This document shows positions 1-35,836 of a stretch of DNA of 35,836 nucleotides, piece after piece (positions within the stretch are counted from its first letter, which is position 1; each line of letters starts with the position of its first letter). The stretch covers positions 1-35,836 of the forward strand of contig JASHSJ010000022.1 in the NCBI GenBank assembly GCA_030040895.1. Direction: 5' to 3'. Both the position numbers and the translations under genes were made by a program. This stretch comes from Microcaldota archaeon. GTDB lineage: Archaea; Micrarchaeota; Micrarchaeia; Micrarchaeales; Micrarchaeaceae. Under the pieces are notes generated by a model, which was not told where the DNA came from, did no database searches, and worked only from the letters and a program-made list of their open reading frames with translations.

Positions 1-224
1 TACACGAATCACTATACGGAAAAGAGTACATAAAACTTGCAAAAGAAAGAGGGCACTCAACAACAGAAGAGGCGGCAAAGGTTGCAAAAGCAGCAGGGGC
101 AAAGAGGCTGGTTCTTTTCCACATGAGCGTGAGATACAACCAAACAGATAGGATATTAAACGATGCGAAAAAGATATTCAAGAATACGCAGATCGCAAAG
201 GACGGAGACAGGATAGCGCTTTAA
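1..224 (+). CDS. rnz: Ribonuclease Z, C-terminal part (truncated by window edge)
   Basis: The reading frame enters at base 3 and gives the last 73 residues, ending at TAA 222-224. Visible features are the GHST segment followed by an alanine-rich helix and the LFHMSVRY segment. In RNase Z these carry the late metal-binding histidine (in H-x-S-x-RY) and the conserved C-terminal core of the metallo-beta-lactamase fold. The enzyme cuts the 3' trailer from tRNA precursors just after the discriminator base. The stop codon directly abuts the first base of tRNA-Val, so the gene probably shares a transcript with one of its own substrates. Most of the protein, including the HxHxDH metal site, lies outside the window, so the assignment rests on the C-terminal signature only. 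Confidence 0.85.
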   Translation, partial: HESLYGKEYIKLAKERGHSTTEEAAKVAKAAGAKRLVLFHMSVRYNQTDRILNDAKKIFKNTQIAKDGDRIAL

Positions 225-296
225 GGGCTCTTAGTCGAGTGGTAAGACGTCACGTTGACAACGTGAAGATCTGGAGTCCGATTCTCCAAGAGCCCA
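225..296 (+). tRNA. tRNA-Val (anticodon GAC)
   Basis: A complete 72-base cloverleaf. The 7-bp acceptor stem pairs 225-231 with 289-295, and discriminator A is 296. The D stem is short (gtc/gac). The anticodon stem is tcacg/cgtga with loop ttGACaa, and the T stem is tggag/ctcca with a 7-base loop. CCA is not encoded and there is no intron. The 5' end touches the rnz stop codon and the 3' end lies 2 bases from the convergent metG stop. I see no clear TATA box 26 bases upstream, so co-transcription with rnz is likely. Confidence 0.95.
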
Positions 297-298
297 CT

Positions 299-1759
299 TT
301 ATTGGATAAACTTTTTAAAGAGTAGTTCGCCTTTCTTGACTTTGCTAGTCCATTCCCTGAAGGTGCAATCATCTATTGTCCCGACTTCTATCCCAAGTTG
401 GTTTGCTATTTTCGCACCTGTATTAGGCATGAAAGGGTATACTAATATGGAAATTATTCTAGACGCCTCAAGTAGATTATAAAGCACATTTGAGAGCTCT
501 CTACCTTGCAATCTCCATGGTTCTTTTTCACTAATATATTTATTTGTGGCTTTTATGAAAACAAAAATCTCGTTCAACGCATTAAAGGTATCTACGTCCT
601 CCATTAAAGAATCAATCTTTCCTATGTTGAGTTTTTGATCTAACTCCGCTTCTCCCTCTATCTTTCCTTCAAATCTTTCTGCCATAGTAAGAACCCTGTT
701 TATAAGGTTCCCAAGCTCAGCAACAAGCTCGTTATTAAGTCGTGATACTATAGCTTTTTCAGAAAAATCACCATCATCTCCTAATGGCATCTCTCTAATT
801 AGTGAGTATCTAAAAGCATCAGTAGAATATTTATCTACCATCAATATGGGATCCACAAAATTATCAAGGCTTTTACTCATCTTTTTACCATCAACAGTCC
901 ACCAACCATGAGCAAAAACCATTTTGGGCGGTTCTATTCCAGCTGAAAAAAGCATTGCAGGCCATATAACTGAATGAAACCAATTGATTTCCTTTCCTAT
1001 AAGGTGAATATCAGCAGGCCAATATTCTTTAAACTCTGGGCCATGCGGCCAATTTATTGCACTTATATAGTTGCATAAAGCATCTACCCAAACATAAACA
1101 TAATGACTGCCATCGAGCGGAAATGGAACAGCCCATTTTACTGTTGTTCTGGTTATACTCACATCCTTTAATCCATCATTCACTCTATTGATTATCTCCT
1201 TGGATCTAAAATTTGGAGAAAGAAACTTTTGATTTTTATTATAAAAATCAATTAATTTGTTCTGGTATTTACTAAGCTTGAAGAAATATGTTTCCTCCTT
1301 AACTTTTTTGACTTCTCTCCCACATGAAGGGCACTTTCCGTCTACCAGCTGTAATTCTGTCCAAAAAGATTCATCGGAAACACAGTACCAGCCTTCATAA
1401 TAACCCTTATATATATCACCATTTTCTGCAATTTTTTTTATTATTTCAGAAACAACTTTCACATGAGAACTATCACTAGTTCTTATAAAATAGTCATATT
1501 TTATGTTTAACTTTTCCCATATATATTTATACGCACCTACAATATTATCAACAAATTCTTTTGGCAATTTGCCTGCTTTTTTTGCTGATGTCTCTACTTT
1601 CTCGCCATGTTCATCTGTGCCAGTTAGAAAGAAAACGTCTTCGCCTTTAAGTCTATGCCATCTGGCTATAACGTCAGCAGCAATCGTAGTATATGCATGG
1701 CCTATATGAGGTTTATCATTAACATAATAAATTGGAGTTGTTATATAAAATTTATTCAT
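299..1759 (-). CDS. metG: Methionyl-tRNA synthetase
   Basis: A class I aminoacyl-tRNA synthetase that charges tRNA-Met in the cytoplasm. The 486 residues contain the HIGH motif at 18-21, the KMSKS motif at 293-297, and a connective-peptide region with Cys126 and the CPSC pair (143, 146), which resembles a single-knuckle zinc site. There is no C-terminal EMAP-like tRNA-binding domain, so this is a short form that looks bacterial rather than typical archaeal. The ATG at 1757-1759 follows the stop of the upstream endonuclease gene by one base, with AAGG as a ribosome site inside that gene's last codons, so the two are translationally coupled. Base composition is about 37 percent GC in a hand-counted line, clearly lower than most of the window, suggesting acquisition from elsewhere. 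Confidence 0.96.
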   Translation of the reverse strand: MNKFYITTPIYYVNDKPHIGHAYTTIAADVIARWHRLKGEDVFFLTGTDEHGEKVETSAKKAGKLPKEFVDNIVGAYKYIWEKLNIKYDYFIRTSDSSHVKVVSEIIKKIAENGDIYKGYYEGWYCVSDESFWTELQLVDGKCPSCGREVKKVKEETYFFKLSKYQNKLIDFYNKNQKFLSPNFRSKEIINRVNDGLKDVSITRTTVKWAVPFPLDGSHYVYVWVDALCNYISAINWPHGPEFKEYWPADIHLIGKEINWFHSVIWPAMLFSAGIEPPKMVFAHGWWTVDGKKMSKSLDNFVDPILMVDKYSTDAFRYSLIREMPLGDDGDFSEKAIVSRLNNELVAELGNLINRVLTMAERFEGKIEGEAELDQKLNIGKIDSLMEDVDTFNALNEIFVFIKATNKYISEKEPWRLQGRELSNVLYNLLEASRIISILVYPFMPNTGAKIANQLGIEVGTIDDCTFREWTSKVKKGELLFKKFIQ

Positions 1760-1760
1760 T

Positions 1761-2717
1761 TTATGACCTTCTATTAAACCATTGCTCCATTATAGTAATT
1801 TGTTTGGATCTATCTTCGTGTTTGATTTTACTTTTGATTAAATTAATAAACTTAAGTAATTCATATTTCCTATGTATAGCAAGAGTATAATAGTTTTGCC
1901 TAAATGGATAACCTGATACGCCAATTTTATTCTTTCTTTTATCATGATATAGATAGACATATTTGAAACCTAATTTTTTTATCCTATTTTGTATCACGCC
2001 GAGTAATTTATAATCGTAGTTTCCTATTGAAAATGCTGGCCTTCTACCTATGTAGAAGCTACCTTCAGCATCTATGAATCCAGCAAGAAACGATAGAAAA
2101 TATTCTTCATTTTTAATAGCCCAATTATATTCATTTTTCGTATTAAGCAAGAAAGAAAAAGAGTCATCTAGAAATGCTTCCATTTGTATTTTACCTAATG
2201 TATTTGCTGAACTAATCCACACTCTACCATACTTAGAAAATAATTTACTGAATAGCCTAACCTGTGCAATTTTTGTGCTGGCACAATCAACTTTTATTGT
2301 TTTACTTGATGATCCAACTTTCCTAACCCTCAAATCACCAATAGTAAACCCCTCTAAATACGCCTTTTCCTTAAGTTTACCTGAAAAGGAATTCCTGTCA
2401 TATTTTATATGAGCTGTTGCCATGTCTCTATTTATACCTAATTTTGAAATACGACGATAGAGTGTTGATCTACTGTATCCATAAATCTTCTCTATCTTCC
2501 ATGTAGACATCTTCTTAGAAATATAGAGTTTTTTAAGTTCAGTGTTCGAGATATTGATTTTGCTTATTCTATAATGTCTTATTTTAATTTTATTTCTTTT
2601 CAAATGATCTAATATCGTCTTTTTGGAGCACCTATATTCTCTCGATAGACGTAAAGATCCAATACCACTTAAGTATTTCTTTGTTATAGTATCAATTGGA
2701 AGATCAATGCTCTTCAT
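1761..2717 (-). CDS. Free-standing LAGLIDADG homing endonuclease with N-terminal HTH repeats
   Basis: The 318-residue protein has two LAGLIDADG motifs, YLEGFTIGDL (120-129, acidic Asp128) and FLAGFIDAEG (210-219, acidic Glu218), the arrangement of a monomeric two-motif DNA endonuclease. The first 95 residues contain two helix-turn-helix-like segments (about 11-47 and 61-95) that could extend DNA recognition. No intein splice signals or intron boundaries surround it, so it is a stand-alone gene. It lies directly upstream of metG on the same strand with a 1-base gap. GC content is about 33 percent in a hand-counted line, the lowest of any gene here. Both acidic motif residues are present, so the nuclease may be active. 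Its target site cannot be read from the sequence. Confidence 0.88.
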   Translation of the reverse strand: MKSIDLPIDTITKKYLSGIGSLRLSREYRCSKKTILDHLKRNKIKIRHYRISKINISNTELKKLYISKKMSTWKIEKIYGYSRSTLYRRISKLGINRDMATAHIKYDRNSFSGKLKEKAYLEGFTIGDLRVRKVGSSSKTIKVDCASTKIAQVRLFSKLFSKYGRVWISSANTLGKIQMEAFLDDSFSFLLNTKNEYNWAIKNEEYFLSFLAGFIDAEGSFYIGRRPAFSIGNYDYKLLGVIQNRIKKLGFKYVYLYHDKRKNKIGVSGYPFRQNYYTLAIHRKYELLKFINLIKSKIKHEDRSKQITIMEQWFNRRS

Positions 2718-2735
2718 GCAGGAATTTTAACATTC

Positions 2736-2743
2736 ATATTTAT
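2736..2743 (-). promoter_or_regulatory. Candidate TATA box of the endonuclease-metG operon
   Basis: On the minus strand an A/T-rich ATAAATAT element is centred about 23 bases before the endonuclease ATG. This would give a leaderless or nearly leaderless transcript. It is the best match in the 198-base gap 2718-2915, which otherwise contains no gene. Confidence 0.4.
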
Positions 2744-2873
2744 TATCCTTTTGGTGCATTAGACCATACAAATACTATACAATAAAAATCGGGTAAGCAA
2801 ACCAATAGCTAAAGATTATAAACCCTGCCCCGAAATCATATTTTATACACCTGTGCTGCTTGTTTCTAGCACC

Positions 2874-2882
2874 AAATATAAA
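2874..2882 (+). promoter_or_regulatory. Candidate TATA box of metK
   Basis: AAATATAAA centred near 2878 predicts a start near 2904. That leaves a leader of about 12 bases carrying GAAAGGT as a ribosome site before the ATG at 2916. A small inverted repeat (gtgct/agcac) lies upstream at about 2852-2871. I could not fold a recognisable SAM riboswitch. Confidence 0.45.
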
Positions 2883-2915
2883 GGTTATGTTCAGTCAATT
2901 TAGAAAGGTATTTTT

Positions 2916-4064
2916 ATGAAGAGATATTTCACATCTGAGAGTGTAACAGAGGGCCATCCTGACAAGGTATGCGACGGAATCAGCGATGCGATACTTGACG
3001 CATGCTTGGCACAGGATCCAGACAGCCACGTTGCTGTGGAAACGCTAGTAACTAGGGACTTCTGCTGCGTTGCAGGAGAGGTAACAACAAGAGGAAAGGT
3101 TGACTTTGAGAAGGTAGCAAGGCAGAAGATAAAAGAAATAGGGTACACTGACCCAAACCTGGGGTTCTCAGAAAAGTCAAAAATAATGGTTCTGATCCAT
3201 GAGCAAAGCCCAGACATAGCAAAAGGAGTTACAAAGGAGAAGGAAGACGAACAGGGAGCAGGAGACCAAGGGATCATGTTCGGATATGCTTCAAGGGAAA
3301 CGCCAGAGCTCATGCCATTGCCAATAATGCTAGCACACGCGCTGGCAAAGAGGATGGCAGAGGTAAGGAAGAAGGGCATAATACCAGAAGTCCTTCCAGA
3401 TGGTAAGAGCCAGATAACGTTTGAATATGATGACAAGAAACCAAAGAGAGTAGACACAGTTGTCATATCAACACATCACAAGGAATGCGATGTCCAGAAA
3501 CTAGAAGCAGATATAATAGAGAAGGTAATCATACCAGTACTTGGCAAGTGGTTTGACAAAGATACCAGGATATTCATAAACCCGGCAGGAAAGTGGACAT
3601 TGGGCGGGCCCGCGGCCGATACGGGGGTAACTGGCAGAAAGATAATAGTAGATTCATATGGAGGAAGGGGAAGGCACGGAGGAGGGGCTTTCTCAGGAAA
3701 GGACCCGTCAAAGGTAGACAGATCTGCTGCATACGCTGCAAGATACGTTGCAAAGAACATAGTGGCGGCTGATCTTGCTGACGAATGCGAAATCCAGATA
3801 TCGTACTGCATAGGCTATGCAGAGCCGTTGAGCATACACGTTGAGTGCTTCGGCACAAACAAGATATCTCAGGACAAGATAGAGCAGCTTGTCAGGAAGC
3901 ATTTCAAGCTCAGGCCTGCCCAGATAATAAGGGAGCTGGGACTCAAGGCCCCGATCTATCACATGACAAGCGCTTATGGACACTTCGGGAAGGATGGAGT
4001 TCCTTGGGAGAAGACCGACAAGGTTGCAGTGCTCAAAAGGGAAGTTGCCTCAGAAAGGATCTGA
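2916..4064 (+). CDS. metK: S-adenosylmethionine synthetase, bacterial type
   Basis: Makes S-adenosylmethionine from ATP and methionine for methylation reactions. The 382 residues show the bacterial MetK signatures: GHPDK (13-17), [12 protein letters not shown] (114-125, methionine/ATP site) and the glycine-rich [16 protein letters not shown] (from 255). This family differs from the unrelated-looking archaeal MAT (MTH1691 type) found in most archaea, so its presence here is notable. Length matches the bacterial family. The start is supported by GAAAGGT about 8 bases upstream. The gene is divergent from the metG operon, so two methionine-using enzymes of bacterial type sit side by side. Confidence 0.97.
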
Positions 4065-4074
4065 GTCATACTTC

Positions 4075-5070
4075 TCAGCATCCAACTATTTTCTGCTGAT
4101 ACAGGTCTACGGTCGCATATGACGGCTGTGACATGGAGTTCAGGTGCACGTTAAGATCCACTCCGCTGACGTTGAACGTTGCCGTATATCCTTGCAAGAC
4201 GGTCGTAGCATTTGTCAGGACTCCATTGTAAAAGACGTCTACCTGCGTGGTGTATGGATCATCGCCAAAGTTGAATCCGCGTATCTGCACCTTGAATGGC
4301 CCGTTTGTTATGTTCTGGCCTTCGTATCCCACTGCGCCTGTGGTTGGCTGCGCCAGCACGCTCAAGAAGGTCATCTTTGCCCACCTCTGGTATGCATAAA
4401 GTCCTGCGAATGTGCTGTTAACACTAACGCCAACAAGGCTGTTTCCGGACTCGAACGTTTGTGTACTTCCAGGCATTATGGCACTGGTGTTTGTAAGCAC
4501 GCCGTTATAGTAAAGATTTATCGCCACTAGTGATACACCGTTCGTGTTCGGCTGGCCAACATCCTCGAGCACCACAGTGTATGGCCCAGAAGTCAGGTTC
4601 TGGCCAAGATAAACGGTTTTCTGCGGGGTTTGTGGCTGGTATGACAGCACATTTATATTTGCCCACTCAGGATTACCGACACTGTTAGCGCTGAGCTCGT
4701 ATTCTGTGCTGTTGGTTGGGCTCTGGAAGATGTATGATTGCCCCGCCCCCAGGCTGGTAGTGCCTATAGGATAGGGCCAATACGGATATTTGGAAAGCTC
4801 CTGATTGTAAAATACGGTCAGTGATGCGTGCTGGTTTTGATTTACATTGTTGAACACTATGCTGAACGGGCCGTAATTAGCACTTGATGGATATTGTGCA
4901 CCGTAATCGCCTATCGTTATTGCATTGCCGAGTGGAGTATAAGTAAGAAAACAGTCTGGGCTTGGCGCGCTGCCGGGCGCCGGGCTTGCCATCAGGGCAG
5001 ACGCGTATCCCAATATTATCATCATGGAACTGAGGCCTATCAGAAGGTTCTTTGCATTCATCAAATTCAC
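4075..5070 (-). CDS. Secreted protein with three tandem beta-rich repeats
   Basis: No known family recognised. A hydrophobic signal segment (about 8-27) ends in an Ala/Ser/Pro-rich stretch. The mature part holds three repeats of roughly 90-95 residues. Each has a GPFxV/GPYxV strand, a V/L-x-V/L-x-YYN(G/Q) strand (YYNGVLTN and FYNGVLTN in repeats 2 and 3), a PGSTQTF-like turn and a closing hydrophobic strand, suggesting stacked Ig-like or beta-sandwich modules. The only two cysteines are Cys40, just after the signal, and Cys331, the last residue, so they bracket all repeats. Several N-x-S/T sequons are present. The start is GTG 5070, placed one base after the start predicted from the TATA box at 5094-5101; ATG 5061 is the alternative. 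A cell-surface role is inference. Confidence 0.75.
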   Translation of the reverse strand: MNLMNAKNLLIGLSSMMIILGYASALMASPAPGSAPSPDCFLTYTPLGNAITIGDYGAQYPSSANYGPFSIVFNNVNQNQHASLTVFYNQELSKYPYWPYPIGTTSLGAGQSYIFQSPTNSTEYELSANSVGNPEWANINVLSYQPQTPQKTVYLGQNLTSGPYTVVLEDVGQPNTNGVSLVAINLYYNGVLTNTSAIMPGSTQTFESGNSLVGVSVNSTFAGLYAYQRWAKMTFLSVLAQPTTGAVGYEGQNITNGPFKVQIRGFNFGDDPYTTQVDVFYNGVLTNATTVLQGYTATFNVSGVDLNVHLNSMSQPSYATVDLYQQKIVGC

Positions 5071-5093
5071 GCTAGTGTTGTTATTTTGCCATA

Positions 5094-5101
5094 TATTTAT
5101 A
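5094..5101. promoter_or_regulatory. TATA box that may serve both divergent genes
   Basis: The near-palindrome TATTTATA reads as TATAAATA on the minus strand. Its centre lies about 27 bases before the GTG of the secreted-protein gene. On the plus strand it predicts a start near 5123 for the hydrolase, whose ATG is 5153. Confidence 0.5.
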
Positions 5102-5152
5102 GTTTACGGTTATGAAAATTATCTGCAACGGATTTCAGTTTTTGGCGAGTTA

Positions 5153-6028
5153 ATGAAAGAGGATGTACTGGATGGCAGAATGATACATTTCAAGGCATTG
5201 GACGGAATATGGCTCGCAGGACTCCTTATCCCTTCAAGGAAGAACAACCGGCTTGCCGTCATTCACGTGTTCGGCATGAGCGGCAATTTCTTCCTAAACC
5301 CAACATACGGGCCCATGTGTGATGCGCTGAAGGGATCAGATTATGACATGTTCTTCGCAAACAATAGGGGCATGGGATCGGTCATGCCATTCAGAAAGGA
5401 CAACGGCAAAAAGAGACTCTATTATGGGACTGCGGCGGAAAGGTTCGAGGATTGCATCTACGACATCGGTGGCGCGATAAGGGCCCTCGGCAAGCTAGGC
5501 TACAAGGGAGTTGTATTGCAGGGGCACAGCACCGGATGCCAGAAGATAGCTTATTATCAGTACAAAAAGGCTGACGGGCGAGTGATGGGCCTGGTGCTAC
5601 TGGCTCCCGCCGATGATTACATTGGGGCAAAGAAGGATCTTGGCAAGAAATTCGGCAATGCTGTCAAGATTGCTAAGACAATGGTAAGAAGAGGGCACGG
5701 CAAAAAGATGACACCGGAATGGATCTCGCACTATACAGCAAAACGTTTCCTGAGCTACGCGGTAAGGAAAAATCCAGAGGCCAGGATGTTTGACTACAAT
5801 TCTGATCTGGGGGATTTCAAAAGGATAACTTGCCCCATACTTGCAGTGTTCGGGTCAAGGGAAGAATATAGAGATAGGCCTGTCAAGGAATACATGAAGT
5901 TATTGGAAGAGCGCACATCATCTGAGGACTTCACGTATGCAATAATAAACGGGGCCGACCATGGATTCAGGAAAAAGGAAGAAGAATTGGCAAATGTAAT
6001 TTCCGGATGGATAAGGGGGCTGGACTGA
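5153..6028 (+). CDS. Alpha/beta hydrolase
   Basis: A cytoplasmic alpha/beta-hydrolase-fold enzyme with the nucleophile elbow GHSTG (Ser126 with this start) and the histidine motif GADHGF (His270). The acidic member is probably in the FGSREEYRD segment after strand 7. An early HVFGMSGNFF strand-loop would form the oxyanion hole region. It resembles esterase/lipase-like proteins with a DUF1749-type layout; the substrate cannot be inferred. The frame stays open back to an ATG at 5024, but that start lies inside the divergent neighbour and upstream of the TATA box, so ATG 5153 is preferred (ATG 5180 is also possible). It ends 15 bases before the convergent DUF488 gene. Confidence 0.85.
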   Translation: MKEDVLDGRMIHFKALDGIWLAGLLIPSRKNNRLAVIHVFGMSGNFFLNPTYGPMCDALKGSDYDMFFANNRGMGSVMPFRKDNGKKRLYYGTAAERFEDCIYDIGGAIRALGKLGYKGVVLQGHSTGCQKIAYYQYKKADGRVMGLVLLAPADDYIGAKKDLGKKFGNAVKIAKTMVRRGHGKKMTPEWISHYTAKRFLSYAVRKNPEARMFDYNSDLGDFKRITCPILAVFGSREEYRDRPVKEYMKLLEERTSSEDFTYAIINGADHGFRKKEEELANVISGWIRGLD

Positions 6029-6043
6029 ATGCTTGAATGCCGA

Positions 6044-6442
6044 TCAAACGTTTACGACTGTAAGGTCTGGACGCCGGAGGCTGCATAACTCGGCGAGCAA
6101 CCTCCTATGGCATAATTCCCTTCTGGGCTCAACACAAAGAACCGTAACGGTCCATTTTTCTGCAAGGTCTTCAAGCTCGGCAACTTTGCGCGCCGGTGTC
6201 CCAGTTCTAAGATGTCTTATATAACCGTTCTTGAACTCTGGCCAAGATACACGCCCGTTATACCATCCCCCAACAAGCTTCGCAGGGGGCGCGAGTTCAC
6301 GCCATGCCTCATCATAGGTTATCCCAGCGACTATACTTGGGTCAGGCGTGCGTCCGTCATTAAAAGTATCTCTACTCATTATGGATATCCTTCTCCCATC
6401 AGCAGGCTCTTTCGGTTCAAAAATGGATTTTGTCCTAAGCAT
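6044..6442 (-). CDS. DUF488 family protein
   Basis: 132 residues matching the DUF488 (YeaO-like) family. Visible features are a start-proximal ISIMSRDTFNDG segment, the LAPPAKLVGGWYNG stretch, the SWPEFKNGY segment and the closing LCVEPRRELCHRRLLAE motif with two conserved cysteines and a CHR core. The biochemical function of the family is not established. The gene lies 15 bases downstream of tRNA-Ile on the same strand. No TATA box is seen between them, so it is probably read from the tRNA promoter and released when the tRNA is processed. Confidence 0.88.
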   Translation of the reverse strand: MLRTKSIFEPKEPADGRRISIMSRDTFNDGRTPDPSIVAGITYDEAWRELAPPAKLVGGWYNGRVSWPEFKNGYIRHLRTGTPARKVAELEDLAEKWTVTVLCVEPRRELCHRRLLAELCSLRRPDLTVVNV

Positions 6443-6457
6443 TTTATCAACTTTAAG

Positions 6458-6532
6458 TGGGCCCGCGGAGATTTGAACTCCGGACCTTTCGATTATCAGT
6501 CGAACGCTCCAACCAGGCTGAGCTACGGGCCC
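6458..6532 (-). tRNA. tRNA-Ile (anticodon GAT)
   Basis: A 75-base cloverleaf read on the minus strand. Acceptor stem gggcccg/cgggccc, anticodon stem ttcga/tcgaa with loop ctGATaa, T stem cggag/ctccg, discriminator A at 6458. CCA is not encoded and there is no intron. It is followed after 15 bases by the DUF488 gene on the same strand. Confidence 0.96.
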
Positions 6533-6556
6533 TGTGCTAATATACTATCCTGTAAC

Positions 6557-6564
6557 CTTTATAG
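6557..6564 (-). promoter_or_regulatory. TATA box of tRNA-Ile
   Basis: CTATAAAG on the minus strand is centred about 28 bases before the tRNA 5' end, predicting a start within a few bases of it. It lies in the short gap before the ubiA stop codon. Confidence 0.6.
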
Positions 6565-6576
6565 CCTTTTTAGAAA

Positions 6577-7443
6577 TCAGAAATACACGAAGATAACGAC
6601 AGCAATGAGCATTAGCACTGATACTGCGGCATTATAATAAAGAAACACATTGGCGAGCGAATCTTGTGTGGAGCTATCCGCACTGAAATGTTCTAATGCA
6701 AATATCAGTGCGGTTATCAATCCGGCTGCTGCCACAACAGAAGAGCCAATGAGCAGTCCAAATATCACAAATAATATTGATGCAATCAGGTGCGCATAAA
6801 GTGAGTATAGGAGTGCTTTCTTCTTTCCATACTTGCGTGGATATGTCTTGAGCCCAACTGACCTGTCGAACTTCGTATATCTTATCGTATGTATTATGTC
6901 ATTACTTCCGGAAAACAGTGCGTACGCAATCAGCAGGATGTAAATTGGCAGTGTTGTTGGAAACGTTCCACTAACTCCTATGTAGCCACCAAATATGCCA
7001 AGCCCTATAATCAGTCCCATCGTGAAGTGCCTATGTGGCGTATAGAGTTTTGTATAGGGTTCAATTAACATTATGAATATGACAAGAGGCGAAAGTATCA
7101 GTGCCAATATGTTGAGAAGATACGTACACACTGCAAACAATGCAATAAATCCGAGTAGCAACAGCAACAAAGAGCTTTTGGTATATCTTGCGACACTCGG
7201 CCAGTTTATCTTATCTGGGTTTCTTCTATCTATCTCTCTTCCAACATATCTATTAGCAACAAATGCAGCACCACGGAGCGATGCAAGCGCAATTGTTATG
7301 AGCACTACTTGAACCAACGTTGGCTTTCCAGCCAGCATGGCGCCGATGTAGACAAAAGGAAGGACGAATATTATATTTTCGAGCTTTATGAGCTCCGATA
7401 CTGCAACAACTTGCTCGGAAATGCTCAAGCTATCACTTTCCAA
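6577..7443 (-). CDS. ubiA: UbiA-family prenyltransferase with altered aspartate motifs
   Basis: A 288-residue integral membrane protein with about eight or nine hydrophobic helices. The family attaches polyprenyl chains to aromatic or other acceptors, as in quinone or archaeal lipid synthesis. Motif I reads NRYVGREID (64-72), where the family usually has N-x3-D-x3-D; the middle Asp is Gly68. Motif II reads DIIHTIRYTKFDR (182-194), where relatives have D-x6-D-x3-D; the middle Asp is Tyr189. Asp72, Asp182 and Asp193 remain. Both missing residues are normally Mg/diphosphate ligands, so activity or metal use may differ. The start overlaps the ubiD end by 11 bases, indicating an operon. Confidence 0.85.
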   Translation of the reverse strand: MESDSLSISEQVVAVSELIKLENIIFVLPFVYIGAMLAGKPTLVQVVLITIALASLRGAAFVANRYVGREIDRRNPDKINWPSVARYTKSSLLLLLLGFIALFAVCTYLLNILALILSPLVIFIMLIEPYTKLYTPHRHFTMGLIIGLGIFGGYIGVSGTFPTTLPIYILLIAYALFSGSNDIIHTIRYTKFDRSVGLKTYPRKYGKKKALLYSLYAHLIASILFVIFGLLIGSSVVAAAGLITALIFALEHFSADSSTQDSLANVFLYYNAAVSVLMLIAVVIFVYF

Positions 7444-8851
7444 GCAACTTCCACTTTTTCTCTACTTCATCAACTAGTTCCTTTGGAAGCGATATTGTAT
7501 CAGGCCACTCTCTGGTATATCCTTCTTCCTTTGTCTTCTTCGTTGCATCAATGAGCATCTTTGAGCCGAACGCTGGTATATTCGTTGTGTGATCAAGCGA
7601 GTCCGCCGTCGCTCCAGTTATTATCTGGACATCACGTTGCGGCTCTATCCTTGTTGCCAGCGCCCAGGTGACCTGCGACATGTCCCTTATGTCTATGTCA
7701 TCGTCAAATACCACTATTATCTTCAGGAATGAGAGCTGGCCCATGCCAAGAACGGAGAACATTACTTTCTTTGCCTCGCCCGGAAATCTTTTCTTTATCG
7801 AAACAAAGCACATGTTGGTGAAGATTCCTTCTGCCGGCGCGTATATGTCAACTATTGCAGGATTCATCGACTTTATGACTGGCTTGAGGAGATCTCCAAG
7901 GAATTCTATTACGGTGGCGTCTTCATGCCACGGATGCCCCACCACACTTGCCGGGTATATCGGATTCTTTTTCGCATAGATTGAATCTATATGGAATACA
8001 GGATATTCTTCAGCGGTTCCATAATACCCCGTATGATCTCCGAACGGACCTTCCAGCCTCCTGTCGTCAGGATCGACGTGGCCGTTGATTATTATCTCGC
8101 TGTTTGCAGGCACTGCTGGATATTCGCCGTTCTTCATCATGACAGTTTGTTTTTCCCTCAGCATTCCAGCAAACGCAAATTCGTTTATTCCGTGGGGCAG
8201 CGGAGTTATAGCCGCGATCATGCTGTACGGATCGGTCCCGAGCGAAACGGCGGCGTTCAGGCGCTCGCCCTTTTCGTGGGCCTCGCTTGCGTGGATTGCT
8301 CCGCCCTTCTGCGCCTGCCAGTGCATGCCGGTGGTATGGTTGTCAAATACTTGCATACGGTATATTCCAGTGTTGTAGCTCTTGTCCCTGGGGCTTTGCG
8401 TTATGACCAATGGAAGGGTTATGAACTTGCCAGCATCCTTCGGCCATGACTTGAGTATAGGAAGCTCATCCAGGCTGTCAAGTTTTCTGTACTTGTCAAG
8501 ACCGGATTCAATGTACTTTGGCTTCGAATCGAGCAGCATCTTCCCCGCCTTTACTATTGAAAGGCCCTTGCCTGATGCCATCATGCTGCTGAGCTCTGAT
8601 AGCAGCTCTATTGCATAGCTGTTCGTGAACAACTCGCTCAGCGTGTTGCGTGAGCCAAAAAGATTTGTTACAACTGGTATATCATAATCCTCTACTTTAT
8701 TGAACAACAATGTTTTTGCATCTCTTTTGCGCTCCCTGCTCGCAGCATCGGTAAACGCGGTAACTTCCAGCTCCGCGCTGACCCTGGCATTTATTTCCGC
8801 TAGCCTTCCTTTTGCCTTTAGATACTTCACGTATTCCTGCAGATCATTCAT
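7433..8851 (-). CDS. ubiD: UbiD-family decarboxylase
   Basis: 472 residues covering a full UbiD protein. Enzymes of the family use prenylated FMN to remove or add CO2 on unsaturated acids. Visible signatures are NTGIYRMQVFDNHTTGMHW (about 160-180), a PLPHGINEFAFAG segment, EGPFGDHTGYY, the DDDIDIRD stretch and GSKMLIDAT near the end. In archaea UbiD relatives act either in quinone synthesis or on anhydromevalonate phosphate in the modified mevalonate route. The translational overlap with ubiA favours a prenylated-ring or quinone-like pathway, but the sequence does not decide. No UbiX (the prenyl-FMN maker) is in the window. The AMMECR1-like gene ends 8 bases upstream. Confidence 0.93.
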   Translation of the reverse strand: MNDLQEYVKYLKAKGRLAEINARVSAELEVTAFTDAASRERKRDAKTLLFNKVEDYDIPVVTNLFGSRNTLSELFTNSYAIELLSELSSMMASGKGLSIVKAGKMLLDSKPKYIESGLDKYRKLDSLDELPILKSWPKDAGKFITLPLVITQSPRDKSYNTGIYRMQVFDNHTTGMHWQAQKGGAIHASEAHEKGERLNAAVSLGTDPYSMIAAITPLPHGINEFAFAGMLREKQTVMMKNGEYPAVPANSEIIINGHVDPDDRRLEGPFGDHTGYYGTAEEYPVFHIDSIYAKKNPIYPASVVGHPWHEDATVIEFLGDLLKPVIKSMNPAIVDIYAPAEGIFTNMCFVSIKKRFPGEAKKVMFSVLGMGQLSFLKIIVVFDDDIDIRDMSQVTWALATRIEPQRDVQIITGATADSLDHTTNIPAFGSKMLIDATKKTKEEGYTREWPDTISLPKELVDEVEKKWKLLGK

Positions 8852-8859
8852 ACAATCAG

Positions 8860-9453
8860 TCAGAGCCTGACTACCTCCCCGTTCGGCTCCTGTTCAATGA
8901 AAGTCTGCGCTTCGAACTTATATAAGCTTATCTTCGGCTGCGTCCAGTATCTTGATGGCAGGCTTGCCTGCTTGCAAACGTGCTCTAGGAGTTCCACTCC
9001 GGAAGTAACGCTTCCCATGTGCGCCGGTATGGCGTAGCTCTTCTTTGATCCGTATTCCAGGAGCACTCCGTGCCTTCCGGCCTCTACGGTTTTTTCCCTC
9101 TTCCTGGGGTTTTCTGAAAGTGCGATTGGCTCTGATATAATGGTAAGTTCTACTAGTATGTCATTCAGGAACCTGTCAGTCATGCTTTCTATGTTAGCAT
9201 CTTGAAGCGCGGAAGCCGCAGCCTCAACCACTGCCTTGTTGATTGGCAATCTTGTCTCAGGAAGCCCGGATATGCCGATTGGCATCCTCGTAGGCCCGAA
9301 CAGCAGCCTTACAACTGCCCTCTCATTGATCCTTGTCTTGAACGTCTCTTCTATTACTGAATTGTCAACCTGCTCATCCAGTGTTCTGAGTTCAAGGCCG
9401 AGCCTAGCCATACCTATCAGAGCCCTAGCCTCTTCAAGGCTGTACTCCTTCAC
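8860..9453 (-). CDS. AMMECR1-domain protein
   Basis: 197 residues resembling the AMMECR1 domain: an N-terminal helix (YSLEEARALIGMARLGLE), the strand VELTIISEPIAL, the HGVLLEYG segment, and the LLEHVCKQASLP segment followed by a W and the FEAQTFIE strand. The family hallmark LRGCIG is not present; the corresponding region reads RMPIGISG. The molecular function of AMMECR1 is unknown. The start is GTG 9453 with GGTGG four bases upstream, and a TATA box at 9484-9491 predicts a start near 9461. It is first gene of an operon with ubiD and ubiA. Confidence 0.78.
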   Translation of the reverse strand: MKEYSLEEARALIGMARLGLELRTLDEQVDNSVIEETFKTRINERAVVRLLFGPTRMPIGISGLPETRLPINKAVVEAAASALQDANIESMTDRFLNDILVELTIISEPIALSENPRKREKTVEAGRHGVLLEYGSKKSYAIPAHMGSVTSGVELLEHVCKQASLPSRYWTQPKISLYKFEAQTFIEQEPNGEVVRL

Positions 9454-9483
9454 CGTTCCACCCGCTACTACTTCTGCAGAAGC

Positions 9484-9492
9484 ATATAAAAA
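9484..9492. promoter_or_regulatory. TATA element shared by AMMECR1-like and RNase HI genes
   Basis: ATATAAAAA on the plus strand reads as TTTATAT on the minus strand. The spacing predicts starts near 9461 (minus) and 9514 (plus), leaving leaders of about 8 and 11 bases. The plus leader begins with AGGT. Confidence 0.5.
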
Positions 9493-9524
9493 TGGTGGGT
9501 GCTTAGTTCGTATAGGTTATTCTC

Positions 9525-9941
9525 TTGCATATACTAATCTACACGGACGGAGCTGCGCGTGGTAACCCGGGACCGAGCGCATCTGGATACCTTGTGATGG
9601 ACGAAAATCAAAACATGATAGCGAAGAGGGCAGTCTACAACGGAATAAAGACGAACAATTTCGCGGAATACAATTCCATAGTGCTCGCGCTCGAATGGTG
9701 CAAAGGATATTATGGAAATCCGAAGGTGGTGGACATCGACATCTATTCAGACAGCGAAGTGGCGGTAAGGCAGATAAAAGGAACCTATAAAACAAAAGCA
9801 GTTCATCTTTCTGAGCTAAACAAAAAGGTGAAGAGCCTGTGCGCAAATTTCAAGAGTGTAGCGTTCCACAATCTTCCGAGAGAGCATGAAGGAATATCGG
9901 AAGTCGACAAGAGGCTCAACCAACTCCTCGACAAAATCTGA
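9525..9941 (+). CDS. rnhA: Ribonuclease HI
   Basis: Degrades the RNA strand of RNA-DNA hybrids. The 138 residues have the type 1 RNase H catalytic set: Asp8 in YTDGAARGNPGPSASGY, Glu48 in NFAEYNSI, Asp76 in YSDSEVAVRQI and Asp128 in SEVDKRLN. It lacks the basic protrusion of the E. coli enzyme, as other archaeal short forms do. The start is TTG 9525, because the catalytic first strand begins immediately after it and AGGT lies 7 bases upstream. No other in-frame start fits the full strand. Divergent from the AMMECR1 operon. Confidence 0.93.
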   Translation: MHILIYTDGAARGNPGPSASGYLVMDENQNMIAKRAVYNGIKTNNFAEYNSIVLALEWCKGYYGNPKVVDIDIYSDSEVAVRQIKGTYKTKAVHLSELNKKVKSLCANFKSVAFHNLPREHEGISEVDKRLNQLLDKI

Positions 9942-9955
9942 CTCTTGACATTACC

Positions 9956-9963
9956 TATAAATA
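9956..9963 (+). promoter_or_regulatory. TATA box of the TPR-AAA gene
   Basis: TATAAATA-like element predicting a transcript start near 9986, about 19 bases before ATG 10005. It lies downstream of an in-frame alternative start at 9945, which argues against that longer start. Confidence 0.55.
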
Positions 9964-10004
9964 TATGTCCTGTTTATTCAATATCAAAACAACCAGTGAA
10001 AACG

Positions 10005-11534
10005 ATGGCAGAAACAAAGCCCCCACAGCCAGAAGCAAAGCCTCCAGAGCACACGGTTCCTCCCGAGGCAAAAGAGAACTGGAGGAAGGGCAATGCGCTA
10101 TTCGAAGAGAGCAAATACGAGGAAGCGCTCAAGGCATTCACAGACGCGCTGACGTTGGATGGGAAATATGCTGATGCGTATTTCAACAGAGCCCTCACAT
10201 ACAGGATTCTTAACAATCTTGCAGCGGCAAAGGGAGACCTTCAGGTGGTCATGGAGCTGCAGCCCCAGAGCGCGGATGCGCCGCTCCTCATGGGGGACAT
10301 AGCAGAAGGAAACGAAGACCTAATCGGCGCAAGGTTCTGGTTCGAGAAGGCGCTGGCGCTCAAGCCAGATTATGGAGATGCAAAAATGAGGCTAGATGCA
10401 CTCGACAGAAGGATGAAATCTGGTTCAAACTACGCAATAGGAGGATCTTCGCAGATGGAGATGCAGAAGGGCAAAGACTCGAACGAGACAAGGATAGAGG
10501 AGGGGCAGATAAAGAAAATCGCGTTCTTCAAATCAAACATAAAGTTCACGGACGTAATAGGACTAGCGAAGGTCAAGCAATACCTCACTGACAACGTAGT
10601 GCTTGCGATAAAAGAACCAGATCTCTTCAAGAAATATGGAAAGAAGACCGGGCTTGGCACCCTGTTCTATGGTCCACCCGGAGTAGGAAAGACGTATCTT
10701 GTTAGGGCTATAGCCGGAGAAGCCAACGCCAATGTAATAATCGCGCAGATAAACCAGATAGTGGACATGTATACTGGAAACACTGAAAAGAACCTTCATG
10801 CAGTTTTCGAGCAGGCGAGGAAGAATTCCCCATGCCTCCTGTTCTTCGATGAGCTGGACAGCCTTGGCATGAAGAGAGGGGGTGGCGGAGGGCAGGAAGG
10901 GGGAGAAAGCAGCGCGATGAGGCTTGCGATAAACCAATTTCTCGTTGAGATGAGCGGGGTAGAATCAAATCCTGAGGGAATCTACGTGCTTGCGGCAACA
11001 AACACACCATGGGACATAGACCCAGCGCTCAAAAGATCAGGAAGATTTGGAGACAGGATATACGTAGGGCCTCCCGCTCAGAAGGATAGGATAGCGTTAC
11101 TCAAGTTCGAGACAAGGAACAAGCCGATCGGCAGGATAACCTGGGGCAGGCTCGCGAGGGCCATGTCAGGATATTCTCCTGCTGACATAGCAAGGATAGC
11201 GGACAAGGCAGTGATGAGGCCGCTTCTTCATGAACATGAGAAGAAAACGCCAAGGAAACTCACTACTGGGGACTTCATTGCAATACTGCGCGACAAGGAC
11301 TTCGCCGGCAGCAGCCTTGACGAGTGGTACCAGATGGTAAAGAAGGAGGTAATAAGCAAGACTGAAACTCAGATAGTTGACGGAAAGAAGCAGGAGATAA
11401 TAAAGGAGGGAAAGCTTGATGCTGAAGAGAAGACCTTGTACAAGACTATGATAGAGGACATTAAAAAGAACACTAGCCCGTTCAGAATAATAATGAAGAA
11501 GTTCGCAAGGTTCTGGGCAACTTACTTATTCTAA
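10005..11534 (+). CDS. TPR-AAA ATPase fusion
   Basis: A 509-residue fusion. Residues 22-55, 56-89 and 90-123 are three 34-residue TPR units, a scaffold for binding partner proteins. After a charged linker comes one AAA module: Walker A GPPGVGKT (223-230), pore-loop region VDMYTGNTEKN, Walker B LLFFDELD (278-285), sensor AATN (330-333) and arginine finger in RSGRFGD (344-350). The layout, an N-terminal helical adaptor plus one AAA cassette, recalls Vps4/CdvC (MIT-AAA) or other remodelling ATPases, but TPR replaces MIT. A glycine-rich loop (GGGGGQEGG) follows Walker B. The C-terminal 70 residues are charged helices of unknown role. The target is unknown; unfolding or disassembly of a complex is inference. 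It overlaps the next convergent gene by 9 bases. Confidence 0.88.
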   Translation: MAETKPPQPEAKPPEHTVPPEAKENWRKGNALFEESKYEEALKAFTDALTLDGKYADAYFNRALTYRILNNLAAAKGDLQVVMELQPQSADAPLLMGDIAEGNEDLIGARFWFEKALALKPDYGDAKMRLDALDRRMKSGSNYAIGGSSQMEMQKGKDSNETRIEEGQIKKIAFFKSNIKFTDVIGLAKVKQYLTDNVVLAIKEPDLFKKYGKKTGLGTLFYGPPGVGKTYLVRAIAGEANANVIIAQINQIVDMYTGNTEKNLHAVFEQARKNSPCLLFFDELDSLGMKRGGGGGQEGGESSAMRLAINQFLVEMSGVESNPEGIYVLAATNTPWDIDPALKRSGRFGDRIYVGPPAQKDRIALLKFETRNKPIGRITWGRLARAMSGYSPADIARIADKAVMRPLLHEHEKKTPRKLTTGDFIAILRDKDFAGSSLDEWYQMVKKEVISKTETQIVDGKKQEIIKEGKLDAEEKTLYKTMIEDIKKNTSPFRIIMKKFARFWATYLF

Positions 11535-12110
11535 TTCCCGCAACTTGCGCTCTGCATCCGCGCGTTGGCCCTTTTTCGGCATGTGAAAGCTTGCGGTTGC
11601 GACATCGCGCTTCAGATCGAACAAATCGCGGGCTAGATCAAGGTGCTTTTGCAATGGTGCCTCAATCTCTTTCCTGTGCTCGACCTCGGCTAGTGCAGCC
11701 GACCTTGCCCTCTCTAGCACTACGCGCAGGGGGGCCTTGAAGCCAGTATGATCGAATATGCCAATGCCATGCCTCATGTCATATATGACAGCCATCTGCT
11801 CCGATCTTGGCATGTCAAACCTGAACCTGAACGGTTCTTCCGATGACATAGTGATCAACTGCTCTGTTGATACGGTGACGCAGCCGCTCGATATCCCGCT
11901 TGATATACTATGGAGATGAGGATTATGCGGAATCCTGTGCCCGCCAATCAGAAAGAAAGCCTTGGAGCCAACTGCTATTACGGCTGGATCAAGAAATGAG
12001 CCGCTCCCCGAAGCTACAAGTATTTTGGGTCTGGGCTGCTCTTCGGTGCGTGGCGACAAGCGCCTGACATTGTGCGGCGCGTGCGTCATATCTGCAAATG
12101 CTCCTGACAT
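11526..12110 (-). CDS. Hypothetical protein
   Basis: About 194 residues, no family recognised. The first 30 residues are Arg/Pro-rich and probably disordered. The middle (about 28-110) is beta-rich, with FLIGGHRIPHNPHLHS and FRFRFDMPRSEQ. The last 60 residues form a charged amphipathic helix (LAEVEHRKEIEAPLQKHLDL onward), possibly a coiled coil. I considered an FHA-like fold for the middle but the key Arg/Ser-His motif is not convincing. ATG 12110 is preferred over GTG 12128, because the TATA box at 12136-12143 predicts a start within a few bases of it. The 3' end overlaps the TPR-AAA gene, so a functional link is possible but unproven. Confidence 0.6.
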   Translation of the reverse strand: MSGAFADMTHAPHNVRRLSPRTEEQPRPKILVASGSGSFLDPAVIAVGSKAFFLIGGHRIPHNPHLHSISSGISSGCVTVSTEQLITMSSEEPFRFRFDMPRSEQMAVIYDMRHGIGIFDHTGFKAPLRVVLERARSAALAEVEHRKEIEAPLQKHLDLARDLFDLKRDVATASFHMPKKGQRADAERKLRELE

Positions 12111-12135
12111 AAACACAGAGGATTGCACAGCCAGA

Positions 12136-12143
12136 TATTTAAA
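12136..12143 (-). promoter_or_regulatory. TATA box of the hypothetical gene
   Basis: TTTAAATA on the minus strand, centred about 29 bases before ATG 12110. It supports a nearly leaderless transcript and a start downstream of GTG 12128. Confidence 0.5.
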
Positions 12144-12223
12144 TTTAATGAGCCAGTCATTAGAAATCGCGCCTCGAAAACTGCAGCTCTCTTTATAATA
12201 CAGTAAATGTGAAAGTTACCACA

Positions 12224-12256
12224 ATATATAAAGGTTTCCAACCCAACAATATATAG
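12224..12256 (+). promoter_or_regulatory. Tandem TATA boxes upstream of the RNA polymerase operon
   Basis: Two TATA elements, ATATATAAA (12224-12232) and AATATATAG (12248-12256), predict starts near 12254 and 12278. A third weaker element (TTTATAA) lies at about 12192. Two or more starts would suit a highly expressed housekeeping operon. Confidence 0.5.
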
Positions 12257-12286
12257 TCTGGCATTCTTAGCCTTAGTGATGCCCTA

Positions 12287-12538
12287 GTGTTTCCTTTCTA
12301 CGGTGAATATTTGGTTGCCCCACTGGAGCTTATCCCCAAACATGCACTACTTAGCGACAGCGAGGCAAAAGCAGTGGCAAGGGAATACAGCACTACACTG
12401 GAGAAGTTCCCAAAGATACACGAGAGCGACCCTCAAGCAAAGAAACTTGGCGCAAAGCCAGGACAGCTCATAGAAATCCAGAGAGAAGGCCAGACTGGTG
12501 CAAAGTACAAGTTCTACAGGTTTGTGGTCGTGGGCTAG
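12287..12538 (+). CDS. rpoH: DNA-directed RNA polymerase subunit H
   Basis: The archaeal counterpart of the C-terminal domain of eukaryotic Rpb5. The 83 residues contain the family core LIPKHALLS, LEKFPKIHESDPQAKKLGAK, PGQLIEI and the final YKFYRFVVVG. It binds the jaw of RNA polymerase near RpoA'. The start is GTG 12287, about 9 bases after the predicted transcript start; a TTG at 12311 would give a form closer to the usual length. It is the first gene of the polymerase operon, in the conserved archaeal order H-B-A'-A''. Confidence 0.93.
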   Translation: MFPFYGEYLVAPLELIPKHALLSDSEAKAVAREYSTTLEKFPKIHESDPQAKKLGAKPGQLIEIQREGQTGAKYKFYRFVVVG

Positions 12539-12567
12539 GACCCTGACAGAAGTCATTTGTTGATCCG

Positions 12568-14040
12568 ATGAGTGAAACTCACGAAATACTGGAAAGCTAT
12601 CTTAACTCGACGCCAATAGTGAGTCAGCAGATAGAGAGCTATAACAGATTCGTAAGAGTCGGCATGCAGAGGATCATAGACAGCCAGGACATGGTAGAGC
12701 CAGACGTGTCTGGATTTGCGATAAAGTTCGGGGCTGTAAGGCTGGAGCCTCCTGTCATTATAGAGTCTGACAGTTCGACAAGAAGGATAATGCCAAACGA
12801 GGCTATAGCAAGGAATCTCAACTATTCTGCTCCCATCTACATATCATATACTCCGGTAGTCAGCGGCATAGAGAAGGCAGATTCTGCCGGGGAAGCGTTT
12901 GTAGGTGAACTCCCTGTCATGGTCAAGAGCGAAATATGCTACACCCATAACATGACAAAAGAGCAGCTGGCCAAGGAGGGAGAAGACCCTGACGACCCTG
13001 GCGGATACTTCATAATAAAAGGCACGGAGCGCGTGCTCGTTGGCATAGAAGACCTTGCGCCCAACAGGATCATATGCACTAGAGAAAGAGGAGGAGTGGT
13101 AAACGCGAAGGTTTTCTCGACCACTGTAAACTTCAGGGCGAGGTGCAGTGTAACCAGGGACGAATATGGAATATACAAAGTTTTGTTCCCCACGATATCT
13201 AAGGGCATGGACCTGATACTGGTGCTGAGGGCGCTTGGACTTCAGACAAAGGAGATGATAGAGGAGATCGACAACAAGGAGATCAAGAACGACATGGTTC
13301 TCAATGTTGAGCTCAGCAAGGCAAAGGAAATGGGCATAACTGATGCAATAATGGAGATAGGAAGGATGAGCGCGCCCAACCAGGCGAAGGCGTATCAGGA
13401 GAAGAGGGCTGAAACGCAGCTCGACACGTATATACTTCCTCATCTTGGAACTAAGGCAGAATCGAGAAAGGAGAAGGCAAGGCTGCTGATAAGGATGGCG
13501 GAGAGGGCATCTCTTGTCGCATACAGGAGGGCAAAGGCGGACGACAAGGACCACTATGCAAACAAGAGGGTCAAGCTTGCTGGCGATCTTATGGAAGAGC
13601 TGTTCAACAATGCTTTCAAGTTCCTCATGCGTGACATAAAGTACCACATAGAAAGGACTACGGCAAGGGGAAGGAAGCTTTCTGTAAGGGGCAACATAAA
13701 CGCAGACACGCTGACTGAGAAGATATTGTATTCTATGGGCACGGGTTCATGGCCAGCCGGACAGACAGGAGTGTCGCAAACCCTTGACAGAACAAACTTT
13801 ATGAGCGCGCTGGCGCATCTCAGGAGAATCAAGAGCCCATTGGCCAAGAAGCATCCCCACCTAAAGGCAAGAGACGTCCATGGAACCCACATAGGAAAGC
13901 TGTGTCCGAGCGAAACGCCTGAAGGAACTGAAGTGGGACTTACAAGATATCTGGCGATTATGTCAAAGGTTACAGTCGGTGCTGATACAAAGGCGCTGGA
14001 AGATAAGTTGAGGGAGCTCAAGCTTATACCAAAGTCGTGA
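12568..14040 (+). CDS. rpoB2: DNA-directed RNA polymerase subunit B'' (N-terminal half of B)
   Basis: 490 residues forming the lobe, protrusion and upstream fork side of the polymerase. Signatures are YNRFVRVGMQRIID near the N terminus, GGYFIIKGTERVLVG and the C-terminal block HLRRIKSPLAKKHPHLKARDVHGTHIGKLCPSETPEG, held here as HGTHIGKLCPSETPEG. The B subunit is split from B' at the position known from methanogens, halophiles and some DPANN archaea. ATG 12568 lies 29 bases after rpoH. The stop is 4 bases before rpoB1, so the two halves are made together. Confidence 0.97.
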   Translation: MSETHEILESYLNSTPIVSQQIESYNRFVRVGMQRIIDSQDMVEPDVSGFAIKFGAVRLEPPVIIESDSSTRRIMPNEAIARNLNYSAPIYISYTPVVSGIEKADSAGEAFVGELPVMVKSEICYTHNMTKEQLAKEGEDPDDPGGYFIIKGTERVLVGIEDLAPNRIICTRERGGVVNAKVFSTTVNFRARCSVTRDEYGIYKVLFPTISKGMDLILVLRALGLQTKEMIEEIDNKEIKNDMVLNVELSKAKEMGITDAIMEIGRMSAPNQAKAYQEKRAETQLDTYILPHLGTKAESRKEKARLLIRMAERASLVAYRRAKADDKDHYANKRVKLAGDLMEELFNNAFKFLMRDIKYHIERTTARGRKLSVRGNINADTLTEKILYSMGTGSWPAGQTGVSQTLDRTNFMSALAHLRRIKSPLAKKHPHLKARDVHGTHIGKLCPSETPEGTEVGLTRYLAIMSKVTVGADTKALEDKLRELKLIPKS

Positions 14041-14044
14041 TATT

Positions 14045-15871
14045 ATGGCAGATGAACAAAGATGTGCAGTATATCTTGATGGAAGAGTCATAGGATATGT
14101 AAAGGATGGCGCAGCCTTTGCGGAAGAGGTAAGGACAAACAGGAGGACCGGAGTAGTCTCAGGAGAAATCAATGTCGCTTACATAAAGGGGCTCAATGAG
14201 GTCCACATAAACGCAGACAGAGGAAGAGTAAGAAAGCCATACATAGTAGTGGAGAAGGGACAAAGTAAGATGACAGACGAGCTCAAGGAAAAGCTCAAGA
14301 ACAAGGAAATAGACTATAATTATTTAGTAAGGAGGGGCATAATCGAATACCTTGATGCAGAGGAAGAGGAAGAAATAAGGGCGGCAGTAGATACAAAATC
14401 AATAAACAGGCACACAACACATCTTGAGATAGACCCGGCCGCGATGTTCGGGCTAACATTCAGCACAAGCGTATTCCCAGAATACAACCAGGTAGGAAGA
14501 CACCCGGTATCAGCTAACTTCATAAAACAAAGTCAGGGTCTATACGCAGTCAATTTCAACAACAGATACGATGCAAGAGCATATCTTTTGTATTATCCGC
14601 AACTTCCAATAGTGAACAGCACAACATACAGGACCCTTAACATAAACAGGCACCCAAGCGGACAGAACTTCGTGATCGCACTGGCAACATATTATGGATA
14701 CAACATGAAGGACGGATTCGTGTTGAACAGAGGCGCAATTGACAGAGGACTGGGAAGGAGCCTTTTCTACAGAACGTATTCAGATGAAGAAAGAAGATAT
14801 CCAGGAGGACAGCAGGATCATTTCAAGATACCGGCAGCAACAACTGAAGGATATTTGGGAGAGCACGCTTACTCAAAGCTCAGCGAAGACGGAATAATAG
14901 AGCAGGAACTGCCAGTGGCAGAAGGAGATGTCCTTATCGGGAAGGTAAGCCCGCCAAGATTTCTTGAGGAGCAGACAAGCTTTGGAATAGGAGAGGAAAG
15001 GAACAGGGACAATTCAGTAACACTTAGATCAGGAGAAGAGGGAATAGTGGACAGCGTAATGCTCAGCGAAACAACTGGGGCAACAAAGACAGTAAAGGTC
15101 AGAGTCAGGAACATAAAGATCCCAGAAATCGGAGACAAGTTCGCAAGCAGGCACGGGCAGAAGGGAGTAGCTGCGCTGATTGTCGACGAGAAGGACATGC
15201 CATTCACAAAGGATGGAATAAGGCCTGACATTCTACTTGATCCGCTGGCCTTCCCAAGCAGAATGACTCTGGGACAGATGCTAGAGACACTTGCAGGAAA
15301 GGCAGGATCACTTGGAGGAAAGTTCTTCGATGGAACTCCATTCTCAGGAGAAGGAAGGGCAAGAGTAGATGAATATGGAAAGATCTTGGAAGGATTCGGC
15401 TTCGACAAGTTCGGAGACGAAGTTCTTTATGATGGAAGAACCGGAAAGAAGTTCGAGGCAAGAGTCTTCACAGGAATTGTATATTTCAACAGATTGCTTC
15501 ACATGGTAAGCACAAAGTTGCAGGTCAGGAGCAGAGGACCTGTGCAAATACTCACCCACCAGCCAACAGAAGGAAAGCCAAGGAAAGGTGGTCTAAGATT
15601 CGGAGAAATGGAACGTGATGCGCTTGTTGGATACGGAGCCAGCCTGCTGATAAAGGACCGCATGCTTGATCAGAGCGACAAAGCCGACGTTTGGGTCTGC
15701 AGAGAATGCGGAGACATCGGATACTATGATTATGTAAAGAACGTTGCAGTATGTCCTGTTGACCCAGGAGCTACGCTTGAAAAAGTAGAAATCAGCTATG
15801 CATTCAAACTGTTGCTGGACGAAATAAAGTCTCTGCACATCCTCCCAAGGATAAAGATGAAGAGCGAGTGA
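14045..15871 (+). CDS. rpoB1: DNA-directed RNA polymerase subunit B' (C-terminal half of B)
   Basis: 608 residues with the catalytic-side half of B: the region around NINRHPSGQNFVIA, the GDKFASRHGQKGV motif, and the C-terminal HQPTEGKPRKGGLRFGEMER block that binds nascent RNA and the clamp. The zinc ribbon near the end has Cys552, Cys555 and Cys570, but the expected fourth Cys is Asp573 (CPVD instead of CPVC). Starts 4 bases after rpoB2. Its stop overlaps a GTG of the rpoA' frame. Confidence 0.97.
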   Translation: MADEQRCAVYLDGRVIGYVKDGAAFAEEVRTNRRTGVVSGEINVAYIKGLNEVHINADRGRVRKPYIVVEKGQSKMTDELKEKLKNKEIDYNYLVRRGIIEYLDAEEEEEIRAAVDTKSINRHTTHLEIDPAAMFGLTFSTSVFPEYNQVGRHPVSANFIKQSQGLYAVNFNNRYDARAYLLYYPQLPIVNSTTYRTLNINRHPSGQNFVIALATYYGYNMKDGFVLNRGAIDRGLGRSLFYRTYSDEERRYPGGQQDHFKIPAATTEGYLGEHAYSKLSEDGIIEQELPVAEGDVLIGKVSPPRFLEEQTSFGIGEERNRDNSVTLRSGEEGIVDSVMLSETTGATKTVKVRVRNIKIPEIGDKFASRHGQKGVAALIVDEKDMPFTKDGIRPDILLDPLAFPSRMTLGQMLETLAGKAGSLGGKFFDGTPFSGEGRARVDEYGKILEGFGFDKFGDEVLYDGRTGKKFEARVFTGIVYFNRLLHMVSTKLQVRSRGPVQILTHQPTEGKPRKGGLRFGEMERDALVGYGASLLIKDRMLDQSDKADVWVCRECGDIGYYDYVKNVAVCPVDPGATLEKVEISYAFKLLLDEIKSLHILPRIKMKSE

Positions 15872-15876
15872 TATTC

Positions 15877-19481
<3,605 letters not shown>

Positions 19482-19485
19482 TACT

Positions 19486-19512
19486 TTGATATATTTTGAT
19501 TTTGTTTATTGT
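19486..19512 (+). terminator. T-rich segment after rpoA2
   Basis: Several runs of T (TATATTTTGATTTTGTTTATT) begin 5 bases after the rpoA2 stop. Such runs end transcripts in archaea. The same segment contains a TATA-like ATATATTTT that could start the LSm transcript near 19518. Confidence 0.35.
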
Positions 19513-19522
19513 TGGTGTGAAT

Positions 19523-19750
19523 ATGACACAACCGGAAAGACCTTTTGACCTGCTGAACAAGGCGCTTCAGCACAACGTCCTGATAAGACTCAAAGGAGGA
19601 GCTAGCATCAGGGGCAAGCTGACTGCATTCGACATACACATGAATCTGGTCATTCAGGACGCTGAAGAGCTGGACGATGGAACAGTAAAGGCGAAGGTCG
19701 GGACCATGCTGCTGCGCGGAGGCAATATTCTTTATATATCCCCAGCATAA
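19523..19750 (+). CDS. Archaeal Sm-like protein (LSm)
   Basis: 75 residues with both Sm motifs. Sm1 is VLIRLKGGASIRGKLTAFDIHMNLVI (G and D positions intact), and Sm2 is LLRGGNILYISP. Archaeal Sm proteins form heptameric rings that bind U-rich RNA and take part in RNA handling; a link to tRNA processing has been proposed. ATG 19523 is chosen; GTG 19517, two codons earlier, is also possible. The gene sits between the polymerase operon and tRNA-Ala, whose TATA box lies inside its last codons. Confidence 0.95.
   Translation: MTQPERPFDLLNKALQHNVLIRLKGGASIRGKLTAFDIHMNLVIQDAEELDDGTVKAKVGTMLLRGGNILYISPA
19731..19738 (+). promoter_or_regulatory. TATA box of tRNA-Ala
   Basis: TTTATATA lies in the last codons of the LSm gene, centred about 27 bases before the tRNA 5' end. 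Confidence 0.55.
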
Positions 19751-19761
19751 TAGTCTCGCGT

Positions 19762-19833
19762 GGGCTCTTAGCGTAACGGTAGCGCACCTGCCTGGCAGGC
19801 AGGGGGTTGCGGGTTCAAATCCCGCAGAGTCCA
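19762..19833 (+). tRNA. tRNA-Ala (anticodon GGC)
   Basis: A 72-base cloverleaf. Acceptor stem gggctct/agagtcc holds the G3-U70 pair (19764 and 19830), the alanine identity element. Anticodon stem cctgc/gcagg with loop ctGGCag; T stem gcggg/cccgc; discriminator A at 19833. CCA is not encoded. An in-frame ATG of the next protein reading frame begins 2 bases after the discriminator. Confidence 0.95.
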
Positions 19834-19845
19834 CATGAATACTAA

Positions 19846-19853
19846 TTTATATC
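19846..19853 (+). promoter_or_regulatory. TATA box supporting the GTG start at 19874
   Basis: TTTATATC centred near 19849 predicts a start at about 19875, coinciding with GTG 19874. If used, the longer frame from ATG 19835 would not be translated. Confidence 0.4.
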
Positions 19854-19873
19854 TGACTAGCCTAGCTACTCCT

Positions 19874-20623
19874 GTGTCGAAACTGGAAACCCTAAAGCTC
19901 TTCATTTTCTCAATAATAGTATTTAGTGGGCTATCCACAATGTCGGTCGCTGCCCCTATAACAGCAAATGGCGTGGACTGCCTAGTCTATCAGATATACT
20001 ACGACGCAGACACTATAATATACGTACTGGCGCTGATGCTCATGACGCTCGGCGCAGCAATCTACGCTGGAGCTAATATTGCACCATCGCATTTCAAGGG
20101 CAATTTCCAGAGCTACGGAATGGGAATGATAATAGGAGGCGTCATAGCAGTAATAATTGGACTATTGGCTCCATTCATACTGGGATCGCTGACAGGAGGT
20201 GTATTCCAGCCAGCAGTCAACTCTGTAGCGCAGTCATGCGGTTTCCCGTCACCTGGAGGAGGCCTAGGAACCGGTGGAGGAGGCGGCAGCGGGGGTGGTG
20301 GATCAGGAGGATCCGGACTCATAGAAGTTGAGAGCAAATATGGATTTTCATTCACATCGCTCACTGTACCAGGAATAACTACAATAAGCTTTTCGGAGAA
20401 CAGCCTCAGCGGCGTGCCGGGAACTATAGACAACCCTTACGAAGTTGCAAATGGGTGGATCGGACCTGGTTACTACATATTCCCGCGCATAGGAGGCAAT
20501 GAAACTTCATCGCCGGTCAACACTGTTGCCGACCTTGACATATACAACCTGGCACTGTTTGGCAACAACCTTGGTGCCCCGTACTATGATGCCTACATAG
20601 TATCTGGAAACCCTTACGGATAG
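19874..20623 (+). CDS. Secreted/membrane protein: two helices, glycine linker, beta domain
   Basis: No family firmly recognised. With the GTG start at 19874 the protein has a clean signal peptide (SKLETLKLFIFSIIVFSGLS then SVAA), then two hydrophobic helices (about 47-69 and 84-107) separated by a short loop with a lysine. A 21-residue Gly/Ser linker (about 128-148) follows, then a roughly 100-residue probable beta domain. Signal plus two helices with a short loop is the layout of VirB2/TrbC-type pilins, but the C-terminal domain is not part of that family. Two cysteines (about 36 and 122) flank the helix pair. The TATA at 19846-19853 sits 26 bases before GTG 19874; the frame stays open to ATG 19835, right after tRNA-Ala. 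Confidence 0.6.
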   Translation: MSKLETLKLFIFSIIVFSGLSTMSVAAPITANGVDCLVYQIYYDADTIIYVLALMLMTLGAAIYAGANIAPSHFKGNFQSYGMGMIIGGVIAVIIGLLAPFILGSLTGGVFQPAVNSVAQSCGFPSPGGGLGTGGGGGSGGGGSGGSGLIEVESKYGFSFTSLTVPGITTISFSENSLSGVPGTIDNPYEVANGWIGPGYYIFPRIGGNETSSPVNTVADLDIYNLALFGNNLGAPYYDAYIVSGNPYG

Positions 20624-20627
20624 GCAC

Positions 20628-20635
20628 TATTTATA
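20628..20635 (+). promoter_or_regulatory. TATA box of the small membrane protein gene
   Basis: TATTTATA is centred 26 bases before ATG 20658, predicting a leaderless transcript. Confidence 0.6.
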
Positions 20636-20657
20636 GTTACAATTCCAAATAATCTTG

Positions 20658-20945
20658 ATGAACGTAGTAGAGAGGTTTGCAAAAAGGCACATGCAGTCAA
20701 GGTTCAACCATTTCATCGAGATGATCAGGCTCGGCTGGAACAACTACAGCTTCATATTCTATATTGGCAGCATATCGGCCATACTTGGCCAGTTCTTCGG
20801 CATTGCTGGAGCAATTGCAACAATACTTACAATACTATTCTTTTACTATGCTGGAAGAGTAAGCAAGGTAATAGAGAAAGAACGAGAGAGGGAAAGATAT
20901 AGAAAGTTCAGGAACAGGATAAGGGCTAGGAAGAAGTCCATTTGA
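20658..20945 (+). CDS. Small membrane protein with basic tail
   Basis: 95 residues, family not recognised. An amphipathic N-terminal segment rich in Arg/His is followed by a long hydrophobic stretch (about 30-66) that can form two helices around a GQFFGIAG turn. The last 30 residues are almost entirely charged (KERERERYRKFRNRIRARKK), so the tail is likely cytoplasmic and could bind RNA, DNA or acidic lipid heads. ATG 20658 is preferred over TTG 20655, because the TATA box is 26 bases before it. The 3' end overlaps the convergent glycosyltransferase by 20 bases. Confidence 0.7.
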   Translation: MNVVERFAKRHMQSRFNHFIEMIRLGWNNYSFIFYIGSISAILGQFFGIAGAIATILTILFFYYAGRVSKVIEKERERERYRKFRNRIRARKKSI

Positions 20946-21999
20946 GTTTGTAAATCCTACCTCTCCACTTGATCTCCTGCATTTCCTTGGCCACGAGCAG
21001 GTTTACTAAGAGTATCGCTGGCATTATAGCACTGATTAGAATGAATCCACGGCATGAAATGTCACCAAGCCTGGTGCTCGAGCGCAGGATTCCTATTGCA
21101 TATGGCACTATAAGCAGGAACAAAGCTGGATTGTAAGTGATTCCGAGTATTATGCCGGAGATTGGAAGCAGGAGTTCAGCAAAGTAAAACAGCAATCCGC
21201 TCCAGAATACTCTATTATCGCCAGATATTGAAAGAGCTGTCTGCCTGTTCGCCCATTCCCAAAAGGTCCATACATTCTCGCTGGAGTTGACTATCGGTCT
21301 GGCCGAGCTCACGTATGCCATCCTCATACCCTTTGTCCTTACTTCCTTGGTTATTGCAACATCATCTGAAACGCTGTTTATAAAATGTTCGAGGAACTTG
21401 CGGTTCACGAGGCTTTTCCTGAATGCGAGGGAGCCTCCCCATCCAAAGCGCAGGTATTCTGATTCCATCATGCCCTGTCCAACTAGGCCCCAGACACACT
21501 TGGCGCTAGACCAGAACCCAGACATAGGCTTGAATATCGGAAATGTTGTTGAAGCACCTATTTGTTTGTCAGAAAGAGGTGCTATCAGCAAGGATAGCCA
21601 ATTCTTGGGTGCGGTTATGTCCGTATCTGCTATGACATATGCATCATAATTCCTAAACTTGTTCAGGGCAGTTGCTATTGCATTTGATTTGCCGCTGCCC
21701 CTTCCTTTCATTTTATCCGCAATGATATGTTTTATCCTATGGGCGTCCAGCTCCGGGACGGCTGGATCGCCTTCTGAATCGACAACTGCAACTATATCGT
21801 AGTTTTTGTACGTTTGATTTTTGAGTGATTCGAGGTTCTCTCCCAAAGTAAGCTCTCTGCCCCTTGCCGGCACTATGACAAGTGTCCTGATATCCCTCAC
21901 TGCCCTCCATTCATTGTCCCTGTAACTCCTGGTCTGTAGATATATGAAGAACAGCGCTAGCGCTCCCATCAACCCAGAATAAAAAACCGGGAAGGGCAT
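20926..21999 (-). CDS. Membrane glycosyltransferase, family 2 (GT21-like)
   Basis: 357 residues. One N-terminal helix precedes a GT-A catalytic domain with IVPARGRE, VVDSEGD (Asp74), the DTD metal motif (125-127), an acceptor-side SDD (211-213) and WEWANRQ (247-253), which stands where ceramide-glucosyltransferase-like enzymes have the (Q/R)xxRW motif. Two to three C-terminal membrane helices follow. It likely transfers a sugar from a nucleotide sugar to a membrane lipid on the cytoplasmic face; donor and acceptor are unknown. ATG 21999 is chosen over the in-frame GTG 22032, because the TATA box at 22021-22030 overlaps that GTG and lies 26 bases before the ATG. Confidence 0.88.
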   Translation of the reverse strand: MPFPVFYSGLMGALALFFIYLQTRSYRDNEWRAVRDIRTLVIVPARGRELTLGENLESLKNQTYKNYDIVAVVDSEGDPAVPELDAHRIKHIIADKMKGRGSGKSNAIATALNKFRNYDAYVIADTDITAPKNWLSLLIAPLSDKQIGASTTFPIFKPMSGFWSSAKCVWGLVGQGMMESEYLRFGWGGSLAFRKSLVNRKFLEHFINSVSDDVAITKEVRTKGMRMAYVSSARPIVNSSENVWTFWEWANRQTALSISGDNRVFWSGLLFYFAELLLPISGIILGITYNPALFLLIVPYAIGILRSSTRLGDISCRGFILISAIMPAILLVNLLVAKEMQEIKWRGRIYKLKWTSS

Positions 22000-22020
22000 G
22001 AAACGTAATATCCTACGAAT

Positions 22021-22030
22021 CCTTATAAAC
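22021..22030. promoter_or_regulatory. Palindromic TATA box between glycosyltransferase and Rieske genes
   Basis: The core TTATAA is symmetric. On the minus strand it lies about 26 bases before ATG 21999 (leaderless). On the plus strand it predicts a start near 22052, leaving a 13-base leader with AGGGATGTGA as ribosome site for ATG 22065. Confidence 0.55.
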
Positions 22031-22064
22031 ACTAATATCTACTTCATTTCAGGGATGTGAATTT

Positions 22065-22379
22065 ATGGCAACCCATAAGACGTCTTTGAAGAAAAGCGAT
22101 CTTAAGGAAAACACTCCAGTGAGAGTGGAAGTTGATGGTAAATCGGCAATGGTAGTGCTGATTAACGGAAATGTGTATGCGATAAATGCGCTGTGCAGCC
22201 ATCATGAAGGGCCGCTGAATGAAGGCACGCTTGATGGATTCATAATTGAATGCCCATGGCATGGAGCAAAGTATGATGTGAGGAATGGACAGGGATCTGA
22301 TGAAACTCCTTGGGGACCGGGTCAAGAAAGCTATCCCGTGAAGATGGACGGTAGTGGGAGCATATCCCTAGAATTCTAA
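22065..22379 (+). CDS. Rieske-type [2Fe-2S] ferredoxin
   Basis: A small soluble electron carrier of 104 residues. The cluster ligands are Cys44 and His46 (CSHHEGPLNEG) and Cys63 and His66 (CPWHGAKYD), the standard Rieske C-x-H...C-x2-H pattern with a dioxygenase-ferredoxin style fold. There is no membrane anchor or signal, so it is cytoplasmic and not the bc1-complex subunit. Its partner is not evident. It overlaps the fumC end by 4 bases on the opposite strand. Confidence 0.93.
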   Translation: MATHKTSLKKSDLKENTPVRVEVDGKSAMVVLINGNVYAINALCSHHEGPLNEGTLDGFIIECPWHGAKYDVRNGQGSDETPWGPGQESYPVKMDGSGSISLEF

Positions 22380-23764
22380 GGCTTAACCAGCCGCTTTGGA
22401 TCAAGGATTTTCTTGAGCTTTTCCTTTGGCATTATTTTCATTTCAAGGCACACTTGCATGACAGTCTTGTCTTCTTTGTAGGCCTTGCGCGCTATCTTCG
22501 CTGCTTTTGCATATCCTATGTAAGGGGCAAGGGCTGTTGCAAGTGACATGTCCTTGTTCACTACATGCCTCATCCTTTCACTGTTTGACTTTATTCCCTT
22601 CACACACTTATCAGTGAAAGTGTTTATCGCCCTTGAAAGAATTTCAATTGAATAGAGAAGATTATACGCTATGACAGGCATGAAGACATTGAGTTCGAGC
22701 TGTCCGCCCTCGGCGGCCTCTGAAACGGTAAGATCATTCCCTATGACTTGGAAACATACCATGTTGAGAAGTTCTGCTATGCTAGGATTGACCTTGCCCG
22801 GCATGATCGATGATCCTGGTAGCATTGCCGGTAGTACTATATCAGAAAATCCGGCAGCAGGCCCAGAGTTGAGCAGCCTGAGATCGTTGGCAATCTTGGA
22901 AAGCGCAATAGCAAGCTCCCTGATTGCATTGCTTGCTATGAGTTCCTCGTTCTGGTTCTGCTGAACACCGAAGAAATTGGACGCGCTGACAAAATGTCCT
23001 TTCGTATACGAGTTTATCTCCTTGACCACGTCACGATGATATTCTTTCTTTGTTTCTATGCCTGTGCCAATCGCCGTCCCACCAAGCGAAAGATGGAGAA
23101 GAACTTTTGACGCATCTGCAAGGTTTCTCTCGTGAAGCCCCACTGAATAAGCATAACCGGAGAATTCCTGGCCAAGCGTGATTGGAACAGCATCCTGAAG
23201 ATGCGTTCTCCCGGTCTTGATATCGTCCTTGAACTCTGCTGCCTTCTTCTTTAGTGCCTTTTCTAGCGCACTTACAGCTGGAATGAGTCTGTCGTTTATC
23301 ATGAAATAAGTAGCTATGTGTATAGCTGCATGATACGTGTCATTTGTTGATTGCGACATGTTGACGTGGTCGTTTGGATGTACGATCTTGTATGTTCCCT
23401 TTTTACCCCCAAGAATTTCTGATGCTCTGTTGGCTACTACTTCATTAACGTTCATGTTTGTGCTAGTGCCTGCTCCTGACTGGAATATGTCCATTATGAA
23501 TTGATCTGACAGCTTTCCTTTGAGTATTTCATCACATGCTCTGACTATTGCTTTGCTTATTCTCTTGTCAAGCTTTCCTTCCTTTGTATTTGCGAGCGCA
23601 GCCGACCGTTTAATTATCGCAAGAGCAGTTATCAGCTCAGGCCTTACCTTTATCCCTGATATGTTGAAGTTGTTAAGGGTTCTTTGTGTCTCAGAGCCGT
23701 AGTATGCATCATATGGAACCTTCACGCTTCCAAGGAAATCTACTTCTCTTCTATATCTTACCAT
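22376..23764 (-). CDS. fumC: Class II fumarate hydratase (fumarase/aspartase family)
   Basis: Likely interconverts fumarate and malate. The 462 residues contain GAGTSTNMNVNE (97-108), HPNDHVNMSQSTND (129-142), TGRTHLQDA (184-192) and the superfamily signature GSSIMPGKVNP (317-327). His188 in the GRTH motif is typical of fumarase; aspartase normally has GRTQ. Other blocks (DAYYG, VPITLGQEF, IGTGIETKKEY) look aspartase-like, so a secondary or alternative aspartate ammonia-lyase role cannot be excluded. Position 4 bases after sdhB and divergent malic enzyme favour fumarase in a succinate-to-pyruvate route. Confidence 0.88.
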   Translation of the reverse strand: MVRYRREVDFLGSVKVPYDAYYGSETQRTLNNFNISGIKVRPELITALAIIKRSAALANTKEGKLDKRISKAIVRACDEILKGKLSDQFIMDIFQSGAGTSTNMNVNEVVANRASEILGGKKGTYKIVHPNDHVNMSQSTNDTYHAAIHIATYFMINDRLIPAVSALEKALKKKAAEFKDDIKTGRTHLQDAVPITLGQEFSGYAYSVGLHERNLADASKVLLHLSLGGTAIGTGIETKKEYHRDVVKEINSYTKGHFVSASNFFGVQQNQNEELIASNAIRELAIALSKIANDLRLLNSGPAAGFSDIVLPAMLPGSSIMPGKVNPSIAELLNMVCFQVIGNDLTVSEAAEGGQLELNVFMPVIAYNLLYSIEILSRAINTFTDKCVKGIKSNSERMRHVVNKDMSLATALAPYIGYAKAAKIARKAYKEDKTVMQVCLEMKIMPKEKLKKILDPKRLVKP

Positions 23765-23768
23765 ATAC

Positions 23769-24524
23769 TCACCTCTTCTTGTCTACCTTTCCAGTCAACC
23801 TGTACTTTGCAACCTCGGATTTGAGCAGTTGTATAGCGAGCGCGGGATCAACAGACTTGGGGCACACCTTCGAGCAAGATCCTGAGAACTCACAGCCCCA
23901 AACGCCCTCAATAGTATCCAGCTTATCAAGCCTTTCCTTTGATCCCTGGTCCTTCGAATCCGCATAATATCTGTATCCCTGGGCCAGCGCCTGGGGCCCC
24001 ATGAAATCCTTGTTTGTGTTCGACACAGGACATGCATCAACGCACAGGCCGCACTTTATGCACTCCGCAAAAGGGAGAAAATAATCCACCTGCTTGTCGG
24101 TCTGCTTGAACTCGTGGTCCATGTGGAACTTCTCCCTTCCGTTTTCTCTGATTATCCACGGCATGACCTCCCTGTGCTTCTCGAAGAAGTCATCGAAGTC
24201 TGGGACAAGATCTCTGAGCACTGGATGCCCTGTCATGGGAGCAACAGATATAGTTCCGGGCCCTTCGGTGGCCAGCAGGGTTTCACACGCAAGCCTAGGC
24301 TTGCCGTTTATCACCATTGCGCATGATCCACATATGCCCATCCTGCAGCTGTATCTGAATGAAAGAGCGGGGTCCATCGACTCCTTTATGTGTATGAGCG
24401 ATTCAAGAACCGTAGAAAGACCGCCGGCCTCTACTTTATAGCTTTTCGTTACAAGGCTGCCCGTCTTCTGGTTGAGAGTTGTTATCTCTATCTCGACTTT
24501 TTCTCTTTTCTCATCTCCTGCCAT
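23769..24524 (-). CDS. sdhB: Succinate dehydrogenase/fumarate reductase iron-sulfur subunit
   Basis: 251 residues carrying three clusters. The [2Fe-2S] ligands are Cys60, 65, 68 and 80 (CRMGICGSC). The [4Fe-4S] ligands are Cys155, 158, 161 and 165 (CIKCGLCVDACP). The [3Fe-4S] ligands are Cys211, 217 and 221 (CEFSGSCSKVCP). It passes electrons from the flavin of SdhA to the membrane quinone. The start overlaps the upstream anchor gene by 14 bases and the stop lies 4 bases before fumC, so the whole set is one operon. Confidence 0.96.
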   Translation of the reverse strand: MAGDEKREKVEIEITTLNQKTGSLVTKSYKVEAGGLSTVLESLIHIKESMDPALSFRYSCRMGICGSCAMVINGKPRLACETLLATEGPGTISVAPMTGHPVLRDLVPDFDDFFEKHREVMPWIIRENGREKFHMDHEFKQTDKQVDYFLPFAECIKCGLCVDACPVSNTNKDFMGPQALAQGYRYYADSKDQGSKERLDKLDTIEGVWGCEFSGSCSKVCPKSVDPALAIQLLKSEVAKYRLTGKVDKKR

Positions 24525-24708
24525 GAACGAACACCTCTCTAATCCCTACAACGCCAAATATTATAGAACCTATGCCTATCAGCGCGCCAAGTACAAGCCT
24601 GATCTCAGGCAGCATATCCAGCGCCGAAAGTATTGACATGAGCCATAGCAGCAGCGGCATGCCTATCATGGCGCCGTAGAAGAACATCATGTATCTAAAT
24701 CCGCTCAT
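24511..24708 (-). CDS. Small succinate dehydrogenase membrane anchor (putative SdhD)
   Basis: 65 residues with two predicted membrane helices (about 8-28 and 36-58) and a short basic tail ending HGRR. Assignment as an anchor rests on its place between sdhC-like and sdhB genes, not on a family motif. ATG 24708 is chosen because it overlaps the upstream TGA as ATGA, the common coupling in this operon; a GTG at 24750 would overlap by 46 bases. It is shorter than usual SdhD proteins and has no obvious heme-ligand histidine inside a helix. Confidence 0.72.
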   Translation of the reverse strand: MSGFRYMMFFYGAMIGMPLLLWLMSILSALDMLPEIRLVLGALIGIGSIIFGVVGIREVFVHGRR

Positions 24709-25124
24709 AAGCTCAACGACAAAAGCATCAATACGAATCCTATGCCCCACAGGGCCATCGCTATGTATGGGATCGGAGTGAATAGCGCATCATGGCTTCC
24801 ATATTTCTTCTTAATCAGTGATGTGTATTCATCGCTCAGGTGGCCAAATGAAAGCCCGCGCGTTGATATGAGCGAGAATCCCTTTACCGTCTCAAATGCC
24901 TGAGGGGTTATCAATATCCACTCAATTGCAGTGAAGAATCTAAGGAGATATATCTGCACGCCGAATACAACAGCGTATATCATGAAGATTCCATAAAATA
25001 TCGAATAGACTATGAGGATTCTATAGAACAGCATATGGATGAATGATTCAGTGTCAAACTCTGCAAGCCTGACTATGTTTGCCTGGCTTCCACGTGCGTC
25101 ATACAGCTTCTTCTTTGTTGCCAT
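24705..25124 (-). CDS. Succinate dehydrogenase membrane anchor (putative SdhC)
   Basis: 139 residues with three hydrophobic stretches (about 30-58, 60-76 and 115-137) and a polar loop containing a GLSFGHLSDEYTSLIKKKYG segment. His30 at the start of the first helix, His95 and His111 are the only histidines. The classic SdhC heme motif is not apparent, so quinone or heme binding is unproven. Position 8 bases after sdhA and the ATGA overlap with the next anchor gene support the role. Together the two anchor genes provide about five helices. Confidence 0.75.
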   Translation of the reverse strand: MATKKKLYDARGSQANIVRLAEFDTESFIHMLFYRILIVYSIFYGIFMIYAVVFGVQIYLLRFFTAIEWILITPQAFETVKGFSLISTRGLSFGHLSDEYTSLIKKKYGSHDALFTPIPYIAMALWGIGFVLMLLSLSL

Positions 25125-25131
25125 ATAGTCA

Positions 25132-26874
25132 CTAATAGTGCCGTTCCACCGGCTTCCACCTCGTTATCTTGACTGGAACATAAGAAAACTTGATGCCGCG
25201 TGATGTTTTCTGCGCGATTGTGTGTTTTAGCCATTGCTTGTCGTTTCTCTTTGGATATTCACGCATTGCATGAGCACCTCTGCTTTCCTTTCTCCTGATC
25301 GCACCTTCCACAACAAGCTCTGACAATGATATCATGTGAAGGATCTCCAACGAATCCCTGAGGTTAGTGTTGTATACCATTCCCTTGTCTGCAATGCGTA
25401 TTCTTGAGAATCTGCTCTTTAGATTCCTAATTATCTTCCTGGCCTTTGCCAGCGACTTTGTCGTTCTATATGCTCCAACGTACGTGTCCATTGTATGCCA
25501 GAGTTCCTTCCTGAGGTCATATGGATTTTCATTGCCCTTTGCATCAAGAATCTTTGATATTCTGTCCTCTTCATTCTCTGCCAATCCCGCTATCTCATCG
25601 CTGAGCTGATGTCTTGATGAGAAGTTTGCTGCAAGATTTCCAGTTAGCTTGCCCCAAATGACGCACTGACTCAGCGAATTGCTGCCAAGCCTGTTTGCTC
25701 CATGGACGCTCACACAGCCGCATTCACCTGCAGCCCACAAGCCCATTGTCTTCTTCTTGGCTCCATACATAACGTTTCCAGTTATGTCCGTGTGAATGCC
25801 ACCCATTGTGAAGTGCGCGGCTGGCCTGACCGGCAAAGGGTCCTTTGAAGGGTCTATGCCAACCATCTTCATCGAAATTTCTTTTATCATTGGTAGCCTT
25901 TCGTTTATCTTGTCTTCGCCAAGATGCCGCATGTCGAGATACACAAACTCTGAATCGCCAAGTCTCTTGTCACTTATGCCCCTTCCCTGCTCTATCTCAG
26001 TTACTATTGATCTGGAAACTATGTCCCTCGGGGCGAGTTCCATAACGCTCTTGGCATAGTTCTTCATGAATCGCTCTCCCTTTGAATTGACAAGATAACC
26101 GCCTTCTCCACGAGCCGCTTCTGTTATCAGTATTGCGCTTGGCACAAGTCCAGTTGGATGGAACTGCACAAATTCCATGTCCTTCAGCGGAAGTCCTGCT
26201 TCATAAGCAAGATAAATTCCATCTCCAGTGCTGGAATATGAAGTGGTGGTAAATCCATATGATCTTGCAAATCCGCCAGTTGCTATTATAGATGCCTTCG
26301 CGGCAAAGGCCTTCATCTCTCCTGTTGCCATGTCAATTGTTGTTATTGCATTGAACCTGTCATGATCCATAATCAGCTTTGTCGCCATATGTTCATGGAA
26401 TATATCAACGTTCTTGTGCTCCAGAAGACTATCGTAGAGAGCGTTCAGCATAAAGAATCCTGTCTTGTCTGCCGCGAACACCGTTCTTGGCACGCTCATG
26501 CCACCAAACGCTCTGAGTTCTATCTCTCCTTTGCTGCTTCTCTTCCACGGAACGCCTAGTCTGTCAAACAGTCTTATCTCACTTGGCGCATGCTTGACTA
26601 GCATCTCTACGGCATCCTGGTCAGCAAGAAAATCAGATCCCTTGACAGTGTCATATGCATGAAGATCTTCATTGTCATTGTTCCTGCCAGGATAAAGAAC
26701 TCCAGATATTCCTCCTTCTGCTGATACAGAGTGGCTTCTCATTGCATGGAGCTTCGATATTAGCGCAATTGACAGCTTCTCATTCGCCATGGATGCTTGG
26801 AGAGCCGCCCTCATGCCTGCGAGCCCGCTGCCCAGTATTACTATATCATATTTAAGGAGCTCCATCAATATCAT
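25132..26874 (-). CDS. sdhA: Succinate dehydrogenase/fumarate reductase flavoprotein
   Basis: 580 residues. The FAD dinucleotide-binding strand is IVILGSGLAGMRAA (11-24). The covalent flavin-attachment histidine lies in MRSHSVSAEGG (His48). The capping-domain active site includes FHPTGL, RGEGGYLVN and GERFM. The C-terminal signature is KESRGAHAMREYPKRND. It oxidises succinate to fumarate, or the reverse. Direction cannot be told from sequence. ATG 26874 lies about 10 bases after the start predicted from the TATA box at 26907-26914; an in-frame ATG is also present at 26865. Confidence 0.97.
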   Translation of the reverse strand: MILMELLKYDIVILGSGLAGMRAALQASMANEKLSIALISKLHAMRSHSVSAEGGISGVLYPGRNNDNEDLHAYDTVKGSDFLADQDAVEMLVKHAPSEIRLFDRLGVPWKRSSKGEIELRAFGGMSVPRTVFAADKTGFFMLNALYDSLLEHKNVDIFHEHMATKLIMDHDRFNAITTIDMATGEMKAFAAKASIIATGGFARSYGFTTTSYSSTGDGIYLAYEAGLPLKDMEFVQFHPTGLVPSAILITEAARGEGGYLVNSKGERFMKNYAKSVMELAPRDIVSRSIVTEIEQGRGISDKRLGDSEFVYLDMRHLGEDKINERLPMIKEISMKMVGIDPSKDPLPVRPAAHFTMGGIHTDITGNVMYGAKKKTMGLWAAGECGCVSVHGANRLGSNSLSQCVIWGKLTGNLAANFSSRHQLSDEIAGLAENEEDRISKILDAKGNENPYDLRKELWHTMDTYVGAYRTTKSLAKARKIIRNLKSRFSRIRIADKGMVYNTNLRDSLEILHMISLSELVVEGAIRRKESRGAHAMREYPKRNDKQWLKHTIAQKTSRGIKFSYVPVKITRWKPVERHY

Positions 26875-26906
26875 TAGTATACGTCTATATGCACAGGACA
26901 GGCAAA

Positions 26907-26914
26907 ATATTTAA
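26907..26914. promoter_or_regulatory. Palindromic TATA element between sdhA and malic enzyme
   Basis: ATATTTAA, reading TTAAATAT on the minus strand. It predicts starts near 26884 (sdhA, 10-base leader) and 26937 (malic enzyme, 16-base leader), so one site may drive both sides of the C4-acid pathway. Confidence 0.5.
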
Positions 26915-26952
26915 GCAATAAGTGTTCAGTGCATCTACTTTCGAGTGTGAAA

Positions 26953-28302
26953 ATGAAACTAAAAATCAGAAGGAATTCTCTCAACGAGCAGGAAACCTTC
27001 GAGCAGAAGGTTATGAGGAAGCACAGGAAACTCAGGGGCAAAATAGAGATAATAGGCAGGACTAGGATAAAGACGACTGAAGACCTTGCGACGTTCTACA
27101 CTCCTGGAGTGGCATACGTGAGCTCAGCCATCAGGGAGAACAAAGAACTCTCATATGAATACACTGGCAGAGGCAACAGGATTGCGATAATAAGCGACGG
27201 AACGAGGATCTTGGGGCTGGGAAACATAGGCCCATACGCTGGCATGCCTGTCATGGAGAGCAAGGCACTCCTATTCAAGAAATTTGGCAACGTCGATGCA
27301 ATCCCGCTGGTGCTCAACTGCAGAAGTGCTGATGATATAGTGGCAGTAGCGAAGGCACTGGAACCTGCGATCGGAGGCATAAACATAGAGGATATAGAAG
27401 CGCCGAAGTGCTTTGAGATAGTTGACAGGCTCCATGAAAAACTTGACATACCAGTGTTCCATGATGACAGACATGGAACATCAGTTGCAATACTGGCAGC
27501 GCTCAAGAATGCTCTGAAGTACCAGAGAAAGCAGCTAAGGAAGGTGAAGATTGTCATAAATGGCATAGGTGCGGCAGGAGTCGGAACTGCACAGCTACTC
27601 ATAGCGGCTGGTGCAACTGACATAACAATGTGTGATAGGACTGGAATCCTTTACAAAGGAAGGAAGGAGAACATGAACGACGTTAAGGCAGCGCTTGCAG
27701 AACACACAAACAAATCCATGATAAAAGGGCAGCTACAAGACGCTGCCAGGGACGCAGATGTACTAATAGGATTGTCTACTGCCGGTGCTTTCAACGCAAG
27801 ATTAATCAAGAGCATGAAAAGCAAGCCAGTAGTTTTCGCGCTTGCAAACCCAGAGCCGGAGATAAGATATCATTTGGCAAAGGAGGCAGGAGCAGAGATA
27901 GTCGCAACCGGCGCAAGCAACACAACAAACCAGGTAAACAACCTTCTCGTATTCCCCGCAATATTCAGAGGAGCGCTTGACGTTGGCGCCAAGAAGATAA
28001 ACACCGCAATGCAGCTCGCGGCAAGCGATGCACTAGCTAGGAGCATAAGCGAAAAACGTCTTAGCGCTGATTTCATAATACCAAATTTCGTGAACTCCAA
28101 CATGGCAGAGATAACTGCCGATGTTGCATGCGCAGTTGCGAAGGCCGCAATGCAAACGGGGGTTAGCAGGACAAAGGTCGACCTCAAGCACATGAGAAAA
28201 AACGTGAGAAGCATGCTGAAGAGATATTCGAAAATAGAAAGGATGGTGGCGAGGATGGGCGACGGAAGCCTGTTCAGCGGAATATTCGGAAGGAGGGAAT
28301 GA
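26953..28302 (+). CDS. NAD(P)-dependent malic enzyme
   Basis: Oxidative decarboxylation of malate to pyruvate and CO2. The 449 residues hold FYTPGVAYVSSAI, the GLGNIGPYAGMPVMESKALLFK block with the catalytic Lys, the metal site EDIEAPKCFEI and FHDDRHGTS (family usually has HDDQHGT), and the dinucleotide fold INGIGAAGVG. The length matches the short prokaryotic class without a phosphotransacetylase domain. ATG 26953 is preferred over GTG 26929, which lies upstream of the predicted transcript start. It is divergent from sdhA. An AAGGAGGG near its 3' end serves ccdA. Confidence 0.93.
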   Translation: MKLKIRRNSLNEQETFEQKVMRKHRKLRGKIEIIGRTRIKTTEDLATFYTPGVAYVSSAIRENKELSYEYTGRGNRIAIISDGTRILGLGNIGPYAGMPVMESKALLFKKFGNVDAIPLVLNCRSADDIVAVAKALEPAIGGINIEDIEAPKCFEIVDRLHEKLDIPVFHDDRHGTSVAILAALKNALKYQRKQLRKVKIVINGIGAAGVGTAQLLIAAGATDITMCDRTGILYKGRKENMNDVKAALAEHTNKSMIKGQLQDAARDADVLIGLSTAGAFNARLIKSMKSKPVVFALANPEPEIRYHLAKEAGAEIVATGASNTTNQVNNLLVFPAIFRGALDVGAKKINTAMQLAASDALARSISEKRLSADFIIPNFVNSNMAEITADVACAVAKAAMQTGVSRTKVDLKHMRKNVRSMLKRYSKIERMVARMGDGSLFSGIFGRRE

Positions 28303-28303
28303 T

Positions 28304-29023
28304 GTGAGGAACCAGGATATAATCTTCCTGAACTCGGTATTCTTTGTCATCGGGTTCATAATTGTGTTCTCTGTAGTAGGGATATTGCTCCAGACGCTAG
28401 TGTCCAGCGTGGCACTAGGACTCATGAACACGCTGAGGATCATTGGGGGAGCAGTGATAATAGCATTTGGCGTGCTGTTGATCGCATCAATCAGATACTA
28501 CATACCGATATTCACGAGGGAGTACAAGATAAAGCCAGCTCGATTCAGCAACAGCTTCATTTCTTCACTTGTGTTTGGGATTGCATTTGCGATTGGGTGG
28601 ACTCCTTGCGTCGGACCGATACTGGGCTCCATATATGCACTGGCCATAACTTCACCCAGCATAGGGTTCTTGCTGCTTCTTGCATACTCACTTGGACTCG
28701 GGATCCCTTTCCTAATAGCAGGCGCATTCATATCAAAGGTATCAGGATTCATGAAGAAGATAGGCCCATTCCTGAAATATTTCAACATAATTGGTGGAAT
28801 ATTCCTGATAGCGCTCGGAATATTGGTAGTATCTGATTACATAGGCATTTTATCTGTCTTCCTGATCAACATGAACGGTTATATAGAAGTTAACGGCTCA
28901 CTTAATTTCATAATAGCAATATTTGCCGGAATCTTGACTTTCTTGTCACCGTGCATACTGCCGCTGGTGCCAGCATATCTTTCATATATTGGAGGGACGA
29001 TGGCTGAGACGGAGAGAAAATGA
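28304..29023 (+). CDS. ccdA: CcdA-type thiol-redox membrane protein, circularly permuted
   Basis: Moves reducing equivalents across the membrane to an outward thioredoxin-like partner. The 239 residues have six hydrophobic helices and only two cysteines, Cys102 in GWTPCVGP and Cys217 in LSPCILPL, the two halves of the CcdA redox pair. In normal CcdA the SPC helix is first and the WTPC helix fourth; here the order is 2-3-4-5-6-1, with the SPC helix followed by PAYLSYIGG at the C terminus. The GTG start is fixed by AGGAGGG 6 bases upstream and by the malic-enzyme stop one base before, so no N-terminal helix is missing. The stop overlaps the next gene as ATGA. Confidence 0.9.
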   Translation: MRNQDIIFLNSVFFVIGFIIVFSVVGILLQTLVSSVALGLMNTLRIIGGAVIIAFGVLLIASIRYYIPIFTREYKIKPARFSNSFISSLVFGIAFAIGWTPCVGPILGSIYALAITSPSIGFLLLLAYSLGLGIPFLIAGAFISKVSGFMKKIGPFLKYFNIIGGIFLIALGILVVSDYIGILSVFLINMNGYIEVNGSLNFIIAIFAGILTFLSPCILPLVPAYLSYIGGTMAETERK

Positions 29024-30090
29024 AAATAAGTCCTTATATTATAGTGTTTGGTGCAATAGCGGCAATAATAGTACTGGCTGCTTTGTCCACTTACTTCTTC
29101 AACCAGAGCCAGCCTTCGGCAAACAGCATATCATTGGCTAACCTCACGGACTACGGACCGGCGCCAGCCCTAAATGGATCTGGAGGCTGGATAAACTCAC
29201 AGCCACTGAACCTCAGCCAGCTGAGGGGCAAGGTAGTGCTTATTGACTTCTGGACCTATTCTTGCATAAACTGCATACGGTCCATTCCGTACTTGAATGC
29301 CTGGTATGCAAAATACAAGAACGATGGACTGGTGATAATAGGAGTTTCGACTCCTGAATTTTTGTTCGAGCACAACTACACGAACGTGGCAAATGCTGTG
29401 CAGAGGTTCGGGATACAATATCCGGTAATGCTTGACAACAATTATTCGACGTGGACTGCCTATGACAATCACTACTGGCCAGCTGACTATCTTATAGACG
29501 CAAACGGCGATGTCAGATACGTGCAGTTTGGAGAAGGAAACTACAATGTGACCGAGAAGGCAATACAAGTGCTGCTTGAAAATGCGGGATATTCAGTACC
29601 AACAAATCTCATAAACATAACCAGCCCTGTTAACTTCTCGCTTATAGGAAGCCCGGAGCTTTATCTTGGCTACGGAACCGCAAGGCAGCCAATAGGAAAT
29701 CAGCAGGGCTTCGACCCTGACAATGTTGTAGATTACGGGACGCCAAATGTAACACAGATGAACACTGCTTATTTTGGCGGATCCTGGTACAATGCGCCTG
29801 ATAGCATGATATCGGTCAATGGGTCAAAAATCTTCCTGATATATGATGCAAAGTTCGTGAACGTGGTGGCAAGCGGCAACGGCACTGTGAACCTGACGAT
29901 AAGCCTGGACGGCGCACCGCTGCCTGCGAACAGCCTGGGCGCAGATGCGAAGATTGTAAATGGAAACGCAGTAGTCCAGGTGAACTCGCCGCGGCTCTAC
30001 AACATAATCGAAACTCCGGGATACGGAACCCACGAACTCGAAATAGACGCGCAGCCCGGATTCAGGATCTATACGTTTACTTTCGGCTGA
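29020..30090 (+). CDS. Membrane-anchored thioredoxin-like protein (DipZ C-terminal type)
   Basis: 356 residues. A single N-terminal helix (about 7-27) anchors an outward thioredoxin/TlpA fold: LRGKVVLIDFWTYSCINC with redox Cys82 and Cys85, and the YWPADYLID segment with the cis-proline. From about residue 195 a beta-rich domain with many N-x-S/T sequons follows. The WTYSCINC motif plus the C-terminal beta domain is the arrangement of the C-terminal half of DipZ, where it is fused to CcdA; here the halves are separate genes joined by an ATGA overlap. The pair probably keeps extracytoplasmic thiols reduced or shuffles disulfides. Converges with the Nudix gene, overlapping by 14 bases. Confidence 0.92.
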   Translation: MKISPYIIVFGAIAAIIVLAALSTYFFNQSQPSANSISLANLTDYGPAPALNGSGGWINSQPLNLSQLRGKVVLIDFWTYSCINCIRSIPYLNAWYAKYKNDGLVIIGVSTPEFLFEHNYTNVANAVQRFGIQYPVMLDNNYSTWTAYDNHYWPADYLIDANGDVRYVQFGEGNYNVTEKAIQVLLENAGYSVPTNLINITSPVNFSLIGSPELYLGYGTARQPIGNQQGFDPDNVVDYGTPNVTQMNTAYFGGSWYNAPDSMISVNGSKIFLIYDAKFVNVVASGNGTVNLTISLDGAPLPANSLGADAKIVNGNAVVQVNSPRLYNIIETPGYGTHELEIDAQPGFRIYTFTFG

Positions 30091-30511
30091 GTGCCTGCCT
30101 GAGCTTCCTAAGCACCGGAGCCGGCCTGATGAATACATTATGGTATTCCTTGCCTGTTTCAATATCGTCTATGCTGGCCCATCTGTATTTCCTGTTTTCA
30201 TAGTTCAGCCTTATTGATTTTGTCCTAGCCTTGAATATGAAGAACATATTGGGCCATTTCCTGTTTCCGCTGGACATGTAAACTTTCATGGGTCCAGATA
30301 TCAACTTCAGGCCTTCGCCTGCCATCCCGGTCTCCTCGTGGACCTCGCGCAGCGCGCATTCAAGATAAGACTCGTCAGCGTTCCTGCCTCCGCTGACCAT
30401 GGTCCATTTCCCTGGAGCGAGTATGAATGGAAGCCATACCCTCTTGACTAGCAGTATCTTTTTGTCATTTATTATTGCGCTTACGGTCCCGTCTTTTGAT
30501 ACCTCTATCAT
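30077..30511 (-). CDS. Nudix hydrolase
   Basis: 144 residues with a complete Nudix box GGRNADESYLECALREVHEE followed by TGM, matching G-x5-E-x7-REUxEExGU. Flanking parts are the first strand GTVSAIINDKKILLVKR and the APGKWTMVSGG entry. The family cleaves nucleoside diphosphates linked to another group. The substrate is not predictable. ATG 30511 lies 11 bases downstream of the ABC permease stop on the same strand, so it may be the last gene of that operon. Confidence 0.93.
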   Translation of the reverse strand: MIEVSKDGTVSAIINDKKILLVKRVWLPFILAPGKWTMVSGGRNADESYLECALREVHEETGMAGEGLKLISGPMKVYMSSGNRKWPNMFFIFKARTKSIRLNYENRKYRWASIDDIETGKEYHNVFIRPAPVLRKLRQALSRK

Positions 30512-30522
30512 TATTCCAACCT

Positions 30523-31839
30523 TCAGAGCTGCCTCAGGGCGTCTATTGGCTCCATCTTTGATGCCCTCCAGGCAGGATACACTCCAGCCAGAACGCTGAC
30601 AAGTACGGCAACGCTCAGCGATAGCAGTATGGTTTCCGGGGTAAAGGCCGGGCTGTAGGAAAGGGATGAAGAGCTGCCTGGCGATGCGGCAGCGCCTCCC
30701 CCTCCAGACGTAACGAAAGCTCCACCGCCCCCGCCAAACCCTCCTGCGGCAGCGCCGCCGCGTGGAGCCGTGGTAGTGGCGTTAGTGCTTGTTGACGCCG
30801 AAGACGCGTGCGATATTACGGCTGAGAGCGTGTATGAAGCTCCCACCCCTATTATTATCCCGCTGATTCCTCCGACAAGCCCTATGATCATTGCCTGCGA
30901 CAAAAATATTGTCAGTATGTGCTTCCTCTTGAACCCCAGCGACTTCATGATTCCTATCTCATGAGTTCTTTCATAAACCGCAATTAGCATCACGTTCATT
31001 ATCCCTATTGCAGCGACAAGGAGCGATATCCCGGCTACCACTCCAAGCAGCTCGCTGATGGAACCTATTATGGATGATGTTGTCTCCAGCAGTTGCTGAG
31101 TAGTTAGAACCCTTGCGCTGCTGCCATATATGTCGGAAAGCAGGGTGGACAGCGGGGTCACGTCGGAGAGGTTCTTCGCCTTCACTATGATCGTTGCGTA
31201 TGAGTCCCTGTGCAGGAGTTCCTGGGCTTCCTGCAATGACATCATTACTCCGGTGTCTATTGATATGATCGATGTTCCATAAGACTCGAGCACTCCGCTC
31301 ACGGGGACTGTATAAGTAGAAGAGCTCTTTCCGCTCTGCAATTCCAAAGTCAGTGGCTGTCCAACGGTAACTACTTGGGAGCTGGAGCTACTGGGAAATG
31401 CAACATCATATCCTATAACAGATGAGGGCGATAGTGTATCCTGGTACATGGATCCCTGGTACAGGCTTACGTTCCCAAGCAACTCTTGAAGTCCCTGGGG
31501 AGATATTCCTATTATGGTAACGCTGGTGTTATGCCCGTTTGCCAGCGCGCTGGCAGATCCTGTTACTATTGGTATGGTGTAGTTCACGCCGGCCAGCGTC
31601 GATATCCTCGCGGTGTCAGCAGATGTGAATCCTGTTGAGGATGAAGATGACAGTATTATGGATGTGGGCCCAAGAGATGACAGCTCTGCCGATATGCTGT
31701 TGCTTATTCCCTGCGTTTGCGATATCAGCGCTATGATAGAAGCAACTCCTATGGCTACCATCATGACCGTCAGCGCTGTCCTTATTTTCTTCTCGCTGAG
31801 GTCCTTGAGGCTCAGCCACATTATGTCTTTTGCTTCCAT
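30523..31839 (-). CDS. ABC transporter permease, MacB/LolC type
   Basis: 438 residues with one N-terminal helix (about 20-40), a large extracytoplasmic domain (about 45-255) and three further helices (263-288, 308-342, 403-423), the four-helix FtsX/MacB layout. The YERTHEIGIMKSLGFKRKHI segment after helix 2 is the conserved coupling region, and the protein ends PAWRASKMEPIDALR as in the family. Unusually, the loop between helices 3 and 4 holds a Gly/Ala/Ser-rich insertion (about 346-395). Last of three overlapping genes; its start overlaps the surface-protein gene by 19 bases. MacB-type systems use mechanical force on extracytoplasmic substrates. Confidence 0.92.
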   Translation of the reverse strand: MEAKDIMWLSLKDLSEKKIRTALTVMMVAIGVASIIALISQTQGISNSISAELSSLGPTSIILSSSSSTGFTSADTARISTLAGVNYTIPIVTGSASALANGHNTSVTIIGISPQGLQELLGNVSLYQGSMYQDTLSPSSVIGYDVAFPSSSSSQVVTVGQPLTLELQSGKSSSTYTVPVSGVLESYGTSIISIDTGVMMSLQEAQELLHRDSYATIIVKAKNLSDVTPLSTLLSDIYGSSARVLTTQQLLETTSSIIGSISELLGVVAGISLLVAAIGIMNVMLIAVYERTHEIGIMKSLGFKRKHILTIFLSQAMIIGLVGGISGIIIGVGASYTLSAVISHASSASTSTNATTTAPRGGAAAGGFGGGGGAFVTSGGGGAAASPGSSSSLSYSPAFTPETILLSLSVAVLVSVLAGVYPAWRASKMEPIDALRQL

Positions 31840-33197
31840 CTCTGGCGCACCCAGTGCGGTATCGATGCTATGCTCTTTCGCACCGAGAAGTGAGCATCGT
31901 GCTTTTTCTTCTCCTTCACGAAGGCGTACGACAGCGCTATTATTATGATGACCGATATTATAGACCAGCCAAGCAGCAGGCCGTTGCCTCCTCCCATCAC
32001 AACCCTGGCACCTGCCGGTCCTGTGGTGCCAGAATATCTTGAAGTGAAGTTGCTGCCGACAACTGTTGCATTTACGTAAATCATAGTGGTTTCGTTCTGC
32101 CTCAGGCTGTTCAGGTAGTTTATCAGTATCGGGATTTTGTAAGTGCCGCTAGCCGTGCTATTCCCAACAACCAGTGTCAGGGTCACCGGAGCCTGGCTAT
32201 CTGATGATATGTCACCGACGTAGACCGGATTGGAGCCAAAGCTCGCGAATCCTTTGGGGAGCTCTGCCATCGCGGTCACGGCCGATGCTCCGGATGTGCC
32301 AACATCCGTAAGCACGAATGATATCGAGAATATGCCACCAGGCGTCGTCGATGTCGGGGACAGTGTTAACCCTGATGAAAGGAGATTTATCCCGCCTATC
32401 GGTATCAGCGATGTGCTGTTCGACAGCTGCTCAAGATTATTGCCAGTATAGAACGTGGCCGTCAAGTTCATTGGAAATGACTCGATAGATGCATTTCTTG
32501 ACACAAAAAGCTGCGCGTTTATGTAGTATTCTGAGCCAGGGGTTAATGACCCCACCTCTGCCTGCTGGCTGCCAACTATGGCACCATCTATGCTTGGAAC
32601 ACTAAAGTGCACGTACAGGGACTTGATAGTGCTGTTGCCAGTATTTGTGAGGTTTATGGATAGGTTTTGGATGGTGCCGGATTCAATTGTCTTGGGGTTT
32701 ATGCTGACCTGCAGCTGAGACGGGCACGTCTGAACTTCAAAGGTCATGTTCCTGACTTCTGAATCTTCGTAGTAGGTGAGGTAGTAGTAGTTTATAGATA
32801 TGCCTGCGGTGGTTATCAGAGACGCGTTAGAGGCAACGAATATCGGCATGTCTAAAGTGACCGAATTATATGGAAGAATCCTTCCGATATAGTTGGTGCC
32901 GTTGCCTGCTACAGTTAGGCTCTTTGTCGATAAGAGGGATAACGACGTGTACTGCATTATTGTGCCACTCAGGTTCGATATGCCGAGGCTTGGGTTTGTG
33001 TTGCCAAGATTTGACACCATAATGGGCACGTAGTTTGTCTGGCCCTTGCAAAGCGTTGTCAGGTTTGATGTTACCGAGAACGTTGGCGGGTTTGGTATGG
33101 GCGATGGGCCGCTAGTCCCTGCCATCGCAAGTCCACTGACCATTACTACGGCCAGTATTGATATTATGCTTATCATGCTTGTTGTTTTCTTCATCAC
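31821..33197 (-). CDS. Surface protein with Ig-like/CARDB-type domains, ABC partner
   Basis: 458 residues: a signal segment (about 8-26), an extracytoplasmic region of about 370 residues with at least three beta-sandwich-like modules (one begins at LQVSINPKTIESGTIQNLSI, another at LTLSPTSTTPGGIFSISFVL), a C-terminal membrane helix (407-426) and a basic cytoplasmic tail. It resembles COG1361-type S-layer-like proteins that accompany MacB-like transporters in archaea, and may work as the equivalent of a periplasmic adaptor; that role is inference. Many N-x-S/T sequons. It overlaps both neighbours (4 and 19 bases). Confidence 0.85.
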   Translation of the reverse strand: MMKKTTSMISIISILAVVMVSGLAMAGTSGPSPIPNPPTFSVTSNLTTLCKGQTNYVPIMVSNLGNTNPSLGISNLSGTIMQYTSLSLLSTKSLTVAGNGTNYIGRILPYNSVTLDMPIFVASNASLITTAGISINYYYLTYYEDSEVRNMTFEVQTCPSQLQVSINPKTIESGTIQNLSINLTNTGNSTIKSLYVHFSVPSIDGAIVGSQQAEVGSLTPGSEYYINAQLFVSRNASIESFPMNLTATFYTGNNLEQLSNSTSLIPIGGINLLSSGLTLSPTSTTPGGIFSISFVLTDVGTSGASAVTAMAELPKGFASFGSNPVYVGDISSDSQAPVTLTLVVGNSTASGTYKIPILINYLNSLRQNETTMIYVNATVVGSNFTSRYSGTTGPAGARVVMGGGNGLLLGWSIISVIIIIALSYAFVKEKKKHDAHFSVRKSIASIPHWVRQRWKQKT

Positions 33198-33883
33198 AGC
33201 ACCTTTTCTCTTTCTATCCGTCCATCTCTAATGTAGATGATCTTATCGCAATACTTCGTTGTCTCGACATTGTGAGTCACCATTATTATAGTGACATGTT
33301 GCTCTTTGCATATCCTGCTGAGGAGCTTGACAACGTTCTCGCCTGACTTGCTGTCAAGGTCTCCGGTTGGCTCATCTGCAAGTATTAACGATGGGTTGTT
33401 GACAAGAGCACGGGCTATGGCAACCCGCTGCTGCTCTCCGCCGCTCAGCTTGTTTGTCTGCAGATTGATCCTCCCCTCTAGGCCCAGCTGGTTAAGCAGC
33501 ACTTCCGCCCTTTTCCATCTTTCGCTATCCGACATGGGTGTAACGAGCAGCGGGAGAGCCACGTTCTGGCCAGCATTGAGGCCTGCTATTAGATTGAACG
33601 CCTGGAATACAAAGCCGAGTTTTTTGTTCCTGAATTCAGCCAGCGCATCCCCGTTCATGGATGCCGTAGGAATGCCATCAATGTAGAGCTCGCCCGATGT
33701 TGGCTTGTCTATGGTGCCGAGTATGTGCATGAGGGTTGATTTTCCGCTGCCGGAAGGGCCAACTATGGCAGCGAACTCGCCCTTCTTGAGCGTGAACGAA
33801 ACCCTGTCCAGTGCCTGCACCTTTATAGACCCTGATTGATAGACTTTTGACAGGTTGTGTGCCCTAACTGAGTTTTGTTCCAT
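33194..33883 (-). CDS. ABC transporter ATPase, LolD/MacB type
   Basis: 229 residues with all ABC motifs: Walker A GPSGSGKST (42-50), Q-loop FVFQAFNL, signature LSGGEQQR (146-153), Walker B with D-loop LILADEPTGDLD (166-177) and switch histidine in VTHN. It powers the permease encoded two genes downstream. First gene of the operon; its stop overlaps the next start by four bases. The leader contains a perfect 9-bp inverted repeat (33903-33930). Confidence 0.97.
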   Translation of the reverse strand: MEQNSVRAHNLSKVYQSGSIKVQALDRVSFTLKKGEFAAIVGPSGSGKSTLMHILGTIDKPTSGELYIDGIPTASMNGDALAEFRNKKLGFVFQAFNLIAGLNAGQNVALPLLVTPMSDSERWKRAEVLLNQLGLEGRINLQTNKLSGGEQQRVAIARALVNNPSLILADEPTGDLDSKSGENVVKLLSRICKEQHVTIIMVTHNVETTKYCDKIIYIRDGRIEREKVL

Positions 33884-33902
33884 AGTTTCACTTGTTTGTT
33901 AC

Positions 33903-33930
33903 CTAAGAAGGGGCTCCCAGGCCTTCTTAG
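33903..33930. repeat. Inverted repeat in the ABC operon leader
   Basis: Arms CTAAGAAGG (33903-33911) and CCTTCTTAG (33922-33930) are perfect reverse complements, separated by 10 bases. It lies 20 bases upstream of the ATPase ATG, so it could be an operator or an RNA hairpin in the leader. Confidence 0.7.
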
Positions 33931-33965
33931 AAATTCGAACACCTTCCTCCATCAGGCATCACATA

Positions 33966-33985
33966 ATAGTCTAAAATTAGACTAT
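33966..33985. repeat. Inverted repeat overlapping a promoter, possible operator
   Basis: Arms ATAGTCTAA and TTAGACTAT, 9 bp each with a 2-base spacer. The right arm runs into ACTATATATG, a TATA-like element usable in either direction. A dimeric regulator bound here would block TBP. Confidence 0.7.
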
Positions 33986-33987
33986 AT

Positions 33988-34024
33988 ATGTTTCCGTTTT
34001 GAGTTTTTATAATGTTTCCGTTTT
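33988..34024. repeat. Direct repeat of 13 bases
   Basis: ATGTTTCCGTTTT occurs at 33988-34000 and again at 34012-34024, 24 bases apart. It includes one in-frame ATG of the downstream reading frame. Confidence 0.75.
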
Positions 34025-34080
34025 TTTCGGCTGAGGAAAGACATTTATATCATGCAACGCGAGAATCAAAAGGGGAATTG

Positions 34081-34605
34081 ATGAACGCGGAAAGGGCTCA
34101 GTTAATAACAAGACTTGACTTTACAAAGTGCACACGGTACCATCGTGACTGCTTTGAGCTAAAGGACAGGCACTGGCCATATTATGGCATACTTGGAGAT
34201 CATAACTGGCTGCACATGACGCGCCTGGATGTACTTGCACTAGAAGGAGGAAAAATGTATAATCTTGCTAACGTACCCATGAGTAAAGAATGGATGCCAA
34301 AAATTGGAATGCGTATGCCTGAAGGCTACAAATCCTGGTCATCAAGCCAATATGGAAGCGAAGACTGGTTGAGATATGGGCCATGGAATGCAAGGCTGCC
34401 AAGTCTTGTTGCTGGTGACATAATAATTGAAAGATACGGCAGAAGTCCATACATCCCTTTGCCGATAGAGTCAAAGTATTTTCTTGTCCTTGATGATGCA
34501 AAAACGCACCTATGGCTGCTGCCTATGGACAAGATTCCAAAAGACCCGAGAGAACTGCTCAGGAGCACACTGGGCTTTGGAGTTGGCAGGAGCATTCGCC
34601 GCTGA
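34081..34605 (+). CDS. Hypothetical protein
   Basis: 174 residues, no family recognised. It is rich in aromatic residues (W, Y, H) and appears soluble: no signal and no membrane segment. Segments with possible functional residues are TKCTRYHRDCFELKDRHW, ILGDHNWLHMTR and SLVAGDIIIERYG. The mixed hydrophobic/charged pattern suggests an alpha/beta fold. The frame is open back to ATG 34012, but ATG 34081 has AAGGGGA about 6 bases upstream, so it is preferred. It is divergent from the ABC operon and shares the inverted-repeat promoter region, suggesting possible co-regulation. Confidence 0.6.
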   Translation: MNAERAQLITRLDFTKCTRYHRDCFELKDRHWPYYGILGDHNWLHMTRLDVLALEGGKMYNLANVPMSKEWMPKIGMRMPEGYKSWSSSQYGSEDWLRYGPWNARLPSLVAGDIIIERYGRSPYIPLPIESKYFLVLDDAKTHLWLLPMDKIPKDPRELLRSTLGFGVGRSIRR

Positions 34606-34621
34606 CCTGATTAATGCAGTA

Positions 34622-34629
34622 TTATAAAT
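34622..34629 (+). promoter_or_regulatory. TATA box of the DUF3566-like gene
   Basis: TTATAAAT centred near 34625 predicts a start near 34651. This would give an 8-base leader before ATG 34659 and excludes the longer frame starting at 34614. Confidence 0.5.
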
Positions 34630-34658
34630 GCATCTTTACAAGATATTGCGGTGAAACA

Positions 34659-34898
34659 ATGGGAATCAAGGTAGACAAGATAGACTACATATCCTTTGCT
34701 GAGTTCTATGCGGTCGTATCAGCCATAATAGGCTTGATATTCGGAATAGTAACGCTCTTAGCGAGCCCAATAGCTGGAATAATAAGCATATTGATTGGCT
34801 TGATTGGGGGCGCAATAGGAGGATTTATAGTTGGGATAATATTTGCCCTGCTCTATAACATCGCATTCAGCAGGATCATAAAGTTCGAAGTGAATTAA
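34659..34898 (+). CDS. Small membrane protein, DUF3566-like
   Basis: 79 residues. A short polar N terminus (GIKVDKIDYISFAEFY) precedes two glycine-rich helices (about 16-36 and 38-66), and the protein ends YNIAFSRIIKFEVN. This resembles archaeal DUF3566-type membrane proteins, whose role is unknown. ATG 34659 is preferred because GGTGA lies 6 bases upstream. Confidence 0.68.
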   Translation: MGIKVDKIDYISFAEFYAVVSAIIGLIFGIVTLLASPIAGIISILIGLIGGAIGGFIVGIIFALLYNIAFSRIIKFEVN

Positions 34899-34947
34899 GC
34901 GTTCGAGCCTCAACATGCATAGATTATGAAGCGAATGAATCAATTGT

Positions 34948-34956
34948 AAATATTTA
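34948..34956 (+). promoter_or_regulatory. Candidate TATA box of the coiled-coil surface protein gene
   Basis: AAATATTTA centred near 34952 predicts a start near 34979 and a leader of about 58 bases. A second candidate, GTATAAGA at 35001, would give a leader of only about 6 bases. The region 34899-35036 has no other gene. Confidence 0.35.
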
Positions 34957-35015
34957 AGCGATTTCGTTTTCAACTACCTAAAACCTAAATATCAAGAAAG
35001 GTATAAGAAGAAGCA

Positions 35016-35031
35016 CAGGAAGTACTTCCTG
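35016..35031. repeat. Perfect 16-bp palindrome just before a start codon
   Basis: CAGGAAGTACTTCCTG is its own reverse complement and ends 5 bases before ATG 35037. It contains AGGAAG, a possible ribosome site, and would suit a dimeric DNA-binding protein. Confidence 0.7.
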
Positions 35032-35036
35032 ATAGA

Positions 35037-35783
35037 ATGGCATTTGGATTCGGCGGTTCCGGTTTCCCAAGGCCGAACAGGAAGAAGAATATGGCCATGT
35101 TGGGACTCGCCGCTGCACTCATAGTGGCCATAGCGGCGATAGTTTTCCTGAGCAGCGAACTTGCATCTACGCATGATTTGCTCGCCAATCTTTCGCGCTC
35201 ATACAATGCATCACAGGCTGAGCTCGCCTCGGTCCAGACGAACCTGAGTTACATAAACACAAACATGAAGGTTGCGCTCACAATGGTGCAGGACCAGAAC
35301 AGCACAATAGCAGACCTGAATACCCAGCTATCCGCTCTGCAAAATGAACAGAGCCAGTCATCATCACAGACGTCATCACTCAACAGCACCGTAGCCAGTC
35401 TAAGGGCGCAGATAGCCTTCCAGAACAGCACAATCGCGGCCTTCCAGAATGAGACTGCTGCCTTGCAGAACATAACCAGCATGGATAACACGACTATCGA
35501 AGTGGACAGCAAGCAGTTCAATCAGACTCCGTCAACCAATACCACACTTGCAGGATTCTACGCCCCGTACGCGGGCTATTTGTCCATATCCGGCACTACG
35601 AACACGACCTATGCAAGAATAACCGTCTATGATGCTGGTGTAACCCAGCAATCCGCTTTCAATTTCACATCCGGCTCCACGTACATTATACCAGTGATTC
35701 CTGGAACTGTTACCGTGAGCATGTACAACCAGAATTCTACACTCAACCTTGCAAGCACAATGACAGTTGAATACACAAACTAA
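35037..35783 (+). CDS. Membrane-anchored coiled-coil protein with C-terminal beta domain
   Basis: 248 residues. A short Gly/Arg-rich cytoplasmic head (residues 1-18) is followed by one membrane helix (about 19-39) and a long Ser/Gln/Asn-rich coiled coil (about 40-148) with near-heptad repeats, such as NSTIADLNTQLSALQNE and NSTIAAFQNETAALQN. A beta-rich domain of about 90 residues (TTLAGFYAPYAGYLSISG onward) closes the protein. There are many N-x-S/T sequons and no cysteines. It is probably a stalk-like surface protein with the C terminus outside. No family recognised. Confidence 0.75.
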   Translation: MAFGFGGSGFPRPNRKKNMAMLGLAAALIVAIAAIVFLSSELASTHDLLANLSRSYNASQAELASVQTNLSYINTNMKVALTMVQDQNSTIADLNTQLSALQNEQSQSSSQTSSLNSTVASLRAQIAFQNSTIAAFQNETAALQNITSMDNTTIEVDSKQFNQTPSTNTTLAGFYAPYAGYLSISGTTNTTYARITVYDAGVTQQSAFNFTSGSTYIIPVIPGTVTVSMYNQNSTLNLASTMTVEYTN

Positions 35784-35785
35784 TT

Positions 35786-35836
35786 ATGGATCTACAAAGT
35801 TTACGAGAGTTTCAAGCAGGACATGGGGCTGCCGAG
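35786..35836 (+). CDS. Start of a further gene (truncated by window edge)
   Basis: An ATG two bases after the previous stop opens a frame that runs to the window end (17 codons), beginning MDLQSLREFQAGHGAAE. The opening is reminiscent of MazG-like nucleotide pyrophosphohydrolases, but too little is present to assign it. Confidence 0.4.
   Translation, partial: MDLQSLREFQAGHGAAE

Follow-up and report, generated by a model that had tools for sequence, protein, structure and literature searches.

A free-standing LAGLIDADG homing endonuclease gene upstream of the sole methionyl-tRNA synthetase gene of a Micrarchaeota archaeon

Results

Gene content and composition of the locus

The window, a stretch of 35,836 nucleotides from an archaeal bin of the Micrarchaeota (G000; 764 kb; mean GC, 46.3%), carries near its left end two intact open reading frames on the reverse strand. 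One is metG (positions 299 to 1759), which encodes a bacterial-type methionyl-tRNA synthetase (MetRS) of 486 residues and is present in a single copy, no second MetG having been found in the genome. Directly upstream lies a free-standing homing endonuclease gene (HEG; 1761 to 2717) encoding a 318-residue LAGLIDADG protein. An earlier note on this DNA had described a two-motif LAGLIDADG gene ending one base before the metG start, and both motifs and the spacing were recovered: the HEG stop codon (TAA) occupies positions 1761 to 1763, and the metG ATG occupies positions 1757 to 1759. A TATA-like sequence 5' of the HEG (2735 to 2744, reverse strand), read from the sequence, is a possible promoter of the HEG-metG operon. 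At the other end, 2 bp separate the metG stop codon from the end of a tRNA-Val(GAC) gene (225 to 296, forward strand; ARAGORN; Rfam tRNA, 66.6 bits). The right-hand neighbor is metK (2916 to 4064, forward strand).

The Pfam LAGLIDADG_3 match of the HEG product was barely past the cutoff (5e-05), NCBIfam returned no match, and PHROGs matches, to HNH-type and other proteins, were confined to the N-terminal part. The first LAGLIDADG motif is degenerate (YLEGFTIGD, from residue 120; 2331 to 2360, reverse strand) and the second is LAGFIDAEG (from residue 211; 2061 to 2087, reverse strand); each retains its acidic residue, and the first is conserved as YLLGLSQAD in a family member from genome G299. 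The AlphaFold model is of modest confidence (mean pLDDT, only 62.7); in Foldseek searches, this predicted structure showed the two-repeat alpha-beta LAGLIDADG fold and matched I-DmoI (E value, 4.4e-07; TM score by target length, 0.60) and also PI-PfuI. Residues 18 to 105 (2403 to 2666, reverse strand) form helix-turn-helix-like repeats, with weak matches in Pfam and PHROGs and helices in the model, and are probably a DNA-binding region. The gene has its own start and stop codons between metG and metK. An Rfam search of positions 1 to 4100 revealed no intron around it, and an intron-borne HEG was rejected. On the basis of its sequence and predicted structure, we assign the HEG product as a LAGLIDADG homing endonuclease that is neither intron nor intein borne.

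The bacterial type of MetG is clear from NCBIfam, where it exceeded the cutoff of PRK12267 (1.1e-195; 651.8 bits; cutoff, 598) and scored above the other MetRS models, with PRK00133 at 342.7 bits, below its cutoff of 587. MetG is thus not the archaeal-type enzyme, whose presence would have told against acquisition. However, its closest sampled relatives (G233, G011, and G221; 72 to 73% identity) come from within the same genus, family, and order. The type was thus already circulating in the Micrarchaeota, and MetG is no exotic arrival. The exact position of the window MetG in the tree was weakly supported. As a separate observation, metG of four relatives (L050 in G006, L051 in G007, L150 in G037, and L204 in G221) has no in-frame ATG, GTG, or TTG near the expected start, where the codons are CTG, ATA, and GTA; ATG is the start codon of the HEG-coupled metG in G000 and G180.

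HEG and metG form an AT-rich island (30.0% and 34.8% GC, respectively). Together they have a GC content of 32.9%, the lowest of 1,448 overlapping 2.4-kb windows (523 of 764 kb, excluding masked contigs), and a GC3 of 26 to 28% against a gene mean of 51%. The genome mean of 46% shows that the AT richness is local. Flanking genes have about 46 to 50% GC, and at metK, the island edge, composition returns to a host-like 47.9%, a shift that the earlier note had also described. Its figure of over 55% for the AAA and rpoB genes was too high; these genes have about 47 to 51% GC, and the contrast is about 13 points rather than 20. The amino acid composition of MetG resembles that of enzymes from genomes with about 30% GC, which suggests that metG was probably long resident in an AT-rich relative.

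The tRNA-Val integration site

Positions 282 to 331 of the window overlap exactly (50 bp) with the start of contig C15 (L096) of the same genome. The first 16 bp (282 to 297) are the att repeat of an integrative element on C15. There, an identical tRNA-Val precedes 2.9 kb of sequence that contains AT-rich open reading frames and a tyrosine integrase gene (PF00589); the element (L096, 35 to 3012) is bounded by tRNA-Val on one side and by a 16-bp repeat of the 3' end of this tRNA on the other, and thus has the repeats and integrase of a tRNA-integrated element. Past the 16-bp repeat, C15 continues into the end of metG. Thus, metG lies at an integration site, and two left contexts were assembled, with and without the element. 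No second att repeat was found at the right end of metG-HEG, which leaves integrase-mediated insertion of the pair unsupported.

The presence of two left contexts could also mean that, through misassembly or misbinning, the first 2.8 kb of the contig came from a different organism, one that is AT rich. The island is indeed close to the contig start, and the rnz fragment at positions 3 to 221 is only 56% identical to the rnz of C15. We nevertheless regard an artifact as very improbable: C15, which carries host-like genes, extends into metG without a mismatch, the tRNA-Val genes are identical, the rnz fragment has a host-like GC content (44%), and the same HEG-metG pairing occurs independently in G007 and G180 (see below). 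The two diverged rnz genes (window, 3 to 221; L096, 3013 to 3918) each precede tRNA-Val(GAC), and G009 (L209 and L210) likewise has two diverged rnz genes, each before tRNA-Val(GAC).

Among the relatives compared, no HEG-free empty site matching the window locus could be fixed. The tRNA-Val-metK region of G009 was considered as an empty counterpart but gives only a hint, its tRNA being the TAC isoacceptor and the intergenic similarity unconvincing. Bacterial-type metK is patchy too (6 of 37 genomes). In G039, metK (G039:C1:66673-69171) is split within a single 842-residue frame with a LAGLIDADG_3 match and so probably contains an intein.

The ancestral metG slot

In both families compared, metG usually lies divergent to mcm and often, in family f1, is oriented with its 3' end toward a tRNA-binding domain gene (PF01588). 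MetG in this slot varies between the bacterial and the archaeal type from genome to genome, even among members of the window's genus; bacterial-type MetG (E value, ≤1e-90) was found in 111 of 301 genomes of the phylum, with a patchy distribution. On contig C13 of the window genome, only about 150 bp separate the tRNA-binding gene from mcm, and metG is absent. The sequence GGTGCACTTCCGCAT, found before metG in relatives, is still present in the C13 slot, which indicates that metG was lost there; the HEG-metG pair lies elsewhere. In the metG-mcm intergenic regions of the genus, we also observed a conserved GATGCGGAAGTGCACCAGC-like sequence before metG (L081, about 1334 to 1350), and several insertions, as well as the metG loss, have an edge at this sequence.

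Recurrence of the endonuclease beside metG

Clear members of the HEG family were found in only 4 of the 301 genomes: G000 (the window), G007, G180, and G299. Three of them, in genomes spanning two families, are directly upstream of metG; the G299 copy is located elsewhere. Taking the window as given, the probability that two of the remaining three lie at metG at random is about 4e-6. The adjacent MetG is bacterial type in G000 and archaeal type in G007 and G180, the two types being nonorthologous. For AT shift relative to flanks, the three HEG-linked metG genes rank 1, 2, and 4 of 77 (P = 3e-5).

When the HEG alignment was used for a genome-wide scan, the only matches were in two Micrarchaeota, both already identified. 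A viral collection scanned with the HEG, its alignment, and MetG yielded no relatives, and no virus carrier is therefore known. A full-text search of open-licence literature yielded no paper on a metG-linked homing endonuclease or on free-standing HEGs of Micrarchaeota; its sole Micrarchaeota match was a paper describing rRNA group I introns.

The comparison of close relatives proposed in the earlier note gave an insertion in G180. Its HEG is split over two contigs: the C-terminal part overlaps metG by 8 bp, and the N-terminal part lies beside speD. In the HEG-free sister genome G037, speD and metG are adjacent. HEG was thus inserted between speD and metG in G180, displacing the sequence before metG, and is present in one and absent from the other of two close relatives at the same site. 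G180 and G037 share 83% identity in metG, comparable to that in the neighboring speD; the G180 metG looks native, with HEG seated on it. HEG would therefore be able to insert without a metG swap. One could accordingly suppose that HEG merely homes to the metG start, with metG native throughout and the AT shift arising in place; the GC pattern of G180, mostly common to G037, fits this as well. As a general account it is unlikely, given that metG was replaced in G007 and that the window metG is off the ancestral slot and has the amino acid bias of AT-rich genomes.

A replaced tract in G007

The HEG of G007 is a remnant, with an open frame of 104 residues that represents the C-terminal part and ends at the metG start. 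MCM places G007 and G009 as sisters, and a 4.3-kb comparison of their rnz loci gave 87% identity; metG, in contrast, shows about 70% identity between the two, and the HEG remnant has no match. We compared the two metG loci in 30-base identity steps. Identity is 80 to 100% up to the end of the tRNA-binding gene and over the final 50 bp or so of metG, falls to about 50 to 77% inside metG (values over the HEG remnant are not meaningful), and is back to 77 to 100% from position 7820. The tract edges are sharp and, at about 5940 and 7822, lie in the last metG codons and just outside HEG. In the MetG tree, G009 groups with G003 rather than with G007, and metG is 11 GC points below its flanks in G007 against 3 in G009. 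A GC gradient of the kind left by a conversion tract is visible in G007; in G180, it is mostly common to the HEG-free sister. For G007, the most parsimonious reading of these data is that a single recombination event carried metG and HEG in together.

The G007 remnant also bears on whether the protein might be a former endonuclease that now controls metG expression from within the operon. The tight operon and the helix-turn-helix-like N terminus would suit such a regulator. Both predicted catalytic acids are retained, however, the decayed G007 copy indicates that loss is tolerated, and HEG is missing from almost all relatives; we consider domestication the least probable of the explanations.

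Discussion

Direct observations are the arrangement of the two genes as an operon, the recurrence of this arrangement in three genomes, the replaced tract in G007, and the emptied slot in the window genome; cotransfer of HEG and metG is well supported. The joint acquisition suggested in the earlier note is borne out by the common foreign composition of the two genes, the amino acid bias of MetG, the empty old slot, and the G007 tract with metG and a HEG remnant.

Several features of the pair are familiar from other free-standing homing endonucleases. In phage T4, the seg/mob endonucleases (SegF at gene 56 and SegG at gene 32) act in intronless homing and marker exclusion, and with SegF and SegG the neighboring gene is coconverted (PMC2988022). 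Like the window HEG, they lie outside introns and inteins and adjoin a conserved gene, and they often overlap this neighbor, displacing its transcription start (PMC2988022). The T4 enzymes, however, are of the GIY-YIG or HNH type, whereas the window HEG is a LAGLIDADG gene that lies next to an essential synthetase gene on the chromosome of an archaeon, with cleavage and homing predicted. In Haloferax, free-standing LAGLIDADG endonucleases occur in glycosylation islands, for which transfer by gene conversion has been proposed (PMC5867893). These too are archaeal, chromosomal, and near a variable locus, but they carry pfam03161, are located in accessory islands, and are not reported there to form an operon with an essential gene (PMC5867893). 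I-DmoI and PI-PfuI share the two-repeat fold; they reside in an rRNA intron and an intein, whereas the window HEG has no splicing element and an additional helix-turn-helix-like N terminus.

A second pairing was found on contig C14 of the window genome (L095), where an AT-rich LAGLIDADG_3 HEG (15401 to 16303, forward strand) overlaps the rtcB start (16282) by 22 bp. G239 (L249) has the same pair, the two HEGs being 67% identical. Unlike the metG HEG, the rtcB HEG has a strong LAGLIDADG_3 score, and it was not returned by the metG HEG search of the genome. Other relatives also carry free-standing HEGs at gene starts (L265 in G039, L264 in G019, L262 in G190, L259, L267, L257, L260, L256, and L261). 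In this set, with gene names assigned by eye, HEGs overlap a dnaK-like start by 20 bp, precede cysN/cysD-like genes by 13 to 21 bp, and are oriented divergently to a cca-like gene (four genomes) or a helicase-like gene (two genomes).

We propose that the free-standing HEG travels with, and displaces, an essential synthetase gene by intronless homing of the kind known for T4 seg/mob, a reading to which we give a probability of about 0.5. The endonuclease would cut a putative metG-linked site in HEG-free genomes, and repair of the break from HEG-bearing donor DNA would copy both HEG and the donor metG next to it, swapping the resident metG. The window pair would have come from an AT-rich relative and settled next to the tRNA-Val integration site rather than at the old locus, after which the old metG would have been deleted. 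Since metG is probably read from the HEG transcript, a clean loss of HEG would be costly, which may have helped the HEG to persist. That cleavage by HEG causes the replacement of metG is an inference, and several observations count against it: most metG type changes in the phylum are now without a HEG, which is the main weakness of the homing reading; the position of the window pair off the ancestral locus is unexplained by simple homing; and the G180 case has a native-looking metG and a HEG split over two contigs. Decay of HEGs is expected after fixation, and the G007 remnant appears to be an example of it, although it is no proof of homing-driven swaps.

These same observations leave some room for a passive HEG, one that rides along while metG is exchanged by ordinary recombination or is brought to tRNA-Val by an integrative element. 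Types of metG swap in place in many genomes without HEG, and the new metG site adjoins a tRNA-Val used by a tyrosine integrase element. Yet the HEG family, although rare, adjoins metG in three of its four occurrences, with MetG of two types, and metG-HEG has no second att repeat, which speaks against the integrative element; we hold this explanation possible but rather doubtful. More speculative than cleavage-driven exchange at metG is its extension, in which archaeal free-standing HEGs drive repeated nonorthologous replacement of MetRS and, judging from the parallel layout, perhaps of rtcB and other conserved genes, across the Micrarchaeota as selfish cassettes. If this tentative proposal is true, homing would be a cause of essential-gene displacement.

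Horizontal transfer and replacement of aminoacyl-tRNA synthetase genes are well known, usually with no settled cause. Placed in an operon with a synthetase gene, a selfish endonuclease would supply a driver for such replacement. Intronless homing has so far been mainly a phage phenomenon; the present case would show it at an essential chromosomal gene in archaea and would offer a possible route by which a parasitic gene swaps a core gene of its host in an archaeon with a tiny genome.

Follow-up and report, generated by a model that had tools for sequence, protein, structure and literature searches.

A natural circular permutation of a CcdA-family membrane protein in Micrarchaeota and its recurrence in archaea and Chloroflexi

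CcdA moves reducing equivalents outward across the membrane via a cysteine pair. Its six helices form two inverted repeats, and an elevator movement has been proposed for helices 1 and 4 (PMC7329351; PMC3884852). The question raised by the present locus is whether a member of this family can carry its first helix at the C-terminus and still be the same transporter, as had been claimed for a gene in the window (the whole stretch of DNA that was analysed, 35,836 nucleotides) in a sequence-only reading. The features of the locus are as follows.

28291..28297, plus strand: AGGAGGG, Shine-Dalgarno-like, the GTG start lying 6 bases further on
28304..29023, plus strand: circularly permuted ccdA, helix order 2-3-4-5-6-1, 239 aa, a single open reading frame with a GTG start at 28304 and a stop ending at 29023
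28334..28390, plus strand: native helix 2, the new first helix, residues 11-29 (hydropathy, alignment)
28436..28492, plus strand: native helix 3, residues 45-63 (hydropathy)
28568..28624, plus strand: native helix 4 with WTPCVGP; redox Cys102 codon at 28607-28609 (alignment, hydropathy)
28661..28717, plus strand: native helix 5, residues 120-138 (hydropathy)
28787..28843, plus strand: native helix 6, residues 162-180 (hydropathy)
28844..28909, plus strand: new linker from helix 6 to helix 1, without Lys or Arg, predicted to be extracytoplasmic (hydropathy and charge, rotation scan)
28910..28966, plus strand: native helix 1 with SPCILPL, the new last helix; redox Cys217 codon at 28952-28954 (alignment, hydropathy, 5VKV match)
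29020..30090, plus strand: membrane-anchored thioredoxin-like protein, AhpC-TSA/Redoxin plus Thioredoxin_10, CINC motif at 29263-29274; its start overlaps the ccdA stop (ATGA)

The description of the gene given in the sequence-only reading was found to hold on re-reading of the letters: GWTPCVGP occupies residues 98-105 and LSPCILPLVPAYLSYIGG residues 214-231, six hydrophobic helices were evident as hydropathy peaks, and the GTG start is preceded by AGGAGGG at a distance of 6 bases and by the end of the malic enzyme reading frame (28302) at a distance of one base. No further SPC or WTPC helix was found within the window, and the minus strand of 28304-29023 is full of stops. Upstream of ccdA, the segment 24705-28302 holds a fumarate reductase/succinate dehydrogenase-like flavoprotein and an adjoining membrane protein (minus strand), beside the malic enzyme gene.

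The order of the helices was established by homology searches. The Pfam family DsbD_TM (PF02683) matched the protein in two swapped stretches, residues 8-177 aligning with profile positions 45-216 and the tail with about 7-50; the score was 48.7 bits for the protein as given and 57.4 bits after rotation, both above the cut-off of 27.1 and thus in keeping with homology to this family. A swapped match was also obtained to the solved CcdA structure (PDB 5VKV), the only solved-structure relative found by sequence, with profile positions 199-232 aligning with chain residues 2-35 (i-Evalue 1e-8) and positions 8-190 with residues 40-213 (1e-34). When a hidden Markov model built only from native-order proteins was applied to the protein as given, two domains were reported, of 184.1 and 45.8 bits. 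A rotation scan with the same model gave its best result when the residues after 192 (approximately 47) were moved to the front, upon which the two matches became one full-length domain of 244 bits over residues 4-235. The linear order 1-2-3-4-5-6 of the CcdA/DsbD_TM family is thus replaced here by 2-3-4-5-6-1, as the earlier reading had proposed. Its placing of the new ends in the helix 1-2 loop was also borne out, since the ends of the permuted proteins fall within the native 1-2 loop and together resemble it. The window protein is accordingly a member of the CcdA/DsbD-TM family whose helix 1 (SPCxLPL) comes after helix 6, a short linker connecting what are the two ends of the native protein.

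The draft assembly from which the window is taken has 34 contigs, and a protein of this kind could in principle be produced by misjoined pieces of a native ccdA, or by a truncated gene whose helix 1 is coded upstream. This explanation is extremely improbable. Single open reading frames with the same order occur in more than 50 genomes whose assemblies are unrelated, the contigs reaching 727 kb, and the start position and the stop/start overlap are conserved; in the sequence-only reading truncation had been considered unlikely, and a frameshift or an assembly error had been named as what could overturn the claim. Inspection of the DNA within 600 bases of each of 77 permuted reading frames turned up no separate SPC helix, and a profile search of the window's own genome revealed no other DsbD_TM copy, ccdA being present there once. 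Assembly artefact, truncation and frameshift were rejected on the evidence of the independent genomes.

The distribution of the two forms was examined among archaea and their neighbors, the helix order being read directly from fetched reading frames for most permuted and native copies. In the order to which the window belongs (genus, family and order mates), 21 genomes carry the permuted form, with one reading frame each, and 22 genomes from other families of the same class have the native order. Permuted and native copies were found in 7 genomes each of the phylum Aenigmatarchaeota, and in 23-24 and about 21 genomes, respectively, of the Woesearchaeota phylum. The permuted reading frames start approximately 98 residues ahead of WTPC throughout, and in most Micrarchaeota the ccdA stop overlaps the ATG of the next gene (ATGA). 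Native-order CcdA proteins of Woesearchaeota and of other Micrarchaeota families are about 40-53% identical to the window protein over helices 2-6. Since most genomes of the window's genus are without ccdA, the gene is dispensable.

Some genomes, G103 and G101 among them, hold both forms. In L154 (G103, Woesearchaeota phylum) a permuted and a native ccdA lie 5 kb apart, at 3033-3782 and 8327-9037, and the thioredoxin-like genes that follow them are distinct, one for each copy. A 118-aa open frame at G1020:C17:58501-58824 had matches limited to helix 1 and the helix 2-3 region, and is possibly a half-size CcdA or a fragment. Viral contigs gave one distant match.

The charge distribution bears on the topology. 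In 51 permuted proteins the mean number of Lys plus Arg residues was 2.2 for the N-terminus, 5.6 for loop 3-4, 3.5 for loop 5-6, 0.7 for the linker 6-1 and 2.0 for the C-terminus; in 90 native proteins it was 1.0 for the N-terminus, 3.0 for loop 1-2, 4.9 for loop 3-4, 3.5 for loop 5-6 and 1.1 for the C-terminus. Under the positive-inside rule these counts place the native ends outside and the permuted ends inside, which supports the cytoplasmic location assigned to the new ends in the earlier reading. Both of the cut sites observed in this work (the 1-2 loop, and the 3-4 loop of a second permutation described below) would be cytoplasmic, and permutation would convert an N-out/C-out protein into an N-in/C-in one. 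With both ends in the cytoplasm, no N-terminal tail would be left to translocate, and the mobile helix 1 would be tethered through an outside loop in place of an inside loop.

Whether the permuted protein still works as CcdA was considered from its conserved residues and its partner gene. In an alignment of 24 permuted rows, W99-T100-P101-C102 and S215-P216-C217-L219-P220 were invariant. From the invariance of the two redox cysteines, Cys102 of helix 4 and Cys217 of helix 1, and of the prolines and glycines around them, we infer that the six helices pack as they do in CcdA. Two AlphaFold2 models were of moderate confidence (pLDDT 63.2, pTM 0.59; and pLDDT 75.8, pTM 0.70, the latter fusing two helices), and with both as queries an order-dependent Foldseek search against the PDB returned no CcdA match; the models were left out of the evidence, and the predicted CcdA fold is based on homology. 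A homologue of the thioredoxin gene lies directly downstream of ccdA in most permuted and most native DPANN copies, so that the genetic link to an extracytoplasmic thioredoxin-fold partner, seen in the window as an overlapping gene, is kept in permuted and native relatives. No homologue of this gene was found beside the Chloroflexi copies of order 2-3-4-5-6-1 in the stretches fetched. Since the two forms share the membrane-anchored thioredoxin gene as their immediate downstream neighbor, the function, transfer of electrons from the cytoplasm to the adjoining thioredoxin, was probably unchanged by permutation. Electrons would enter from a cytoplasmic thioredoxin at the Cys102/Cys217 pair, and the putative acceptor would be the CINC site in the product of the next gene, the anchored extracytoplasmic thioredoxin.

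A real permutation in which the function of CcdA was lost or changed, for example to the movement of another solute, would agree with the membership of DsbD_TM in a wider transporter superfamily and with a weak NCBIfam match to ArsG-type permeases (42.5 bits, far below the cut-off of 200). Given the invariance of both redox cysteines and their motifs in the permuted rows, and the retention of the thioredoxin partner beside permuted and native copies alike, such a change is improbable. It is very likely that the gene encodes a CcdA-type transmembrane electron carrier, predicted to be working, with a circularly permuted chain.

Beyond the reach of the sequence-only reading, which had dealt with the one protein, permutation recurs, and a second permutation with the order 4-5-6-1-2-3 exists. 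One Chloroflexi match, L064, has the order of the window protein, and another, L080/L208, has the order 4-5-6-1-2-3. A family search of the phylum Chloroflexi listed only the best native matches, and queries in permuted order were required to reveal further copies. In 245 genomes of the class of these two matches that were searched, neither permuted order proved to be a one-off: the fetched reading frames comprised 24 native, 17 of order 2-3-4-5-6-1 and 25 of order 4-5-6-1-2-3, and in both permuted counts one genome is represented by two fetches. The former order is represented by an independent Chloroflexi clade (L064, L209, L211-L225), and the latter was found in about 24 Chloroflexi genomes (L080, L208:744-1658 on the minus strand, L231-L252, L270). 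The 4-5-6-1-2-3 copy of L240 (G1304) appears to have a separate origin.

The number of origins was estimated from trees. Long branches met in the first tree, and trees of helices 2-6 only were used to exclude the rotated part; in these a Diapherotrites copy and one copy from the Woesearchaeota phylum fall among native proteins. On the sequence trees the native order is shown as the ancestral one, because the outgroups have it. A tree of sequences placed in canonical order required eight order changes, at least six of them forced by well-supported branches. In AU tests a single clade of all 2-3-4-5-6-1 proteins was rejected (p=3e-61), as was a single clade of all 4-5-6-1-2-3 proteins (p=0.0042; p=0.12, not rejected, when L240 was left out), and grouping the single Chloroflexi row with the DPANN rows had been rejected in an earlier test (p=0.027). 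These single-origin tests were chosen after the data had been seen, and, since both forms occur together in some genomes, the number of gains could be blurred or overestimated through exchange between paralogues. Because one origin was rejected for either order, we conclude from the trees that permutation was probably gained at least four times, twice per order.

The distribution could also be read as the product of one ancient permutation that was spread by gene transfer and partly reverted. A single origin within DPANN was not rejected (AU p=0.064 with all rows, 0.158 with the two main clades), and transfer probably happens, as a DPANN-like permuted copy was found in 1 of 333 Patescibacteria genomes. 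The rejection of a single clade for each order, the two different cut sites and the order changes forced by well-supported branches all run counter to this reading, which is unlikely. The sole Patescibacteria copy (L060/G102, Ryanbacteria) groups inside the Woesearchaeota clade; it was probably acquired by a CPR bacterium from archaea, or else is a binning error.

Recurrent gain is thus the preferred reading. It is likely that CcdA has been permuted repeatedly by nature, with at least four independent fixations, among archaea and Chloroflexi, of two orders (2-3-4-5-6-1 and 4-5-6-1-2-3), every cut falling in a cytoplasmic loop and each one turning an N-out/C-out protein into an N-in/C-in one with function kept; eased insertion and a tolerant, pseudo-symmetric elevator fold are the probable reasons. 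The likely route would be that ccdA was duplicated in tandem and that the outer parts of the pair were then lost. No seven-helix, tandem or duplicated intermediate reading frame was found in the fetched loci.

The circular permutation of the window protein, a polytopic membrane electron transporter, is real, natural and conserved, and it forms part of a wider, recurrent phenomenon. Such permutations are well known in soluble proteins and almost unheard of in helical membrane proteins, in which circular permutation has been called unobserved (PMC7162841) or known only from the VKOR/DsbB pair (PMC4555120). No paper joining CcdA or DsbD with circular permutation was found in a search that left most subscription papers and preprints outside its scope, so that priority is uncertain. 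Native and permuted proteins form natural pairs, about 50% identical, which belong to sister families, or in some cases to a single genome, and have a common partner gene, and the effect of helix order on insertion, topology and the elevator mechanism is therefore directly testable. There is also a consequence for annotation, as order-bound profiles split or under-score permuted CcdA.

In comparison with known systems, the window protein resembles CcdA (e.g. that of Thermus, 5VKV; PF02683) in its full-length homology, six helices, both redox cysteines, the SPCxLPL and WTPCxGP motifs and the adjoining gene for a thioredoxin-like partner; it differs in the order 2-3-4-5-6-1, in ends that would lie inside rather than outside and in a helix 1 that would hang on an outside-loop tether. 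In DsbD/DipZ fusions a CcdA-like membrane domain works with a thioredoxin-fold domain, whereas the thioredoxin of the window is encoded by a separate, overlapping gene and is unfused, and the membrane domain is permuted. Native CcdA proteins of Woesearchaeota and of other Micrarchaeota families (e.g. L053, L055, L131-L142) are mostly encoded just ahead of an anchored thioredoxin gene of the same kind but retain the native helix order. The Chloroflexi proteins of order 4-5-6-1-2-3 are likewise cut at a cytoplasmic loop, but at 3-4 instead of 1-2, and would have separate origins. A parallel to the permutation itself is provided by VKOR and DsbB, redox proteins of the membrane (four-helix thiol oxidoreductases) in which circular permutation has also occurred naturally (PMC4555120). 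Their relation is distant and at the level of the fold, with an undetectable direction of change, whereas the two forms of CcdA remain similar in sequence, with a clear ancestral order and a change that recurs.
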